Origin: Arcobacter suis CECT 7833 | GTDB lineage: Bacteria > Campylobacterota > Campylobacteria > Campylobacterales > Arcobacteraceae | Direction of reading: 5' to 3' | Assembly (NCBI RefSeq): GCF_003544815.1 | Contig: NZ_CP032100.1 | Location: 310,001-374,000 of the forward strand | DNA: 64,000 bases | Shown here: positions 1 through 64,000 of the stretch, piece by piece | Layout: each line of letters begins with the position of its first letter | Numbering within the stretch: position 1 is the first letter of the stretch | The notes under the pieces: generated by a model | Told to the model about the DNA's origin: nothing | The model's input: only the letters and a program-made list of their open reading frames with translations | Databases searched by the model: none | Made by a program: the position numbers and the translations under genes

Positions 1-969
1 TTCTCTTTATGGTGTGATTTTATTGAAAGAGATTTTTTAGAAACAAGATTTAAAGAGATTATCAAAAAAAATATTATTCAAGGTGCTACTTCAAATCCAG
101 CGATTTTTGAATCATCAATTACAAATTCTCTTGCTTATAAACAACAACTTGATATGTTGCAAGCAAATAATGCTAAAACTATTTATGAAGAGTTAGCATT
201 AACAGATATTAAAAGAGCAGCAGCTTTACTTTCTGATTTACATAAAAATGATGCTGATGACGGATTTATTTCTATTGAAGTTGACCCACTTTTATGTGAT
301 GATGCAGCAGGAACTATAGAAGAGGGAGTTAGACTTTATTCTATGATAAGTGCTGATAATGTAATGATTAAAATTCCTGCAACTGAAGCTGGATATATTG
401 CAATGAGAGAATTAACATCAAAAGGAATAAATGTAAATGCTACACTTATTTTCTCTCCCCAACAAGCAATAAAATGTACACAAGCTTTAGATGAGGGAAT
501 CAAAGATTCAAATAAAGATATTAAAGCTGTTGTTTCTATTTTTGTTTCAAGATTTGATAGATTAGCTGATAATGAGTTAAAATTAAAAGGTTTAGAAACT
601 TCTAAATTAGGGATTGTTAATGCAACAAAGTGTTATCATGAAATTAATAAATTTGGAAATTCAAACATTAGAACACTATTCGCAAGTACAGGCGTAAAAG
701 GTGATGAATTAGCTCCAAGTTATTATGTGGACAATTTAATTTATCCAAATTCAATAAATACAGCACCTCTTGCTACAATCGAAGATTGGGTTAAAGATGG
801 TTCAAAAGTGCAAACTTCTATTATGAGTGAAAATGAGTGTGATAAATATTTTGAAACTTTAAAAACAAAAGGTATCAAAATGGAAACTATTTATGAAAAA
901 CTTTTAAAAGATGGAGTTGAAGCTTTTAAAATTTCGTTCAAAGATTTACTTTCAAAATTAATTCACTAA
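1..969 (+). CDS. tal: Transaldolase (5' end outside window)
   Basis: Transfers a dihydroxyacetone unit between sugar phosphates in the non-oxidative pentose phosphate pathway (cytoplasm). The reading frame is open from base 1, so the start lies upstream; 322 codons are visible, close to a full-length bacterial transaldolase. The family motif GATSNPAIF lies near visible residue 30. MIKIPATEAG, around visible residue 124, carries the lysine expected to form the Schiff base. A methionine at 154 opens a shorter ORF, but the conserved GATSNP motif upstream shows it is not the start. A long hairpin follows the stop. No adjacent gene shares its pathway directly, although DAHP synthase downstream uses erythrose 4-phosphate, a product of this enzyme. 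Confidence 0.95.
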   Translation, partial: FSLWCDFIERDFLETRFKEIIKKNIIQGATSNPAIFESSITNSLAYKQQLDMLQANNAKTIYEELALTDIKRAAALLSDLHKNDADDGFISIEVDPLLCDDAAGTIEEGVRLYSMISADNVMIKIPATEAGYIAMRELTSKGINVNATLIFSPQQAIKCTQALDEGIKDSNKDIKAVVSIFVSRFDRLADNELKLKGLETSKLGIVNATKCYHEINKFGNSNIRTLFASTGVKGDELAPSYYVDNLIYPNSINTAPLATIEDWVKDGSKVQTSIMSENECDKYFETLKTKGIKMETIYEKLLKDGVEAFKISFKDLLSKLIH

Positions 970-976
970 TTTTTTA

Positions 977-1018
977 AAATTTATAATGTGGCAAAACTTA
1001 CTGCTACATTGTAAATTT
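977..1018 (+). terminator. Hairpin after tal
   Basis: A 16-base-pair stem (977-992 with 1003-1018, two G-U pairs) with a 10-base loop lies 8 bases after the tal stop. The downstream stretch is only moderately T-rich, so it may stabilise the 3' end as much as terminate transcription. Confidence 0.55.
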
Positions 1019-1078
1019 ATCTTCCTGTTTTATTACAAATCAATAACTTTTTAGCCTTAACTCCTTAAGAAACATTTA

Positions 1079-1086
1079 GCTAGAAT
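1079..1086 (+). promoter_or_regulatory. Probable -10 region GCTAGAAT upstream of DAHP synthase
   Basis: TAGAAT at 1081-1086 lies 40 bases before the start codon, and an AAAGG ribosome-binding site lies about 10 bases before the ATG. The same GCTAGAAT octamer precedes pyrB (37534-37541). No -35 box is evident, as is usual for Campylobacterota sigma-70 promoters. Confidence 0.5.
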
Positions 1087-1125
1087 TTGTATTAGTTAAA
1101 TAAAATATGTAAAGGCAGATTAAAA

Positions 1126-2487
1126 ATGAACAATTGGAATCCTAGTAGCTGGAGAGATTTTCCTATAAAGCAACAACCTACTTATAATGATTTAGAAAAA
1201 CTAAAAAAAGTAGAAAGCGAACTAGCTTCTTATCCTCCTTTAATTTTTGCAGGGGAAGCCCTAAATTTAAAAAAACAATTAGCTGATGTAGTAAATGGAA
1301 AAGCATTTTTACTTCAAGGTGGAGATTGTGCTGAATCTTTTGCTTCATTCAATGCAACAAATATTAAAGATTTATTTAAAGTAATGATGCAAATGGCCGT
1401 AGTATTGACATTTTCTGGTGGTTGTCCTGTTGTAAAAGTTGGACGAGTTGCTGGTCAATTTGCGAAACCTAGAAGTACAGACTTTGAAGAAATAGATGGA
1501 ATATCATTACCTTCATATAGAGGAGATATTATAAATGATATTGAATTTACAGAAAAAGCAAGAAACCCAAGAGCTAAGAAATTATTAAAAGCATACAATC
1601 AAAGTGCTGCAACTATGAATCTTTTAAGAGCATTTTCAAGGGGTGGAATGGCTGATTTAAATCAAGTTCATTTATGGAATTTAGACTTTGTAAAAGATAA
1701 TTATTTAGGTGCAAAATATGAAGAACTTGCAAATAAAATCTCTGAGAGTTTAACATTTATGAAAGCTTGTGGAATTACAAGTGAAAATACTCCACAACTA
1801 AATCAAACAACGTTATTTACTTCACATGAAGCATTGTTATTAAACTACGAACAAGCACTAACAAGAAAAGATTCAATAACTGGTGATTGGTTCAACTGTG
1901 CTGCTCATATGTTGTGGATTGGAGATAGAACAAGAGATTTAAGAGATGCTCATATTGAGTATTTTAGAGGAATAAATAATCCAATTGGATGTAAAGTTGG
2001 TCCTTCTATGAAAGAAGATGAATTAATCCAATTAATTGATGCACTAAATCCAAATAATGAAGCAGGAAGATTAAACCTAATTGTAAGAATGGGTGCAAAT
2101 AAAGTTGGTGATTTCTTCCCTAAATTATTACAAAAAGTAAAAGCAGAAGGTAAAAATGTATTATGGTCATGTGACCCAATGCACGGAAATACAATCAAAG
2201 CTGATAATGGATATAAAACAAGAGATTTTGAAGCAATTTTAAGTGAAGTGAAACAATTTTTCCAGATTCATAAAGCAGAAGGTACTTATGCTGGTGGAAT
2301 TCATCTTGAAATGACAGGACAAAATGTAACAGAATGTACAGGAAGCGCATCTTCAGCAGTTACTCAAGAGAGTTTATCAAATAGATATCATACTCAATGT
2401 GATCCAAGATTAAATGCTGATCAAGCTTTAGAATTATCATTTATGATAGCAAATACTTTAAAAGAAGCTAGAAAGAATTTAGTTTAA
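1126..2487 (+). CDS. aroG: 3-deoxy-7-phosphoheptulonate synthase, class II
   Basis: First step of the shikimate pathway: phosphoenolpyruvate plus erythrose 4-phosphate gives DAHP. The 453 residues match the class II (plant/mycobacterial-type) family in length. The N-terminus begins [23 protein letters not shown] (residues 65-72) holds the metal-binding cysteine (Cys68), and [12 protein letters not shown] sits near residue 395. The start is an ATG with AAAGGCAG upstream. The stop is followed directly by the GTG start of the next gene, so the two are probably cotranscribed even though the neighbour is an outer-membrane channel. The symbol aroG is used loosely; class II enzymes carry various names. 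Confidence 0.95.
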
Positions 2488-3330
2488 GTGAAAAACTTAG
2501 GCTTAAAACTATTTATCCTAATCTTTTTATTATTTGGAATTAATATCTTTGCAAAAGATATTAATTCAATAAGCAATTCAAATTGGGAAACACTACATCT
2601 ATATCATGGTGAAAATCAAAGAGGTGGACCATTTGCTTTTGATGATACTTATGTAGAGTTTGAGTTTGGTGGAAGATACGAATGGCTCGATTTATATGGA
2701 TATGTAGATTTTATTGATGCACTAAATAGTTCAAGTAGTGATAAACATGGACAAAACAACTTCTTTGTAGATATTGAACCTAGAATTTCAATAGATTATT
2801 TATTAGATAAAGATTTATCTTATGGAGCTTTACAAGAGCTATTTTTTGCTTTTGATATATATTATGCTGATGAACCAAATGGTAATGGCTTAAAAATAGT
2901 TTGGATGGGTTTAGGAAGTGATATTGATATTCCTTGGTTGGGAAAAAGTGGAGTAAATATTTATACTAGATATGTTGAAGAAAACTATGGCGCAAGTAAT
3001 GAAAATAGTTTTGATGGATATGTTGCCCATATAAATTGGTTTAAACCAATTTACAATTTTACACAAAGTAGATTTGTATCTTTTCAAGGTTATATAGATT
3101 ACGAATTTGGAAGTGATTTAGATAATAATGCTTTTGAAAGAACTTATAGAACAAGTGATTCTTTACAATCATATTTAGGTTTGTGGTTACATGACAAAAA
3201 ATGGGTTGTTGGATATGGGCTAAAAGCTTATAAAAATATGACACAATGGAAAGATGGCGAAGTTTTAAATAACAAAGAAACCGATACAACAGGTTTTGCA
3301 CACTACTTTAATGTGGGTTATAAGTTTTAG
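2488..3330 (+). CDS. Tsx-like nucleoside-specific outer membrane channel
   Basis: Predicted outer-membrane beta-barrel of the Tsx/OmpK family (280 residues), which in Enterobacteria passes nucleosides. A signal peptide covers about residues 1-22 (hydrophobic LFILIFLLFGINIFA). The mature part has alternating aromatic strands such as YVEFEFGGRYEWLDLYGY and ends in a phenylalanine (GYKF), the usual barrel C-terminal signature. The start is a GTG abutting the preceding stop. It converges on the ArsC/Spx-like gene 21 bases downstream. The nucleoside substrate is inferred from the family only; no nucleoside-use genes lie beside it. Confidence 0.8.
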   Translation: MKNLGLKLFILIFLLFGINIFAKDINSISNSNWETLHLYHGENQRGGPFAFDDTYVEFEFGGRYEWLDLYGYVDFIDALNSSSSDKHGQNNFFVDIEPRISIDYLLDKDLSYGALQELFFAFDIYYADEPNGNGLKIVWMGLGSDIDIPWLGKSGVNIYTRYVEENYGASNENSFDGYVAHINWFKPIYNFTQSRFVSFQGYIDYEFGSDLDNNAFERTYRTSDSLQSYLGLWLHDKKWVVGYGLKAYKNMTQWKDGEVLNNKETDTTGFAHYFNVGYKF

Positions 3331-3351
3331 AGTAGAAATTTCTCTACTCTA
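3328..3351. terminator. Hairpin between converging tsx-like and arsC-like genes
   Basis: A 9-base-pair stem (3328-3336 with 3343-3351) that includes the TAG stop of the porin gene. Neither side has a good T-tract, so its role as a terminator is uncertain. Confidence 0.35.
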
Positions 3352-3693
3352 TTATAAAAAAATATTTTTATAAAGCTCTTCATCCCAAGCAACTACTAAC
3401 TTATCATCAAACTCAATAACAGGTCTTTTAAAAAGCATTGGGTCTTTACAAAGCCACTCATATTTACCATTTGAATTAAGATTTAACTCTTTTAAATTTA
3501 GAGTTTTGTATTTTGTACCTTTATTATTAAAAAGTACATTTATATCAGCTTTTGTAGTCCAATCTTTGATTTTATCACTTGATGGAGTCTCTTTTTTGAA
3601 ATCAAAAAATTCAACTTCTATGTTATTATCTTTAAAAAATTTCAAAGCATTTCTCACACTTCCACAAGTTTTTATTCCGTAAACAGTTATCAT
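3352..3693 (-). CDS. ArsC/Spx family protein
   Basis: A 113-residue thioredoxin-fold protein of the ArsC/Spx/YffB group. It starts MITVYGIKTCGSVRNA, with a single active-site-type cysteine (Cys11) and no CxxC pair. Near the C-terminus, the RPVIEFDDKLVVAW segment matches the family's R-P-I/V motif. Members act as glutathione-dependent reductases or as RNA polymerase-binding regulators; the sequence does not decide which. No arsenic genes are near. It lies 3 bases after gatC, so it is probably cotranscribed with gatC from upstream. Confidence 0.8.
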   Translation of the reverse strand: MITVYGIKTCGSVRNALKFFKDNNIEVEFFDFKKETPSSDKIKDWTTKADINVLFNNKGTKYKTLNLKELNLNSNGKYEWLCKDPMLFKRPVIEFDDKLVVAWDEELYKNIFL

Positions 3694-3696
3694 TTT

Positions 3697-3987
3697 TTAC
3701 TCAATAATTTTTGGAACTATAAAATAACCATCTTCACTTTTTGGAGCATGTTTTAAAATATGAGTTGAAAGTTCTAAATCTTGATTTGAAACATCTTCTC
3801 TTAATGGCGTTCCACCTTCAATCGTACTAAATGTAGCTTCAATTCCTGAAACATCGATTTCATTTAGATTTTCAACAAAGTTTATAATATCACCTAATTC
3901 TGATTTTAATTTTTCTTTTCTTGAATCATCAATTTCTAAACTTGAAAGTTTTGCTAATTTTGCTATTAAGTTATCATCAACAGTCAT
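3697..3987 (-). CDS. gatC: Asp-tRNA(Asn)/Glu-tRNA(Gln) amidotransferase subunit C
   Basis: Small subunit (96 residues) of the GatCAB complex that amidates mischarged Glu-tRNA(Gln) and Asp-tRNA(Asn), used by bacteria lacking one or both direct synthetases. The sequence shows the family layout: helical N-terminus LIAKLAKLSSLEI, then FVENLNEIDVSGI, then a PLREDV segment and the C-terminal extension that wraps GatA. AAGGAT upstream of the ATG gives a good ribosome-binding site. gatA and gatB are not adjacent, which is common in this phylum. It lies between tgt, another tRNA-related gene, and the ArsC-like gene, all on the minus strand. Confidence 0.93.
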   Translation of the reverse strand: MTVDDNLIAKLAKLSSLEIDDSRKEKLKSELGDIINFVENLNEIDVSGIEATFSTIEGGTPLREDVSNQDLELSTHILKHAPKSEDGYFIVPKIIE

Positions 3988-4035
3988 AATAAATAATCCT
4001 TATTTTTTGTATTTTTAATTCTAGCCAAAAAGAGT

Positions 4036-5196
<1,161 letters not shown>

Positions 5197-5259
5197 CTAA
5201 AGTAAGATTATAGCTTTTAATTGATAGTTCTTTAAAATCTACAATTAATTTTTTTAAGA

Positions 5260-5265
5260 TATAAT
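5260..5265 (+). promoter_or_regulatory. Consensus -10 TATAAT 7 bases before the next start codon
   Basis: TATAAT at 5260-5265 is followed by 7 bases and then the ATG at 5273. Transcription would be expected to begin at about 5271-5274, on or next to the start codon. There is no Shine-Dalgarno sequence in between, so the mRNA may be leaderless. Confidence 0.55.
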
Positions 5266-5272
5266 TACGCCC

Positions 5273-6700
5273 ATGAAAAAAATATTAATTATACTAGATG
5301 GTATTGTTGCAAAAAAATTAATGCAAAGAATTATTGAAGCAAATACAGGTGACAATAGTTACGATGTAATCTATATGAGTGACTTAATTTTACCTGTTCA
5401 AAAACCTTCAAATTTTACATTTTATAAATTCGATCCAACTTCAAAATCAAAACTTGCTATGGTTTTAGATAAAAATATTCATACAGAAGTTCTAATAGCT
5501 CTAAATTCAAAAGACGAAATGTTAAATGTTATAAAAAACATTAGAGAGCATACAAAAAATCTTCAAATGACAGTTTTAGATTATTGGGGAATGAAAGTAA
5601 ATGATCCTTTAGTTCGAATTTATAAAGGAATCGAAGTTCTAGCAAATGGAATGGTTGAAAAACTTCCAAATGTTCCCGTTTTAGCTCAAAATATTGGATT
5701 AAGACAAGGTGAAATTATGGAAATTAGAATTCCATTTGGAAGTTCTTATGCTTATAGATATATAGGTTCAATAGAACAAAAAGAGTGGAAAATTTTTGGA
5801 CTTTATAGAAATCAAAAAATGATTACTATAAAACCATCTTTAGTTTTAAAACCAAATGATGTGATTTTAGTTATTGGAAAACCTGAAGTTTTAATGCAAG
5901 TTTATAATGCGATTGGAAAAACTCAAGGACAATTTCCTATGCCATTTGGAACAAATATTTATCTATATTTGGATCTTTATTTACAAAATGATGAAAGTGT
6001 AAAAAAAGTAATAGATGAAGCAAAATATTTAAATCAAAAACTAAAAAACAATCTTTTAATAGTAAGAATTACAAGACCAACAACTGTTCAAATTATGAAT
6101 TTCATAAAAGAAGAGTTAAAAAATTTTCCTTCAATAGTTTTATTAATTGATTATGGAAATAGAGGCTTTAATCGAATCGTAAAAGAAGATTTTAGAAAAA
6201 ATAATATTGGTATGATTATGTTAACTCCTGAAATGTTTAAAAATAAAGAAGATATTCAGAGTGTTTTAGATTTAAAAATTCCAATTTTTAAATTTGGAAA
6301 AGAGAATCTAAAAGCTATAAAAAGAACTGTAATTATTTTAAATGATACGAACTCTTACGAACAAATATCTCCTATTGTATTTGATATTTCAAGTCAATTA
6401 AAAATAAAAACAAAAATATTCGATTTAGATCCCGTTGGAGATAAAGAAGGAAAAACTAATCTTTTAGATCATTTTGAAAATTTAGCAAAAATTTTTAATG
6501 AAAAAATAGAAGTAGTAACGAGTGCTCAAAATCCAATAAGAGAACTAAAAAAACAAAAAGATATGCTTCAACTTTTACCACTAAAAGAAAAAATGTTTAA
6601 AAAGAAATTTTTATTTAAATTTTTATATACAAATAGCGATTTTATCGCATTCAATTCAGACAAATATAATCAACTGTTAATACCAATAGTTGAAGAATAA
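5273..6700 (+). CDS. TrkA_C domain protein (COG3400-like)
   Basis: A cytoplasmic protein of 475 residues with no membrane segment. The N-terminus KKILIILDGIVAKKLMQRI resembles a nucleotide-binding Rossmann start. A TrkA_C-like beta-rich domain covers about residues 145-225 (EIRIPFGSSYAYRYIG, then LKPNDVILVIGKPEVL). The C-terminal half (about 230-475) is a second alpha/beta region. It most resembles the COG3400 family of Campylobacterota, thought to relate to potassium-transport regulation; no Trk/Ktr channel gene is adjacent, so the partner is unknown. The -10 box 7 bases before the ATG suggests a leaderless message. It lies 15 bases before the dapC-like gene, so the two probably form an operon. 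Confidence 0.7.
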   Translation: MKKILIILDGIVAKKLMQRIIEANTGDNSYDVIYMSDLILPVQKPSNFTFYKFDPTSKSKLAMVLDKNIHTEVLIALNSKDEMLNVIKNIREHTKNLQMTVLDYWGMKVNDPLVRIYKGIEVLANGMVEKLPNVPVLAQNIGLRQGEIMEIRIPFGSSYAYRYIGSIEQKEWKIFGLYRNQKMITIKPSLVLKPNDVILVIGKPEVLMQVYNAIGKTQGQFPMPFGTNIYLYLDLYLQNDESVKKVIDEAKYLNQKLKNNLLIVRITRPTTVQIMNFIKEELKNFPSIVLLIDYGNRGFNRIVKEDFRKNNIGMIMLTPEMFKNKEDIQSVLDLKIPIFKFGKENLKAIKRTVIILNDTNSYEQISPIVFDISSQLKIKTKIFDLDPVGDKEGKTNLLDHFENLAKIFNEKIEVVTSAQNPIRELKKQKDMLQLLPLKEKMFKKKFLFKFLYTNSDFIAFNSDKYNQLLIPIVEE

Positions 6701-6715
6701 AAGGAAATAAATTTT

Positions 6716-7846
6716 ATGAATTTTGAAAAATATCCATTTGAAAAATTAAATGAATTATTAGCTGATATTGTTCCAAATGAAAAATATGAATTATCAGCTT
6801 TAACTATTGGTGAACCAAAATTTGAAACGCCTTTATTTATCCAAGATAAATTAAAAGAAACAAGTTCAAGTTTACGAAAATATCCCTCAACAATTGGTGA
6901 GCCATTTTTGAGAGAATCAATGATAAATTTTGTGAAAACAAGATTTAATGTAACTTTACAAATGAATCAAATTGTTCCAACATTTGGAACAAGAGAAGTT
7001 TTATTTAACTTTCCACAATTTGCTTTATTTGACAAAACAAATCCAGTTATGGCATTTACAAATCCATTTTACCAAATTTATGAAGGAGCAGCGATTGCTT
7101 CAAGAGCAGAAGTTATTCATATTGATTTAACAAAAGAGAATAATTTTAAAGCAACACTTAGTGATGAAGATTTAAAAAGATGTGATTTAGTAATTTTAAA
7201 TTTTCCAAATAATCCGACATCAGCTTCAATGGGTGTTGACGAGTTAGGAGAATGGGTAAAAAAAGCTTTAGAGTTTGATTTTATACTTGTAAATGATGAG
7301 TGTTATTCTGAAATCTATTTTGATGAAAACAGAAAACCAGCTTCACTTTTAGAAGCTTCTATTTTGGTTGGAAATAAAGATTTTAAAAATGTTTTAGTAA
7401 TGAACTCTATTTCAAAAAGAAGTTCTGCTCCAGGGCTACGAAGTGGATTTATTGCAGGTGATGCAAATATTTTAAAAGAGTATTTACAATATAGAACTTA
7501 TATTGGATGTGCATCTCCAGTTCCTCTTCAAGAAGCAGCAGCAGTTGCTTGGAATGACCAAAATCATGTGAATGAATTTAGAAAAATCTATAAAAAGAAT
7601 TTTGAACTTGCCCATGAAATTTTAGGAACACCAATTCCAGAAGCAACTTTTTATATTTGGTTAGAGGTTGATGATGAAATAGAGTTTACAAAAAACTTAT
7701 ACAAAGAAAAAAATATCAAAGTACTACCAGGAAGTTTTTTAGGAAGAAATGGTTTAGGAAAAGGTTATATCAGAATAGCACTTGTTGAAAATGAAGAAAA
7801 AACAAGGGAAGTTCTTAAAAGATTAAAGGATTTTATAGATGGATAA
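6716..7846 (+). CDS. dapC: Class I/II aminotransferase, probable succinyldiaminopimelate transaminase
   Basis: A PLP-dependent fold-type I aminotransferase (376 residues). The PLP lysine lies in MNSISKRSSAPGLRSGF, and the FPNNPTSASMG segment and C-terminal GYIRIALVE are family-typical. The closest match I recognise is the DapC group that aminates N-succinyl-2-amino-6-ketopimelate in lysine/meso-diaminopimelate synthesis. The location just ahead of murC fits a supply of diaminopimelate for peptidoglycan. The exact substrate cannot be proven from sequence; a general aspartate-type transaminase is the alternative. The ATG has AAAGGAAAT upstream, and the 3' end overlaps the next gene by 8 bases. 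Confidence 0.8.
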   Translation: MNFEKYPFEKLNELLADIVPNEKYELSALTIGEPKFETPLFIQDKLKETSSSLRKYPSTIGEPFLRESMINFVKTRFNVTLQMNQIVPTFGTREVLFNFPQFALFDKTNPVMAFTNPFYQIYEGAAIASRAEVIHIDLTKENNFKATLSDEDLKRCDLVILNFPNNPTSASMGVDELGEWVKKALEFDFILVNDECYSEIYFDENRKPASLLEASILVGNKDFKNVLVMNSISKRSSAPGLRSGFIAGDANILKEYLQYRTYIGCASPVPLQEAAAVAWNDQNHVNEFRKIYKKNFELAHEILGTPIPEATFYIWLEVDDEIEFTKNLYKEKNIKVLPGSFLGRNGLGKGYIRIALVENEEKTREVLKRLKDFIDG

Positions 7847-8420
7847 AGAAGCGCTATTTCAAGCAAGAACAAATCCTGATTTTCTAAAGTATTTAGAAGA
7901 AGCAAGAATTAATTCTATGAAAGCTGAAGATATAGGTTTGATGTATGAAACTTTGGATTCTATGTTAGTTCTTGATTTAGATGAAGAAAATGTTAATAAA
8001 CTGTATGAACAGATTTTAAAAACATCATTTTCAAATGTGGAAAAAATACTAGAAAATCATGGAAAATTAAATCTTGAGGGTGATAATTTACTTTATGTAA
8101 GAGCTTTATATGAACATGCAGTTGAGAAATGGTCTTATGATAATTTTGATGGGGCAAAAGATTTAATTTTTGTTTTAGCAAATATAATAAAAGATGAAAA
8201 TTTAGAAAAAGCTTTGAATATTTTGATTATATTTTTAGCTTCAAAAATTCAATTAGATGATTTTTATGATACTAAAGTTGATTTAGAAGTTGAGCTTGAT
8301 GATGAGAAATATGGATATTTTATTATGAATTTTAGATTTGATAATCAAAAGTTTTTAGAAGAGAATAAAAATATTTTAGAAAAAGAGTATAAGAATTTAA
8401 AACATTTATTAGGAAATTAA
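7839..8420 (+). CDS. Conserved hypothetical, helical protein between dapC and murC
   Basis: A 193-residue acidic protein predicted to be mostly alpha-helical and cytoplasmic, with no signal peptide or membrane segment. I recognise no catalytic motif. It overlaps the upstream aminotransferase by 8 bases and its TAA abuts the TTG of murC, so translation of the three genes is probably coupled. The tight coupling suggests a conserved role near peptidoglycan precursor synthesis, but this rests on position alone. Confidence 0.7.
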   Translation: MDKEALFQARTNPDFLKYLEEARINSMKAEDIGLMYETLDSMLVLDLDEENVNKLYEQILKTSFSNVEKILENHGKLNLEGDNLLYVRALYEHAVEKWSYDNFDGAKDLIFVLANIIKDENLEKALNILIIFLASKIQLDDFYDTKVDLEVELDDEKYGYFIMNFRFDNQKFLEENKNILEKEYKNLKHLLGN

Positions 8421-9728
8421 TTGAAAGTACATTTTATAGGAATTGGCGGAATAGGTCTTTCTGCATTGGCTAGATTTTTGAATTTTGATGGTCATGAAAT
8501 AAGTGGTTCGGATGTAAAAAGTTCTCCTATTACAAAAGAATTAGAAAAAGAAGGAATAAAAGTTTGTTGTCCTCAAGAAGCAAAAAATATTAAAGATGAG
8601 TTTGATTTAGTTATTTACTCTGCTGCTGTTACAGATGAAAATCCTGAATTAATGGAATCAAGACTTAAACAAATAAGAACTCTTTCAAGAAAAGAAGCCC
8701 TTCCTATAATTTTAGATGATAAAAAGAATTATTGTGTTGCGGGAGCTCATGGTAAATCTACAACAACTGCAATTTTAGCTTCGATTTTAAAAAGTTCTGC
8801 ATTAATTGGAGCAATTTCAAAAGACTTTGGTTCAAATTTTAGATATGTTAGTGATTTAGTTGCTTTTGAAGCTGATGAATCAGATGCTAGTTTTTTATTA
8901 TCAAATCCTTATTGTTCAATCGTTACAAATGCTGAACCAGAGCATATGGAATATTATAACTATGATTATGATAAATTTTTTCAAGCCTATGAAACTTTTA
9001 TAAATTTAGGTAAAAAAATAGTTGTAAATGGCGAAGATGAATATATACAAAAATTAAATATAAATGAAAATGCTGTAAAACTTTATCCAAGCGTTGATAT
9101 AAAAAATATAACGTATCTTTTAAAAGATAATCAGCCATATACAAAATTTGAGTTATTAGATTTAGGATATTTTGAGATTTGGGGATTTGGTTATCATATT
9201 GCAGTTGATGGTTCATTGGCTATATTAGCTGCTTTAAACGAGTTAGATATTGAAACAATTAGAAAAAATATTAGTTCATATAAAGGAATTAAAAAACGAT
9301 TTGATGTTGTTCAATCAAATGAACAATTTGTTGTAATTGATGATTATGCTCATCATCCAACAGAAATAAAAGCAACAATGAATGCAGTTTTAGAATATGA
9401 TAAACTTAAAAAAATGTCAAAAAAAGTTGTAATTTGGCAACCTCATAAATATTCAAGAACAATAGATAATCTTGAAGGATTTAAAAAATGTTTTGATGGT
9501 TGTGATGAATTAGTTATTCTTCCTATTTGGACAGTTGCTGGAGAAAAAAAAGTTGAAATTGATTTTGCAAAAGAGTTTGCAAAATATAATCCAATTTTTG
9601 CCCATAGTATTCAAACAACACAAGGTAGAATTCAACTCATAAGTGATAATAAAGTAGTAGAAGTTTACGAAGATGGATTAATTATTGGTGTTGGAGCAGG
9701 AGATATTACTTATCAATTAAGACATTAA
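8421..9728 (+). CDS. murC: UDP-N-acetylmuramate--L-alanine ligase
   Basis: Adds L-alanine to UDP-MurNAc using ATP, the first step of stem peptide assembly in the cytoplasm. The N-terminus HFIGIGGIGLSALARFL is the UDP-binding Rossmann motif. AGAHGKSTTTAIL (about residues 109-121) is the Mur-ligase P-loop, and FEADESDASF and DDYAHHPTEI are central and C-terminal domain signatures. At 435 residues it is slightly short for MurC, as is common in this phylum. The start is TTG, directly after the preceding stop, with an AGGAAAT box inside the upstream gene. It converges on dprA with only 3 bases between the stops. Confidence 0.95.
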   Translation: MKVHFIGIGGIGLSALARFLNFDGHEISGSDVKSSPITKELEKEGIKVCCPQEAKNIKDEFDLVIYSAAVTDENPELMESRLKQIRTLSRKEALPIILDDKKNYCVAGAHGKSTTTAILASILKSSALIGAISKDFGSNFRYVSDLVAFEADESDASFLLSNPYCSIVTNAEPEHMEYYNYDYDKFFQAYETFINLGKKIVVNGEDEYIQKLNINENAVKLYPSVDIKNITYLLKDNQPYTKFELLDLGYFEIWGFGYHIAVDGSLAILAALNELDIETIRKNISSYKGIKKRFDVVQSNEQFVVIDDYAHHPTEIKATMNAVLEYDKLKKMSKKVVIWQPHKYSRTIDNLEGFKKCFDGCDELVILPIWTVAGEKKVEIDFAKEFAKYNPIFAHSIQTTQGRIQLISDNKVVEVYEDGLIIGVGAGDITYQLRH

Positions 9729-9731
9729 TTT

Positions 9732-10505
9732 TTAAATAACTCTAATTTTTCCATTTTCGATTTTTATTTTTCCTTCAAGTTCATATTCGAAAATTTTTTC
9801 TGGAAATTTTTGAATAGCACTTTCATAAGTAGGATTATTTTTACAAAAAAGTAGAACTTCATCTTCTGTTTTTTTGTTTTCTAATCCACACTTTTTGTAA
9901 ATAAATTCATCAACATCGTAAATAACTTTTATTAAACCTTTTTTAATAAGTTCTTGTGTTCCTAAACTTTCATGTATTCTGTGAGGAATGGTATAGACTT
10001 CTTTTCCCATTTTCAATGCATAATTTACCGAAGTTAAAGAACCTGAATTTATATCGGCTTCTGTTACAATTAGAAATTCACTTAATGCAACAACAATTTC
10101 ATTTCTTTGAACAAAGGTATAGTTTTTAGCCTTCTCTTTTTCTTTGTAAGCTGAAAGTATTAAACCATTTCTTTCAATATCAATAATAAGATTTTTATTT
10201 ACACTTGGATACCTAATATCTAAACCATTTGCTACAATAGCAATTGTATTATTTGATTTCGCACCTTGATGTGCAATTGCATCAACACCCATTGCCACAC
10301 CGCTTATTATGCAAACTCCAGCATCAGAAAATTTAGATGCTAATTTATATGTAAACTCTTTTGTATAACTATTTGGACGTCTAGATCCAATAATTGATAT
10401 TTTTCTTTTTTTTAGTAAATCAATATTTCCCATATAAAAAAGTTCTTCTGGATATTTTTTCATTGATGTTAATTCATCAATTCCAAAATCAATTTTTGAA
10501 ATCAT
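9732..10505 (-). CDS. dprA: DNA-processing protein DprA (short form)
   Basis: Protects incoming single-stranded DNA and loads RecA during natural transformation. The 257 residues cover the Rossmann-like DprA core: SIIGSRRPNSYTKEF, then ISGVAMGVDAIAHQGA, then IVANGLDIRYPSVN, then LIVTEADINSGSL. A small C-terminal winged-helix-like part (about 205-257) follows. The N-terminal SAM domain found in longer DprA proteins is missing, as is common in Campylobacterota. It lies downstream of the YibQ-type deacetylase gene on the same strand with a 42-base gap. The presence of dprA fits competence; no pilus/secretion competence gene is adjacent. Confidence 0.92.
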   Translation of the reverse strand: MISKIDFGIDELTSMKKYPEELFYMGNIDLLKKRKISIIGSRRPNSYTKEFTYKLASKFSDAGVCIISGVAMGVDAIAHQGAKSNNTIAIVANGLDIRYPSVNKNLIIDIERNGLILSAYKEKEKAKNYTFVQRNEIVVALSEFLIVTEADINSGSLTSVNYALKMGKEVYTIPHRIHESLGTQELIKKGLIKVIYDVDEFIYKKCGLENKKTEDEVLLFCKNNPTYESAIQKFPEKIFEYELEGKIKIENGKIRVI

Positions 10506-10547
10506 AAATACTCTTTAATAATAAGTTAAATTATTATAACTTATTTT

Positions 10548-11723
10548 TTAAAGATATGGAAGTTGATTCATAAATATTGGCTCTACTTCTTTAAATAGAT
10601 GTTTAGAGTCTTTTAGAACTTCAAGAGTTACATTATGTGGATGTCCAATTGCAATAGCATAACCTTGTCTTTTTGCTATTTCAATGGCTTTTTTTAATTG
10701 ATTTTCTATTGATTTATAATCCCTATCATTATCAATAAAAGTATTTCTTACAATATATGGCATATCATATTTTTTTGCATATTTTTTAGCTACAGATTTA
10801 GCACTTGTTCTACTATCAACAAATATAAAATTATATTTTTTTAATGCTCTAAATAATTTATCAACAGCTTCATCATTTTCAGTAAATACTGAACCTGTGT
10901 GATTATTTGTATAAATAGCGTTAGGATACCATTCTCTTAATTGTTTAACTCTTTTTTCGATTGTCTCATAAGAATCAGTTATTTTAAGTGTATTAATCTC
11001 TTCGCCTTTAAAAGCACTTGAAGCTTGCATAGGAAAATGTATCATATGAAAAGATAAACTTTGTGCAATTTTTGCTGAATCAGGATGCGTTTTTGTTGGT
11101 GGTAAAAAAGCCATATTTATTTTATAACCCATACTTAAAATTTTATCTTTTTGAGCTTGGGTAGTTACATCATCGATTAATATAACAATTTTAGGTTTAG
11201 TTTTTTTATCATAAGTAAAAGTATCTTTATTTGTAATTATACTCTTTTCATCTATTTTGTCTTTTACTTTGATAGGTTCTTTTGAGTTATCAGTAGATTT
11301 ATCTTTTTGTTTTTCTTTTAATTTTTCTTCTTTTATCTCTTCAACTTTTTTTTGGATAATTTCATTTTCTTTATTTATTGACTCTTCTAATTCCATTTTC
11401 TCGTCAATTACTTGTTCAAGTTCTTTTGTATATTCTTCGAACTTATGTTCTTCTTTTATATCAAACTTTTCTTCAAATAATTCTTGGCTTGCTTGATCTT
11501 TAAACTCTTTTAATTCAGCCATTTTAGGAATAAGAGATACTTTTTTTTTTAATTCTTGAACTTTTACTTCAGTTGGAATATCTTTAATTGAATCTTTATT
11601 TTTCATTGTAAAATAGCTTGCTACTGTTGCTAAAAATGCAATTAAAAATATTATTAAAAAAATATTTATTAATTTTTTATTAGGAGTGATATTAGTTCGT
11701 TTTCGTGATTTTTTTTTATTCAT
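10548..11723 (-). CDS. Divergent polysaccharide deacetylase family protein (YibQ/DUF610-type)
   Basis: A 391-residue bitopic protein. One N-terminal membrane segment (about residues 18-40, IFLIIFLIAFLATVASYF) is followed by a long, very charged Lys/Glu-rich linker with coiled-coil character (about 55-165). A periplasmic divergent polysaccharide deacetylase domain ends the protein (about 175-391; KIVILIDDVTTQ, NNHTGSVFTENDEAV, FVDSRTSAKS, AIGHPHNVTLEVL). Family members resemble NodB-like deacetylases, but the substrate of YibQ proteins is not established. It lies between ilvC and dprA on the same strand. The linker is unusually long for this family and could span toward peptidoglycan. Confidence 0.8.
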   Translation of the reverse strand: MNKKKSRKRTNITPNKKLINIFLIIFLIAFLATVASYFTMKNKDSIKDIPTEVKVQELKKKVSLIPKMAELKEFKDQASQELFEEKFDIKEEHKFEEYTKELEQVIDEKMELEESINKENEIIQKKVEEIKEEKLKEKQKDKSTDNSKEPIKVKDKIDEKSIITNKDTFTYDKKTKPKIVILIDDVTTQAQKDKILSMGYKINMAFLPPTKTHPDSAKIAQSLSFHMIHFPMQASSAFKGEEINTLKITDSYETIEKRVKQLREWYPNAIYTNNHTGSVFTENDEAVDKLFRALKKYNFIFVDSRTSAKSVAKKYAKKYDMPYIVRNTFIDNDRDYKSIENQLKKAIEIAKRQGYAIAIGHPHNVTLEVLKDSKHLFKEVEPIFMNQLPYL

Positions 11724-11736
11724 ACGGAAAGTTTCA

Positions 11737-11761
11737 TTTAAGGAAGAAAAACTTCCTTAAA
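11737..11761 (-). terminator. Hairpin after ilvC
   Basis: A 10-base-pair stem (11737-11746 with 11752-11761, 5-base loop) lies 5 bases beyond the ilvC stop on the minus strand. The tract after the stem is not T-rich, so it may reduce rather than abolish read-through into the deacetylase gene. Confidence 0.5.
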
Positions 11762-11765
11762 ATGA

Positions 11766-12806
<1,041 letters not shown>

Positions 12807-12920
12807 TTAAATTTTCGAGATTATACAAAAAACTATCTAAATCTTAGATAACTTGAAAAATTAAAGGGAAGAATACTTTTGTTTAGCTACTATTAGATGA
12901 TTATTTCAAAAGGATTTAAC

Positions 12921-14774
12921 TTGTTAAAAGAACTATTTATAAAAATTCAAACTGATTGTAAAACTTATTCTGGGAATGAATTGAATGAAATAGAGAAGTT
13001 TTTAAAAGAAGAAATCATAATAAAAAAAGAAGATGAAACTTATGAATTAAACTCTAAATACAAAGTTGCTCTTGTAAAAGTAGGCAAAAATTTAGTAGTT
13101 TTAGAAGATTTAATAAGTGAACATAAAAACATAAAAATAGAATTCGATGATTTAAATGGTGCTTATGATGGAGATTTAGTTCTTGCAAAAAGAGTTTTTA
13201 ATCCAAGAAGTAGAACTAAAGCAAAAATTGAAAGAATCCTTGATGGTAAAAAAAATGATGTTTTAGTTTATATAAAAGATAAAGCATTTTATACTGTAAA
13301 AGAAAATATAAAATTAGAAAATAAAAATGCTTTAAAATACCAAGATGGTCATGTTTTACTTGTTGAAAACAAATCATTAGAATTAATAAAAAATCTAGGA
13401 AATATAGAAAATCCAAAAATAGATGAACTTATTTCTTTATACCTTTATAATGAAACTTTTAGATTAGAAAAACATCTTGAAGTAAATGCTCTTATGGATG
13501 ATACAAAACAAAGAGTTGATTTAAGAGATTTATATTTTTGTACAATTGACCCAAACAGTGCAAAAGACCATGATGATGCAATCTATTTTGATACAAAAGA
13601 AAATATTTTATATGTTGCAATTGCTGATGTTTCTTATTTTGTAAAAGAGGGCAGTGAACTTGATTTATTAGCATTTAAAAAATCAACTTCTGTTTATCTT
13701 CCAACAAAAGTTTTACCAATGTTACCACCAATTTTAAGTGAAGAGATGTGTTCACTAAAAGAGGGTGTTGATAGATACTCATATGTATTTAAACTACATT
13801 TAGATTTAGAAAATCTAAGTGTAAAAAAAGCTAAATTATTTGAAGCGATTATAAATTCCCACAAAAACTTTTCTTATGGAAGAATTGATAGAGTAATTGA
13901 GGGACATTTAGATCAATACTCAAAAACTGAAAAAGCAATATTTGATTATTTAATTCCTTTATATGAGATTTCAAAGAAATTTAGAAAAAGAAGATTAATC
14001 AAAGGTTATGATTTTAGAACAACTGAAAATAGATTAAAATTAAAAAATGATAATTTAGAATCAATAGAAGTTGAAACTTCAACAGCTTCACACCAACTTG
14101 TAGAAGAGTGTATGCTTTTAGCAAATATAGAAGCAAGTAAAAAAGTAAATACAGTTGGAATTTATAGAATTCACGAAGAACCTCCTTTTAAAGCTATTTC
14201 AAAACTTGTAGATGATGTTAATATTTTAGGAGTTAATGTAAAACTTCAAAGTGATGTTCACGATACAATTGTGCATATTCAAGAAAAAGCGAAAATTTCT
14301 ATGATGGGAGCTGAAATTGATGAATTAATTATTCAAGCCCAAACTCAAGCAAAATACTCTTCAAAAAATTTGGGACATTTTGGTTTAGGTTTTAGTTCCT
14401 ATTCACACTTTACAAGTCCAATTAGAAGATATTCAGATTTAGTTTTACACCGAATTTTAAAAACAAAACAAACACCTAAAAATATAGAAGATATTTGTGA
14501 GCACATCTCTTTAAATGAAAGAAAAATAGACCAACTTGTTTGGGATTTTGAAGATAGAAAGTATGCAAGATGGGCAAGTTTACACTTAGATGAAGAAATA
14601 AAAGTAAAAATTGTTGATACAGAAAAAGCAAGAGCCGTTTGTTATGAAAAAATGTTTGGAATGAAAGTAATTATTGAAAACTATAAAGGACAAAAACTTT
14701 TTACCAAACTAAGAGTAAAAATAAAATCAGCAGATGTTATAACAAAAGTAATTGTAGCAACTATAAAATATTAA
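12921..14774 (+). CDS. rnr: Ribonuclease R family exoribonuclease (RNase II/VacB)
   Basis: A 3'-5' exoribonuclease that degrades structured RNA. The RNB catalytic segment DPNSAKDHDDAIYF (about residues 210-223) holds the metal-binding aspartates, and HFTSPIRRYSDLVLHRIL is the other RNB signature. At 617 residues it is much shorter than E. coli RNase R (813), with reduced cold-shock and S1 parts, as in other Campylobacterota. Start choice: I favour TTG at 12921, which has AAAAGGA six bases upstream. An in-frame ATG at 12897 has no ribosome-binding site and overlaps a likely promoter. It heads the conserved rnr-holA-rpsF-ssb-rpsR gene order. Confidence 0.9.
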   Translation: MLKELFIKIQTDCKTYSGNELNEIEKFLKEEIIIKKEDETYELNSKYKVALVKVGKNLVVLEDLISEHKNIKIEFDDLNGAYDGDLVLAKRVFNPRSRTKAKIERILDGKKNDVLVYIKDKAFYTVKENIKLENKNALKYQDGHVLLVENKSLELIKNLGNIENPKIDELISLYLYNETFRLEKHLEVNALMDDTKQRVDLRDLYFCTIDPNSAKDHDDAIYFDTKENILYVAIADVSYFVKEGSELDLLAFKKSTSVYLPTKVLPMLPPILSEEMCSLKEGVDRYSYVFKLHLDLENLSVKKAKLFEAIINSHKNFSYGRIDRVIEGHLDQYSKTEKAIFDYLIPLYEISKKFRKRRLIKGYDFRTTENRLKLKNDNLESIEVETSTASHQLVEECMLLANIEASKKVNTVGIYRIHEEPPFKAISKLVDDVNILGVNVKLQSDVHDTIVHIQEKAKISMMGAEIDELIIQAQTQAKYSSKNLGHFGLGFSSYSHFTSPIRRYSDLVLHRILKTKQTPKNIEDICEHISLNERKIDQLVWDFEDRKYARWASLHLDEEIKVKIVDTEKARAVCYEKMFGMKVIIENYKGQKLFTKLRVKIKSADVITKVIVATIKY

Positions 14775-14808
14775 AATTAACAAAGATAATTTAGGATAAA
14801 ATTTTCAC

Positions 14809-15789
14809 ATGTATAAAAACGAATTTGATAACTATTTAAAACAAAATAAAAAATTTAAAGCTTATATGTTCTATGGACAATCTATTTTTTTAATAGAACA
14901 ATATGCTTTAGTAATTGCTCAATCTTTAGGAAATGATGATGAAATAGAAAAATTATATTTTGAAGATTATGATTTCAAATATATAAAAGATAAACTCTTA
15001 CAGTCTTCTTTATTTTCAAGTAATAATATAGTTTTAATAAAAATAGATAAAAAACTTCCAAAAAAAGAAGTTGACTCTTTAATTGAAGCTTGTAATTTGA
15101 ATCCTGATAGTACACTTATATTTGCTTGTTTAGGCGATACAGATTTTAAAACAATGGAAAGTAGTTTTTCTCTAAAAACAAATTCAGCAGCGGTGAGATT
15201 TTTTTTACCAACAGATACAGAAGCTATAAAATTTTTAGAGTATGAAGCAAAAATGTTAAATATGAAAGTGGAATTAAGTGCGTTAAATCATTTATATTTT
15301 ATGCATAAAAATGATTTAGCTTTATGTATAAATGATATGAAAAAATTAGCAATTTTTGATGAACTAATAACTACACATTTAGTAGATGCTCACTGTTTTG
15401 GAATAGGAGCTGTAAATTTTGAAGATTTCTTACATGATTTATTAAGTGGAAAAGATATAAGTTCAGATTTAAGCTTATTGCTTGAAGAAGGAATGAATGA
15501 GATTTTTTTATTAAATCAAGTAACCTCTTTTGTTCAACAGCTTTTTATGATTAGTTCATATGCAAGAACTATTGGGCAACCAAATCCTAAAGAGATTTTA
15601 GGATTTATTCCACCAAAAAATATCTGGGAAAAGAAATCAAAACTTGCAATTAATAAAAAACCTGAAGTTTTTCAAGAGATTTTAGAATACTTATTAAATA
15701 TGGAATTAGATTTTAAAACTTCAAAAATTGATAATCAAAGTTTGTATCTCCAAGCAAGTCTAAGAAAGTTTACAGTTTTATTTAGATAA
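14809..15789 (+). CDS. holA: DNA polymerase III, delta subunit
   Basis: The clamp-loader subunit that opens the beta clamp. The 326 residues have the HolA layout: N-terminal YMFYGQSIFLIEQYA, then the LFSSNNIVLIKIDKKLP strand-helix segment, and a helical C-terminal collar domain (about 210-326). The partner subunit gene dnaX is at 53.7 kb in this window. A TAAAAT box at 14797-14802 ends six bases before the ATG, so a local, nearly leaderless promoter is possible. Alternatively, an AGGA element 12 bases upstream could serve as a weak ribosome-binding site for read-through mRNA from rnr. Confidence 0.88.
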   Translation: MYKNEFDNYLKQNKKFKAYMFYGQSIFLIEQYALVIAQSLGNDDEIEKLYFEDYDFKYIKDKLLQSSLFSSNNIVLIKIDKKLPKKEVDSLIEACNLNPDSTLIFACLGDTDFKTMESSFSLKTNSAAVRFFLPTDTEAIKFLEYEAKMLNMKVELSALNHLYFMHKNDLALCINDMKKLAIFDELITTHLVDAHCFGIGAVNFEDFLHDLLSGKDISSDLSLLLEEGMNEIFLLNQVTSFVQQLFMISSYARTIGQPNPKEILGFIPPKNIWEKKSKLAINKKPEVFQEILEYLLNMELDFKTSKIDNQSLYLQASLRKFTVLFR

Positions 15790-15798
15790 AATCTCGAA

Positions 15799-15866
15799 CT
15801 TTACAAAAAAAGAAATCCTTGCTGATATTAGGAAATGTAAAGAATACCGGCACAATCTATAAGGAG
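15799..15866 (+). promoter_or_regulatory. Candidate S6:S18-binding leader of the rpsF operon
   Basis: The 82-base spacer before rpsF can form a 7-base-pair stem (CTTTACA at 15799-15805 with TGTAAAG at 15836-15842). It encloses a smaller TCCT/AGGA stem. An unpaired ACCGGC with a CCG trinucleotide (15847-15849) follows, then the AAGGAG ribosome-binding site (15861-15866). Known rpsF leaders bind an S6:S18 complex through a conserved CCG. The match is by eye and not covariance-tested. Confidence 0.35.
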
Positions 15867-15871
15867 AATTA

Positions 15872-16228
15872 ATGTCAAAAATCAAACATTATGAAACAAT
15901 GTTTATCTTAAAACCTACATTAACTGATGAAGAAACTGTAGCGCAAATTGATACTATTAGAGGTATCATTGAAAAAAATGGCGGAGTAATCGTATCTGCT
16001 GACAATGTTGGTCAAAGAGAATTAGCTTATGAAATCGAAAAATGTAAAAGAGGTTACTATTATGTAATCTATTTCCAAGGTAACCCAGCTGGAATTGCAG
16101 AAATCGAAAGAAATTACAGAATTAACGAAAACTTAATTAGATTTATCTTCATTAAATATGATAGCAAAAAAGAAGTTGCATCATGGACTAAAATGAGTGA
16201 TGAGGCAGCTAAAAAAGCTAATAAATAA
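15872..16228 (+). CDS. rpsF: 30S ribosomal protein S6
   Basis: Small-subunit platform protein that pairs with S18. The 118 residues begin MSKIKHYETMFILKP and include GQRELAYEIEKCKRGYYYVIYFQG, the typical S6 core, then a lysine-rich C-terminal tail after residue 100. AAGGAG lies six bases before the ATG, one of the strongest ribosome-binding sites in the window. It is the first gene of rpsF-ssb-rpsR, with gaps of 19 and 13 bases to the next two genes. Confidence 0.97.
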   Translation: MSKIKHYETMFILKPTLTDEETVAQIDTIRGIIEKNGGVIVSADNVGQRELAYEIEKCKRGYYYVIYFQGNPAGIAEIERNYRINENLIRFIFIKYDSKKEVASWTKMSDEAAKKANK

Positions 16229-16247
16229 TAATATTTAGGAATCTTAC

Positions 16248-16754
16248 ATGTATAACAAAGTAATAATGGTAGGAAATTTAACAAGAGATATTGAATTAAG
16301 ATATTTACCATCAGGTTCTGCAATTGCAAAATCTGCTGTTGCAACATCTTATAAATACAAATCTTCAACTGGTGAACAAAAAGATGAAGTTTGTTTTTTA
16401 GATTTTAATATTTTTGGAAGATCTGCTGAAGTTGCTAATCAATACTTGAAAAAAGGTTCTAAAGTTTTATTAGAGGGAAGACTTGTATTTGAACAATGGA
16501 CAGCCCAAGATGGATCTACAAGAAGTAGACACTCTTTACGAGTTGATACTATGAAAATGTTAGATGCTAAGGGTGATTCAATGAATGTTGGGGATAACCA
16601 AGGTTATAATCCGCAAGGATCTTATAATCAACCAACAGGTCAATATGATGAACCATCTTCTCCAGCAAGCTATGGTGGTATGAATCAAGCAAAACCAAGA
16701 GTTGAGCAAAGAATACCTGAAATTGATATAGACGAAGACGAAATACCGTTTTAG
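16248..16754 (+). CDS. ssb: Single-stranded DNA-binding protein
   Basis: Binds single-stranded DNA in replication, repair and transformation. The 168 residues have an N-terminal OB-fold (about 1-108; [45 protein letters not shown]). A Gly/Gln/Asn/Pro-rich disordered linker follows, then the acidic C-terminal tip DIDEDEIPF that docks partner proteins. Its place between S6 and S18 genes is the conserved bacterial arrangement. Confidence 0.97.
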
Positions 16755-16767
16755 AAAAGGACATCAA

Positions 16768-17034
16768 ATGGCAGAAAGAAGAAAGTACGGAAAAAAATAT
16801 TGTAAATATACTGAAATGAAAGTTGATTTCATCGATTATAAAAATACAGAATTATTAAAATTATCTATGAGTGAAAGAGGTAAAATTATGCCTAGAAGAC
16901 TTACTGGTAACTCTAAAAATTCACAAGAAATGGTAGAAAAAGCAATCAAAAGAGCTAGACATATGGCATTAGTTCCTTACATTGTTGATACTAAAAATAT
17001 CACTGATTCTGCATACGCAAGATCATTTTACTAA
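16768..17034 (+). CDS. rpsR: 30S ribosomal protein S18
   Basis: Binds 16S rRNA together with S6. The 88 residues contain the S18 signature [33 protein letters not shown] and the basic [13 protein letters not shown]. The N-terminus has a short basic stretch ([11 protein letters not shown]) with one cysteine, a remnant of the zinc-binding form. AAAAGGAC lies before the ATG. It is the last gene of the operon and is followed by a strong intrinsic terminator. Confidence 0.97.
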
Positions 17035-17051
17035 GATTAATTTTAGTAAAT

Positions 17052-17085
17052 AAAAGGGGAGAAGGTAAACTTCTCCCCTTTTTTT
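17052..17085 (+). terminator. Intrinsic terminator of the rpsF-ssb-rpsR operon
   Basis: A perfect 13-base-pair stem (17052-17064 with 17070-17082, loop GTAAA) with a GGGGAGAAG/CTTCTCCCC core and a run of T. It is the most G+C-rich hairpin in the window. Confidence 0.9.
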
Positions 17086-17106
17086 ATTTTTAATAAAAAG
17101 AAGTTT

Positions 17107-17304
17107 ATGAAAAATAAATTAAAAATAGCATTACGATTACGCTTTGAATATTATAATTCTTATGAAGGTAAAGAAAATATATGGCATGAAAAATATAAAG
17201 AACATAATCTTTATAGTGTTGTAGTTAAAAGTTTTGAATATGATTTTAAAAAAATAGCTGAAATGATGCCAAAACTTTTAGAACAGAGCGAGAAAAATTT
17301 ATAA
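17107..17304 (+). CDS. Small hypothetical protein after the rpsR terminator
   Basis: A 65-codon ORF with an AAGAAG box before the ATG. The product is basic and amphipathic (LKIALRLRFEYYNSYEGKENIW), with no signal peptide or cysteines, and I recognise no family. It starts about 25 bases after a strong terminator, with no obvious promoter of its own, and its end overlaps the convergent cysS by six bases. It may be real but weakly expressed. Confidence 0.4.
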   Translation: MKNKLKIALRLRFEYYNSYEGKENIWHEKYKEHNLYSVVVKSFEYDFKKIAEMMPKLLEQSEKNL

Positions 17305-18714
17305 TTTTTCCCAAACCGTTCCATTTACTGTATCCATTAATGAAATCCCAAGTGTAGCTAATTCATTTCTTACTGCGTCAGCAATTTCGAAATTCTTTTC
17401 TTTTTTGGCTTCATTTCTTTTTGCAATCAACTCTTCAATTTTTTGTTTTGTATTTTCATCAATTCCAAATTGAGAATATTCAAAATGTGTTTGAAATCCA
17501 ATTCCTAAAATTTGATTAATAAATTCCAAACTTGATAATATATTTTTTTTCCATACATTTTGATTTACATCTTTTTGTGATTCAAGAAGATTATAGCAAT
17601 CTGTGATATATTGATCAATTAATGCAAAAGCTTTTGAAGTATTTAAATCATCGTTTAATGCATCTAATATCTGAATTTTAAGTTGTTGGTCAGGTTTTTT
17701 ATCTGGTATATAATTTGGAATATAAGCTTTTCTCTTAAGTCTATAAATCTTATCTAACCTTTTTTTAGAAGCGATTAAATCTTCTTCATTGAAATTAAAA
17801 TTTGCTCTATAGTGGGCAGACATTAAATAAAATCTAATTACTTCCCCTGAATATGATTTTAAAACATCTTTTAGGAAAAAAGAGTTTCCTAAAGATTTAC
17901 TCATTTTTTCCCCATCAATATTTACAAAACCATTATGCATCCAATATTTTGCTAAGTTTTGTCCACTTGAACATCTAGTTTGTGCAGCTTCATTTTCATG
18001 GTGAGGAAAAAGTAAGTCTGCACCTCCTCCATGAATATCTATTTGAAACTCTGAATCTTTATAAGCTAAATGTTTTTCAATCATAGCAGAACATTCAATA
18101 TGCCAGCCAGGTCGTCCAAGACCAAATGAAGCTTCAAAACTTACATCATTTGTTTTAGCAAACTTCCAAAGTGCAAAATCAGATGGATTTCTTTTTTCAA
18201 TATTTGTTTCGACTCTTGCAATTGAATTTTCATCGCTTGCTTTATGTGATAATGAACCATATAACGTGTCTTTTGATGTATCAAAATATACACTATCACC
18301 TGTTTTATATGCAATATCTTTTGAGATAAGATTTGAAATCATATCTTTCATACTTTCAAGATTTTCAGTTGCCTTTGGTTCGATTGTATTTGGAAGAATA
18401 TTTAAAGCTTTCATATCAGCTTTATAAGTATTTATGTATGTTGTTGTAATCTCTTCAAGAGGTTTATTTGACTCATGCATTTTTTTGATAATTTTATCAT
18501 CAATATCTGTGAAGTTTTTTGTCATAATAACTTCATAATCATTAGCTTTTAAAACTCTATGAAGTAAGTCAAAAGCTATTGCACTTCTAGCATGACCTAA
18601 GTGAGAATCATCATAAACAGTTGGCCCACAAACATAAATCTTAGCTACATTAGGAATAATAGAGTTAAACTCTACTTTTTCCTTTTTTACTGAGTCGTAA
18701 ATATGTAGTAACAT
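17299..18714 (-). CDS. cysS: Cysteinyl-tRNA synthetase
   Basis: Charges tRNA(Cys). The 471 residues belong to class I: KIYVCGPTVYDDSHLGHARS (Cys29 zinc ligand; HLGH at 38-41 is the HIGH motif). GWHIECSAM and FPHHENE supply the other zinc ligands, and EKMSKSLGNS is the KMSKS loop. The C-terminal helical anticodon-binding region ends with a conserved short tail. It lies one base after the nusA stop on the same strand. Confidence 0.97.
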   Translation of the reverse strand: MLLHIYDSVKKEKVEFNSIIPNVAKIYVCGPTVYDDSHLGHARSAIAFDLLHRVLKANDYEVIMTKNFTDIDDKIIKKMHESNKPLEEITTTYINTYKADMKALNILPNTIEPKATENLESMKDMISNLISKDIAYKTGDSVYFDTSKDTLYGSLSHKASDENSIARVETNIEKRNPSDFALWKFAKTNDVSFEASFGLGRPGWHIECSAMIEKHLAYKDSEFQIDIHGGGADLLFPHHENEAAQTRCSSGQNLAKYWMHNGFVNIDGEKMSKSLGNSFFLKDVLKSYSGEVIRFYLMSAHYRANFNFNEEDLIASKKRLDKIYRLKRKAYIPNYIPDKKPDQQLKIQILDALNDDLNTSKAFALIDQYITDCYNLLESQKDVNQNVWKKNILSSLEFINQILGIGFQTHFEYSQFGIDENTKQKIEELIAKRNEAKKEKNFEIADAVRNELATLGISLMDTVNGTVWEKL

Positions 18715-18715
18715 G

Positions 18716-19891
18716 TTATTTAAATAGCGCTTCTAAAGTTGCTGTATCTGTTGTTTTATCTTCAACAACAGCTTTTTCATTATTTGATGATGGACTATTA
18801 ATAGAAGCTATTTCAATTAATTCAATATCATATTTTGTAAGCATAGATGCAAGTCTAATATTTAAACCAGCTTTTCCAATAGCTTTTGATTTTTGATCAC
18901 TTGGAATTGTAACAACTGCTTTTCCTTTTTCTCCATAACTTGGAGCTTTTTCTATTTTAACACTACTCACAAGTGCAGGAGATAAAGCTCTTGAAATAAA
19001 CATTTCTGGAATTGTAGAAAATTCAACACAATCAATATTTTCTCCACTTAATTGTTTTGAAACAGAACCAATTCTTACACCTTTTACTCCAACAACAGAA
19101 CCAATTGGATCAATTTGTGGATCAATACTTGAAAGTGCAATTTTAGACCTAGTACCTGGAATTCTAGCACTTGCTTCAATAGTTACTTTTTTATCTTTTA
19201 GTTCAGGAACTTCAAGGATTAAAAGATTTTCTAAAAATTTTGGAGAAGTTCTTGATATATCAATTAGTAAACCATTTGCTTTATCAATATTTACACCTTT
19301 TACAACAGCTTTTACAACATCACCAACTTTAAAAGTTTCACCTTTAATTCTGCTTTTTCTTTGTAATATACCTTTTACTTCACCAATTTCAATATAAGTA
19401 TTATCTGATTTATCTATTCTTGTCACTGTTCCTGAAACAGTTTTTCCTATTTTTTCTTTGTATTTGCTAACAATATTTTCTTCAATAAATCTTTGAAGCC
19501 TATATTCAAAATTACTATGTAAGATTGTGGCTGCATTTCTTCCCATATTTTCAAATTCTAAATCATAGTTCATAAAGTCACCGATTTCTAAATCAGGATC
19601 AATTTCTTTTGCTTCTTCAAGTGTTATAAAATTTTCGTAATTAATTGCATCACCATATTTATTAACCGCATTTGCATGTAATCTTTCATCATCTTCAGAA
19701 ACAACTTCAATCTTTTGAAATAGTTCAAGTTTTTTATTTGCTCTATCAATATTCGCATCAAAAGTTAATGTTTCATCTACCATTTTTTGGGCTGTTTTAA
19801 TTAACGCCTCTTTTAGTGCATTTTCAACATCATCAATTTTGAGACCTTTTTCATATGCAATTGAATCTAAAATATCTATTATTTTATCCAT
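18716..19891 (-). CDS. nusA: Transcription termination/antitermination factor NusA
   Basis: Binds RNA polymerase and nascent RNA, affecting pausing and termination. The chosen start gives 391 residues beginning MDKIIDILDSIAYEKG, with AAAAGG six bases upstream. An ORF start 16 codons earlier (19939) lacks a ribosome-binding site. Domains in order are the N-terminal RNAP-binding domain (about 1-120), S1 (about 130-200, KIGKTVSGTVTRIDKSD), and KH1/KH2 (about 205-345, including IDPIGSVVGVKGVRI and GKAGLNIRLASML). A short Thr/Ala/Asp-rich tail replaces the acidic repeats found in Proteobacteria. Confidence 0.95.
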   Translation of the reverse strand: MDKIIDILDSIAYEKGLKIDDVENALKEALIKTAQKMVDETLTFDANIDRANKKLELFQKIEVVSEDDERLHANAVNKYGDAINYENFITLEEAKEIDPDLEIGDFMNYDLEFENMGRNAATILHSNFEYRLQRFIEENIVSKYKEKIGKTVSGTVTRIDKSDNTYIEIGEVKGILQRKSRIKGETFKVGDVVKAVVKGVNIDKANGLLIDISRTSPKFLENLLILEVPELKDKKVTIEASARIPGTRSKIALSSIDPQIDPIGSVVGVKGVRIGSVSKQLSGENIDCVEFSTIPEMFISRALSPALVSSVKIEKAPSYGEKGKAVVTIPSDQKSKAIGKAGLNIRLASMLTKYDIELIEIASINSPSSNNEKAVVEDKTTDTATLEALFK

Positions 19892-20001
19892 TAATAACCT
19901 TTTATTTGTTGACATTGAAATGATTGTTTTGATTTCCAATGTAGTATAGATTATTAGTATAGCTAAAAAAGCCTTTTATAGAAATTAAAGTAATTTTGGG
20001 A

Positions 20002-20007
20002 TAGAAT
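20002..20007 (+). promoter_or_regulatory. Probable -10 TAGAAT upstream of the HP0268-like gene
   Basis: TAGAAT lies 35 bases before the ATG in the divergent nusA/HP0268 spacer. AAAAAGG follows at about 20027-20033 as the ribosome-binding site. Confidence 0.4.
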
Positions 20008-20041
20008 ATATCATTAATTAAAAAAGAAAAAGGCTTAATAA

Positions 20042-20284
20042 ATGGAATTATTATTTGCAAGAAATGAGTTAAATGAAAAACCAAAAAAAGTGCAATTAGA
20101 TAAAATAAAAGAAGATTTGAAAAAAGATGGTCAAAAGATTTTCTATTTTGATAGAGATAATTCTCACAAAGATATGATGGCATTAGTTGATGCTTTAGAA
20201 GCAGATGGATGTAATGTTTATTTTAGAGAAGTTAAATATGGTTTAGCTGATGATGAGTATATGTATGAGGTTCATGCACTTTAA
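20042..20284 (+). CDS. HP0268-family nuclease-like protein
   Basis: An 80-residue protein matching the HP0268 family of Campylobacterota. The central IFYFDRDNSHKDMMALVDAL corresponds to the H. pylori segment with IFYF and HKDM, and the end DDEYMYEVHAL is also alike. H. pylori HP0268 has been described as a small nicking endonuclease/purine-specific ribonuclease. Catalytic assignment here is by homology only. It is followed 26 bases later by miaB and then the DUF374 gene, the same order as HP0268-HP0269-HP0270, which supports the call. Confidence 0.85.
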   Translation: MELLFARNELNEKPKKVQLDKIKEDLKKDGQKIFYFDRDNSHKDMMALVDALEADGCNVYFREVKYGLADDEYMYEVHAL

Positions 20285-20310
20285 TATTTAGGTATTTAAG
20301 TAAAAAAATT

Positions 20311-21621
20311 ATGAGTTCAAACAAAAAATTATTTATACAAACAATAGGTTGTCAGATGAATGATACTGACAGCCAACATATACAAGCAGAACTTGAAAAA
20401 CATAAAGGTTATGTAGCAACTGACAAAATGGAAGATGCTGATTTAATTATTATTAATACATGTTCTGTTAGAGAAAAACCTGTCTCAAAACTTTTTTCAG
20501 AAATTGGACAATTTAATAAAAAGAAAAAAGCTGGCGCAAAAATAGGTGTTTGTGGTTGTACTGCTTCTCACTTAGGTCATGACATTATTAAAAGAGCACC
20601 TTATGTGGATTTTGTTGTGGGTGCTAGAAATATTTCTAAAATCAAAGATGTAGTTGATATTAAAGGTTCAGTTGAAATTTCAATTGATAATGATGAATCA
20701 ACTTACGAATTTGCAACTGCAAAAACAAATCAATATAGAGCAAGTGTTAATATCTCAGTTGGTTGTGATAAAAAATGTACCTATTGTATAGTTCCAAGTA
20801 CTCGTGGTGAAGAGATTTCAATTCCACCTGAAATGATTATTGAACAAGTAAAAAAATCTGTTGATTTAGGTGCTGTTGAAGTTATGCTTTTAGGTCAAAA
20901 TGTTAATTCTTACGGGAAAAACTTTTCTGATGGAAGAGGTAAATATTCATTTACAAATCTTTTACAAGATGTTTCAAAAGTAGAGGGTTTAGAACGAATC
21001 AGATTTACATCTCCACATCCTTTACATATGGATGATGATTTTATTGAAGAGTTTGCTAAAAATGACAAAATCTCAAAATGTATTCATATGCCTTTACAAA
21101 GTGGTTCTACAGAAATTTTAAGAGCCATGAAAAGAGGATATACAAAAGAATGGTTTTTAAATAGAGCGGCAAAATTAAGAGCATTAGTTCCAAATCTTAG
21201 AATTACAACAGATATTATTGTTGCATTTCCAGGAGAGACACAAAAAGATTTTGAAGATACTTTAGATGTTGTGAATCAAGTTAAATTTGATCAAATTTTC
21301 AATTTTAAATACTCTGCAAGACCTGGAACTGAAGCTTTAAATTTAAAAGATTTAGAAATTCCTGATGAAATTGGAAGTGCTAGATTAATTGAATTAATTG
21401 AACTTCATAAAAGACATCTTGAAGATACAATGCCTACTTATGTTGGAGAAACTTTAAATGTATTAGTTGAAAGTTTAAAACCAAATGGTGAAGTTTGTGG
21501 ATTTACTGATAACTCTTTACAAGTATTTACAAAAGGAAGTGATGAACTTTTAGGTAAATTTGTAGATGTAAAAATTACTGAAGCTTCACGAACATCTTTA
21601 AAAGGTGAAGTTGTTCTTTAA
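20311..21621 (+). CDS. miaB: tRNA-2-methylthio-N6-dimethylallyladenosine synthase
   Basis: A radical-SAM methylthiotransferase that modifies A37 of tRNAs reading UNN codons. The 436 residues carry the N-terminal UPF0004 domain with three cluster cysteines (Cys14 in TIGCQMNDTDS, then NTCSVREKP, then GVCGCTAS). The radical-SAM motif GCDKKCTYCIVPSTRG follows at about residues 150-165, and a C-terminal TRAM domain after about 370. There is no strong ribosome-binding site. The stop overlaps the next start by one base (TAATG), implying translational coupling. Confidence 0.96.
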   Translation: MSSNKKLFIQTIGCQMNDTDSQHIQAELEKHKGYVATDKMEDADLIIINTCSVREKPVSKLFSEIGQFNKKKKAGAKIGVCGCTASHLGHDIIKRAPYVDFVVGARNISKIKDVVDIKGSVEISIDNDESTYEFATAKTNQYRASVNISVGCDKKCTYCIVPSTRGEEISIPPEMIIEQVKKSVDLGAVEVMLLGQNVNSYGKNFSDGRGKYSFTNLLQDVSKVEGLERIRFTSPHPLHMDDDFIEEFAKNDKISKCIHMPLQSGSTEILRAMKRGYTKEWFLNRAAKLRALVPNLRITTDIIVAFPGETQKDFEDTLDVVNQVKFDQIFNFKYSARPGTEALNLKDLEIPDEIGSARLIELIELHKRHLEDTMPTYVGETLNVLVESLKPNGEVCGFTDNSLQVFTKGSDELLGKFVDVKITEASRTSLKGEVVL

Positions 21622-22235
21622 TGAAAAACTACTTTAAATTTAGTGTACTACCTTATATATTATATTTATTAATTAAATTGATATATTTAACAAATAGAAA
21701 AACTTTTCATCACCCAAAATTAAATGAAAATGAAGCTTTTATTTTTGTTGCATGGCATGGAGATTTAGTTTCTCAACCGATTAATTATTTTAATAAAAGA
21801 CCAAATGGTAAAGTAAAAACGATGATTAGTCAAAGTAAAGATGGGGAAATTATTGCAAAAGTATATTCTTTATTTGGTATAGGTGCAATTAGAGGATCTT
21901 CTTCTAAAGGTGCAGCTAAAGCATTAATTAGTACAATAAGAGAAATTAAATCAGGTTACGATGTTGCAATATCACCTGATGGTCCAAGAGGCCCTAGATT
22001 TAGCGTTGCATCAGGTGTTGTGGCTATCGCTCAAAAAAGTGGTGCAAGAATTGTAGTTTTAAGTTCTAAACCAGAAAAATATTGGCAATTTAATTCTTGG
22101 GATAAATTTATATTACCAAAACCATTTGGGAAAGTAAATTTTTATATGTCAGAACCTTACGATATTGTTAATCTAGAGTTTGAAGAAGCGAGAGATTTTA
22201 TTAAAAATAAGATGTTGTTAAATGTTATACTTTAA
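21621..22235 (+). CDS. DUF374 lysophospholipid acyltransferase-like protein
   Basis: A 204-residue member of the lysophospholipid acyltransferase superfamily, DUF374 branch. An N-terminal hydrophobic anchor covers about residues 8-24 (VLPYILYLLIKLIYL). FVAWHGDLVSQP is the branch equivalent of the HX4D motif. MISQSKDGEII, RGSSSKGAAKAL and ISPDGPRGPRF are further family blocks. It probably acylates a lipid or lipid A precursor at the inner membrane, but the substrate is unproven. It is coupled to miaB by a one-base overlap and followed 21 bases later by the 541-residue protein. Confidence 0.85.
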   Translation: MKNYFKFSVLPYILYLLIKLIYLTNRKTFHHPKLNENEAFIFVAWHGDLVSQPINYFNKRPNGKVKTMISQSKDGEIIAKVYSLFGIGAIRGSSSKGAAKALISTIREIKSGYDVAISPDGPRGPRFSVASGVVAIAQKSGARIVVLSSKPEKYWQFNSWDKFILPKPFGKVNFYMSEPYDIVNLEFEEARDFIKNKMLLNVIL

Positions 22236-22256
22236 AAGAAGTTAGATAGGAAATAT

Positions 22257-23882
22257 ATGTTTACTAAAGAGTCTTTGTATATTAATGCTGTGAAATATGA
22301 TACCCAACTAAAACTTGATTATAAAAAATTAAATAATGAAGAGATTATTGATACTGATAATTCTGTTTTTTTAGTTGATAATGACTTATTACCTTTGGAT
22401 ATAGCTCAAAAATTAAATTCTTCACAAGAAGAAATTGATAATACTTATATTTCTACATTATTGATAAATGACACAACAAAACTTGTTCCTAAAGCAATAT
22501 CAGCAAAATTAAAAGATTGTGAAATAGCAAAATTTAATAATGAGTTTGATATTGCTGTACTTAAAACAACTCTCTTTGAAACAAAAAATTATTTTGTAAA
22601 AACAGGAATAGACTATGTTTATTCAGCTTTTCATTTAATAAATCTTCACATAGATAAAAATATATCAAGAAGTGAATTTATAGTATTTTTATTTAATAGC
22701 AAAGCTTTTATTGTTATTTTAGATGCTGCAGGAATTATTGTTCATAATACAATTTTAGATTTGGCTTGTTTTGATACTATTAAAAAAACTCATTTTTATG
22801 ATGATGATATTGATGGGCAAAAACTTTTTGATGAAATTTATTATTTAGAATTAAATGAGATTATTCATAATACCTTAAATGCATTTTATGAGAAAAAGAA
22901 TAATGTTTTTGTAGAAAAAGTGACTATTCTTTATGTTTTAAAACAGTTATCTCAAGAACAAATTGAACAATTAGGTGAAGATTTATTATTAAAAGTAGAA
23001 TACCATCCAATAAATATTGATGAAGAAATCTTTGAGTTATCAAGGGATAAACATTTAAAGAAAAGTTTCATAAAACCTAGAAAAAAGAAAAAGAAAAGAA
23101 ATTATACAAATTTATATATATTCTTATTTATTGTTTTAGTTGGATTTTTAGCTTATCAAGCATATTTAAAAGTTGATTTTAATGAATTATTTAAAAAAGA
23201 AACAGTTTCTGAAAAAACAATAGATATACAAAAAATTGAAGATATTCTTGAATTGCCAGATCATTTAGCTTTAAATGATCAAATAGAACAAAGAATAAAA
23301 TCAATATTTGAAACAATTCCAAATGAAGTATATTTAAAAGAATTAAAAATAGAAAAAAATATTTTAGAATTAAAGGGTAACTTTTTAAATGAAGGAATTT
23401 TTGCAAGTGCTTTAAAACCTAATTTAAATAAATTATATAAAGAAGTTGTTTATTCTACATCATCAAGTGATAAAAAAGTTAATATTGATGGTGTAATTCT
23501 TGCAAGAAATGATATTGAACTAAATAAAACTTATAAAACATATGATAAACAATATCTAACAGATGAATTTATGGCTTTAGATAGAGTAACTGAACAATTA
23601 AAAATTTTAATGCCAATTGATTCAATAATAAAGTTTAATACAACAGCTAGTAATAGTACTATCACAAGATTTGTTTATTCAGTAAATATTTTAGTAAAAG
23701 ACCCTAGAGAATTTTTTGATATGATTGAAGTGTTAAATAATGAATTATATTCAATTCATATTGCTTATCCAATTAGTATGTTAAAAACAGAAGCTGGAAT
23801 AGAAATAGAATTTGTTTTAGTATTTAATCAACAAAATGAATCAAAAGAAGAAATTAAAGAAGAAAAAGAAGAAACAAAATAA
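22257..23882 (+). CDS. Bitopic membrane protein with PilM/PilN/PilO-like layout
   Basis: A 541-residue protein I cannot assign to a named family with certainty. About residues 1-270 are cytoplasmic and acidic, with strand-rich segments (FIVFLFNSKAFIVILDAAG, then VTILYVLKQLS) reminiscent of an actin-like PilM/GspL fold. A Lys/Arg cluster (KPRKKKKKR) precedes one membrane helix at about 285-305. The periplasmic part (about 306-525) has a helical region then an alpha/beta segment like PilN/PilO. The end is Glu/Lys-rich. Type IV pilus or type II secretion platform proteins share this order, so a role in DNA uptake or secretion is a guess. It follows the acyltransferase gene and ends in a hairpin shared with mqnE. 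Confidence 0.6.
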   Translation: MFTKESLYINAVKYDTQLKLDYKKLNNEEIIDTDNSVFLVDNDLLPLDIAQKLNSSQEEIDNTYISTLLINDTTKLVPKAISAKLKDCEIAKFNNEFDIAVLKTTLFETKNYFVKTGIDYVYSAFHLINLHIDKNISRSEFIVFLFNSKAFIVILDAAGIIVHNTILDLACFDTIKKTHFYDDDIDGQKLFDEIYYLELNEIIHNTLNAFYEKKNNVFVEKVTILYVLKQLSQEQIEQLGEDLLLKVEYHPINIDEEIFELSRDKHLKKSFIKPRKKKKKRNYTNLYIFLFIVLVGFLAYQAYLKVDFNELFKKETVSEKTIDIQKIEDILELPDHLALNDQIEQRIKSIFETIPNEVYLKELKIEKNILELKGNFLNEGIFASALKPNLNKLYKEVVYSTSSSDKKVNIDGVILARNDIELNKTYKTYDKQYLTDEFMALDRVTEQLKILMPIDSIIKFNTTASNSTITRFVYSVNILVKDPREFFDMIEVLNNELYSIHIAYPISMLKTEAGIEIEFVLVFNQQNESKEEIKEEKEETK

Positions 23883-23907
23883 AAACTTGGAAATTTACCA
23901 AGTTTTT
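23881..23907. terminator. Bidirectional terminator between the 541-residue gene and mqnE
   Basis: A perfect 10-base-pair stem (23881-23890 with 23898-23907, 7-base loop) with A-run and T-run flanks suits both strands. It overlaps the last two bases of one stop codon and extends past the other. Confidence 0.85.
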
Positions 23908-24956
23908 ATTTCATTATAAATTGAATCTCTCTCAACGGGTATAAATCCAGAATTTCTAATCAAATCAACAAATTCCATTTGAGCTATTCCATTTGCACTA
24001 GAAGCTCCCGCTGCACTTTGAATTGCTTCTTTTTCAATTGTTCCATCCACATCATTTGCCCCAAATTCTTGAGCAATTAATGCAAGTTTTACAGTTGAAG
24101 TTGCCCAATAAGCTTTTATATTTGGAATATTATCAAGTAAAATTCTAGCTATTGCATAAGTTTTTAATATTTCTTGACCTGTTAAAGGTTCTTTAACTTT
24201 TAAGTAATTATTTTCAGTTTGATAAACAAGTGGAATAAAGGCATTAAACCCACCTGTAATGTCTTGTAAGTCCCTTAATCTTAATATATGGTCAATTCTA
24301 TGGTTTCTATCTTCAACATGTCCAAAAAGCATTGTAGCATTACTTTTTCTGCCTTTTAGATGCCAAAGTTTGTGAATCTCTAACCATTGATCAGAAGTAA
24401 CTTTTCCACCACAGATTCTTTTTCTCACTGTTTCATCAAAAATTTCAGCACCACCACCTGGCATTGAATCAATTCCATGTGCTATCATCATATTAATAAT
24501 CTCTTCGTATGAAAGCTTATATTCAGTACTTAAAAAATGAATTTCAGCAGCTGTTAGAGCTTTTACATGAATATTGGGAAAATTATCTTTGATTTTTTTA
24601 AAAACATCCATATACCATTGTAATCCAGTATGTGGATTATGAGCTGAAACAATATGAACCTCTTTGATATTGTTTTTTGAAGAATTTTTTACAATTTCAA
24701 GAATTTCTTCATGGCTCATTGTATATTGTTCAGGATTTTTTCTGCTTGCACTATATGCACAAAATTGGCAAACATCTTTACAAATATTTGTTGGATTTAT
24801 ATGTCTATTTATATTAAAATAGGTTTTTTTACCATGTTTATTTGTTCTGATTTTATTTGCAAAAGAAGCAAGAGTGAATAAATCTAAATCGTATAATTTT
24901 ATTGCATCTTCATAATTTAATCGTTCATTTTTTTCTAATTTTTCTATAATACTCAT
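23895..24956 (-). CDS. mqnE: Aminofutalosine synthase (radical SAM)
   Basis: Joins a carboxyvinyl benzoate precursor to adenosyl from SAM in the futalosine route to menaquinone. The 353 residues include the radical-SAM cysteines Cys59, Cys63 and Cys66 (NICKDVCQFCAYS). MPGGGAEIFDETVRKRICGGK is a signature shared by MqnE/MqnC and CofH-like enzymes; the HPEEM-type and NATMLFGHVED segments favour MqnE over MqnC. It lies 7 bases after the small membrane protein gene and ends a minus-strand run with carbonic anhydrase and bioF. Confidence 0.88.
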   Translation of the reverse strand: MSIIEKLEKNERLNYEDAIKLYDLDLFTLASFANKIRTNKHGKKTYFNINRHINPTNICKDVCQFCAYSASRKNPEQYTMSHEEILEIVKNSSKNNIKEVHIVSAHNPHTGLQWYMDVFKKIKDNFPNIHVKALTAAEIHFLSTEYKLSYEEIINMMIAHGIDSMPGGGAEIFDETVRKRICGGKVTSDQWLEIHKLWHLKGRKSNATMLFGHVEDRNHRIDHILRLRDLQDITGGFNAFIPLVYQTENNYLKVKEPLTGQEILKTYAIARILLDNIPNIKAYWATSTVKLALIAQEFGANDVDGTIEKEAIQSAAGASSANGIAQMEFVDLIRNSGFIPVERDSIYNEIKTW

Positions 24957-24963
24957 AATTTTC

Positions 24964-25284
24964 CTATTTACAATTAAAGTCTTTTGTATATTGCTGATTT
25001 CTGTCTTGATGAATGAAACCTATACAACTTTGATTTAAATCATTATCATAAAAGATAATTTTATAAACACTACTTTTATATCTAGTTTCACTATCTTCTA
25101 CTTCTAATTTATTTATAACTTTTAATTGTTTTATATTTGTATGTCCAATAGTTGCAAGGACTTCTGTTAGTTTTTTTTCTTTTAAATCTTTTATTACATA
25201 AAAAATTGCAAAAGCAATAACAATAATAACACTAATAATAACAACAGTCTTTTTAGGAAGTTTTCTTACTTGATGCGTATTCAT
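24964..25284 (-). CDS. Small single-pass membrane protein
   Basis: A 106-residue protein with a basic N-terminus (HQVRKLPKK), one membrane helix at about residues 13-32 (VVIISVIIVIAFAIFYVI) and a soluble domain of about 70 residues, probably periplasmic. That domain has two cysteines near the end (SCIGF and the final FNCK). I recognise no family. It sits 1 base after carbonic anhydrase and 7 bases before mqnE, so it is cotranscribed with them. Confidence 0.65.
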   Translation of the reverse strand: MNTHQVRKLPKKTVVIISVIIVIAFAIFYVIKDLKEKKLTEVLATIGHTNIKQLKVINKLEVEDSETRYKSSVYKIIFYDNDLNQSCIGFIHQDRNQQYTKDFNCK

Positions 25285-25285
25285 T

Positions 25286-25927
25286 TTAATTCTCCTTTAG
25301 TGGTTTAAATGAACATTCTTCTCCATCATAATACTCAATAGTTCCATCTTCTATTCTATAATACCAACCATGTATTTGAAGTTCACCAGCTTTTACTTTT
25401 CTTTCAACTTCTGGAAATGTTAATAAATTTTCCATTTGATGAACAATAGAAATTCTTTCAGTTGCTCTATATAATTTTTCTTTATCAGTTTTATCTTGAA
25501 TTGCAAGAAGTGTATACTCTTTTGCTCTTTTTCCTAGTTCTAACCATTTTCTTACATGGATTAAATCAGGTGAATTATCCAAGTTTTGGTATAAACTTTT
25601 ACATGCTCCACAATGAGAATGTCCACAAATAATGATATGTTTAACACCTAAAACAGAAACAGCATATTCAATAGCAGCTGAACTTCCATGGTAATCATCA
25701 TCTGGATTATATGGTGGAACAAAATTCCCAACATTTCTTAAAATAAACATATCACCAGGTTTTGTATCAAGCATTAAGTCAGGAGTAACTCTACTATCAC
25801 TACATCCAACAAAAAGAATTTCAGGCTTTTGACCTTTTTCAACTAACTCTTTTAAATCACCTTCATATTTAGGAAAACTAGCTTCTCTAAATTTTTTATT
25901 ACCTTTAATTAAATCATTTATTAACAT
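25286..25927 (-). CDS. can: Beta-class carbonic anhydrase
   Basis: Interconverts CO2 and bicarbonate in the cytoplasm. The 213 residues have the beta-class zinc site: Cys42 with Asp44/Arg46 in VGCSDSRVTPD, and His103 and Cys106 in IICGHSHCGAC. ILRNVGNFVPP is also family-typical. It overlaps the 3' end of bioF by 14 bases, so translation is probably coupled. In a capnophilic or microaerobic organism it would supply bicarbonate to biotin- and PEP-dependent carboxylation. Confidence 0.95.
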   Translation of the reverse strand: MLINDLIKGNKKFREASFPKYEGDLKELVEKGQKPEILFVGCSDSRVTPDLMLDTKPGDMFILRNVGNFVPPYNPDDDYHGSSAAIEYAVSVLGVKHIIICGHSHCGACKSLYQNLDNSPDLIHVRKWLELGKRAKEYTLLAIQDKTDKEKLYRATERISIVHQMENLLTFPEVERKVKAGELQIHGWYYRIEDGTIEYYDGEECSFKPLKEN

Positions 25928-27029
25928 TTGAATCCTTTAATAAGTTACATACTTTTGTTAAGTCATCTTTATTTATATCAATTTTTGCAATTAACCGAAT
26001 AATTGCTTCTTTTACAGTTGGTTGCCTGATTGCACCAACCAAAAAACCATTTTTCTTCAAATTTTCTTGTATCATTTTTACTTTTTTATTATCACCTATT
26101 AATATAGGAATAATTAAGCTTTGGGAATTTAAACCCAAGATATTTTTAATTATAGTTAAATTGTTTTTTATTTGTTCTTTTAAAATTTTTTTATTTTTTA
26201 TAATAAAATCCAAAGATTCATTTGCAAGTGCTGTATCAAATAAAGAAGGAGCAGTTGAGTAGATAATAGGTTTTGCTCTATTTGTTAAAAAATCAATGAT
26301 TTGTTTTGAAGCTAAAATATAAGCTCCATAAGATCCATAAGCTTTTCCTAAAGTTCCCATTTTAACATGATATTTGTTTGGTTTTATTTTGTAATAATCA
26401 AAAATACCCAAAAGATTATTTCCAATAACTCCAAAACTATGGGCTTCATCAACTATTAAAATTGCTTTTTTCTTATTAGCAATTTCAAATATTTCTAAAG
26501 GAGCTAAATCTCCACCCATTGAATAAACACCTTCAATAGCTATAATATTTCTTCCAGTTCTTTGGTTTGTTGAAATCTTTTTTTCTAAATCTTTAAAATC
26601 ATTATGATTAAAAACAACTACTTGTTCAGATTTTAAAAGTTTTGTTGCAAGAATTCCGCTTGCATGGTACTCTTCATCTATAAATAAAGTGTCATTTTTT
26701 CTCACAAGTGCTTCAATCATAGAGATATTTGCTAAAAATCCTGACCCTACAATAACTCCAGCTTCAAAACCATTTACTTCACACAATCTATCTTCAAATT
26801 TTTTGTGAATTTTACTATATCCATTTACTAACATTGAAGCTTTTGGTGAGTGATAGTTTTCTTTTAGAACATTTTCATAGGCATTTTGGAAAAGAATTTT
26901 GTTTGTAGAAAGACCCAAATAATCATTTGAGGCTAGATCAACTAAATTATCATCAAATAGTTCTCTGGTTCTAAAACGATTCGACTTTTTAATTGATTCT
27001 AATTCTTTTGAGTACAAATATTTCTCCAT
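25914..27029 (-). CDS. bioF: 8-amino-7-oxononanoate synthase
   Basis: A PLP enzyme that condenses pimeloyl thioester with alanine in biotin synthesis. The 371 residues belong to the alpha-oxoamine synthase family: NDYLGLSTNK near the N-terminus, EGVYSMGGDLAPL, the DEAHSFGVIG PLP-contacting segment, and the PLP lysine in KMGTLGKAYGSYGAY. The C-terminal IRLIAKIDINKDDL segment is diverged from the usual LRIT-type block but aligns in place. The related Kbl and HemA-like enzymes are less likely given the length. It is first in the run bioF-can-small membrane protein-mqnE. Confidence 0.88.
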   Translation of the reverse strand: MEKYLYSKELESIKKSNRFRTRELFDDNLVDLASNDYLGLSTNKILFQNAYENVLKENYHSPKASMLVNGYSKIHKKFEDRLCEVNGFEAGVIVGSGFLANISMIEALVRKNDTLFIDEEYHASGILATKLLKSEQVVVFNHNDFKDLEKKISTNQRTGRNIIAIEGVYSMGGDLAPLEIFEIANKKKAILIVDEAHSFGVIGNNLLGIFDYYKIKPNKYHVKMGTLGKAYGSYGAYILASKQIIDFLTNRAKPIIYSTAPSLFDTALANESLDFIIKNKKILKEQIKNNLTIIKNILGLNSQSLIIPILIGDNKKVKMIQENLKKNGFLVGAIRQPTVKEAIIRLIAKIDINKDDLTKVCNLLKDSNVNK

Positions 27030-27156
27030 GAGTATTTGTGTATGATAACTAAAAACTGCTAATAAAAAATTAAATTTTATAATTTCTCTCTCTTGCTAGA
27101 TTATTGCTACTATGAGTTGTTATAATTCTTCATACTAATTTTTATATAAGTCAATA

Positions 27157-27195
27157 AAAGTAAGAGGTGTTTTTGCGACCTTCACCTCTTACTTT
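27157..27195 (-). terminator. Hairpin after yraN
   Basis: A perfect 13-base-pair stem (27157-27169 with 27183-27195, 13-base loop) begins 9 bases beyond the yraN stop on the minus strand. It marks the end of the OmpA-MidA-ThiS-YraN run. The T-tract is short. Confidence 0.7.
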
Positions 27196-27203
27196 CATTT
27201 TTG

Positions 27204-27536
27204 TTAAATAGTAATATTCTCAATAAAATCTATAGTTTCTTCTGTAATTATAATTGCATCAATACAAAAAGCAACATCTAATTTTTTTGTTTGTAGATAA
27301 TAATCCACACTTCTTTTTATTTTAGAGAGTTTCGAAGCTGTAAGATTGTTTATGGCAGTTTCATAATCAGGTGCAGATTTTACTTCACAAAAGTGATAAA
27401 TCTCATTTTTTTTAGCGATAATGTCTATTTCGCCTAGTTTTTTTGCGTAGAAGTTTTGTTCAATTATTTGAAAATTCAAATCTTGCAAAAAAGATATTGC
27501 TCTTTTTTCTGCAAAATTTCCTTTTTCTCTACTCAT
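27204..27536 (-). CDS. YraN family (UPF0102) nuclease-fold protein
   Basis: 110 residues of the UPF0102/YraN family, which has a restriction-endonuclease-like fold. GNFAEKRAISFL, then GEIDIIAKKN, then HFCEVKSAPDYE give the E, D and ExK residues expected of a PD-(D/E)xK active site. The cellular role of the family is unclear. It starts 6 bases after the thiS stop and is the last gene of its run. Confidence 0.88.
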   Translation of the reverse strand: MSREKGNFAEKRAISFLQDLNFQIIEQNFYAKKLGEIDIIAKKNEIYHFCEVKSAPDYETAINNLTASKLSKIKRSVDYYLQTKKLDVAFCIDAIIITEETIDFIENITI

Positions 27537-27542
27537 AAAAAA

Positions 27543-27743
27543 TCATCCACCACCAACAAATTGAAGAAGCTCGATTTTGTCATCATTTTTTGGAATAAAA
27601 CTACTCCATTCATCTTTTTTTACGATATTCATATTAACAGCTGCTGCCATTACTTTATTTTCAATTTGTAAATCTGTAATAATATTTTGAAGTGAAGATG
27701 AGTCATTAAACTCTTTTGTTTCGCCATTTATTATAAGTGTCAT
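27543..27743 (-). CDS. thiS: Sulfur carrier protein ThiS
   Basis: A ubiquitin-like sulfur carrier for the thiazole part of thiamine. The 66 residues start MTLIINGETKEF and end ELLQFVGGG; the C-terminal Gly-Gly is the site of thiocarboxylation (here three glycines). No other thi gene is adjacent, which is unusual but seen where thiamine genes are dispersed. It lies between the MidA-like and yraN genes on the same strand. Confidence 0.88.
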   Translation of the reverse strand: MTLIINGETKEFNDSSSLQNIITDLQIENKVMAAAVNMNIVKKDEWSSFIPKNDDKIELLQFVGGG

Positions 27744-27794
27744 TTTTATACCTTATTATATTTTTTATAAAGTTAGATTATACAAATAGTTTAC

Positions 27795-28802
27795 TTATTT
27801 TCTTACATTCAAAGTTTTGAATCTATCGCCCATTCCTGTTGGTTCAAGTAGAATTTTTACTTTTTGAGTTTCTTTCAAATATGTTTTTTCATCAACATTT
27901 GCTTTTAAAATTTCAAGTAAATCTAAAATGCCGAACTCTACTAAAGATTTTAATTGAGTATTAAATTTTATATCCAAAATATCATTATTTAAAAAACAAT
28001 CTTTTAAATAATTAAAATGAACATCATAGGTAATATCAGAGTTTTTAAAGAGATCTTCTAAAGGTAAATTTTCTTCAAAAATAGGGTAAACAGAGTGTTT
28101 TTCATAAACTCTTGCTGAAAAATCATTTCTTGGAAATCTATCTCCATAATCAAAAGTTAAAAATTCAAAATGAGTTATATTTTCACAAATAATATTTACA
28201 AAATCTTTGTAAGAAAGGGCAACTTCACCTTTTGTAATAGAGTATTTTTTACAATGATTTATAATATTTTCATCAATACAATCAAAAAATTCTATTTTAT
28301 GATTTGAAACAAAGCCTTCTTGTAAAGTTCCTTCTTTATTTGTATAAACTAAATTACAAGCAAAAGCATCAAATATTTCATTTGCTATTATGTATGCATT
28401 TTCTAGTTTTACATTATTTATATCATCATAATGTTGCAATTTTATAAAATCTCCAAAAGAGTTAAATAGATAGTTTTTTTGTTGTTCTTGCAGATTTTCA
28501 AATCGCTCAACTATGGCAAAATTTAATGTGTCAAGAAGTTTAGGTTTTAAAGTATAAATAAACTGAATAATATCAGCTAATAAATATCCATGGTGCGCGC
28601 CAATTTCTAAAATAGTTGTATTAGACGGCAAAAATCCCTCTTCAATTGAAGCTATAATTTTTTTAGCAATTGAACCACCAAAAAAAGATGAGGTTGAAAC
28701 AGAAGTAAAAAAATCCCCATCTTTTCCTATTTGTTTGTAATTTGAGTAGTAGCCATCTTGACCATAAAGCCAATCACTAAAATAGTCGCTAAATTTTATC
28801 AT
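27795..28802 (-). CDS. MidA/NDUFAF7-like SAM-dependent methyltransferase
   Basis: A 335-residue DUF185 family protein. MidA/NDUFAF7 members methylate an arginine of complex I subunit NDUFS2 in mitochondria; bacterial targets are mostly unknown. The N-terminal YSNYKQIGKDGDFFTSVS and the SAM-binding ILEIGAHHGYLLADI (about residues 63-77) are diagnostic. AYIIANEIFDAFACN and FLTFDYGDRFP follow later. The start is ATG, 10 bases after the OmpA-type lipoprotein stop. No nuo genes are in the window. Confidence 0.85.
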   Translation of the reverse strand: MIKFSDYFSDWLYGQDGYYSNYKQIGKDGDFFTSVSTSSFFGGSIAKKIIASIEEGFLPSNTTILEIGAHHGYLLADIIQFIYTLKPKLLDTLNFAIVERFENLQEQQKNYLFNSFGDFIKLQHYDDINNVKLENAYIIANEIFDAFACNLVYTNKEGTLQEGFVSNHKIEFFDCIDENIINHCKKYSITKGEVALSYKDFVNIICENITHFEFLTFDYGDRFPRNDFSARVYEKHSVYPIFEENLPLEDLFKNSDITYDVHFNYLKDCFLNNDILDIKFNTQLKSLVEFGILDLLEILKANVDEKTYLKETQKVKILLEPTGMGDRFKTLNVRK

Positions 28803-28812
28803 AGATTATTTT

Positions 28813-29538
28813 TTATCTACAAACATCAATTACAGATTGTTGATTTGGATATAAATATACTTCAACTCTTCTATTTAATCCCATATTCGCATCACTTGTA
28901 TTTGGTGCGATTGGTTTATCAAATGAACAACCTTTTGAGAAGATTTGATTTTGAACACCTGTATTATTTATAATATTCCCCACATTTGTAGCTCTTTTTT
29001 CTGAAAGTGTTAAATTATAAGCATGAGTTCCTCGGCTATCAGTATGACCTACAACTTGAACTAAAGTATTTGGATATTTTTGTAAAACAGTTGTGATTTT
29101 TGCTATTTTAGTTCCCGCAGCATAAGTTGGATTTTCTGAGTTTGTTTCAAACATCATATTATCTCGAAACATGATTTTTACATAGTTATCTGTATTTGAA
29201 ACTATTAAATCTTGGTTTGGGTCAAGTGCTGCGGTTGGATTATTATTTACATTCGTATTTAAACTTTGCGCAACTTCTTTAGCTTGATTATCCATACTAT
29301 AACCAACTGCCCCTCCAATTGCAGCACCAGCAACTGCTCCAATAACTTTGTTTCTACCTTTATTTCCACCACCAATATTATTTCCAAGAACAATACCTGC
29401 TATTGCTCCTATTGTTGTACCTATAATTGCATTTTGATTTTCATCATAAGTTTGATTTCCTGTTCTTTGAGCACAACCACTAATCATTGTAATAATTGCA
29501 AAAGATGAAATAAGTGTTTTAAAATTTAATGATTTCAT
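28813..29538 (-). CDS. OmpA-family lipoprotein with glycine zipper
   Basis: 241 residues. A lipoprotein signal peptide with cleavage before Cys22 (MISGC) comes first. A glycine-zipper segment follows (about 38-85; TTIGAIAGIVLGNNIGGG, VIGAVAGAAIGGAVGY), resembling YiaD/SlyB-type lipoproteins. The C-terminal OmpA domain (about 125-241) has the peptidoglycan-binding VVGHTDSRGTHAYNLTLSE and NRRVEVYL. It would anchor the outer membrane to peptidoglycan. It is the first gene of the run continuing into midA-like, thiS and yraN, divergent from pyk. Confidence 0.9.
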   Translation of the reverse strand: MKSLNFKTLISSFAIITMISGCAQRTGNQTYDENQNAIIGTTIGAIAGIVLGNNIGGGNKGRNKVIGAVAGAAIGGAVGYSMDNQAKEVAQSLNTNVNNNPTAALDPNQDLIVSNTDNYVKIMFRDNMMFETNSENPTYAAGTKIAKITTVLQKYPNTLVQVVGHTDSRGTHAYNLTLSEKRATNVGNIINNTGVQNQIFSKGCSFDKPIAPNTSDANMGLNRRVEVYLYPNQQSVIDVCR

Positions 29539-29620
29539 ATAAAACCTTTGTATAAATATAGTTTATTTTTGGTGATTTTACCATCTTATTTGTGAAATAA
29601 TTGTTGTAAAGAAAAGTTAC

Positions 29621-29648
29621 TTGATTTGTAATAATTGTATGTTATAAT
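29621..29648 (+). promoter_or_regulatory. Sigma-70-like promoter of pyk
   Basis: TTGATT (29621-29626) and a consensus TATAAT (29643-29648) are separated by 16 bases. The ribosome-binding site AAAAGGAG (29661-29668) then precedes the ATG at 29674. Confidence 0.65.
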
Positions 29649-29673
29649 TAATATAACTCAAAAAGGAGAAACT

Positions 29674-31137
29674 ATGGAAAAAAGAACAAAAATATTAGCA
29701 ACTTTAGGCCCAGCAAGCCATAGCGTGGAGATGATTGAAGGACTTATAAAAGCCGGTGCAAATATGTTTAGATTAAACTTTTCACACGGAAGTCATGAGT
29801 ATCATTTAGAGACATTAAATAATATTAGAACAGCCATGAAAAACTTAAATAAAACGGTTGGAATTTTACAAGATATTTCAGGACCAAAAGTAAGAATTGG
29901 TGATTTAAAAGAACCTTTTGAACTATATAGAGAAGATGTAATTACATTTTTAAAAGATGATATGGTTGGATATAAAAAAGCAGATAAAGAGTATGTTGTA
30001 TCAATTAATTATCCAGATATTTTAGACAAAGTTAAAATTGATGAATATATATATTTATATGATGGAACTATTAGAGCAAAAGTTATTGCAATTGGAAAAG
30101 AAGTAAAAGCAAAAATCGAAAATCATGGAATCTTATCTTCAAGAAAAGGTGTAAATTTCCCAAATACTGTAATTGATATTGATGTAATTACAAAAAAAGA
30201 TGAAATAGATATTGCTTGGGGAGTTGAAAACGAGGTTGATTATTTTGCTATTTCATTTGTACAAAATGCAAAAGATATGAGAAAAGCTAGAAATCTTTTA
30301 AATGGCTACAAAGGTAAATTAATAGCAAAAATTGAAAAATTTGATGCTGTTGCAAATATTGATGAAATTATAGAAGCTAGTGATGGAATTATGGTTGCTA
30401 GGGGAGATTTAGGAATTGAAGTTCCTTATTATGATGTTCCTACAATTCAAAAAATGCTAATTAAAAAAGCAAATTTAAAAGGTATTCCAGTAATTACAGC
30501 AACTCAAATGCTTTTATCAATGACTCAAAATGAAAGAGCTACTCGTGCTGAAATTTCAGACGTTGCAAATGCAGTTTTAGATGGAACTGATGTTGTAATG
30601 CTTTCTGAAGAGAGTGCTGTTGGAGAAGACCCAATAAATGTAGTTGATACAATGCACAATATTATTGCAAAAACAGAAGATATTTATAACTTTGATAAAC
30701 AATACAAATTTCCTTATTTAGATGAGTTTGATGTTATTCAAGCAACGGTTACAAAACTTGCTGATGATTTAAAAGCAAATGGAATTTTAGCAATCACAAG
30801 TTCAGGGAAATCAGCTTTAAAAATGTCAAGATATAGACCAAGAACTCCAATTTTTACATTTACACATAAGAAAAAAGTATTAAATTCTTTAACAGCTATT
30901 TGGGGAGTTGAGCCAATAGGAACAATTAAAGAAGCACAAGCATCTAAAATGTTCCAAAAAATGCTTAAATCTTTAGATGAAATCGGTAAATTGAAAAAAG
31001 ATGGACTTTATGTAGCAACAGTTGGTTATCCAGTTGGAATGCCAGGAAGTACAAATACTATTAAAATTTTAACTCCATCTGAAATTGAGTATTACTTAAA
31101 TTTCAAAGATAAAGAGAAAGAAAAAAAATCTAAATAA
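29674..31137 (+). CDS. pyk: Pyruvate kinase
   Basis: Converts PEP and ADP to pyruvate and ATP. The chosen start gives 487 residues (MEKRTKILATLGPASHS) with AAAAGGAG upstream. An upstream in-frame ATG at 29635 overlaps the -10 box and cannot lie in the main transcript. Signatures are MFRLNFSHGSHEYH (about 31-44), LIAKIEKFDAV with the active-site lysine and metal-binding glutamate, and VITATQMLLSM. The C-terminal domain contains AITSSGKSALKMSRYRP. It ends in a hairpin shared with the convergent kinase gene. Confidence 0.97.
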   Translation: MEKRTKILATLGPASHSVEMIEGLIKAGANMFRLNFSHGSHEYHLETLNNIRTAMKNLNKTVGILQDISGPKVRIGDLKEPFELYREDVITFLKDDMVGYKKADKEYVVSINYPDILDKVKIDEYIYLYDGTIRAKVIAIGKEVKAKIENHGILSSRKGVNFPNTVIDIDVITKKDEIDIAWGVENEVDYFAISFVQNAKDMRKARNLLNGYKGKLIAKIEKFDAVANIDEIIEASDGIMVARGDLGIEVPYYDVPTIQKMLIKKANLKGIPVITATQMLLSMTQNERATRAEISDVANAVLDGTDVVMLSEESAVGEDPINVVDTMHNIIAKTEDIYNFDKQYKFPYLDEFDVIQATVTKLADDLKANGILAITSSGKSALKMSRYRPRTPIFTFTHKKKVLNSLTAIWGVEPIGTIKEAQASKMFQKMLKSLDEIGKLKKDGLYVATVGYPVGMPGSTNTIKILTPSEIEYYLNFKDKEKEKKSK

Positions 31138-31143
31138 AAGATA

Positions 31144-31174
31144 AAGAGAAATAAATGAAAAATTTATTTCTCTT
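31144..31174. terminator. Bidirectional terminator between pyk and the sensor kinase gene
   Basis: A perfect 13-base-pair stem (31144-31156 with 31162-31174, loop GAAAA). The minus-strand reading has a T-rich follow-on. Confidence 0.75.
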
Positions 31175-31189
31175 CAATAAAATATCTTA

Positions 31190-33727
31190 TTACAAATTAA
31201 ATAAAACATCATGGTTTAGAGGTTTTTGATAAATTTTTAAAGCTTTATTTTCTAAGCTTTCACTAATGTGATTTTCATAAAAAAGAATTAGATTAGTTGT
31301 TGATAATTTTTCAATATCTTGTTTATCTTCATTTCTTAACTTCGATATATCAATAATAATTTTTGGATTTTTATCTTCTGTTTCAATTAAAAATAGTTGT
31401 TCAACTTTTGAAAGTTGTTTTACATGATATTTTTTATTTAATTCTATTATTAGGTTAAAAAAAGATATAGGGTCATTATTTAAAACATAAATAGACTCTT
31501 TTTCTATACTTTTAGTAGGTGAAATAAAGTTTGTATTTTCATCTAATACAATATTTTTATTATTATTTTCTTCAAATTCATCTTGAAAATTTTCTAGATT
31601 TTGGCTTGTAGCTAAGTTCATATTTTTTGGAATTATTACTTCAAAAGTTGAACCTTTATTTTGTTCACTTGTTACTTTTATTTCTCCATTTAAAAGAGTG
31701 ATTATTTCTTTACAAATAGAAAGACCTAAACCTGTTCCACCATATTTTCTTGTAGTACTTCCATCTAATTGTTTGAATCTATCAAAAATATATTCTATTT
31801 TATCTTGTGGAATTCCTATTCCTTCATCTTGAATTATGATTTTTATATTGTTTTTATCATCTTTTACTATAAAATAAATTTTGCCTTTTTCTGTGAATTT
31901 AAGGGCATTACTTAGAAGATTTCTTATTATTTGTTTTATTTTATTTTGGTCATTATATATATAATCTAAATTATCATCTATTTTGAAAATTAATTCAATA
32001 TTTTTTGCTTTTATTTGAGCTAAAAACATTTCATAAATTGAAGTCATAAAGTTCTTTAGATTAATTTTCGTATTATGTATATGATTTTGTTTGGCATCAA
32101 GTTTTGATAAATCAAGTACATCATTTATCAAATATAATAAATCTTTTCCACATTTATGAACTATTTCTAAATTTTTTATTTGTTTTTCATCAAGATTTCC
32201 CGATTTATTTTTTATCATTACATCACTAATTATATTGATTGAATTTAATGGAGTTTTGAGTTCATGGCTCATATTTGCTAAAAAATCATCTTTTGATTTA
32301 TTGGCTTCTTCTGCAAAAATTTTAGCATCATAAAGTTTTTTTGTTCTTTCATTTAGTTCATTTATCATTGAAACAAAATTTACATTTAATTGGTATATTT
32401 CTGAAATATTGCTTTCTAAAAGAGTAACTTTTTTATTATCTTGAGAAATTTGTGAAGTTTGATTTGATAAATCAATTATAGGTTTAGTAATTGAATCTGA
32501 AAAAATAGTTATTCTTTTTAATAAAAGATAAAAGAAAATAACATAAAAAAATAGTAAAAAAATAATAGCAGCATAACCGATTTTATTTGATAAATTTTTT
32601 AGATGTTCAATGGATGCAAAAATATTTTCTTTGTCAATCAAAATCATTAATTTCCAATGGGTTTCATCAATATTTTGTTGTAAAGTCAAATACTCTTTAT
32701 CTGCTATTTTTAATGTTGCATAAGGTGTTTTATTTTCAATCAAATCTTTAAAATGAGATGCAAATGGACTTTTATTTGTAAGAATATTAAACTCTTCTGG
32801 TTTGGAAATAGTTTTTAAAATAGAGTCCGTATAAAGATGCTCTTTTAACTCTTTTAATTCAAGTAAAGTTTCAATTTTTTCAGGCATGGCAATAATCATA
32901 CCTTCTTTATCTACCATAAATAAATTTGCATTATAAGGTAATTTTCTATTTAAAATATTTTTTACTAAATTATTGATTGTAATATCAAGTCCAGTAACTC
33001 CTTCTAAAAAGTCTTTATTATAAATAGGAACAACACAAGATAACATCCAACCATTTCCCGCAGGATCTAAATAAGCACTTGTCCAAACAGGTTTTTTTTC
33101 TGGATTATGTTTTAAATCTGCTAAATAATAGAAATTATAATCTTCCATTTGTATGTGAGTTCCATATTGTTCATAAACCTTATCAATAAAAGGATAAAGT
33201 CTATTCATATTATCCCAAGTATTAAAATATGCTGCGATTATATTTGGATTTATATCAACAATACTTTTTAGGGACATATCCATAGCTTCTGTAAAAATAG
33301 CTTTATTTTTTTCTGTTTCAGTAATTTGTGTTTTTGCAGAATAATAAAGACTAGAACCAATTTTATTTGTTTTATAAAATACTCCATTTTGTGCAACATC
33401 AAATTGTGGTTTACCATTTGGTAATCCAAATTGTTTAGGATTTGCCATAATATTTTGATGGGTATATTGTAAAATTGATGCCATTCTTGAAACTTCAGCT
33501 AATTTATCACTTATAATAGTTGCTTCATTTTCAAGTATAGCTTGTGAGTGTGACTGTGCTTCTTGTAATAAAAGAGTAATATTTTTTGATGAAATATACG
33601 AGTTTATAGAAAAATATAAAATAATAAGAGCCACTTCAACTACAAGTATTGGAATAAGGGAAAATTTTACAAAATGTGTAGAGAGTATTTTCCCTAATTG
33701 TTTATTTTTTTTTAGAGTTTTTTCCAT
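31190..33727 (-). CDS. Membrane sensor histidine kinase with Cache domain and degenerate receiver-like tail
   Basis: 845 residues. A membrane helix (about 21-44) is followed by a large periplasmic double-Cache-like domain (about 50-375; AAYFNTWDNMNRLYPF, GVTGLDITINNLV). A second membrane helix (about 388-408) and a HAMP-like segment come next. The phosphoacceptor domain has His488 in NMSHELKTPLNSI. The ATPase boxes are NLLSNALKFTEKG, DEGIGIPQDKIEYIFDRF and GGTGLGLSIC. The last 100 residues look like a receiver that has lost most acidic-pocket residues but keeps Asp793 and Lys835-Pro836. No response regulator is adjacent, so the partner and ligand are unknown. Confidence 0.85.
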   Translation of the reverse strand: MEKTLKKNKQLGKILSTHFVKFSLIPILVVEVALIILYFSINSYISSKNITLLLQEAQSHSQAILENEATIISDKLAEVSRMASILQYTHQNIMANPKQFGLPNGKPQFDVAQNGVFYKTNKIGSSLYYSAKTQITETEKNKAIFTEAMDMSLKSIVDINPNIIAAYFNTWDNMNRLYPFIDKVYEQYGTHIQMEDYNFYYLADLKHNPEKKPVWTSAYLDPAGNGWMLSCVVPIYNKDFLEGVTGLDITINNLVKNILNRKLPYNANLFMVDKEGMIIAMPEKIETLLELKELKEHLYTDSILKTISKPEEFNILTNKSPFASHFKDLIENKTPYATLKIADKEYLTLQQNIDETHWKLMILIDKENIFASIEHLKNLSNKIGYAAIIFLLFFYVIFFYLLLKRITIFSDSITKPIIDLSNQTSQISQDNKKVTLLESNISEIYQLNVNFVSMINELNERTKKLYDAKIFAEEANKSKDDFLANMSHELKTPLNSINIISDVMIKNKSGNLDEKQIKNLEIVHKCGKDLLYLINDVLDLSKLDAKQNHIHNTKINLKNFMTSIYEMFLAQIKAKNIELIFKIDDNLDYIYNDQNKIKQIIRNLLSNALKFTEKGKIYFIVKDDKNNIKIIIQDEGIGIPQDKIEYIFDRFKQLDGSTTRKYGGTGLGLSICKEIITLLNGEIKVTSEQNKGSTFEVIIPKNMNLATSQNLENFQDEFEENNNKNIVLDENTNFISPTKSIEKESIYVLNNDPISFFNLIIELNKKYHVKQLSKVEQLFLIETEDKNPKIIIDISKLRNEDKQDIEKLSTTNLILFYENHISESLENKALKIYQKPLNHDVLFNL

Positions 33728-33837
33728 ATTTTCCTATAAATAATAATATTTTTTTTATTATATAGTATTTTGTATAGATTGAATATGGAAATCAGTTTTT
33801 TATGAAAGCTTTTGTTTATGTATTTGAATTTGGAAAA

Positions 33838-33863
33838 GTTAAACTACAAAATTGTAGTTTAAC
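33838..33863 (-). terminator. Terminator overlapping the argD stop codon
   Basis: A near-perfect palindrome of 10-12 base pairs (33838-33863) includes the argD stop codon at 33859-33861 and is followed by TTTT on the minus strand. Confidence 0.75.
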
Positions 33864-35058
33864 CTTGTTTGATTTTATCAAGGGCTTTTTCTAATCTTTT
33901 AAATCCTTCATTCATCTCTTCTTTTGAAATAGTAAGAGCAGGAAGAAGTCTTAGGGTATTTTTACCAGCTTTTAAAACTAAAACACCTTCTTCAAAAGCA
34001 GTTTTAATCACAAGAGCTAATGTATCAGCATCTTTTACTCTTAATCCTCTCATGAGTCCCAGACCCACATTGTCTGTGAAAATTTCTCTATTTTTTTCAT
34101 AAACATCATTTAATTTTTTATTAAAATAAATAATAGTTTCATCTAATGCTCCACTATCTTTTATCTCTTCTAAAATATCTAAAACTTCTAAAGCAGCAGT
34201 TGTTACAAGGTAGTTTCCACCAAAAGTAGAACCATGATCACCAGGGCTAAAAATGTCTTTTAGTTTAGTCATGATTGCTCCAATAGGAACTCCACCACCT
34301 AAACCTTTTGCAAGAGTTACAATATCTGGTTCGATTTCATAAAGATTTGCAGCTAAAAATTCACCAGTTCTAAATACACCTGTTTGAACTTCATCAACAA
34401 TTAATAAAATATCTTTTTCTTTTAAAAATTTTGCTAAATCTTGAATCTCTTTTTTATCAAAAGGTTGAACTCCACCTTCCCCTTGAACAAGTTCAATCAT
34501 AACTGCAACTGTTTGTTCATCAATAGAATCATAAACATCAGCAACTGAACTTTTATATGAGAAACCATCAGGATATGGAGCAAAATTTGGTGTATGCATT
34601 GATTCTTGACCAGTTGCTTTTACTGTTGTTATTGTTCTTCCATGAAAAGAGTGTTCAAGTGTGATTACTTTATATTTTTTATTTTCAAACTTTGTTTCAC
34701 CATATTTTCTAGCTATTTTAATAGCTCCTTCATTTGCTTCTGCTCCACTATTTGAAAAAAATGTTCTAATATCATAACCACTTAATTCTTTTAATCTTTT
34801 TGCTAATTTTGCTTGTGGTTCAATCCCGTATAAATTTGAAATATGAGTTATATTTAAAACTTGTTCATAGATTTTATCAGCAACTCTTTTATTTCCATGA
34901 CCCACGCTACAAACAGCAATTCCAGATGTAAAATCTATATAATCTTTATTTTTATCATCAAAAAGCGTAGCATTTATACCTTTTGTGAAATTTACATAAT
35001 TTCTAGCATATGTATGAAGTACATACTCTTTATCTAATTGTTCTAATTGTTCATTCAT
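33859..35058 (-). CDS. argD: Acetylornithine aminotransferase
   Basis: PLP-dependent subgroup III aminotransferase of arginine synthesis; some members also act on succinyl-diaminopimelate in lysine synthesis. The 399 residues include FFSNSGAEANEGAIKIAR, HSFHGRTITT, LLIVDEVQTGVFRTG, and the PLP lysine in VTLAKGLGGGVPIGA. GDHGSTFGGNYL follows the lysine. The start is ATG. Its promoter may lie inside the cti terminator hairpin upstream, which contains TATAAT on the minus strand. Confidence 0.93.
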   Translation of the reverse strand: MNEQLEQLDKEYVLHTYARNYVNFTKGINATLFDDKNKDYIDFTSGIAVCSVGHGNKRVADKIYEQVLNITHISNLYGIEPQAKLAKRLKELSGYDIRTFFSNSGAEANEGAIKIARKYGETKFENKKYKVITLEHSFHGRTITTVKATGQESMHTPNFAPYPDGFSYKSSVADVYDSIDEQTVAVMIELVQGEGGVQPFDKKEIQDLAKFLKEKDILLIVDEVQTGVFRTGEFLAANLYEIEPDIVTLAKGLGGGVPIGAIMTKLKDIFSPGDHGSTFGGNYLVTTAALEVLDILEEIKDSGALDETIIYFNKKLNDVYEKNREIFTDNVGLGLMRGLRVKDADTLALVIKTAFEEGVLVLKAGKNTLRLLPALTISKEEMNEGFKRLEKALDKIKQG

Positions 35059-35072
35059 TTATTTATTTTCCT

Positions 35073-35114
35073 AAAAAAATTTAGATGTAATTTTAAGAGA
35101 AAATTATATCTAAA
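35073..35114 (-). terminator. Terminator of cti, with an embedded TATAAT ahead of argD
   Basis: A 15-base-pair stem (35080-35094 with 35100-35114, one G-U pair) is followed on the minus strand by seven T residues. The upstream arm also reads TATAAT at 35108-35103, a possible -10 box for argD. Confidence 0.75.
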
Positions 35115-35130
35115 ATATTTAAGCCATATA

Positions 35131-37464
35131 TTAATTCTGATTTATGGCTTGACTTATATATTTATTTAAATCAAACAATCCATATTCTAAAGAATCTTGT
35201 TTTTTAAATTCTGTATCAAACCAATCAAAAATTTCCCAGAAGTTTGGGTTTGCACGATTTATTACATATTCAAGTAATTTTTTATTATTGATTTCATTGT
35301 CTTCATAATTTTGAAGAAGATTAAAAAAGTCATCCAATTTATCTTGTTTTATTATTATAAAAGCATTTGGATATGAGCCAATTAAACCTTTTACAATATT
35401 TATTCTATCTTTTTTTGAATCTAATCTTGAATCTTCATCAAAAAGTAGGGCAACATTTTTGTGCCATCTATTTATGACTAAAGTATAAACAAGATTTTCT
35501 CCTGAATTTAATTCAATTTTTATGAAAGCAAGATTTGATTCTTTATTATTAAAACTTTTTATAAACTCTGAGCTATTAGGTAAAGTAAAAGATTTAAAAC
35601 TTTCTTCTATTTCTTGTTTTGTTTGATAAACTTTTTTTATTGAAGTTTTTTTGTAACCATCTTCTATAAAATTTATTGGATCTTTTTTTGTATTTGTATG
35701 CACAAAAAGTTTTTCAACAAACTCTTTTTTATAGTCATTTGTTTTATATTGAATATCTACATTATTATTAGAAGGAATATAAACACTTAAATATTGTGCT
35801 AACCAACCTTCATACCATGAGTTAAAATAATCTACCCTAGATTTTTTTGGTAAGAACTCCAAAAAGTTACTTTCCCCTTCAATTCTTAATCTATCCATAT
35901 GAGTTCGAACTAATAGTTGATGTGCTGTATTCCCAAATATATCAAATCCCGCAACTAAAGAGTAATAAACTCGCTCAAGTAAAGGAAAATCGATAACCCA
36001 TAAATTTTTAGGAATATCTCCTAATGCTCCTTTATGAACTGATGCTGAATCAAAATGTCTATATATGGTTAATATTGAATCATTTTCTAGGTTTTTATTA
36101 CCTTTCCAAATAGCATCTAATTTTAATCCATTTGGATAATATTGATTATAAATTAAAGCTTTATTTGTGTGATATTTTTTAGATAATTCATAATCATCTA
36201 AAGCTTGAAAAGTTTTATATAAACTTGGGTCTTCTCCATATTCATTTGGAATTGAAAGATTAGGAATATTATCATGTAAAAAATATTTATCTTGGATTGA
36301 TAAATCATATTTTGGATCTAAAAAAGTTACCCAGAAATGATCTTGAATTACATTTAAAGCAATTTGTCCTTTGCAAACTGGTCCTCTAATAAAAGTTGTA
36401 ATTATATAACTAACATCGTCAAGTAAAAATTGGTATCTACTTGATGCTGGAATTTGTTCAAATGTTTTTAGAGCATTTGCTGATATTCTTGTATCATAAG
36501 GAGGTAAAAAAGGTTTCTGTTCCCAGCTTGGGTCAATAAATAATTCTTTATATCTTTTAAGTTTTTCATCATTTAATTTATAAAGCATATGAGTTTTGTG
36601 AACAATTGTAGATTCTATTTTTTGAAATCTATAATAAAACGGTTTTTTTATTTCATCATAGGGAAATCTTGTAGCAATAATTTGTGGTTTTATACCTGTT
36701 GGAGTGCTTGACCGAATTAATTCATAAAAATCCCCACTTTTTTCATCAAATGAAATATGAGCTAAAAAAAGATGTTCATAAATATATCTAGCTGTTACTT
36801 GATGTTTTATATCTTCATTATTAAAAAAGTTTTCAAATTTTTTAATTTGTTCCTTTTCAAAATTCGTACCAATAATATTTTTTGTATCATTTATAGCACC
36901 TTGTTTAAGCCAAGTCATTAAAAGATTATATTCTTCTTTTTTTAAAGCTGGAAAACCATAAGGCATTCCTTTATGTGGATTTTCATCAAAATAGTCTGTT
37001 AATTCTTCTTTATTTTCCACACAAGATAATTCATCATTTTCAGGAGAATATGTTCCTATACTCAAAGGATTCTGCTGTTTTTGGAAAAGATACTGCATCA
37101 TTATAGATTCATTTGATTCTTCCATTGAATCAAGAACTGAAGTAAAACCTTTTTTTCTCCATTGTTTTTCATTTGTTGCATCAATAAAAAGTCTAGTTGG
37201 ATTTGCAGCAGTAATTCTATTTTCATAAATGCTTTTTTTAGTTGAACCTCTTTGAATTCCTTCAAAAGATGATAGTTTTAGTTGGCAAGGTGAATTATAA
37301 CAAGAGTGACAAGATACACATCTTTTATCTAAAATAGGTTTTATTTCATTTATAAAAGATATATTTTTATTTAGTTCTTCAAATTTTACAGGTTCAAGAG
37401 GTTTTGTAGAACAAGCGGTAAAAAGTGTAATAAATAGTATAAGTAAAAAAAATTGAAATTTCAT
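35131..37464 (-). CDS. cti: Fatty acid cis/trans isomerase, c-type cytochrome lipoprotein
   Basis: Converts cis-unsaturated membrane phospholipid acyl chains to trans, a rapid envelope response to solvents and heat. The 777 residues begin with a lipoprotein signal (FITLFTAC, Cys18). A c-type heme motif CVSCH (49-53) follows, then a cysteine-rich CYNSPC. The remainder matches the Cti family by blocks such as NPHKGMPYGFPALK, RGPVCKGQIALNVI and DHFWVTFLDP. Known Cti enzymes are periplasmic cytochromes; membrane tethering here is inferred from the lipobox. It is monocistronic, with its own terminator. Confidence 0.9.
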   Translation of the reverse strand: MKFQFFLLILFITLFTACSTKPLEPVKFEELNKNISFINEIKPILDKRCVSCHSCYNSPCQLKLSSFEGIQRGSTKKSIYENRITAANPTRLFIDATNEKQWRKKGFTSVLDSMEESNESIMMQYLFQKQQNPLSIGTYSPENDELSCVENKEELTDYFDENPHKGMPYGFPALKKEEYNLLMTWLKQGAINDTKNIIGTNFEKEQIKKFENFFNNEDIKHQVTARYIYEHLFLAHISFDEKSGDFYELIRSSTPTGIKPQIIATRFPYDEIKKPFYYRFQKIESTIVHKTHMLYKLNDEKLKRYKELFIDPSWEQKPFLPPYDTRISANALKTFEQIPASSRYQFLLDDVSYIITTFIRGPVCKGQIALNVIQDHFWVTFLDPKYDLSIQDKYFLHDNIPNLSIPNEYGEDPSLYKTFQALDDYELSKKYHTNKALIYNQYYPNGLKLDAIWKGNKNLENDSILTIYRHFDSASVHKGALGDIPKNLWVIDFPLLERVYYSLVAGFDIFGNTAHQLLVRTHMDRLRIEGESNFLEFLPKKSRVDYFNSWYEGWLAQYLSVYIPSNNNVDIQYKTNDYKKEFVEKLFVHTNTKKDPINFIEDGYKKTSIKKVYQTKQEIEESFKSFTLPNSSEFIKSFNNKESNLAFIKIELNSGENLVYTLVINRWHKNVALLFDEDSRLDSKKDRINIVKGLIGSYPNAFIIIKQDKLDDFFNLLQNYEDNEINNKKLLEYVINRANPNFWEIFDWFDTEFKKQDSLEYGLFDLNKYISQAINQN

Positions 37465-37533
37465 ATGTATATTAAATCCCTAAAAATAAAGTTTGTCATT
37501 ATACAAAAAGTTTTATTTTTTAAACAGCTTTTT

Positions 37534-37541
37534 GCTAGAAT
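37534..37541 (+). promoter_or_regulatory. Probable -10 region GCTAGAAT upstream of pyrB
   Basis: TAGAAT at 37536-37541 lies 24 bases before the pyrB ATG, with AAAGGAAG as the ribosome-binding site in between. It is identical to the octamer ahead of DAHP synthase. Confidence 0.5.
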
Positions 37542-37565
37542 CCAAATTAAAATTAAAGGAAGAAA

Positions 37566-38444
37566 ATGCAGCACTTGATTAGAACTTCTGATTTTTCAAA
37601 AGAAGAAATATTAGCCATTTTTGATGATGCTAGAGAGTTTTTAAAATTTAAACCAAATGAAATTTTAAAAGGCAAAATCATTGTTACTTTGTTTTTTGAG
37701 AATTCTACAAGAACTAGAAGTTCATTTGAAATTGCAGCTAAAAGATTGGGTGCAGAAGTTGTATCTTTAGATGTTGGAACATCTTCAGCTTCAAAAGGTG
37801 AAACAATATACGATACTGTTGCAAATATAAATGCAATGAACCCTGATGCTATTGTTGTTAGACATTCTGAGTGTGGTTTACCTGAAAGTTTAAAAGGTTT
37901 TGTAAATTGTCCAATTATAAATGCTGGTGATGGAAGACATTCTCATCCAACTCAAGCTTTTCTTGATTTATTTACAATTTATGAACATTTTAATGGTCAA
38001 ACTGAAGGAAAAAGAATAGCAATTGTTGGAGATGTGAGAAATTCTAGAGTTGCTGGATCAAATAGAAGATTGCTTCCAAGATTTGGAATAGAAGTAAATT
38101 TAGTTGCACCTGATTGTTTTAAATATGAAAGTGATGATTTTAAACAATATAATAATATTAGAGAAATAATTGACGAACTAGATATTATTATGAGTTTAAG
38201 AAGTCAGCTTGAAAGACATAATTTAACTTATTTTGAATCTTTAAATGAATACGCTAAAGATTATTGTATTACAAATGAATTAGTGGGAAATAGAGATATT
38301 ATACTTTTACATCCAGGTCCAGTTAATAGAAATATTGATATTAGTGATGAAATGTTAAAAGACCCAAGAACAAAAGTATTAACTCAAGTTACAAATGGTG
38401 TTGCAATAAGAGCAGCAATTTTGAAAAAATTAATTCTAAAATAA
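37566..38444 (+). CDS. pyrB: Aspartate carbamoyltransferase catalytic subunit
   Basis: Carbamoyl phosphate plus aspartate gives carbamoyl-aspartate, the committed step of pyrimidine synthesis. The 292 residues contain FFENSTRTRSSFEIAAKRLG (carbamoyl-phosphate site), GDGRHSHPTQAFLDLFTI and ILLHPGPVNRNIDI. No pyrI regulatory subunit follows, so this is likely an unregulated trimer or a complex with a dihydroorotase-like protein elsewhere. It is followed 3 bases later by pabB. Confidence 0.96.
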   Translation: MQHLIRTSDFSKEEILAIFDDAREFLKFKPNEILKGKIIVTLFFENSTRTRSSFEIAAKRLGAEVVSLDVGTSSASKGETIYDTVANINAMNPDAIVVRHSECGLPESLKGFVNCPIINAGDGRHSHPTQAFLDLFTIYEHFNGQTEGKRIAIVGDVRNSRVAGSNRRLLPRFGIEVNLVAPDCFKYESDDFKQYNNIREIIDELDIIMSLRSQLERHNLTYFESLNEYAKDYCITNELVGNRDIILLHPGPVNRNIDISDEMLKDPRTKVLTQVTNGVAIRAAILKKLILK

Positions 38445-38447
38445 AAT

Positions 38448-39419
38448 TTGAGTAAAGAGTTAATAAAAGAAAGACTAAATAAACTTGGTTCTTCAAAAGA
38501 GCCATTTTTATTTGTTTTATCTTATGATTTAGATAAATTTTATATTGAAAAAATTTCAGAAATTTCTTCAACAATCAAATTTGAATTAAACTTCAAAGAA
38601 CATCAAAAAATAAAAACAACTCAAAACAGCAAATTAGAAAAGTTTCCTCTTTCTTTTGAAAATTATAAAAGAAAATTTGATATTTTACAAAATGAGATAA
38701 AAGAAGGAAACTCTTATCTTTTAAATTTAACTGCAAAAACAAATATAAAAACTACTTTTTCATTAGATGAAATTTATGAAAATACTAATGCAAAATTTAA
38801 ATTAAGATTTCAAAATCAAGATGAAAATTTTGTTTGTTTTTCTCCTGAAAGATTTATAGAAATAAAAAAGAATAAAATCTTTACTTATCCCATGAAAGGA
38901 ACTATTGATGCTTCTTTTGTGAATGCTGAAGCTAGAATTTTAGGTGATATAAAAGAGATGGCTGAACATACAATGGTAGTTGATTTGTTAAGAAATGATT
39001 TGGGAATAGTTGGTTCAAAAGTTAGAGTTGATAAATTTAGGTATGTTGAAAAAATAAATGCAGGAAATAAAAAACTTTTCCAAGTGAGTTCAAAAATATC
39101 TGCAACTTTGCAAAATAATTGGCATGAAAGAATAGGAGATATTATCACTTCAATTCTACCAGCTGGATCAATTACTGGAACACCAAAAAAGAAAACAGTT
39201 GAGATTTTAAATAAAGTTGAAGATTATGATAGAGGATTTTACACGGGAATTTTTGGAGTTTTTGATGGAGAAAATCTAGATTCTTCTGTAATGATTAGAT
39301 TTATAGAAGTTGATAAAAATGGCGAATTATTTTATAAAAGTGGTGGAGGAATTACTAGTGATTCCAATGTAAATTTAGAGTATCAAGAATTACTTGATAA
39401 AATATATTTACCTTTTTAA
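38448..39419 (+). CDS. pabB: Aminodeoxychorismate synthase component I
   Basis: Aminates chorismate to 4-amino-4-deoxychorismate for folate synthesis. The 323 residues have the chorismate-binding domain: KEGNSYLLNLTAKTNI, CFSPERFIEI, FTYPMKGTIDAS, EHTMVVDLLRNDLGIVG, and ITGTPKKKTVEI, which is the PIKGT-type and catalytic region. The N-terminal domain is reduced, hence the short length compared with anthranilate synthase. The start is TTG, right after pyrB. It is followed by the lyase PabC, which supports the folate assignment over anthranilate synthesis. Confidence 0.88.
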   Translation: MSKELIKERLNKLGSSKEPFLFVLSYDLDKFYIEKISEISSTIKFELNFKEHQKIKTTQNSKLEKFPLSFENYKRKFDILQNEIKEGNSYLLNLTAKTNIKTTFSLDEIYENTNAKFKLRFQNQDENFVCFSPERFIEIKKNKIFTYPMKGTIDASFVNAEARILGDIKEMAEHTMVVDLLRNDLGIVGSKVRVDKFRYVEKINAGNKKLFQVSSKISATLQNNWHERIGDIITSILPAGSITGTPKKKTVEILNKVEDYDRGFYTGIFGVFDGENLDSSVMIRFIEVDKNGELFYKSGGGITSDSNVNLEYQELLDKIYLPF

Positions 39420-39429
39420 AGGACAAAAA

Positions 39430-40002
39430 ATGAAAAATAATATCTATTTTGAAACTATAAAATGTGATGATTTTGAGATCTTTAATTTAGATTTTCATAA
39501 TAAACGAGTTGCTAATACAATTGGTTTAAATATAAATTTACAAGAGTATATTTATCCATTAAGTGAAGAGTTGCTTCGATGTAAAGTTACTTATAATGAT
39601 TTTGAAGTTATAAATGTAGAATATTTTGTTTATAAAAAAAGAGAAATTAACTCTTTTAAATTGATATTTGATAATAAAATTTCATATTCAAAAAAATATT
39701 TAGATAGGGAAAATTTAGATAATTTATTTTTACAAAAAGAAGATTGTGATGAAATTATTATTGTAAAAAATGGTATTGTAACAGATACAAGTATTGCAAA
39801 TATAGCGATATTTTATGATGATGTTTGGATAACTTCTAAAAACTGTATATTAAAAGGAACAACAAGAGCTAGGCTTTTGGAAGAGAAGTTTTTAATAGAA
39901 AAAGATATTAGTATTGAAATGCTTCAAAAAGCTTCTAAAATCGCTTTAATGAATGCAATGATAGGTTTTGATATTAAAGAAAATTATTCATTTAAAGTAT
40001 AA
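39430..40002 (+). CDS. pabC: Class IV aminotransferase, probable aminodeoxychorismate lyase
   Basis: Releases p-aminobenzoate and pyruvate from aminodeoxychorismate. The chosen start gives 190 residues (MKNNIYFETIKCDDFE) with AAAGGAC upstream. An ORF start at 39394 lies inside pabB and lacks a ribosome-binding site. Fold-type IV features include NKRVANTIGLN near residue 25 and IVKNGIVTDTSIANIAIFY, and KGTTRARLLEE near the C-terminus. It is shorter than E. coli PabC (269). Its last 19 bases overlap the convergent protease gene. Confidence 0.8.
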   Translation: MKNNIYFETIKCDDFEIFNLDFHNKRVANTIGLNINLQEYIYPLSEELLRCKVTYNDFEVINVEYFVYKKREINSFKLIFDNKISYSKKYLDRENLDNLFLQKEDCDEIIIVKNGIVTDTSIANIAIFYDDVWITSKNCILKGTTRARLLEEKFLIEKDISIEMLQKASKIALMNAMIGFDIKENYSFKV

Positions 40003-40622
40003 ACTCTATTTAAAAGTTTTTCCCATTTATTATCTTTACCCCAATTTATATTTACATTTTGTGTGAATTTTTCATGAGAAAATCTATAAGAATCAATTTC
40101 ATTAAAAGCAAATTTTGGGATTAATTTTGTCCTTTTTGTAAGAGGAATAACTACAGAACTTAAATTATCTAAAACTAAAGAAGTTGATTCTTTTGTTTCT
40201 AAATATAATAAAATCATATGTGAAGTTTTTTCGCCTTTTATATCTACAACTGCAAAATATAATTTTTCTTTAGGAATACCTAATTCTAATAATGTAAAGT
40301 ATTTAGCAATAACATAATCTTCACAATCTCCATGTCCTTGAAGTAAAAATTCTTTTGGTGTTGCCCAATAATCAAGTGAAGCTTGAGTTGATATATCATG
40401 TGCTGGAAGTATTTTATTTATAAAAGAGTTTACATGTGATAATTTTTTAAGAAGCTCATAATCTTTTATTTGTATTTTTAACTCTTTATATTTATTTAAT
40501 CGATTTTCAATAAATGATTTTTTATTTGAGTTAGTTATATATTTAAGATCTTTTTCATTTAATTTAAATTCATAAGCAAGAGCATAATTGATAAGGAAAA
40601 TAAGGAAAATAAGTTGTTTCAT
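39984..40622 (-). CDS. Periplasmic transglutaminase-like cysteine protease (LapG/BTLCP family)
   Basis: 212 residues with a signal peptide (about 1-16, IFLIFLINYALA). The catalytic triad of the bacterial transglutaminase-like cysteine proteinase family is visible: Cys100 in GHGDCEDYVIAKY, His135 in EKTSHMILL and Asp152 in LVLDNLSS. LapG proteases cut surface adhesins such as LapA when c-di-GMP is low and are held by LapD. Neither a LapD-like nor an adhesin gene is in this window, so the target is unknown. Calcium-site residues were not assessed. Confidence 0.8.
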   Translation of the reverse strand: MKQLIFLIFLINYALAYEFKLNEKDLKYITNSNKKSFIENRLNKYKELKIQIKDYELLKKLSHVNSFINKILPAHDISTQASLDYWATPKEFLLQGHGDCEDYVIAKYFTLLELGIPKEKLYFAVVDIKGEKTSHMILLYLETKESTSLVLDNLSSVVIPLTKRTKLIPKFAFNEIDSYRFSHEKFTQNVNINWGKDNKWEKLLNRVYTLNE

Positions 40623-40662
40623 GAGTTATAATAACATTAAATTTTTGAAATAGGTATTAATT

Positions 40663-41097
40663 ATGGTTAAAGATATTATAGAAGACAATGGGTATAAAAG
40701 TTTAGTTGAAAAACAAATAAAAGAGAATGTACTTTTTTTATTAGAAAAAAATAAAGAGTTTTCAATCACCGCAAATATTGAACCTATTAGTTTCACACCA
40801 GAACTACCAAAAGTTATAAAAGATCAAATGCACAAATTTTCTTTATTTATTTTGAGTAACTATACATATACAACAGTTCAAGTTGACGATAATTATATTA
40901 GTTTTGAAGCAGGATTTGGAAATGAAAATTTTGGAAGTGTGGTTAAAATTCCACTTTATGCGATTTTCCAGATTATTATTGATGAATCAATTTTATATAT
41001 AAATTCAGTTGCAACTGTAGAAAAATTTAATAAAGATTTGAAAAAGAATTCATTTAATATTTTTAAAAATAATCCAAATAATAAAAAATTTAACTAA
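40663..41097 (+). CDS. Small protein with SspB-like fold (candidate ClpXP adaptor)
   Basis: 144 residues, not assigned to a named family with certainty. The layout is an N-terminal helix (about 14-33, VEKQIKENVLFLLEKNKEF), then beta segments ending in YISFEAGFGNENFGSVVKIPLYAIFQIII (about 82-110). This resembles SspB (F-x-A-x-F-G-G ... V-x-V-P-L-x-A-I-x-x-I). SspB delivers ssrA-tagged peptides to ClpXP in Proteobacteria. The tail (about 120-144) is Lys/Asn-rich and could carry a ClpX-binding element, but the usual terminal motif is not obvious. It is transcribed with azlC 14 bases downstream. Confidence 0.5.
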   Translation: MVKDIIEDNGYKSLVEKQIKENVLFLLEKNKEFSITANIEPISFTPELPKVIKDQMHKFSLFILSNYTYTTVQVDDNYISFEAGFGNENFGSVVKIPLYAIFQIIIDESILYINSVATVEKFNKDLKKNSFNIFKNNPNNKKFN

Positions 41098-41111
41098 ATA
41101 GCAACATCAAA

Positions 41112-41798
41112 TTGAAGTATAAAAATGAACTAAAAAAAGCATTTCAGATTTCTATCCCCATTATGATGGGATATTTAGTTTTAGGTTTTGCTTTTGGTTT
41201 ATTGTTGGTATCTTTTGATTACTCTTGGTATATAGCTCCGATTATGTCTTTTTTTATTTACACAGGAGCATTACAATTTCTTGCAATAAACTTTTTTAAT
41301 ATAAAAGTAGGTTTTGTTGATATTGCAATAGCTTCATTATTTGTAAACATTAGACAATCTTTTTATGGATTATCCCTTTTAAAAAGATTTAAAGATACTG
41401 GAAAGTTAAAAGCATATTTAATTTTTGCCTTATCAGATGAAACATATGCTTTATTAACTTCCATCCAAGATGATGAAAGTTTGAATAAAAAATGGTATTA
41501 CTTTTTTTTACTTTTTCTTAGCCAATTGTATTGGCTTATTGGTTCAACTTTAGGCGCAATAATTGGCATTAACATAAAATTTAATACACAAGGTTTGGAA
41601 TTTTCATTAACAGCACTTTTTGTTGTACTTTGTATAGAACAATACAAAAATTTACAAAATGTTATACCTTTTATAATAGCACTAGTTTCATCTATTTCTA
41701 CACTTGTTTTTATTCCAAGTGATAAAATGTTAATTGTTTCAATAATTTTATCTTTAGTATTAATGTTTACTTTCAAAAAAAGAATTGAAAATGAATAA
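41112..41798 (+). CDS. azlC: AzlC family branched-chain amino acid exporter subunit
   Basis: 228 residues with about 6 hydrophobic segments. AzlC and AzlD form an exporter of branched-chain amino acids and analogues. AFQISIPIMMGYLVLGFAFG and SFFIYTGALQFLAINFF are typical family blocks, and FVNIRQSFYGLSLLKRF holds the conserved N-x-R motif. The start is TTG; no in-frame ATG gives a better alignment. It overlaps azlD by 8 bases. Confidence 0.9.
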   Translation: MKYKNELKKAFQISIPIMMGYLVLGFAFGLLLVSFDYSWYIAPIMSFFIYTGALQFLAINFFNIKVGFVDIAIASLFVNIRQSFYGLSLLKRFKDTGKLKAYLIFALSDETYALLTSIQDDESLNKKWYYFFLLFLSQLYWLIGSTLGAIIGINIKFNTQGLEFSLTALFVVLCIEQYKNLQNVIPFIIALVSSISTLVFIPSDKMLIVSIILSLVLMFTFKKRIENE

Positions 41799-42111
41799 TA
41801 ATGAAATATTTATAGCAATTCTAATTATGTCAATAATTAGCTATTTTATAAGAGCTCTTCCTTTTTTATTTTTTAGAAATAAAGAATTACCTTCATGTTT
41901 CTTATTTATAGGAAAATATTTTCCCTCAGTTGTTATAACAATATTAATAATTTATACTTTAAAAGATGTAAACTTTTTATTAGTGCCTTATGGATTAAAA
42001 GAGATTTGTAGTATTGTTTTTACAGGAATATTGCATTTAATTTTCAAAAATTATTTGATCTCTATATTTTTTGGGACGATTTTATATATGGGATTAGTGC
42101 AGTTAGTATAA
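41791..42111 (+). CDS. azlD: AzlD family branched-chain amino acid exporter subunit
   Basis: 106 residues from the ATG at 41791, with 3-4 hydrophobic segments. ISYFIRALPFLFF matches the AzlD N-terminal signature, and GKYFPSVVITILIIY comes next. A TTG two codons earlier is also in frame. It is the small partner of AzlC; its stop lies in a palindrome shared with fabH. Confidence 0.88.
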   Translation: MNNNEIFIAILIMSIISYFIRALPFLFFRNKELPSCFLFIGKYFPSVVITILIIYTLKDVNFLLVPYGLKEICSIVFTGILHLIFKNYLISIFFGTILYMGLVQLV

Positions 42112-42143
42112 AATAATATAGGTTAAATTAACCTATATTATTT
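42111..42143. terminator. Bidirectional terminator between azlD and fabH
   Basis: An A+T-rich palindrome of about 15 base pairs (42111-42125 with 42129-42143) has a run of T on the plus strand. It includes the last base of azlD and the fabH stop codon (42138-42140). Confidence 0.75.
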
Positions 42144-43136
42144 TTTTGGTGCGAATTTAAATAGAGCAGAACCCCAAGTTAATCCACCACCGAAGGCATC
42201 AAAAAGTATAGTATCACCTGCTTTTATCTTACCTTCTTCAAAGGCATAGTTCATAGCCATAGGAATAGATGCAGCTGATGTATTACCATATTTATCTACA
42301 GTAACAACTGTTTGCTCATCACTGAATCCTAAAGCTTCACCTACAGCTTTTATAATTCTAAGGTTTGCTTGATGAGGAATAAAGTGAGTTATTTCCTCAT
42401 TTGAAAGATTATGTTTTTGCATCATTACTTGAACATCTGATGTTAATGTTTTAACAGCAAGTTTGAAAGTTTCGTTTCCTTTCATTTTTATGCATGCCAT
42501 TTTGTTTTCTAAAACTTCTTTTGAGCAAGGATGTTTACTCCCCCCTCCAGCCGTTTTAATTAAATCTTCATAATTACCATCACTTGAACAATTCACATCT
42601 ATAATTGATTCTTCTTTATTTGATGTAGCTGAAATGATTGCAGCACCTGCACCATCTCCAAAAATAAAACAAGTTCCTCTATCTGTATAATCAAGAATAG
42701 AAGAATAAGTTTCTGCACCAATAATTAGTACATTTTTTTTCATTCCTGATTCTATGAATGCTTTTGCTATTGAAACAGCATATACAAATCCAGTACATGC
42801 AGCACTAATATCAAATGCCATAACAGGAGGAAGTCCTACTTTTGACGCTATTAAACACGCTGTTGATGGCATACATAAATAATCAGGAGTAACAGTAGCA
42901 CAAATTACTAAATCAATTTCTTCTTTAGATATTCCTGCTCTATCAATTGCAACTTGAGCTGCACGTGCACCTAAATCAGATGAAGCTTCATCAACTTCAG
43001 ATATTCTTCGCTCTTTAATACCAGTTCTTTTTGTAATCCACTCATCACTTGTATCAATGATTTTCTCAAAATCTGCATTCGTCATAATCTTAGGAGGAAT
43101 ATAAGCTCCAATAGATCTAAAAGCTGCATATGTCAT
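42138..43136 (-). CDS. fabH: Beta-ketoacyl-ACP synthase III
   Basis: Starts fatty acid synthesis by condensing acetyl-CoA with malonyl-ACP. The 332 residues contain the triad: Cys114 (DISAACTGFVYA), His in FIPHQANLRI (about 255) and Asn in YGNTSAAS (about 285). GGGLTWGSALF near the end is family-typical. It lies 31 bases after plsX, last in the DUF177-rpmF-plsX-fabH run. Confidence 0.97.
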   Translation of the reverse strand: MTYAAFRSIGAYIPPKIMTNADFEKIIDTSDEWITKRTGIKERRISEVDEASSDLGARAAQVAIDRAGISKEEIDLVICATVTPDYLCMPSTACLIASKVGLPPVMAFDISAACTGFVYAVSIAKAFIESGMKKNVLIIGAETYSSILDYTDRGTCFIFGDGAGAAIISATSNKEESIIDVNCSSDGNYEDLIKTAGGGSKHPCSKEVLENKMACIKMKGNETFKLAVKTLTSDVQVMMQKHNLSNEEITHFIPHQANLRIIKAVGEALGFSDEQTVVTVDKYGNTSAASIPMAMNYAFEEGKIKAGDTILFDAFGGGLTWGSALFKFAPKK

Positions 43137-43167
43137 TTACATATCCTTAAATTAAATACCGTAATAA

Positions 43168-44172
43168 TTAAATTTCTTGATTATTACTATATTTTGCTAA
43201 TCTTTGTTCAATAATACTATCTAAATTTGAACTTGCTGCATTTATTGCCTGAAATATGGCATTTTGAATTGCTTTTGGATTTGATTTTCCATGGGCAATA
43301 ATCACGGGAGCTTTTACACCTAATAGTGGAGCTCCTCCATATTCAGCATAATCAACTCTTACTTTTAAGTTTTTGAAAACTTTTCTCATAAGAACTGCAC
43401 CAGCTATTGAAATTAATGATCTTTTCAAATTCTTCTTAATAATTTTTCCGATTGTATCTGCAACACCTTCGGCAGTTTTAAGTAAAATATTACCAACAAA
43501 ACCATCGCAAACAACAACATCAACTGTTCCTTTGAATATATCACTACCTTCAACATTTCCTGCGAAATTGGGAATTTTTGATATTAATTTGTAAGCTTCT
43601 TTTGTTACTTCATTACCTTTACTATCTTCTTCACCATTACTTAATAAGCCAACAATTGGTTCATCAAGTCGAAGAACATATTGAGCATAAACTTGACCCA
43701 TAACCGCAAACTCAAATAAGTTTTTAGCATCACTATCAACATTTGCTCCAACATCTAATACTAAGGTATTTTGATTTTCACTTGTAGGCATTAAAGTTGC
43801 AATTGCAGGTCTATTTACGCCTTTTATTCTTCCAATTCTTAATGTTGCTAATGACATTGAAGCACCAGAATGTCCAGCTGAAACTACAGCATCAGCATTT
43901 CCTTCACGAACAAGTTCAATAGCTTTATAAATTGTTGATTCTTTTCTTTTAAGTGCATCTGTAGCAGAATCGCTCATACTAATTACATCATCTGTATCTA
44001 ATATTTCAATTCTTGATAAAAAAATTTGTGGAATAAGAGGTAAAAGTTCATCTTTTTTACCAACTGCGATAGCAGTAAAGTTATTATTTTTTTTAAGTGC
44101 GGCAACTAAGCCTTCTATTATAGGCTCAGGACCGAAGTCCCCACCCATAGCATCTATTGCAATTTTTAGCAT
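43168..44172 (-). CDS. plsX: Phosphate acyltransferase PlsX
   Basis: Makes acyl-phosphate from acyl-ACP for phospholipid synthesis. The 334 residues start [19 protein letters not shown] and contain [19 protein letters not shown] and [38 protein letters not shown] lies near the C-terminus. Its ATG overlaps the rpmF stop (TAATG), so the two are translationally coupled. Confidence 0.97.
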
Positions 44173-44324
44173 TAGTTTTTATATTCACCAGTAGTTGGAT
44201 TAACCATATGAGGCATTTTCCAAGTTCCATCACTATCTTTAACAGGTTTTTTTAATGTTATTTTGTAGTGAGTTCTTCTTTTTGCTGATCTAGTATGAGA
44301 TACTCTTCTCTTAGGTACTGCCAT
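44172..44324 (-). CDS. rpmF: 50S ribosomal protein L32 (cysteine-free form)
   Basis: A 50-residue large-subunit protein. It starts [20 protein letters not shown], the standard L32 N-terminus, and ends [11 protein letters not shown]. The zinc-binding cysteines found in many L32 proteins are absent. GGAGAATT precedes the ATG, and the stop overlaps the plsX start. Position between DUF177 and plsX is the widely conserved arrangement. Confidence 0.95.
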
Positions 44325-44335
44325 TTTAATTCTCC

Positions 44336-44713
44336 TTAAAATTCTTTTTCAAAATTATCACCAAGTTGTACGCATTCGTTACACATGTGATAGTCGCTTT
44401 TGATACTATTTAATTCGCTTTCGATAATTTCATCAAAATCAATTAAACTGTTTTCAACTTCTATTACTAAATATTCACTTTCATCACTTTTGTAAACACC
44501 ATCACTTAATAGCAAATGAAGTTCTTCATCAACTTCAATTTCTTCAGTTATGCCACATCTACAACAATCGATGTCAGTACTACCTTTGAGTACTGCGTCA
44601 ATCTTTACTAATGATTGCGATATTTTACAAAAAGTACCTTCAATTTTAACTGAATTGTGAACAATTTCCAATTCTTTGCTTAATTGTGGTACTTTTCTAA
44701 ATTCTATTTTCAT
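44336..44713 (-). CDS. DUF177 (YceD-like) protein with CxxC pairs
   Basis: 125 residues of the YceD/DUF177 family, almost always located just ahead of rpmF and implicated in 23S rRNA or ribosome biogenesis. The core segment [17 protein letters not shown] and the acidic [13 protein letters not shown] are family-typical. CCRCG and CNEC form two Cys pairs, a likely zinc site. It is separated from rpmF by 11 bases. Confidence 0.85.
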
Positions 44714-44739
44714 TATAAATTGTATTAATTAACTATAAA

Positions 44740-45153
44740 TTAACAAATTTCTTTTTGAGCAAAGAAAAAATTAATTTCATTTGCTGCATTTTCTAATGAA
44801 TCAGAACCATGAACTGCATTTGCGTCAATTGATTCTGCAAAATCTGCTCTGATTGTTCCAGCTGCTGCTTCTTTAGGATTAGTTGCACCCATTAATTCTC
44901 TATTAATTGCCATTGCGTTAACACCTTCTAAAACTGTAACTACAACTGGTCCTGAGATCATAAATTCAACTAAATCTTTAAAGAAAGGTCTTGCTGCATG
45001 AACTGCATAAAAAGCTTCAGCATCAGCTTGGCTTAATTGCATTTTTCTTGTTGCTGCAATTCTTAATCCAGCTGTTTCAAATCTGTCTAAGATTTTCCCA
45101 ACTACATTTTTTGCTACAGCGTCTGGTTTAATGATTGATAATGTTTGTTCCAT
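44740..45153 (-). CDS. ndk: Nucleoside diphosphate kinase
   Basis: Balances NTP pools by a phosphohistidine ping-pong mechanism. The 137 residues contain [38 protein letters not shown], and the active-site histidine in [12 protein letters not shown]. Its G+C content and codon use are biased as for a highly expressed gene. It lies between ferredoxin and DUF177 on the minus strand, with a terminator between it and ferredoxin. Confidence 0.97.
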
Positions 45154-45201
45154 TACTTGTATTCCTCGATTTTTTTAAAGTCGCGGATTATACCTAAAAA
45201 T

Positions 45202-45240
45202 AAAAAAAAAGGCAAGTAGTTAAAACTACTCACCTTTTTT
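45202..45240 (-). terminator. Terminator of the ferredoxin gene
   Basis: A stem of six base pairs (AGTAGT/ACTACT), a 2-base internal mismatch, GG/CC, then an A-run and T-run extension. It lies about 20 bases past the ferredoxin stop on the minus strand, with a T-tract on that strand. Confidence 0.7.
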
Positions 45241-45260
45241 TATTTAAATAATGGTTAAAA

Positions 45261-45536
45261 TTAATCTTCAACTACAGGAGTACCAGCAGTTCCTCTGTCT
45301 TCTTTTTCAATTGAACCAGAACCAGCTTCATCCCATACAATACATCCTTCAGTTGGACATGCATCAGCACATGCAGGAGCATCATTATGTCCTACGCATT
45401 CAACACATTTGTCAGCGTATACATAATATGTATCTGCTCCTGTTGGATTCTCATCATTATCAACGATTGCTTCTACTGGACACTCATCTAAACAAGCATC
45501 ACAACTAATACAGATATCAGTAATTTTTACTGCCAT
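45261..45536 (-). CDS. 2[4Fe-4S] ferredoxin
   Basis: A 91-residue electron carrier. The first cluster motif is CISCDACLDECP. The second is CVECVGHNDAPACADACP, with eight residues between its second and third cysteines, which resembles the Allochromatium-type insertion. The acidic tail (about 65-91) is longer than in clostridial ferredoxins. Likely partners are pyruvate or 2-oxoglutarate:ferredoxin oxidoreductases, which are not in this window. GGAGA precedes the ATG. It is divergent from ahpC, sharing a 264-base upstream region. Confidence 0.93.
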   Translation of the reverse strand: MAVKITDICISCDACLDECPVEAIVDNDENPTGADTYYVYADKCVECVGHNDAPACADACPTEGCIVWDEAGSGSIEKEDRGTAGTPVVED

Positions 45537-45680
45537 AGTATATCTCCTAATTAAAATTTAGAAAACTTTATCACAGTAAATATAAAATTATCTTTAAAAT
45601 ATTTAGATTATCATTCTTAAAATGCCCTATATTAAATGAATGAAGAATCATTTATATCATTAATGTATTATAAGATAAAA

Positions 45681-45696
45681 ATTATCAAATGATAAT
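45681..45696. promoter_or_regulatory. Perfect palindrome upstream of ahpC, possible Fur/PerR-type operator
   Basis: ATTATCA-AA-TGATAAT is a perfect 7-2-7 inverted repeat in the 264-base ferredoxin/ahpC spacer, 105 bases before the ahpC ATG. The form resembles Fur/PerR boxes, but no match to a verified box was tested. Confidence 0.45.
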
Positions 45697-45722
45697 ATTT
45701 TTTACAAATTTAGAAATTTAAG

Positions 45723-45761
45723 GAAACTCACAGTTTCTTTTATAAAATATTGTTATATAAT
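45723..45761 (+). promoter_or_regulatory. ahpC promoter with adjacent inverted repeat
   Basis: TATAAT at 45756-45761 is the likely -10, 39 bases before the ahpC ATG. GAAACT-CAC-AGTTTC (45723-45737) is a perfect 6-3-6 inverted repeat where the -35 contact would be, so a bound repressor could block polymerase. AAAAAAGGA at about 45785-45791 is the ribosome-binding site. Confidence 0.5.
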
Positions 45762-45800
45762 TTCAATACAAAATTTATTATTAAAAAAAGGAATTAAAAT

Positions 45801-46397
45801 ATGTTAGTAACTAAAAAAGCTCCAGATTTTACAGCAAAAGCTGTACTTGCAGATGGTCAAATTGTAGAAAATTTTAACTTATATGAAAACATTGGTGAAA
45901 AAGGTGCAGTATTATTCTTTTACCCACTAGACTTTACGTTTGTTTGTCCATCTGAAATTATTGCTTTCTCAAAAAGAATTGAAGATTTTACTTCAAGAGG
46001 AATTTCTGTAATTGGTTGTTCAGTTGATTCTCAATTTTCTCACTTTGCATGGAGAGAAACACCAGTTGAGCAAGGTGGAATTGGAAGAGTTAAATTTCCA
46101 TTAGTAGCTGACCTTTCAAAATCAATCTCAAGAGACTATGATGTATTATTTGGTGAATCAGTTGCATTAAGAGGATCATTTTTAATTGATGCTGATGGAA
46201 CTGTAAGACATGCTGTAATTAATGACTTACCATTAGGAAGAAATATTGATGAAATGATTAGAATGGTAGATGCAATGTTATTTACAAATGAGCATGGTGA
46301 AGTTTGTCCTGCTGGATGGGCAAAAGGTGACGAAGGTATGAAAGCTAACACTGCTGGTGTTGCTGAATATTTAGCAAAAAATGAAGGAAAATTATAA
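45801..46397 (+). CDS. ahpC: Alkyl hydroperoxide reductase / 2-Cys peroxiredoxin
   Basis: Reduces peroxides in the cytoplasm. The 198 residues have peroxidatic Cys49 (PLDFTFVCPSEI) and resolving cysteine in GEVCPAGWAKG (about 170), typical 2-Cys arrangement. No ahpF is nearby, as in Campylobacterota where thioredoxin serves. G+C and codon use suggest high expression. The two upstream palindromes suggest oxidative- or metal-responsive control. Confidence 0.96.
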   Translation: MLVTKKAPDFTAKAVLADGQIVENFNLYENIGEKGAVLFFYPLDFTFVCPSEIIAFSKRIEDFTSRGISVIGCSVDSQFSHFAWRETPVEQGGIGRVKFPLVADLSKSISRDYDVLFGESVALRGSFLIDADGTVRHAVINDLPLGRNIDEMIRMVDAMLFTNEHGEVCPAGWAKGDEGMKANTAGVAEYLAKNEGKL

Positions 46398-46417
46398 TAT
46401 TTAACTATATTATATGA

Positions 46418-46454
46418 AAAAAAAGGTATCAAATTTTTTTTGATACCTTTTTTT
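46418..46454 (+). terminator. Intrinsic terminator of ahpC
   Basis: A 16-base-pair stem (46418-46433 with 46439-46454, loop of five T) with GGTATCA/TGATACC core, followed by further T residues. Confidence 0.88.
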
Positions 46455-46470
46455 ATGTAAAGCTGTTTTA

Positions 46471-46499
46471 TTGACAATTTTTCAAATAAACACTACAAT
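46471..46499 (+). promoter_or_regulatory. Near-consensus sigma-70 promoter of rho
   Basis: TTGACA (46471-46476), 17-base spacer, TACAAT (46494-46499). This is the only promoter in the window with a perfect -35 box at ideal spacing. It gives a leader of about 75 bases that contains ACTACA at 46521, 46532 and 46541. Confidence 0.7.
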
Positions 46500-46580
46500 G
46501 ATGCCAATACTTTAACAAAAACTACAAATAAACTACAAAAACTACATAAACATATGTAAAATCAAAGGTAAAAAACACTC

Positions 46581-47909
46581 ATGGAAGAGTCTATAGAAGA
46601 AACAAAAACAAAAACCCCAACTTCGAAAAAAGCAAGAACACATATCCCTGTTGAAGGTTATAAGATTGAACAATTAAGGGAATTTCCTTTAGAAGAACTT
46701 ATAAATATTGCAAATGAGCTTGAAGTTGAAAATCCACAAGAGTTAAAACGACAAGATTTAATGTTCACAATTTTAAGATCACAAATTGATGCTGGTGGAT
46801 TTATTTTATTTACTGGTATTTTAGAGATTAAAGAGGGTGGATTTGGTTTTTTAAGAGCAATTGATGGGAATTTTTCTGATACTTCTAATGACTCTTATGT
46901 AAGTGCTACTCAAATTAGAAAATTTGCACTTAGAACTGGAGACATCGTCTCAGGGCAAGTTAGACCTCCTAATAAAGAGAGTGAAAAATACAACGCTTTA
47001 TTAAAAATTGAAGCAATAAACTACTTACCCGTAAAAGAGTCTAAAAATAGACCTTTATTTGATAACTTAACTCCACTTTACTCAACAAAAAGATTTAACT
47101 TTGAATATGAATCAACAAGAATGACAGGAAGAATGCTTGACTTATTTGCTCCAATGGGTAAAGGTCAAAGAGGTCTTATTGTTGCACCTCCAAAAACTGG
47201 TAAAACTGAACTTTTAAAAGAATTAGCACATGCAATCAGTAGAAATCATCCTGAAGTTACATTAATGGTTTTATTAATTGATGAAAGACCAGAAGAAGTA
47301 ACAGATATGCAAAGAAGTGTAAGGGGTGAAGTTTATAGTTCAACTTTTGATTTACCTGCTCATAACCATGTAAGAGTTGCAGAAATTGTTATTGAAAAAG
47401 CAAAAAGACTTGTAGAGATGAAAAAAGATGTAGTTATTTTACTTGATTCTATTACTAGACTTGCACGTGCTTATAATACGGTAACACCATCATCTGGAAA
47501 AGTTCTTTCAGGTGGAGTTGATGCAAATGCTTTACATAAACCAAAAAGATTTTTCGGAGCTGCTAGAAATATTGAAGAGGGTGGAAGTTTAACTATTATT
47601 TCAACTGCACTTATTGAAACTGGTTCAAAAATGGATGAAGTTATTTTTGAAGAGTTCAAAGGAACTGGAAATAGTGAAGTTGTACTTTCAAGAAATGCAG
47701 CAAATAAAAGAGTTTACCCAGCTCTTGATATTACAAAATCTGGAACTAGAAAAGAAGAATTACTTCTTACTCCTGATGTTCTACAAAAAACTTGGATTTT
47801 AAGAAATGCAATTTCTCAAATGGATGAAGTTGAAGCTCTTAAATTCTTATACTCAAAAATGCAAAAAACTAAAAACAACGAAGACTTTTTTAACTCAATG
47901 AATGAATAG
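46581..47909 (+). CDS. rho: Transcription termination factor Rho
   Basis: Hexameric RNA helicase that ends transcription of untranslated RNA. The 442 residues have a short Lys/Thr-rich N-terminus (1-20), a Rho_N helical domain (about 30-70), the RNA-binding cold-shock domain (about 72-145, [14 protein letters not shown]), the Walker [15 protein letters not shown] and Walker [19 protein letters not shown]-loop/R-loop segments follow ([19 protein letters not shown]). It ends in a hairpin before metN. Confidence 0.97.
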
Positions 47910-47911
47910 AC

Positions 47912-47940
47912 GAAGTGCATATAGCACTTCTTTATTTTAT
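47912..47940 (+). terminator. Intrinsic terminator of rho
   Basis: A 7-base-pair stem GAAGTGC/GCACTTC (47912-47918 with 47924-47930) is followed by TTTATTTTAT, starting 2 bases after the rho stop. Confidence 0.8.
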
Positions 47941-48029
47941 TAATTATACTAACTTACTTAAAAATTACATTTTTAACTCATATCTTATTCCTTTTTCTAT
48001 ATTATTGCGTCTCTTATAAGGATAAAAAA

Positions 48030-48986
48030 TTGATTAAAATTAAAAATTTAAACAAACATTATGGTGATATTAAAGTTTTAAATGATATTTCTATTGACAT
48101 AAAAAAAGGTGAAATTTTTGCTATTGTTGGACATAGTGGTGCAGGAAAATCCACATTAATGCGTTGTATTAATGGCCTTGAAAATTATACTAATGGCTCA
48201 CTAAAAGTTAATGATAAAGAGATTAAAGATTTACAAAAAAATGAATTAAGAGAATTTAGGAAAAATGTGGGAATGATATTTCAACATTTTTCATTGATTC
48301 AAAGGAAAACAGTATTTGAAAATATTGCTTTGCCAATGCAACTTTGGGGATATAAAAAAGAAGAGATTTTAAAAAAAGTAAATGATTTATTAGTGCTAGT
48401 TGGTTTAGAAAAAAAAATAGATTCTTATCCAAATCAATTAAGTGGAGGACAAAAGCAACGTGTTGCAATTGCTAGAGCTTTAACTTTAGATCCAGATATT
48501 TTACTCTCAGATGAAGCAACATCTGCTCTTGATCCAAATACTACAACATCAATTTTGAATCTATTAAAACAGATAAATGAAAAGCTAAATATAACTATTA
48601 TTTTAGTTACACATGAAATGGAAGTTGTAAAACAAATTGCTCAAAAAGCTCTTTTGTTAGAACATGGAAATATTATTGGTTTTGATACAACAGAAGAGTT
48701 ATTTTTAAAGCCTGATATAAAAATGAAAGAATTTCTAGGTGAAATAGAAGTTGTACCAAATTATGGAGTTAATATAAAAATCTATTTTCCAAAAGATAAT
48801 GCTTTTCAATCTTTTATTACCAAAATGGCTAGGGAACTTGACAAGGATTTTAATATTGTGTGGGGAAAACTTGAAGAGATAAATGGTCATATTATTGGAA
48901 ATATGGTTATAAATATTGAAGAAAAAGATAAAGAGTTAGTTACTAATTATATAAAAGAACATGATATTGTTTGGGAGATATTATAA
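48030..48986 (+). CDS. metN: Methionine ABC transporter ATP-binding protein
   Basis: ATPase of the MetNIQ importer. The 318 residues contain Walker [14 protein letters not shown], signature [15 protein letters not shown] and Walker [14 protein letters not shown]. The C-terminal NIL regulatory domain (about 245-318) binds methionine in family members. The start is TTG with AAGGAT upstream. Its stop overlaps the metI ATG by one base. No SAM or other riboswitch was seen upstream. Confidence 0.93.
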
Positions 48987-49624
48987 TGACAGATATTTTA
49001 ACTACAGCACTTGGCGAAACTATTTATATGTCATTTGTATCTACATTTTTTGCTGTTATAATTGGTTTCTTTTTAGCAATTATTTTAACACTTACTTCAA
49101 AAGATGGTTTAAGAGAAAACCTAAAAGTATATGCAACTTTAGATGTTGTTATTAATACTTTGCGATCTTTTCCTTTTATTATTTTAATGATAATTTTATT
49201 TCCTGTTACAAAATTTTTAATAGGTAAAAGTATTGGAACAACGGCTGCTATTATTCCTCTTACAATTGGAGCTGCACCATTTATTGCAAGATTAATTGAA
49301 AGTGCATTTAAAGAAGTAGATTTTGGAGTAATTCAAGCTGCAAAATCATTTGGAGCGAGTGATTTTCAAATCATATTTAAAATTATGTTAGTAGAAGCCC
49401 TTCCTTCTATCATCTCAGCAATTACCTTAACTTTGATTACAGTAATTGGATTTTCAGCAATGGCAGGTGCTGTTGGTGGCGGAGGATTGGGTGATGTTGC
49501 CATTAAATATGGTTATTATAGATTCCAAACAGAAACAATGATTTATACAGTATTAATCTTAATTATTTTGGTACAAGCTGTTCAAAGTTTGGGCAATTAT
49601 TTATATAAAATTACAAAAAAATAA
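48986..49624 (+). CDS. metI: Methionine ABC transporter permease
   Basis: 212 residues from the ATG at 48986 that overlaps the metN stop, with GGGAGAT upstream. An in-frame TTG at 48971 is less likely. About five membrane helices are visible. The permease loop that contacts the ATPase is at FGVIQAAKSFGASDFQIIFKI. It belongs with metN and metQ. Confidence 0.93.
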   Translation: MTDILTTALGETIYMSFVSTFFAVIIGFFLAIILTLTSKDGLRENLKVYATLDVVINTLRSFPFIILMIILFPVTKFLIGKSIGTTAAIIPLTIGAAPFIARLIESAFKEVDFGVIQAAKSFGASDFQIIFKIMLVEALPSIISAITLTLITVIGFSAMAGAVGGGGLGDVAIKYGYYRFQTETMIYTVLILIILVQAVQSLGNYLYKITKK

Positions 49625-49634
49625 AGGAAAAATT

Positions 49635-50453
49635 ATGTTAAAAAATATTTTAAAATTTGCACTTGCATGTGTTTTGACACTTGGATTTAGTGCTTGTAAT
49701 GATTCTAAAGAAGTTAAAGAAACAAAAGTTGAGAAAAAAGAGATAGTTATAAAAGTTGGAGCAACTCCAGTTCCCCATGCTGAAATATTAGAAGCTGTTA
49801 AACCTATATTAAAAGCAAAAGGTTATGATTTACAAATTGTAGAGTTTACAGATTATGTAACTCCAAATATTGCTGTAAATGAAGGTGAATTAGATGCAAA
49901 TTTCTTCCAACATTTACCATACTTAGAAGAGTTTAACAAAAACAAAAATACAGAACTAGTAAAAACTGTAAATGTACATTTAGAACCAATGGGATTATAT
50001 TCACATAAAATAAAAGCATTAAGTGAATTAGCAGATGGTGCAACAATTGCAGTTCCAAATGATCCAACAAATGAAAGTAGAGCTTTAGATATTTTAGCTA
50101 AACAAGGTCTTTTAACATTCAAAAATGTTCCATTTAAAACAGTAATTGATATTGTAAATAATCCAAAAAATCTACAAATCAAAGAGTTAGATGCACCTCA
50201 ATTACCAAGAGTTTTAGATGAAGTTGATGCTGCAATTATTAATACAAACTATGCGCTACCTGCAAATTTAAATCCATTATCAGATGCAATAGTTTTAGAA
50301 TCTAAAGACTCTCCTTATTCAAATATTATTGTAGTAAAAAGAGGAAATGAAAATAAAGATTCGATAAAAGCATTAGATGAAGCTATTAATTCAGAAGATA
50401 TTAGAACATTTATTAAAGAAAAATATAAAGGTTCTATAGTAGAAGCTTTTTAA
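49635..50453 (+). CDS. metQ: Methionine-binding lipoprotein MetQ
   Basis: Substrate-binding component of MetNIQ. The 272 residues have a lipoprotein signal (LGFSAC, Cys21) and the NlpA/MetQ blocks VGATPVPHAEILEAVKP, ELDANFFQHLPYLEEFN, VAVPNDPTNESRAL-type segment and AIINTNYALPANLNP. AAAGGAAA precedes the ATG. After the stop, an imperfect hairpin (50471-50494) lacks a T-run. Confidence 0.93.
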   Translation: MLKNILKFALACVLTLGFSACNDSKEVKETKVEKKEIVIKVGATPVPHAEILEAVKPILKAKGYDLQIVEFTDYVTPNIAVNEGELDANFFQHLPYLEEFNKNKNTELVKTVNVHLEPMGLYSHKIKALSELADGATIAVPNDPTNESRALDILAKQGLLTFKNVPFKTVIDIVNNPKNLQIKELDAPQLPRVLDEVDAAIINTNYALPANLNPLSDAIVLESKDSPYSNIIVVKRGNENKDSIKALDEAINSEDIRTFIKEKYKGSIVEAF

Positions 50454-50665
50454 AAATACATAAAAAGCAGGGCAGTATTACATAGATAATATTGCTTATG
50501 CTTATTTTAAATAGGAATAATTACTTACTAATTCTATAAAAAGAATATATCTCAGTATAAAGATTATTAGATTAACTTATCATAGAAGAAAAGAAACTTT
50601 TAGAAGTTAAATACATAATCGTAATTCTTTCTATATTGGATTAAATGAATCCTTTTAATGAAATT

Positions 50666-51363
50666 TTATTTTAAATAATCTGGCTTACTTCCAATTTGAG
50701 GTTTTGAAATTAATGGTTTATCAAAAATACAATGTATTAGCTCTTTGATTTGCTCATCATATTTTGAATCATCTGGCATATATAATGAAATTAGCTGTTG
50801 AAGAAATGAAGGAATACTCGTTTCCGCTGTACCACTTCTCAATATGGGTATATATTTTTTATTATCCGTAATATTTTGCAAATTTCTGCATTTAGTATTG
50901 AGTATTCATATCCTACTCCACCACGTCTTCCTATTGCCTCTGTTTGATAATTTTCAGTAAATATAATAAGTACTTTATCTGATTCTTTTAACGCTGTTTC
51001 CATAAAATACGGAGCATTAGCTCTTGGTCTTAATTCATATCTATCTAATATAGGCTCTATACCATTTTCAGCTAGGTTATTTGCTAAATTTAATACCGAA
51101 TCTTTGTGTTCATCATTATCCCAAGAAACTTCTTGCTTATCTTTATTATGAGTTATTTGAGATAATATATATTTGTTAAATAAATCAATATATAGCTTAT
51201 TAATAAAGTAATAATTTTCATCAGGATGAATAATTAAAAAATCAAAGTCAATAAGAAATCTTTTGATAATCATATATTTTAATTTAAAGGATGATGAGTT
51301 AATTAAAACAGCTTTATTATATGTATTATCAGAAATAAAAGATTTAGAAAATATATTATTCAA
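50666..51363 (-). pseudogene. Broken TIR/SEFIR-domain gene, frameshifted and missing its normal N-terminus
   Basis: Two overlapping minus-strand reading frames make one SEFIR-like domain. The first (50839-51363) holds WDNDEHKDSVLNLAN, GIEPILDRYELRP, YFMETALKESDKVLIIFT and GGVGYEYSILNAEI, then runs into a stop. The second (from about 50881 to 50666) continues with KKYIPILRSG, SIPSFLQQLISLYMPDD and IGSKPDYLK. Adding one A to the AAAA run (plus-strand TTTT 50874-50877) would join them. Residues 1-79 are unlike the usual start, which should read like KVFISYSW before WDND, so a deletion or fusion is likely. SEFIR proteins are known anti-phage effectors. No partner gene is adjacent. Confidence 0.75.
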
Positions 51364-51450
51364 ATAGTATATTATTTATGTATATGATTAAATTTTATAA
51401 TTATTGTATAAAATATAGACTATTTTTGATAAAATATATTCCAATTTTAG

Positions 51451-52818
<1,368 letters not shown>

Positions 52819-52827
52819 TCTTTTTTT

Positions 52828-52853
52828 ACAATACTCTAATTTTAGAGTATTGT
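52828..52853 (+). terminator. Terminator of gdhA
   Basis: A stem of about 10-12 base pairs (ACAATACTCT with AGAGTATTGT) in a T-rich setting, starting 9 bases after the gdhA stop. Confidence 0.75.
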
Positions 52854-52932
52854 ATCTCTTCTTATCTTTCCCTAATAAATATATATAAAAACTTATGTTA
52901 AAATAATTCCTTATTACAATAAAAGGTACAAA

Positions 52933-53718
52933 TTGAAAGTAGGCGTGTTTGATTCTGGGCTTGGCGGATTGACTGTTGTTAGTTCAATTCAAAAAGTGTT
53001 TAAAGGTGCAGAACTTTTTTATATTGCTGATACAGCTTATGCTCCTTATGGGGAGAAAACAGCTGAAGAAATTCTAAATAGATGCGATAATATTACTAGA
53101 TACCTTTTAGAAAAACATGGAATTGAAGCTTTGATTGTTGCTTGTAATACAGCAACTAGTGCTGCAATTAAACATTTAAGAGAAAAATTTCCTTTTTTAA
53201 TAGTAATTGGAACAGAACCTGGAATCAAACCTGCTATTTTAAATACAAAAACTTCGCATGTTGGAGTATTGGCAACACCTGCAACTTTAAAAGGCGATAA
53301 ATATCAACTTTTAGTAAATGAGTTATCAAATATAAAAAAGGTAACCCTTTATGAACAAGCTTGTGTCGGTTTAGTTGAACAAATAGAAAAAGGTGAAATA
53401 AACTCACCAAAAACTTTTGATATGTTAGCAAAATGGTTAGAACCTATGAAAAAAAATGGTGTTGATACTATTGTTTTAGGTTGTACTCACTATCCATTAG
53501 TTGATGAAGTTATAAAAAAAGTTATGGGAAATGATATAACTTTAATAGAAACAGGAAATGCAATTGCTAATAGATTAAAACTTTTAAGTGAAGAAATAGG
53601 GCATATAAACGAAGGAAAACTTGAAATAAGTGTTTGTTTTACGGGTGAAATAAATAAACAGATGATTGAAAAGATTTTAGAAAATAAAAATATAGAAGTT
53701 AGGAAGTGTACAATATGA
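52933..53718 (+). CDS. murI: Glutamate racemase
   Basis: Provides D-glutamate for peptidoglycan. The 261 residues have FDSGLGGLTVVSSI and the two catalytic cysteines: Cys71 in VACNTATSAAI and the second in LGCTHYPLVDE (about 183). The start is TTG with AAAAGGTAC upstream. Its last four bases overlap the dnaX start. Confidence 0.96.
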   Translation: MKVGVFDSGLGGLTVVSSIQKVFKGAELFYIADTAYAPYGEKTAEEILNRCDNITRYLLEKHGIEALIVACNTATSAAIKHLREKFPFLIVIGTEPGIKPAILNTKTSHVGVLATPATLKGDKYQLLVNELSNIKKVTLYEQACVGLVEQIEKGEINSPKTFDMLAKWLEPMKKNGVDTIVLGCTHYPLVDEVIKKVMGNDITLIETGNAIANRLKLLSEEIGHINEGKLEISVCFTGEINKQMIEKILENKNIEVRKCTI

Positions 53719-55709
53719 GTCAAGAAGTTTTAGAAAAAAGAGTTTTAGCATTAAAATATAGACCTCATAGATTTGAAGATTTAGTTGGCCAAAGTACAGT
53801 TTCTCAAACTCTTTCATTAGCTTTGGATTCGGATAGATTATCACATGCTTATTTATTTTCAGGTCTTAGAGGAAGTGGAAAAACTTCAACTGCCAGAATT
53901 ATGGCAAAAGCGCTTTTATGCTCAAATGGACCAACTTCAAAACCTTGTGAAGTTTGTCCAAATTGTGTAAGTTCAAACTCAAATAGACATCTTGATATTA
54001 TTGAGATGGATGCTGCATCAAATCGTGGAATTGATGATATTAAAGATTTGATTGAACATACAAAATATAAACCAAGTAGCGCTAGATTTAAAGTATTTAT
54101 AATCGATGAAGTTCATATGCTTACAACTCAGGCATTTAATGCTTTATTAAAAACTTTAGAAGAACCTCCTGGTTTTGTGAAGTTTATATTAGCTACTACT
54201 GACCCATTAAAATTACCAGCAACAATTCTTAGTAGAACTCAACATTTTAGATTTAATAAAATTGCGACTTCTGATGTAATTCATCATTTAGCTCATATAT
54301 TAAATGAAGAAAATATAAATTATGAAAAAGATGCTTTGGAAATACTTGCAAGAACTGGACAAGGAAGTTTAAGAGATACTTTGACTTTACTTGACCAAGC
54401 TATTATTTTTTCTAAAGGAAGAATAAATACAACAAGTGTTGTTGATATGTTGGGATTAATTGACCCAAAACTTATGGATGATATTTTTTCAATTATTTTA
54501 AATAAAGGTGATATAAATCAAATAATTAAAGACTTAGAAAGTTATGAAGTTTCTCAAATTTGTGATGAAATGACTATTTATTTAAAAGATAAAATGCTCT
54601 CACGTGATACAAAATTTGACTTGCTTTTATTTGATAGATTTTTTAGAATTTTAAGTGATGCAAAACATTTACTTGCAATAAATAGTGATGGTGGTTTTGT
54701 TTTAATTTTAACTTTTATGAAAATGATTGAAGCTACAAATTTAAAAACTATTGATGATATTATAAATCAAGTTGAGAAAATTGAAGTTAGAAAAGAAACT
54801 CCTATTTCTAAAGCTGTTGAAAAAATAGTAGAAAAAGTTGTTGATGTTCCTATTGAAAAAACTGAAGAAAAAGTAATTGAAAGAGTTATTGAGAAAATAG
54901 AAGAGATAAAAGAAGTTTTTGTTGAACCTGAAACAAAAATAGAAGAAGTTACACCTTTTGATGAGGTATTAATCCAAAGTAATACTATTATGGATTTAGG
55001 AATCATTGATGCTATTGAAGTTGTTGATTATTCAACTCCATTTGATGATTTACCAATGACTCCTCCAACTGTTATTGCAAAAGAAATTGAAATTGAAAAA
55101 CCAAGAGAGATTGCAATTGAGCCAATTATTGAACATCAAGTTCAAGCAAATATTTTTGAAGAGATAGAAATCGTTCCTATTGAAGAAGTATTTGAAGAGG
55201 AAGATGATATTCAAAATGAGTTATATGAAAAATTAACTGCAAAAGTTTATGATAGAGACCCTGATTTAGGTGAATGTTTTGAAAAAAACTTTATATTTAG
55301 TGGTTTTGAAAATAATAAACTATACATAACTTCTTATGCTCAAGATGAAGATAGAAAGTTTTTATATAAACATTTTGGAATAATAAAAACTTTTGCTCAA
55401 GATATTTTTGGAAATGATGTTGAGTTAGATTTCAAAAAGGAAGAACCCTCCGTACTAGAGAATCAAAAAGTAGAGATTGAAACTCAAGAAAAAGAAGAGG
55501 CATTTCAAGAAGAGATTTCAAATGATACAGGTTCAATGCTCGAAGAGATTGAAATGGGTTCAGGTTGTGTGGCTGATATGCATAAAAGTGCAGTTACTCA
55601 ACCATCACAACAAGAGTTACAGTTGAATGATATTTTAAATTCAAAAATGCTTGATAAAGCGAAAGAGCTTTTTGATATAAAAAAGATTACAGTAAAAGCA
55701 AGAAGTTAA
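53715..55709 (+). CDS. dnaX: DNA polymerase III gamma/tau subunit
   Basis: Clamp-loader ATPase. The 664 residues begin at ATG 53715 (overlapping the murI stop as ATGA; a GTG three codons earlier is also in frame). AAA+ features are GLRGSGKTSTARIMAKAL, zinc-binding CEVCPNCV, Walker B DEVHMLTTQAFNALLKTLEEPP and sensor SRTQHFRFNK. Residues about 360-420 are a Val/Glu/Lys/Ile-rich repeat stretch, probably extended. The C-terminal domain (about 500-660) is diverged. No programmed frameshift site was identified. Confidence 0.94.
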   Translation: MSQEVLEKRVLALKYRPHRFEDLVGQSTVSQTLSLALDSDRLSHAYLFSGLRGSGKTSTARIMAKALLCSNGPTSKPCEVCPNCVSSNSNRHLDIIEMDAASNRGIDDIKDLIEHTKYKPSSARFKVFIIDEVHMLTTQAFNALLKTLEEPPGFVKFILATTDPLKLPATILSRTQHFRFNKIATSDVIHHLAHILNEENINYEKDALEILARTGQGSLRDTLTLLDQAIIFSKGRINTTSVVDMLGLIDPKLMDDIFSIILNKGDINQIIKDLESYEVSQICDEMTIYLKDKMLSRDTKFDLLLFDRFFRILSDAKHLLAINSDGGFVLILTFMKMIEATNLKTIDDIINQVEKIEVRKETPISKAVEKIVEKVVDVPIEKTEEKVIERVIEKIEEIKEVFVEPETKIEEVTPFDEVLIQSNTIMDLGIIDAIEVVDYSTPFDDLPMTPPTVIAKEIEIEKPREIAIEPIIEHQVQANIFEEIEIVPIEEVFEEEDDIQNELYEKLTAKVYDRDPDLGECFEKNFIFSGFENNKLYITSYAQDEDRKFLYKHFGIIKTFAQDIFGNDVELDFKKEEPSVLENQKVEIETQEKEEAFQEEISNDTGSMLEEIEMGSGCVADMHKSAVTQPSQQELQLNDILNSKMLDKAKELFDIKKITVKARS

Positions 55710-55774
55710 AATATTAACTTTTTATTAATATAAAATAGATAGACTATAAATTAGCTTTAAAAAAGGAAAAATAG

Positions 55775-56614
55775 ATGAATAAATTCTCAAAAATATTATC
55801 AATAAGTATTTTATTATCAAGTGCATTATATGCAACATCTAGTGATGAAAATGTTATTAACTTTGAGCAAAAAAGAATATCACAAAATCCAAATGTAAAA
55901 ATTAAAAATATAAAAATAAGTACAAAAAAAGAGTTACCTTTAAAAGGTTGGAATGGTTATATCTTAGATGTTGAAGCAACAGTTCAAGGCAAAGATATAA
56001 ATGCAAAAGATATTCTTTTCTCTGATGGAAAATATATATCTTTAGAATTAATTGATTCAGAAACTGGTAAATCTTTAAAAGATTTAGTAACTCCAAATTT
56101 AACTGATAATTATCATGATAAATCAAAACTAATTGCAGGTAATCATAATGCAAAAGATAAAATAGTAATTTTTTCTGATCCATTATGTCCATTTTGTAAA
56201 GATTATGTACCAGATGTTATAAAATATGTAAATAAAAATAGTAATAATATTGCTTTATATTATTATCATTTTCCATTAATGGCACTTCATCCAGCAGCAG
56301 CACCTTTATCAAAATTGATTGAAATTGCAAAAGAAAAAGGTATAAAAGATGTTGAAGTAAAAGTTTATGAAACAGATTGGGAAAAATATTTTGATGTTAA
56401 ATCTGTAGATGAAACTAAAATTTTAGAAGCATTTAACAAAGAGTTTAATACAAGCATAAAATTAGAAGAGATTTCTTCTTCTGCTATAAATGCAGTTCTT
56501 GAAAAAGATATTTCAATGGGTGAAGAAGTTATGGTTTCTGGAACTCCTACAATATTTGTAAATAAAGTAAAAGATTCTACAAAACTTAAATATGAAACAT
56601 TAGGTAAAAAATAA
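55775..56614 (+). CDS. DsbC/DsbG-like periplasmic thiol:disulfide protein
   Basis: 279 residues with a signal peptide (about 1-20, ILSISILLSSALYA). A thioredoxin-fold domain occupies about 125-279 with Cys138 and Cys141 in DPLCPFCKDYV and the cis-proline loop GTPTIFVN. An N-terminal 100-residue region could act as a dimerisation domain. The motif CPFC is not the CPHC of DsbA or the CGYC of E. coli DsbC, so oxidase, reductase or isomerase activity is open. It follows dnaX by 65 bases with a possible own promoter. Confidence 0.82.
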   Translation: MNKFSKILSISILLSSALYATSSDENVINFEQKRISQNPNVKIKNIKISTKKELPLKGWNGYILDVEATVQGKDINAKDILFSDGKYISLELIDSETGKSLKDLVTPNLTDNYHDKSKLIAGNHNAKDKIVIFSDPLCPFCKDYVPDVIKYVNKNSNNIALYYYHFPLMALHPAAAPLSKLIEIAKEKGIKDVEVKVYETDWEKYFDVKSVDETKILEAFNKEFNTSIKLEEISSSAINAVLEKDISMGEEVMVSGTPTIFVNKVKDSTKLKYETLGKK

Positions 56615-56632
56615 ATTTATTAAGAAGGTAAT

Positions 56633-57571
56633 ATGGAAAAATTAGTAATAGCAACAAGAAGAAGTCAATTAGCTCTTTGGCAAAGTGAATATGTAAAAGC
56701 AAAACTTCAAGAACACTATCCAAATATGCAAATTGAACTTCAAGAATTTGTAACAAAAGGTGATAAGATTTTAGATGTTCCACTAGCAAAAATTGGAGGG
56801 AAAGGTCTTTTTACAAAAGAACTTGAAGTTGCAATGCTTGAAGGAACTGCGCATTTAGCTGTTCACTCTTTAAAAGATGTACCAACTCAATTTGAAGATG
56901 GTTTACAACTTGCTGCTGTTACTAAAAGATTTGACCCAAGAGATGCACTTTTAAGTAATAAATATTCTTCAATAGATGAATTACCAATTGGTGCAATTGT
57001 TGGAACTACAAGTTTAAGACGAAGAATGGCTATAAAAATGCTAAGACCAGATATTGTTTTAAAAGATTTACGAGGGAATATCAATACTAGAATTGCTAAG
57101 TTAAATGCTGGTGAATATGATGCTATTATTTTAGCAGCTACTGGAATTCAAAAATTACAAATTGAAAATGAAGTTAAGTATTTTAATCCAATTTCAACAG
57201 ATGTAATGATTCCATCAATGGGACAAGCAACACTTGGAATTGAAACAACAAATGACCCAAAAGTTTTAGAAATAGTAAAAGTTTTAAATGATAAAGATGC
57301 ACATATAGAATCAACAATTGAACGAAGTTTTGTGGATACTTTACAAGGTGGTTGCCAAGTTCCGATTGGTGTAAAAGCAACAATTATTGATGAAAATTCA
57401 ATCAGAGTTCAAGCTATTGTTGGACTTCCTGATGGAACTGAATATATTAGTGAAGATATAACAGCTAGTATAAAAGATTATGAAAAAGTTGGTCAGAAAT
57501 TAGCTCAAAATTTTATTGACCAAGGTGCAAAAGAGTTGTTAGATAGAGCAGAGAAATTAGCTTTTAAATAA
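56633..57571 (+). CDS. hemC: Hydroxymethylbilane synthase (porphobilinogen deaminase)
   Basis: Polymerises four porphobilinogens in heme synthesis. The 312 residues include ATRRSQLALWQSEYVK, TKGDKILDVPLAKIGGKGLFTKELE-type blocks, HSLKDVPTQ, GTTSLRRRMAIK and the dipyrromethane-carrying cysteine in FVDTLQGGCQVPIG. AGAAGGTAAT precedes the ATG. It is followed 18 bases later by the isochorismatase-family gene. Confidence 0.97.
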   Translation: MEKLVIATRRSQLALWQSEYVKAKLQEHYPNMQIELQEFVTKGDKILDVPLAKIGGKGLFTKELEVAMLEGTAHLAVHSLKDVPTQFEDGLQLAAVTKRFDPRDALLSNKYSSIDELPIGAIVGTTSLRRRMAIKMLRPDIVLKDLRGNINTRIAKLNAGEYDAIILAATGIQKLQIENEVKYFNPISTDVMIPSMGQATLGIETTNDPKVLEIVKVLNDKDAHIESTIERSFVDTLQGGCQVPIGVKATIIDENSIRVQAIVGLPDGTEYISEDITASIKDYEKVGQKLAQNFIDQGAKELLDRAEKLAFK

Positions 57572-57589
57572 ATCCCAAGGAGAGATAAA

Positions 57590-58132
57590 ATGAGAATAAA
57601 TGTAGAAGACGCACTTTTTTGTTTAGTGGATGTTCAAGAAAAGTTATATCCACATGTTGTAAATAAAGATGAAATTGAGAAAAATTTAATCACATTAGTA
57701 AAAGGATTAAAAGTTCTTGGAGTTCCTTTTGTTGTGAATGAACAATATAAAAAAGGAATAGGGGAAACAATTCCTTCTTTAAAAGAATTAGTTGAAGAGT
57801 ATCCTCATTTTGAGAAAACAACTTTTTCTTGTTATAAAAATGAAGAAACAATTGATGCTATAAATGCTACAGATAAAAGAGTTATAATAGTTGCAGGAAT
57901 TGAAACACATGTTTGTGTTTTACAAACTTGTATAGATTTACTTGAAGGTGGATTTGAAGTTGTTTTAGTTACTGATTGTTGTACTTCAAGAAAACAAAAA
58001 GATACAGATATGGCAATAACAAGATTGCTTCAAGCAGGAGTAATTCCTACAACTTATGAATCTTTACTTTTTGAATTAACAGTAAATGCAAAAAATCCAG
58101 TTTTTAAAGAGATTTCAGGTTTAGTAAAATAA
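57590..58132 (+). CDS. Isochorismatase-family cysteine hydrolase
   Basis: 180 residues, probable amidohydrolase or nicotinamidase-like. Triad candidates are Asp14 (CLVDVQEKL), Lys76 (HFEKTTFSC) and Cys109 (GIETHVCVLQT). VTDCCTSRKQKDTDMAITRL and AGVIPTTYESLLFELT match the YcaC/hydrolase branch rather than EntB isochorismatase. The substrate is unknown. AAGGAGAG precedes the ATG. The last codons form one arm of a terminator palindrome with the convergent GGDEF gene. Confidence 0.85.
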   Translation: MRINVEDALFCLVDVQEKLYPHVVNKDEIEKNLITLVKGLKVLGVPFVVNEQYKKGIGETIPSLKELVEEYPHFEKTTFSCYKNEETIDAINATDKRVIIVAGIETHVCVLQTCIDLLEGGFEVVLVTDCCTSRKQKDTDMAITRLLQAGVIPTTYESLLFELTVNAKNPVFKEISGLVK

Positions 58133-58152
58133 GAATTTTTTCTTATTTTACT
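58123..58152. terminator. Terminator palindrome built from both genes' last codons
   Basis: A perfect 13-base-pair stem (58123-58135 with 58140-58152, TTTT loop). Each arm encodes the last Val-Lys-stop of one of the two converging genes. Confidence 0.8.
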
Positions 58153-59147
58153 ATTGTATTTTTACCACTTTTTTTAGCTTCATACATTTTTTTATCAGCC
58201 AAGCTTAGAATCTCATCATAAGAAGCATATTTTTTATCAAACTCTACAATTCCAATACTAAGAGTGATCTCTCCAAATCTTGTAGCTAAGAATTTTTCTG
58301 AAGTTACGCTCATGATTCTATTCATATGTTCATTTGCATATTGAAGAGAGTTATCGATGCTAATTATACAAAACTCTTCGCCACCGAGTCTAAATACATA
58401 ATCCAAACCTTTTCTTGTATTATCTAATAATATTTCTGCAAAATATTTTAGTACAACATCTCCACCTTCATGACCAAATCGGTCATTTATACTTTTGAAG
58501 TTGTCTATATCAATATATGCTAAAGTTGCTTGAGTAGAACCTCTATTTACTTGTGCAAAAACATCAGAACAAACTTTTCCAAAATATCTTCTATTAAACA
58601 AAGAAGTTAAAGTATCAGTAATAGTTAATTCTTGAAGTTGATTTCTAATTATTTGATTTTCTTTTTCTAACTCGATTCTTCGCATTTCTCTTTCAATCTT
58701 TCTTGAGTAGATTAATGCAATATCATTTATTTCTTCCGGTAATTCTCTAACTAATTTAGAATAAATAGCTATATGTCCTACACAACTACCTTTCCCATCA
58801 GTTATGGGAATTCCATAAAAACTTTCAAATTTTTCTTCTATTAAATCTAAAAAATTATATTTTACATGTTCATTTATTTTTATAATTTTATTATCAAAAA
58901 CAAATTTCCCTGGAATTCCATTTAAATCTATAATATTTGGAACTTTGTCATTTGTAGAATATAAAATTTTTACTTTTGTTGTAGGATTGAAATCTATTGC
59001 TTTTGTAATATAAACTAAATCAGCTTGAAATAATTTTTTAATTTCAATTGCTGTATGTTCTATAAATTCATCACCTGTATGGTAAGAAGTTATTTCAAGT
59101 ATCGATTTTAGAGCTTCATATGGATTAAATTTAAATGAATGATCCAT
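58143..59147 (-). CDS. GAF-GGDEF diguanylate cyclase
   Basis: 334 residues, soluble. An N-terminal GAF-like sensor domain (about 20-150; FYGIPITDGKGSCVGHIAIYS) is followed by a helical linker (about 150-175) and a GGDEF domain (about 178-334). The latter has DTLTSLFNRRYF, DIDNFKSINDRFGHEGGD and an intact GGEEF (255-259), so c-di-GMP synthesis is expected. The RxxD inhibitory site is not present at the usual position. The ligand of the GAF domain is unknown. Confidence 0.9.
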   Translation of the reverse strand: MDHSFKFNPYEALKSILEITSYHTGDEFIEHTAIEIKKLFQADLVYITKAIDFNPTTKVKILYSTNDKVPNIIDLNGIPGKFVFDNKIIKINEHVKYNFLDLIEEKFESFYGIPITDGKGSCVGHIAIYSKLVRELPEEINDIALIYSRKIEREMRRIELEKENQIIRNQLQELTITDTLTSLFNRRYFGKVCSDVFAQVNRGSTQATLAYIDIDNFKSINDRFGHEGGDVVLKYFAEILLDNTRKGLDYVFRLGGEEFCIISIDNSLQYANEHMNRIMSVTSEKFLATRFGEITLSIGIVEFDKKYASYDEILSLADKKMYEAKKSGKNTIVK

Positions 59148-59210
59148 TATTACTTATCTCCTAAATTTTATTGCCAATATGGTAACATAATATTAATAAT
59201 TAAAGGATAA

Positions 59211-59241
59211 AAAAAGGCCTGGAAAAAACCCAGACCTTTTT
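59211..59241 (-). terminator. Terminator of the prp operon
   Basis: A stem of about 13 base pairs, with one G-U pair only in the minus-strand RNA, followed on that strand by seven T. It lies 27 bases after the prpF stop. Confidence 0.88.
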
Positions 59242-59267
59242 AAAATTGAATAAAGATTTAGAAATTT

Positions 59268-60446
59268 TTATTTCATAGTGTCAGCAGGAACATGTACTAA
59301 ACCACTCATAATAATTCTTGCACTTCTACTCATAGTTGCTTTATCAACAATAAATTTTCCATTTTCTTTTTGAATAACTGCACCAACTTTTAAAGTTCCT
59401 GATGGATGTCCAAATTCAACTGCTGATTTTTCTCCACCACCAGCAGCAATATTTACTAAAGTACCTTCAATACAAGCAGCAACACCAATAGCAACAGAAG
59501 CAGTTCCCATCATAGCGTGATGTAATTTTTGCATAGATAAAGCTCGTACATGTAAATCAATCTCATTTGCTTTAACTTCTTTACCACTTGAAGTAATAAA
59601 ATCACTTGCTGGTGCAACAAAAGCAATTTTTGGAGTGTGTTGTCTTGTTTCTGCTTCTTTTAAATCAGAAATTAATCCCATTTTAAGTGCAGCATAAGAT
59701 CTAATTGTTTCAAATCTTGCTAAGGCTTCAACATCAGAGTTAATATCTCCTTGAAGTTCAGTTCCTTTATAGCCAATATCAGCAGCATTAACAAAACATG
59801 TTGGAATTCCAGCAGTTATCATAGTTGCTTTAAATGTACCAATTCCTGGAACTTCTAAATCATCTACTAAGTTTCCTGTTGGAAATAACTCTTCACTTGG
59901 ATCTACAGGTTCTGCAAATTCTAAAACGATTTCTTCAGCAGGAAATGCAACACCATCGATATAATAATCACCCATTTCTTTAACCATACCATTTTCCATA
60001 GTTACATAACAAAGGATAGTTTTTTTGATATTTGCTTGCCAAATTCTTACACAACAAACACCATTTTCAGGTACATTTTCAACTAGACCTTCTTTAATTG
60101 CAAAAGGTCCAACTGCACTTGATAAATTTCCACAGTTTCCACTCATATCTACAAAATCTTTATCAATTGCAACTTGACAGAAATAGTAATCAACATCATG
60201 ACCAGGAACATCTGATTTACCAACTAAAATAGCTTTAGATGTGCTTGAAGTTGCTCCTCCCATTCCATCCATTTGTTGTTTATAAACATCAGGACTTCCT
60301 ACGATTCTTTGAAGTAATTTATCTCTTTTTTTTGGATCTTCTTGTGCCTCTTTAGGTAAATCAGCAATATTAAAGAATGTACCTTTTGAAGTTCCACCTC
60401 TCATATATGTTGCTTTTACTGTAAATTGTGGTTCGTAATTACTCAT
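59268..60446 (-). CDS. prpF: 2-methylaconitate cis-trans isomerase PrpF
   Basis: Accessory isomerase needed with AcnD in the 2-methylcitrate cycle. The 392 residues include ATYMRGGTSKGTFF near the N-terminus and GMGGATSSTSKAILV. MSGNCGNLSSAVGPFAI and QKLHHAMMGTASVAIGVAA follow. The diaminopimelate-epimerase-like fold is inferred from the family. It lies about 100 bases after acnD, separated by a hairpin. Confidence 0.95.
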   Translation of the reverse strand: MSNYEPQFTVKATYMRGGTSKGTFFNIADLPKEAQEDPKKRDKLLQRIVGSPDVYKQQMDGMGGATSSTSKAILVGKSDVPGHDVDYYFCQVAIDKDFVDMSGNCGNLSSAVGPFAIKEGLVENVPENGVCCVRIWQANIKKTILCYVTMENGMVKEMGDYYIDGVAFPAEEIVLEFAEPVDPSEELFPTGNLVDDLEVPGIGTFKATMITAGIPTCFVNAADIGYKGTELQGDINSDVEALARFETIRSYAALKMGLISDLKEAETRQHTPKIAFVAPASDFITSSGKEVKANEIDLHVRALSMQKLHHAMMGTASVAIGVAACIEGTLVNIAAGGGEKSAVEFGHPSGTLKVGAVIQKENGKFIVDKATMSRSARIIMSGLVHVPADTMK

Positions 60447-60518
60447 GTTTTTCCTTTAAAATATTTGATAAAATTGTTTGAAAAAATCTTAGGATTTCTT
60501 TAAACAGTTTTAGAAAAT

Positions 60519-60541
60519 TCTAAAGAGCAAAAAGCTCTTTA
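60519..60541 (-). other. Intercistronic hairpin between acnD and prpF
   Basis: A 9-base-pair stem CTAAAGAGC/GCTCTTTAG with five-base loop, starting 5 bases after the acnD stop. It lacks a T-run, so it more likely shapes mRNA processing or decay than terminates. Confidence 0.6.
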
Positions 60542-60546
60542 GATAT

Positions 60547-63162
60547 TTATTTTTTTGAAGATGCAATAACATCTTTAGCGAATTTTTGTAAAATTCCACC
60601 ATTTTTGTAAACATCAACTTCAGCTGAAGTATCTAATCTACATAAAACATCGAATTTAACAACTTCACCATTTGCTCTTGTCATAACAACTGTTAAATCA
60701 CATCTTGGAGTAATTTCACCATCAATGTCAAATACTTCAGTTCCATCAATAGAATAAGTATGTCTAGTTTCACCTTTTTTAAATTGTAATGGTAATACAC
60801 CCATTCCAACTAAGTTAGTTCTATGAATTCTTTCAATTGATTCAGCAATTAAAACTTCAACACCTGCAAGTCTAACACCTTTTGCAGCCCAGTCTCTTGA
60901 AGATCCTTGACCATAGTTAGTTCCAGCGATTATAATTAAAGGTTGTTTTCTAGTTGTGTAAGTTTCAATTGCTTCCCACATTCTTGATTCAACACCCTCT
61001 GGCATAATTTTTGTCAAACTTCCTTGTTTAACTTTTCCATTTTCATCTTTAACCATTTCGTTAAATAATTTTGGATTTGCTAAAGTTGCTCTTGAAGCAG
61101 TATGATGATCCCCTCTATGTGTTGCATAAGAGTTTAAATCTTCAACAGGTAATCCCATTTTTAAACAATATTCACCAGACGCAGATGTTGGTAAAATTGC
61201 ATTTGATGGAGATAAGTGGTCTGTTGTAATATCATTAGGGAATACACCTAATGGTCTCATATTTTTAAGAGCTGGCATTTGCATATATTCATCTTCCCAG
61301 TAAGGAGGTTTGTTAATATATGTTGATCTTGTATTCCATTTGTAGAATGGATCTACTTTAATTCCAGCTAAACCATTTCTTGCAAACATTGGGTCATAAA
61401 TAGCAGCAAACATTTCAGGTTTAACAGCACTATTTACAACAGCATCAATTTCAGCATCAGATGGCCATAAATCTTTTAACTTAATGTCATTTCCATTTTT
61501 ATCTTTTCCTAAAACATCAGTTTCAATATTAAATCTGATACTTCCAGCAAGTGCATAAGCAATTACAAGTGGAGGTGATGCTAAAAATGCTTCTTTAATA
61601 AATGGGTGAATTCTTCCATCAAAGTTTCTGTTTCCAGATAATACAGCTGTTGTATAAATACCCGCATCAGCAGCAGCTTGTTGAATTTTTGGATCTAAAG
61701 CACCTGACATACCATTACAAGTAGTACAAGCAAAACCTACAATTCCAAATCCTAATTTTTCAAGTTCTGGCAATAATCCTGATTCTTTTAAATATAATTC
61801 AGCAACTTTTGAACCCGGTGCTAAAGATGATTTAACCCATGGTTTTCTTGTAAGCCCTAGTTCATTTGCTTTTTTAGCTAATAATCCAGCTGCAACAACA
61901 TTTCTAGGATTTGATGTATTTGTACATGAAGTAATTGCTGCAATTAAAACAGCACCATCTGGCATAACATCATCAGAAATTGTAATATGTTTAGAAATTC
62001 CTGCTGCTTCTAAAGTTGAAACAGGAAGTAATTTATGAGGTTGAGATGGACCAGCTAAAGTTCTTGTAACTGTTGATAAATCAAATTCAATAGTTCTAGC
62101 ATAAGTAGCATGTTCAAAAGCGTCAGCCCATAAACCATTTGCTTTAGCATAAGCTTCTACTAATTTAACTTGTTTTGCTTCTCTACCTGTTATTTTTAAA
62201 TAATCAATAGTTTTGTCATCAATAGCAAACATCGCAGCACTTGCACCATATTCAGGAGTCATATTAGAAATAGTTGCTCTATCTCCTAAATCAAGATATT
62301 TGATTCCAGTTCCAAAGAATTCTAAGTATGCAGAAATAACATTGTTATCTCTTAAGTAAGAAGTCATAGAAAGTGCAATATCAGTAGCAGTTATACCTTC
62401 AGATCTAACACCTACAATATTAACACCAATAATTTCTGGAACCCTCATATAAGAAGGATTTCCTAACATTACGTTTTCAGCTTCTAATCCACCAACACCA
62501 ACAGCAATAACACCAAGTGCATCAACGTGAGGAGTATGTGAATCTGTACCAACTAATGTATCAGGAGATGCAATACCATCGATATTGTGAACAACTGGAG
62601 ACATTTTCTCAAGGTTAATTTGGTGCATAATTCCATTACCTGGAGGAATAACGTCAACATTATTAAATGCTTCTTTAGTCCAGTTAATAAAGTGGAATCT
62701 ATCTGCATTTCTTCTATCTTCAATATCTCTATTTTTTTGGAATGCATCTGGATCAAATCCACCACACTCAACTGCTAATGAGTGGTCAACTATTAATTGA
62801 GTAGGAACTACTGGATTAACTTTTTGTGGATCACCACCTTCTTTAGCAACTGCTTCTCTAAGACCTGCAAGATCAACAAAAGCTGTAAGTCCAAGAATAT
62901 CGTGACAGATAACTCTTGAAGGGAACCAAGGAAAATCTTTGTCGGTTCTTTTTTCAATTAATTGAATTAATGAATCTTTTAAATCAGCACTAGGGCATTT
63001 TCTAATTAAGTTTTCTGCTAATACTCTTGAAGTGTAGTTTAATTTTGCAAAAGAACCAGGAGTAATATCCTCTACAGCACTTTTAACATCATAATATTTA
63101 ACACCATCAATACCAGCAAGGTCTTTAAGATATTTTTCGTTTGTCATATTTTTTATATCCAT
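60547..63162 (-). CDS. acnD: Fe/S-dependent 2-methylisocitrate dehydratase AcnD
   Basis: Dehydrates 2-methylcitrate to 2-methylaconitate. The 871 residues fit the aconitase A/AcnD family: VPTQLIVDHSLAVECGG, VVHNIDGIASPDTLVGTDSHTPHVD, the cluster cysteines in AAITSCTNTSNPRNV and FACTTCNGMSG, and GTNYGQGSSRDWAAKG in the swivel domain. Linkage to prpF supports AcnD over plain aconitase. A second ATG five codons downstream (63147) is an alternative start; neither has a strong ribosome-binding site. Confidence 0.94.
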   Translation of the reverse strand: MDIKNMTNEKYLKDLAGIDGVKYYDVKSAVEDITPGSFAKLNYTSRVLAENLIRKCPSADLKDSLIQLIEKRTDKDFPWFPSRVICHDILGLTAFVDLAGLREAVAKEGGDPQKVNPVVPTQLIVDHSLAVECGGFDPDAFQKNRDIEDRRNADRFHFINWTKEAFNNVDVIPPGNGIMHQINLEKMSPVVHNIDGIASPDTLVGTDSHTPHVDALGVIAVGVGGLEAENVMLGNPSYMRVPEIIGVNIVGVRSEGITATDIALSMTSYLRDNNVISAYLEFFGTGIKYLDLGDRATISNMTPEYGASAAMFAIDDKTIDYLKITGREAKQVKLVEAYAKANGLWADAFEHATYARTIEFDLSTVTRTLAGPSQPHKLLPVSTLEAAGISKHITISDDVMPDGAVLIAAITSCTNTSNPRNVVAAGLLAKKANELGLTRKPWVKSSLAPGSKVAELYLKESGLLPELEKLGFGIVGFACTTCNGMSGALDPKIQQAAADAGIYTTAVLSGNRNFDGRIHPFIKEAFLASPPLVIAYALAGSIRFNIETDVLGKDKNGNDIKLKDLWPSDAEIDAVVNSAVKPEMFAAIYDPMFARNGLAGIKVDPFYKWNTRSTYINKPPYWEDEYMQMPALKNMRPLGVFPNDITTDHLSPSNAILPTSASGEYCLKMGLPVEDLNSYATHRGDHHTASRATLANPKLFNEMVKDENGKVKQGSLTKIMPEGVESRMWEAIETYTTRKQPLIIIAGTNYGQGSSRDWAAKGVRLAGVEVLIAESIERIHRTNLVGMGVLPLQFKKGETRHTYSIDGTEVFDIDGEITPRCDLTVVMTRANGEVVKFDVLCRLDTSAEVDVYKNGGILQKFAKDVIASSKK

Positions 63163-63177
63163 TTAGTTTATATTTAA

Positions 63178-63201
63178 AAGGATGAGCAAAAGCTCATCCT
63201 T
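63178..63201 (-). other. Intercistronic hairpin between prpC and acnD
   Basis: A perfect 10-base-pair stem AAGGATGAGC/GCTCATCCTT with a four-base loop. A smaller TGCCA/TGGCA hairpin lies at 63210-63222 in the same 90-base spacer. On the minus strand the stem is followed only by TTTAAAT, so complete termination is unlikely. Confidence 0.6.
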
Positions 63202-63252
63202 ATATTGTTTGCCAAAGTGGCACTAGAATATTTTATAAAGTGGTCTAAGTTC

Positions 63253-64000
63253 TTATCTTTGTTCTAAAGGAACAAATTTTAAACCTTCAGGTCCTGTGTA
63301 AGTAGCTGATGGTCTAATGATTTTTCCATCTTCTCTTTGCTCAATCACGTGTGCACCCCATCCAGTAACTCTAGCGATAATGAATATTGGAGTAAACATA
63401 TCTGTTGGAATTCCCATTTGGTTATAAGAAACAGCAGAGAACCAGTCAAGATTTGGGAACATTTTCTTTTGATCCCACATAATTGTTTCAATTCTTTCTG
63501 CAACATCATACATTAACATGTCGTTGTTTTCTTCAGATAAATCTTTAGCAACTTTTTTAATTACTACGTTTCTTGGGTCACAGATACTATAAACTGGGTG
63601 TCCAAATCCGATAATAATCTCTTTTTTTGCCATTCTTTCTTTGATATCTGCTTCTGCTTGATCAGCTGAAGAATATCTTTCTTGAATTCTAAATGCAACT
63701 TCATTAGCTCCACCGTGTTTTGGACCTCTTAAAGCTCCAATTGAACCTGTGATACAAGAATACATATCTGAATTTGTTCCAGCAATTACTCTTGAAGTAA
63801 ATGTTGAAGCATTAAATTCATGTTCTGCATAAAGAATTAAAGATACATGCATAGCTTTAACCCAAGATTCTCTTGGTTTTTCACCATGTAATAAATGTAA
63901 GAAGTGTCCACCAACAGTATCATCATCAGTTACAACATCAATTCTTTTTCCGTTGTATGCAAAGTGGTACCAGTATAATAAAATAGAAGAAAATGATCCC
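63253..64000 (-). CDS. prpC: 2-methylcitrate synthase (5' end outside window)
   Basis: Condenses propionyl-CoA with oxaloacetate, the entry to the methylcitrate cycle. The frame is open to base 64000, giving 248 visible codons of the C-terminal two-thirds. [32 protein letters not shown] (catalytic His), [15 protein letters not shown] and [14 protein letters not shown] are citrate synthase family blocks; operon context points to PrpC. An internal ATG at 63852 is not the start, because conserved sequence continues upstream. Confidence 0.93.

What the first reader, a model, noticed from the sequence alone, without database searches (positions are those of the whole stretch)
40663..41097. Candidate SspB-type ClpXP adaptor in Campylobacterota
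The strand pattern YISFEAGFGNENFGSVVKIPLYAIFQI lines up with the SspB core (F-x-A-x-F-G-G, then V-x-V-P-L-x-A-I), and an amphipathic helix sits ahead of it as in SspB. SspB adaptors are described mainly in Proteobacteria, so a diverged member here would be notable.
Basis: partly seen in the sequence, partly recalled or inferred. Interest (0 to 1): 0.55.

Follow-up and report, generated by a model that had tools for sequence, protein, structure and literature searches.

The report
SspB-like protease adaptor in Campylobacterota
A small protein of unknown function, present in nearly all sampled relatives of Arcobacter and Helicobacter, has the shape of SspB, the E. coli protein that hands half-made, tagged proteins to a shredding machine, and in two lineages that have lost it the degradation tag has changed too.

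Summary
The 144-aa ORF at 40663-41097 (+) is a real gene, found in 292 of 298 sampled genomes (all in the window's order). Two AlphaFold models match solved SspB structures far better than anything else. Profile-profile comparison with SspB beats 200 of 200 shuffled controls, though hhalign's own probability is only 39%. The layout is that of SspB: folded domain, variable linker, conserved C-terminal peptide. The peptide is not the RPxLRVVK type, so this is a separate branch. New functional evidence: 96 of 96 readable ssrA tags from adaptor-bearing genomes (58 genera) have Asn4 and Tyr/Phe7. Two genera in different families have lost the gene (8 genomes, supported by synteny), and 8 of 8 of their tags have Leu7. 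I infer that the protein tethers ssrA-tagged proteins to a Clp protease, most likely ClpXP; binding is untested. A 2008 paper predicted SspB to be absent from H. pylori (PMC2584231). Seven other genomes without a detected adaptor keep Tyr/Phe7: six fragmented drafts, and G038, which is unresolved.

The parts
40663..41097 (+). gene for a 144-aa SspB-fold protein (candidate ssrA/Clp adaptor of Campylobacterota)
   Evidence: ORF; family; fold
40687..40746 (+). residues 9-28, N-terminal helix (in SspB this helix makes the dimer interface; recalled)
   Evidence: AlphaFold secondary structure
40759..41004 (+). residues 33-114, beta-rich SspB-like core
   Evidence: hhalign aligns columns 18-113 to SspB
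40903..40974 (+). residues 81-104, FEAGFGxENFGSxVxxPLxAIxQI, the most conserved block, aligned to FNARFGG...VSVPLAAVLAI of E. coli SspB
   Evidence: alignments; conservation
41017..41049 (+). residues 119-129, variable low-confidence linker (6-33 residues between the columns of 118 and 130 across 39 members)
   Evidence: pLDDT below 50 at residues 126-133
41050..41094 (+). residues 130-144, conserved C-terminal peptide SxxxFxxNPxNKKF, candidate docking peptide for the protease
   Evidence: mean column entropy 1.73 bits against 3.01 in the linker; tail pattern in 33 of 39 members

Best explanation
The gene encodes an SspB-type delivery adaptor. Shown: the predicted folded domain has the SspB fold, and the protein is present in nearly all sampled genomes of the order. 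Inferred: its peptide-binding groove holds the N-terminal half of the ssrA tag of these bacteria (A-A-N-N-x-x-Y/F), which tmRNA adds to proteins from stalled ribosomes. Inferred: the conserved C-terminal peptide, on a flexible linker, docks on the N-terminal zinc domain of ClpX, so that tagged proteins are tethered and degraded faster by ClpXP. Supporting the tag step: the adaptor and the aromatic residue at tag position 7 disappear together in two lineages of different families.
For: Fold: AlphaFold model pLDDT 80.9; Foldseek rows 1-19 are SspB-family entries at probability 1.00, next row 0.57; twelve SspB-family entries at Z 11.4-8.5 against 6.8 for the first unrelated row; a second model, of a homologue 48% identical (L018, pLDDT 75.2), gives SspB-family entries in rows 1-16. 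Sequence: hhalign E 3.2e-4, real score 27.0 against at most 18.1 in 200 shuffles and 12.5 reversed. Layout: domain, linker of 6-33 residues, conserved tail. Tag link: 96 of 96 readable tags of adaptor-bearing genomes in 58 genera have N4 and Y/F7; 8 of 8 tags of genera g50 and g67, which lack the gene, have L7. True loss: no match at E 10 with a profile that finds three diverged controls at 1e-34 or better; pepF directly abuts the next gene in 4 of 4 g67 and 3 of 4 g50 genomes, and in the fourth (G119) it is followed, with no adaptor between, by what looks like the next gene but one of relatives. ClpX was found in 21 of 21 genomes searched; 20 of the 24 ClpX loci could be displayed and all 20 keep both CxxC pairs, including five loss genomes. 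tmRNA in 36 of 36.
Against: No binding or degradation data. The tail does not match the known XB motif, so the partner could be ClpA or another protease. hhalign probability is only 39% (21-25%). Query-normalised TM-scores are moderate (0.44-0.54). Only two clear loss events support the tag link, and an aromatic at about position 7 also occurs in tags of bacteria without SspB, such as B. subtilis (recalled). Six draft genomes without a detected adaptor (G236, G358, G375, G376, G407, G412; 100-320 contigs) keep Y/F7; I read these as assembly gaps, but for G412 no congener was sampled. G038 (the only genome of its family held) has no detectable adaptor, keeps F7 and has K4. The Pfam ClpX zinc-finger score is below cut-off in the five loss genomes tested, but also in seven adaptor-bearing f13 genomes, so it does not discriminate.
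Confidence: 0.8

Rival explanations
1. It is an SspB-fold adaptor for ssrA-tagged proteins but delivers them to another protease (ClpAP, Lon or FtsH) through its different C-terminal peptide.
For: 0 of 39 tails match an XB-like pattern while 12 of 14 reference SspB sequences do; the ClpX N-domain scores below the Pfam cut-off in seven adaptor-bearing f13 genomes.
Against: The structural relatives found belong to the SspB family, which serves ClpX (PMC8138137, passages seen); ClpX was found in 21 of 21 genomes searched, with CxxC pairs in all 20 displayed loci.
Confidence: 0.1
2. It is an SspB-fold adaptor for other substrates; the tag change in the two gene-loss lineages is coincidence or general drift of tmRNA there.
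For: Only two independent loss events; SspB also binds the non-ssrA substrate RseA (title of entry 1yfn).
Against: Both losses carry the same change (aromatic to Leu at position 7) while 96 of 96 adaptor-bearing tags keep the aromatic. In the five loss genomes where tmRNA and pepF lie on one contig (G119, G261, G394, G395, G396) they are roughly 70 to 870 kb apart, so they did not change together by close linkage.
Confidence: 0.08
3. It is an unrelated conserved small-barrel protein that happens to look like SspB.
For: Identity to solved SspB is only 11-15%, no Pfam cut-off is reached, and hhalign probability is 39%.
Against: Fold, profile, domain order and tag covariation agree; designed SH3-like barrels reach Z 6.8 and Hfq 4.8.
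Confidence: 0.02

Closest known systems
SspB of gamma/beta-proteobacteria (PF04386; E. coli b3228; solved entries 1ou8, 1ou9, 1oul, 8et3)
   Same: Fold, helix-then-barrel order, core block aligned to FNARFGG...VSVPLAAVLAI, variable linker, conserved C-terminal peptide.
   Different: Identity 11-15% to solved chains; FEAGFGxEN replaces FNARFGG with a short insertion; tail S..FLSNPxNKKF replaces RPxLRVVK; not beside sspA in the window; the expected tag is ANNxx(Y/F) rather than ANDENY.
SspB of alphaproteobacteria (Caulobacter 2qas/2qaz; Agrobacterium 2nys, so identified from recall)
   Same: Best structural matches, Z 11.1 and 11.4; precedent for a diverged SspB branch.
   Different: No sequence was available here to compare its tail; aligned identity 11%.
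SspB-like proteins of phages (for example Pseudomonas PA7, Aeromonas phiA8-29, Erwinia phages)
   Same: Fold matches at probability 1.00 to predicted structures of several.
   Different: Phage genes; by eye 3 of the 4 phage members aligned end in an XB-like tail.

Membership tests
SspB superfamily (fold) | SspB fold: N-terminal helix plus small beta barrel | tested here: met
   predicted models:
SspB superfamily (fold) | Significant profile similarity to SspB | tested here: met
   hhalign E 3.2e-4, probability 38.9%; beats 200 of 200 shuffles; single-sequence hits are below curated cut-offs
SspB superfamily (fold) | Folded domain, flexible linker, conserved C-terminal peptide | tested here: met
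   low pLDDT in the linker
classical gamma/beta SspB (PF04386 full length) | C-terminal XB peptide of the RPxLRVVK type | tested here: not met
   0 of 39 members against 12 of 14 reference SspB sequences; hence filed as a separate branch, not as classical SspB
classical gamma/beta SspB (PF04386 full length) | Pfam PF04386 above the gathering score | tested here: not met
   no match in the own genome; none for the window protein; 3 of 35 members match, best E 0.0029
classical gamma/beta SspB (PF04386 full length) | Gene next to sspA | tested here: not met
   window only: neighbours are chorismate-binding, aminotransferase IV, Peptidase_C93, AzlC and AzlD genes. In 41 loci an aminotransferase-IV cluster lies one or two genes upstream in 30 and pepF directly upstream in 11; the other neighbours were not searched for sspA
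ClpXP ssrA adaptor (function) | Binds the ssrA tag | not testable with these tools
   indirect only: tag and adaptor covary
ClpXP ssrA adaptor (function) | Docks on the ClpX N-terminal zinc domain | not testable with these tools
   ClpX present in 21 of 21 genomes searched, CxxC pairs in 20 of 20 displayed loci; no docking test possible
ClpXP ssrA adaptor (function) | Homodimer through the N-terminal helix | not tested
   only monomers were predicted

The most novel reading that the evidence does not exclude
Campylobacterota, including Helicobacter and (by inference from tags) Campylobacter, have a third SspB branch with its own ClpX-docking peptide and its own tag code (N4, aromatic 7). tmRNA tag and adaptor co-evolve, so that loss of the adaptor releases the tag to change. 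The published view that H. pylori lacks SspB and an SspB recognition motif would then be wrong.
Probability: 0.72. Interest if true: 0.75.

Novelty: new variant of a known kind. Interest (0 to 1): 0.66.

Why it matters
It proposes a function for a near-universal gene of an order that holds important animal and human bacteria as well as environmental ones. It goes against the printed prediction that H. pylori has no SspB (PMC2584231), in an organism where ssrA tagging is reported to be needed for stress resistance and competence. Two gene losses with matching tag changes form a natural experiment that makes adaptor-tag co-evolution directly testable, and the pair could serve as an orthogonal adaptor/degron in synthetic biology.

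Tried and rejected
Single-sequence searches were weak: no Pfam hit; phmmer against PDB gave two chance-level hits; an HMM of the family against PDB hit only designed helical proteins, through the N-terminal helix. PF04386 gave nothing in the own genome. A scan of viral contigs with E. coli SspB gave nothing. Loss of the ClpX zinc domain was considered as the cause of adaptor loss and rejected as a discriminator: CxxC pairs remain in the five loss genomes displayed, and Pfam scores are also low in adaptor-bearing f13 genomes. Closeness to clpX, seen in G040 (about 3 kb), was not seen as a conserved neighbour. A simple promoter and terminator scan around the gene was uninformative.

Papers: the search listings were empty; those were seen as listings, and passages were seen of PMC2862035, PMC2584231, PMC8512704 and PMC8138137. 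None of these describes an SspB of this phylum in what I saw. Subscription papers, including the alpha-SspB paper, are not held.

Dropped or special rows: of 112 tmRNA loci, G244 gave no readable tag. Three tags (G208, G043, G257) were read by pattern after ARAGORN misread or found none. Three tags starting AANN (G050, G061, G079) were aligned on NN, one residue shifted. G411 counts as adaptor-bearing on a fragment match only (residues 3-40, E 3.4e-4). Of the 80 genomes given, G361, G409, G398 and G054 had no tmRNA match; G361 (g50, 56% complete) and G409 (55% complete) also lack a detected adaptor and so are not in the tag count.

Full report
Observation. The ORF at 40663-41097 on the + strand encodes 144 residues and contains the quoted string at residues 78-104. 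It is a real gene: against four close homologues the differences concentrate at third codon positions. Homologues occur in 18 loci of named genome contigs, among them Aliarcobacter, Arcobacter, Poseidonibacter and Halarcobacter. They also occur in 59 of 60 relatives, 292 of 298 genomes of the phylum search, 115 of 121 genomes of family f13 and 144 of 153 of family f10. These samples overlap, and every genome in them was labelled same order or nearer, so other orders of the phylum are untested. In the two annotated records found, one from Sulfurovum mangrovi and one from a Helicobacter heilmannii stretch, it is called hypothetical protein.

Is it SspB? By sequence alone the signal is weak but points one way. 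The only NCBIfam match of the window protein is an SspB model at E 0.0018. Over 35 members SspB is the most frequent family in Pfam (3 of 35, best 0.0029) and in NCBIfam (4 of 35 for the best model, best 4.5e-5). All are below the curated cut-offs. Profile against profile, the family alignment and an alignment of 14 SspB sequences give E 3.2e-4, probability 38.9%, over columns 18-113. In my own script the score is 27.0 (E 0.0011, probability 21%), while 200 column-shuffled versions reach at most 18.1 (best E 0.037) and the reversed profile 12.5.

By predicted structure the answer is clear. The AlphaFold model (pLDDT 80.9, pTM 0.74; the weakest of five models 57.0) has a long N-terminal helix followed by a beta barrel. 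Foldseek against the PDB lists 19 SspB-family chains in ranks 1-19 at probability 1.00; the next row has 0.57. Two of the 19 are 2nys, titled only AGR_C_3712 of Agrobacterium, which I count as SspB from recall. VIA-align gives Z 11.4 to 8.5 for twelve such entries and 6.8 for the next, a designed small barrel. A second model, of a homologue 48% identical to the window protein (pLDDT 75.2), gives the same family in ranks 1-16.

Anatomy. In 39 diverse members the parts of the folded domain have mean column entropy 1.6-2.4 bits. Then comes a linker of 6-33 residues with entropy 3.0, then a conserved C-terminal stretch (1.73 bits), roughly S-[MLF]-x-x-[FLI]-x-[SN]-N-P-x-N-K-K-[FL]. This is the order known for SspB, whose terminal XB peptide binds the zinc domain of ClpX (PMC8138137, passages seen). 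The peptide itself differs: none of 39 members matches an XB-like pattern, while 12 of 14 reference SspB sequences do; the new tail pattern is in 33 of 39 members and in none of the 14. The core block also differs where SspB has NARFGG: here it is EAGFGxEN.

A link to the ssrA tag. I read the tmRNA tag in genomes with and without the gene. In SspB numbering (A1 A2 N3 D4 E5 N6 Y7), 96 of 96 readable tags from adaptor-bearing genomes in 58 genera have Asn at 4 and Tyr (67) or Phe (29) at 7. Two genera lack the gene in every genome searched: g50 in family f13 (G119, G242, G280, G314, and the partial G361) and g67 in family f10 (G261, G394, G395, G396). A wider profile finds nothing in them even at E 10, while finding three diverged f13 members at E 1e-34 or better. 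All eight of their readable tags have Leu at position 7; the four g67 tags also have Lys at 4.

The losses look clean. In the two f10 relatives checked (G045, G063) the order is pepF, adaptor, a uvrD-like helicase gene (named by eye); in all four g67 genomes pepF runs straight into the uvrD-like gene. In three of four f13 relatives checked (G048, G070, G221) the order is pepF, adaptor, then a gene with a VFRF-type start; in G328 the adaptor is followed by the small gene that lies further on in others. In G242, G280 and G314 pepF is followed directly by the VFRF-type gene, and in G119 by what looks like the later small gene. In the five loss genomes where pepF and tmRNA share a contig they lie roughly 70 to 870 kb apart. 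Two losses in different families therefore coincide with the same tag change at a distant locus.

Results that do not fit neatly. Seven more genomes have no detected adaptor but keep Y or F at 7: G236, G358, G375, G376, G407, G412 and G038. Six are drafts of 100-320 contigs, and genera g62, g19, g16 and g68 have adaptor-bearing members, so I read these as assembly gaps; g73 (G412) has no other member sampled. G038 is the only genome held of its family, has K4 and F7, and is unresolved. The Pfam ClpX zinc-finger model is over its cut-off in 23 of 36 genomes. It is over the cut-off in 0 of the 5 loss genomes in that set, but also in 0 of 7 adaptor-bearing f13 genomes (G070, G221, G282, G067, G069, G328, G200). 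Of 24 ClpX loci my script displayed 20, and all 20 keep both CxxC pairs, five loss genomes among them; four loci (L160, L161, L165, L171) were not parsed. So zinc-domain loss is not the explanation. Two loss events is a small number, and tags with an aromatic near position 7 exist in bacteria without SspB (recalled).

Mechanism. The most likely reading is tethering: the folded domain holds the N-terminal half of the tag, and the tail docks on ClpX. Shown here are predicted fold, layout, distribution, losses and tag covariation. Inferred are tag binding, the identity of the protease, dimer formation and the docking role of the tail.

Comparison with print. Thibonnier et al. 2008 (PMC2584231, passages seen) state that SspB is predicted to be absent in H. 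pylori and that its tag lacks an SspB recognition motif; PMC2862035 (passages seen) repeats the absence of the motif. [quoted passage not shown] Genomes G070 and G072, with the tags VNNADYAPAYAKAA and VNNTDYAPAYAKAA (the latter is the H. pylori tag as I recall it), carry the gene, and a named Helicobacter heilmannii record carries it too. Searches of the held library for SspB with Campylobacterota, Epsilonproteobacteria plus ClpX, or epsilon-proteobacteria plus ssrA returned no paper. I file it as a separate branch of the SspB superfamily, not as classical SspB, because the XB tail test was not met.

Noticed in passing
own genome G000:C1:2518917-2520134 and G000:C1:7617-8771 (outside the window): Two ClpX-like proteins with zinc domains in the window's genome, also in G031 and G036; the second copy in G000 is 52% identical to the G040 ClpX used as query, the first 65%.
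   Followed up: partly
L139 and L268 (tmRNA of G000 and G030): Tags ANNTNYAPQRVAA and ANNSNYVPMRVAA keep the adaptor half but have an unusual C-terminal half compared with the common APAYAKAA.
   Followed up: no
window 39984-40622 (-): Gene with a Peptidase_C93 (transglutaminase-like) domain beside the adaptor on the opposite strand; its cluster is the upstream neighbour in 17 of 41 loci.
   Followed up: no
L278 (BK070128.1, Helicobacter heilmannii prophage record): The record called a prophage includes genes that look like housekeeping ones (oligoendopeptidase F, the adaptor, acetate kinase, phosphate acetyltransferase), so its borders may be too wide.
   Followed up: no
L051/L158 (G040), L278 and in all 11 of 41 loci: The adaptor gene directly follows oligoendopeptidase F (pepF), with touching or overlapping ends in several; a peptide-degrading enzyme beside a protease adaptor may be more than chance.
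   Followed up: partly
BFVD entries I7DAK3 and B3FJK8 (Pseudomonas phages PA7 and 201phi2-1): SspB-like fold matches inside larger uncharacterised phage proteins of 302 and 373 residues.
   Followed up: no
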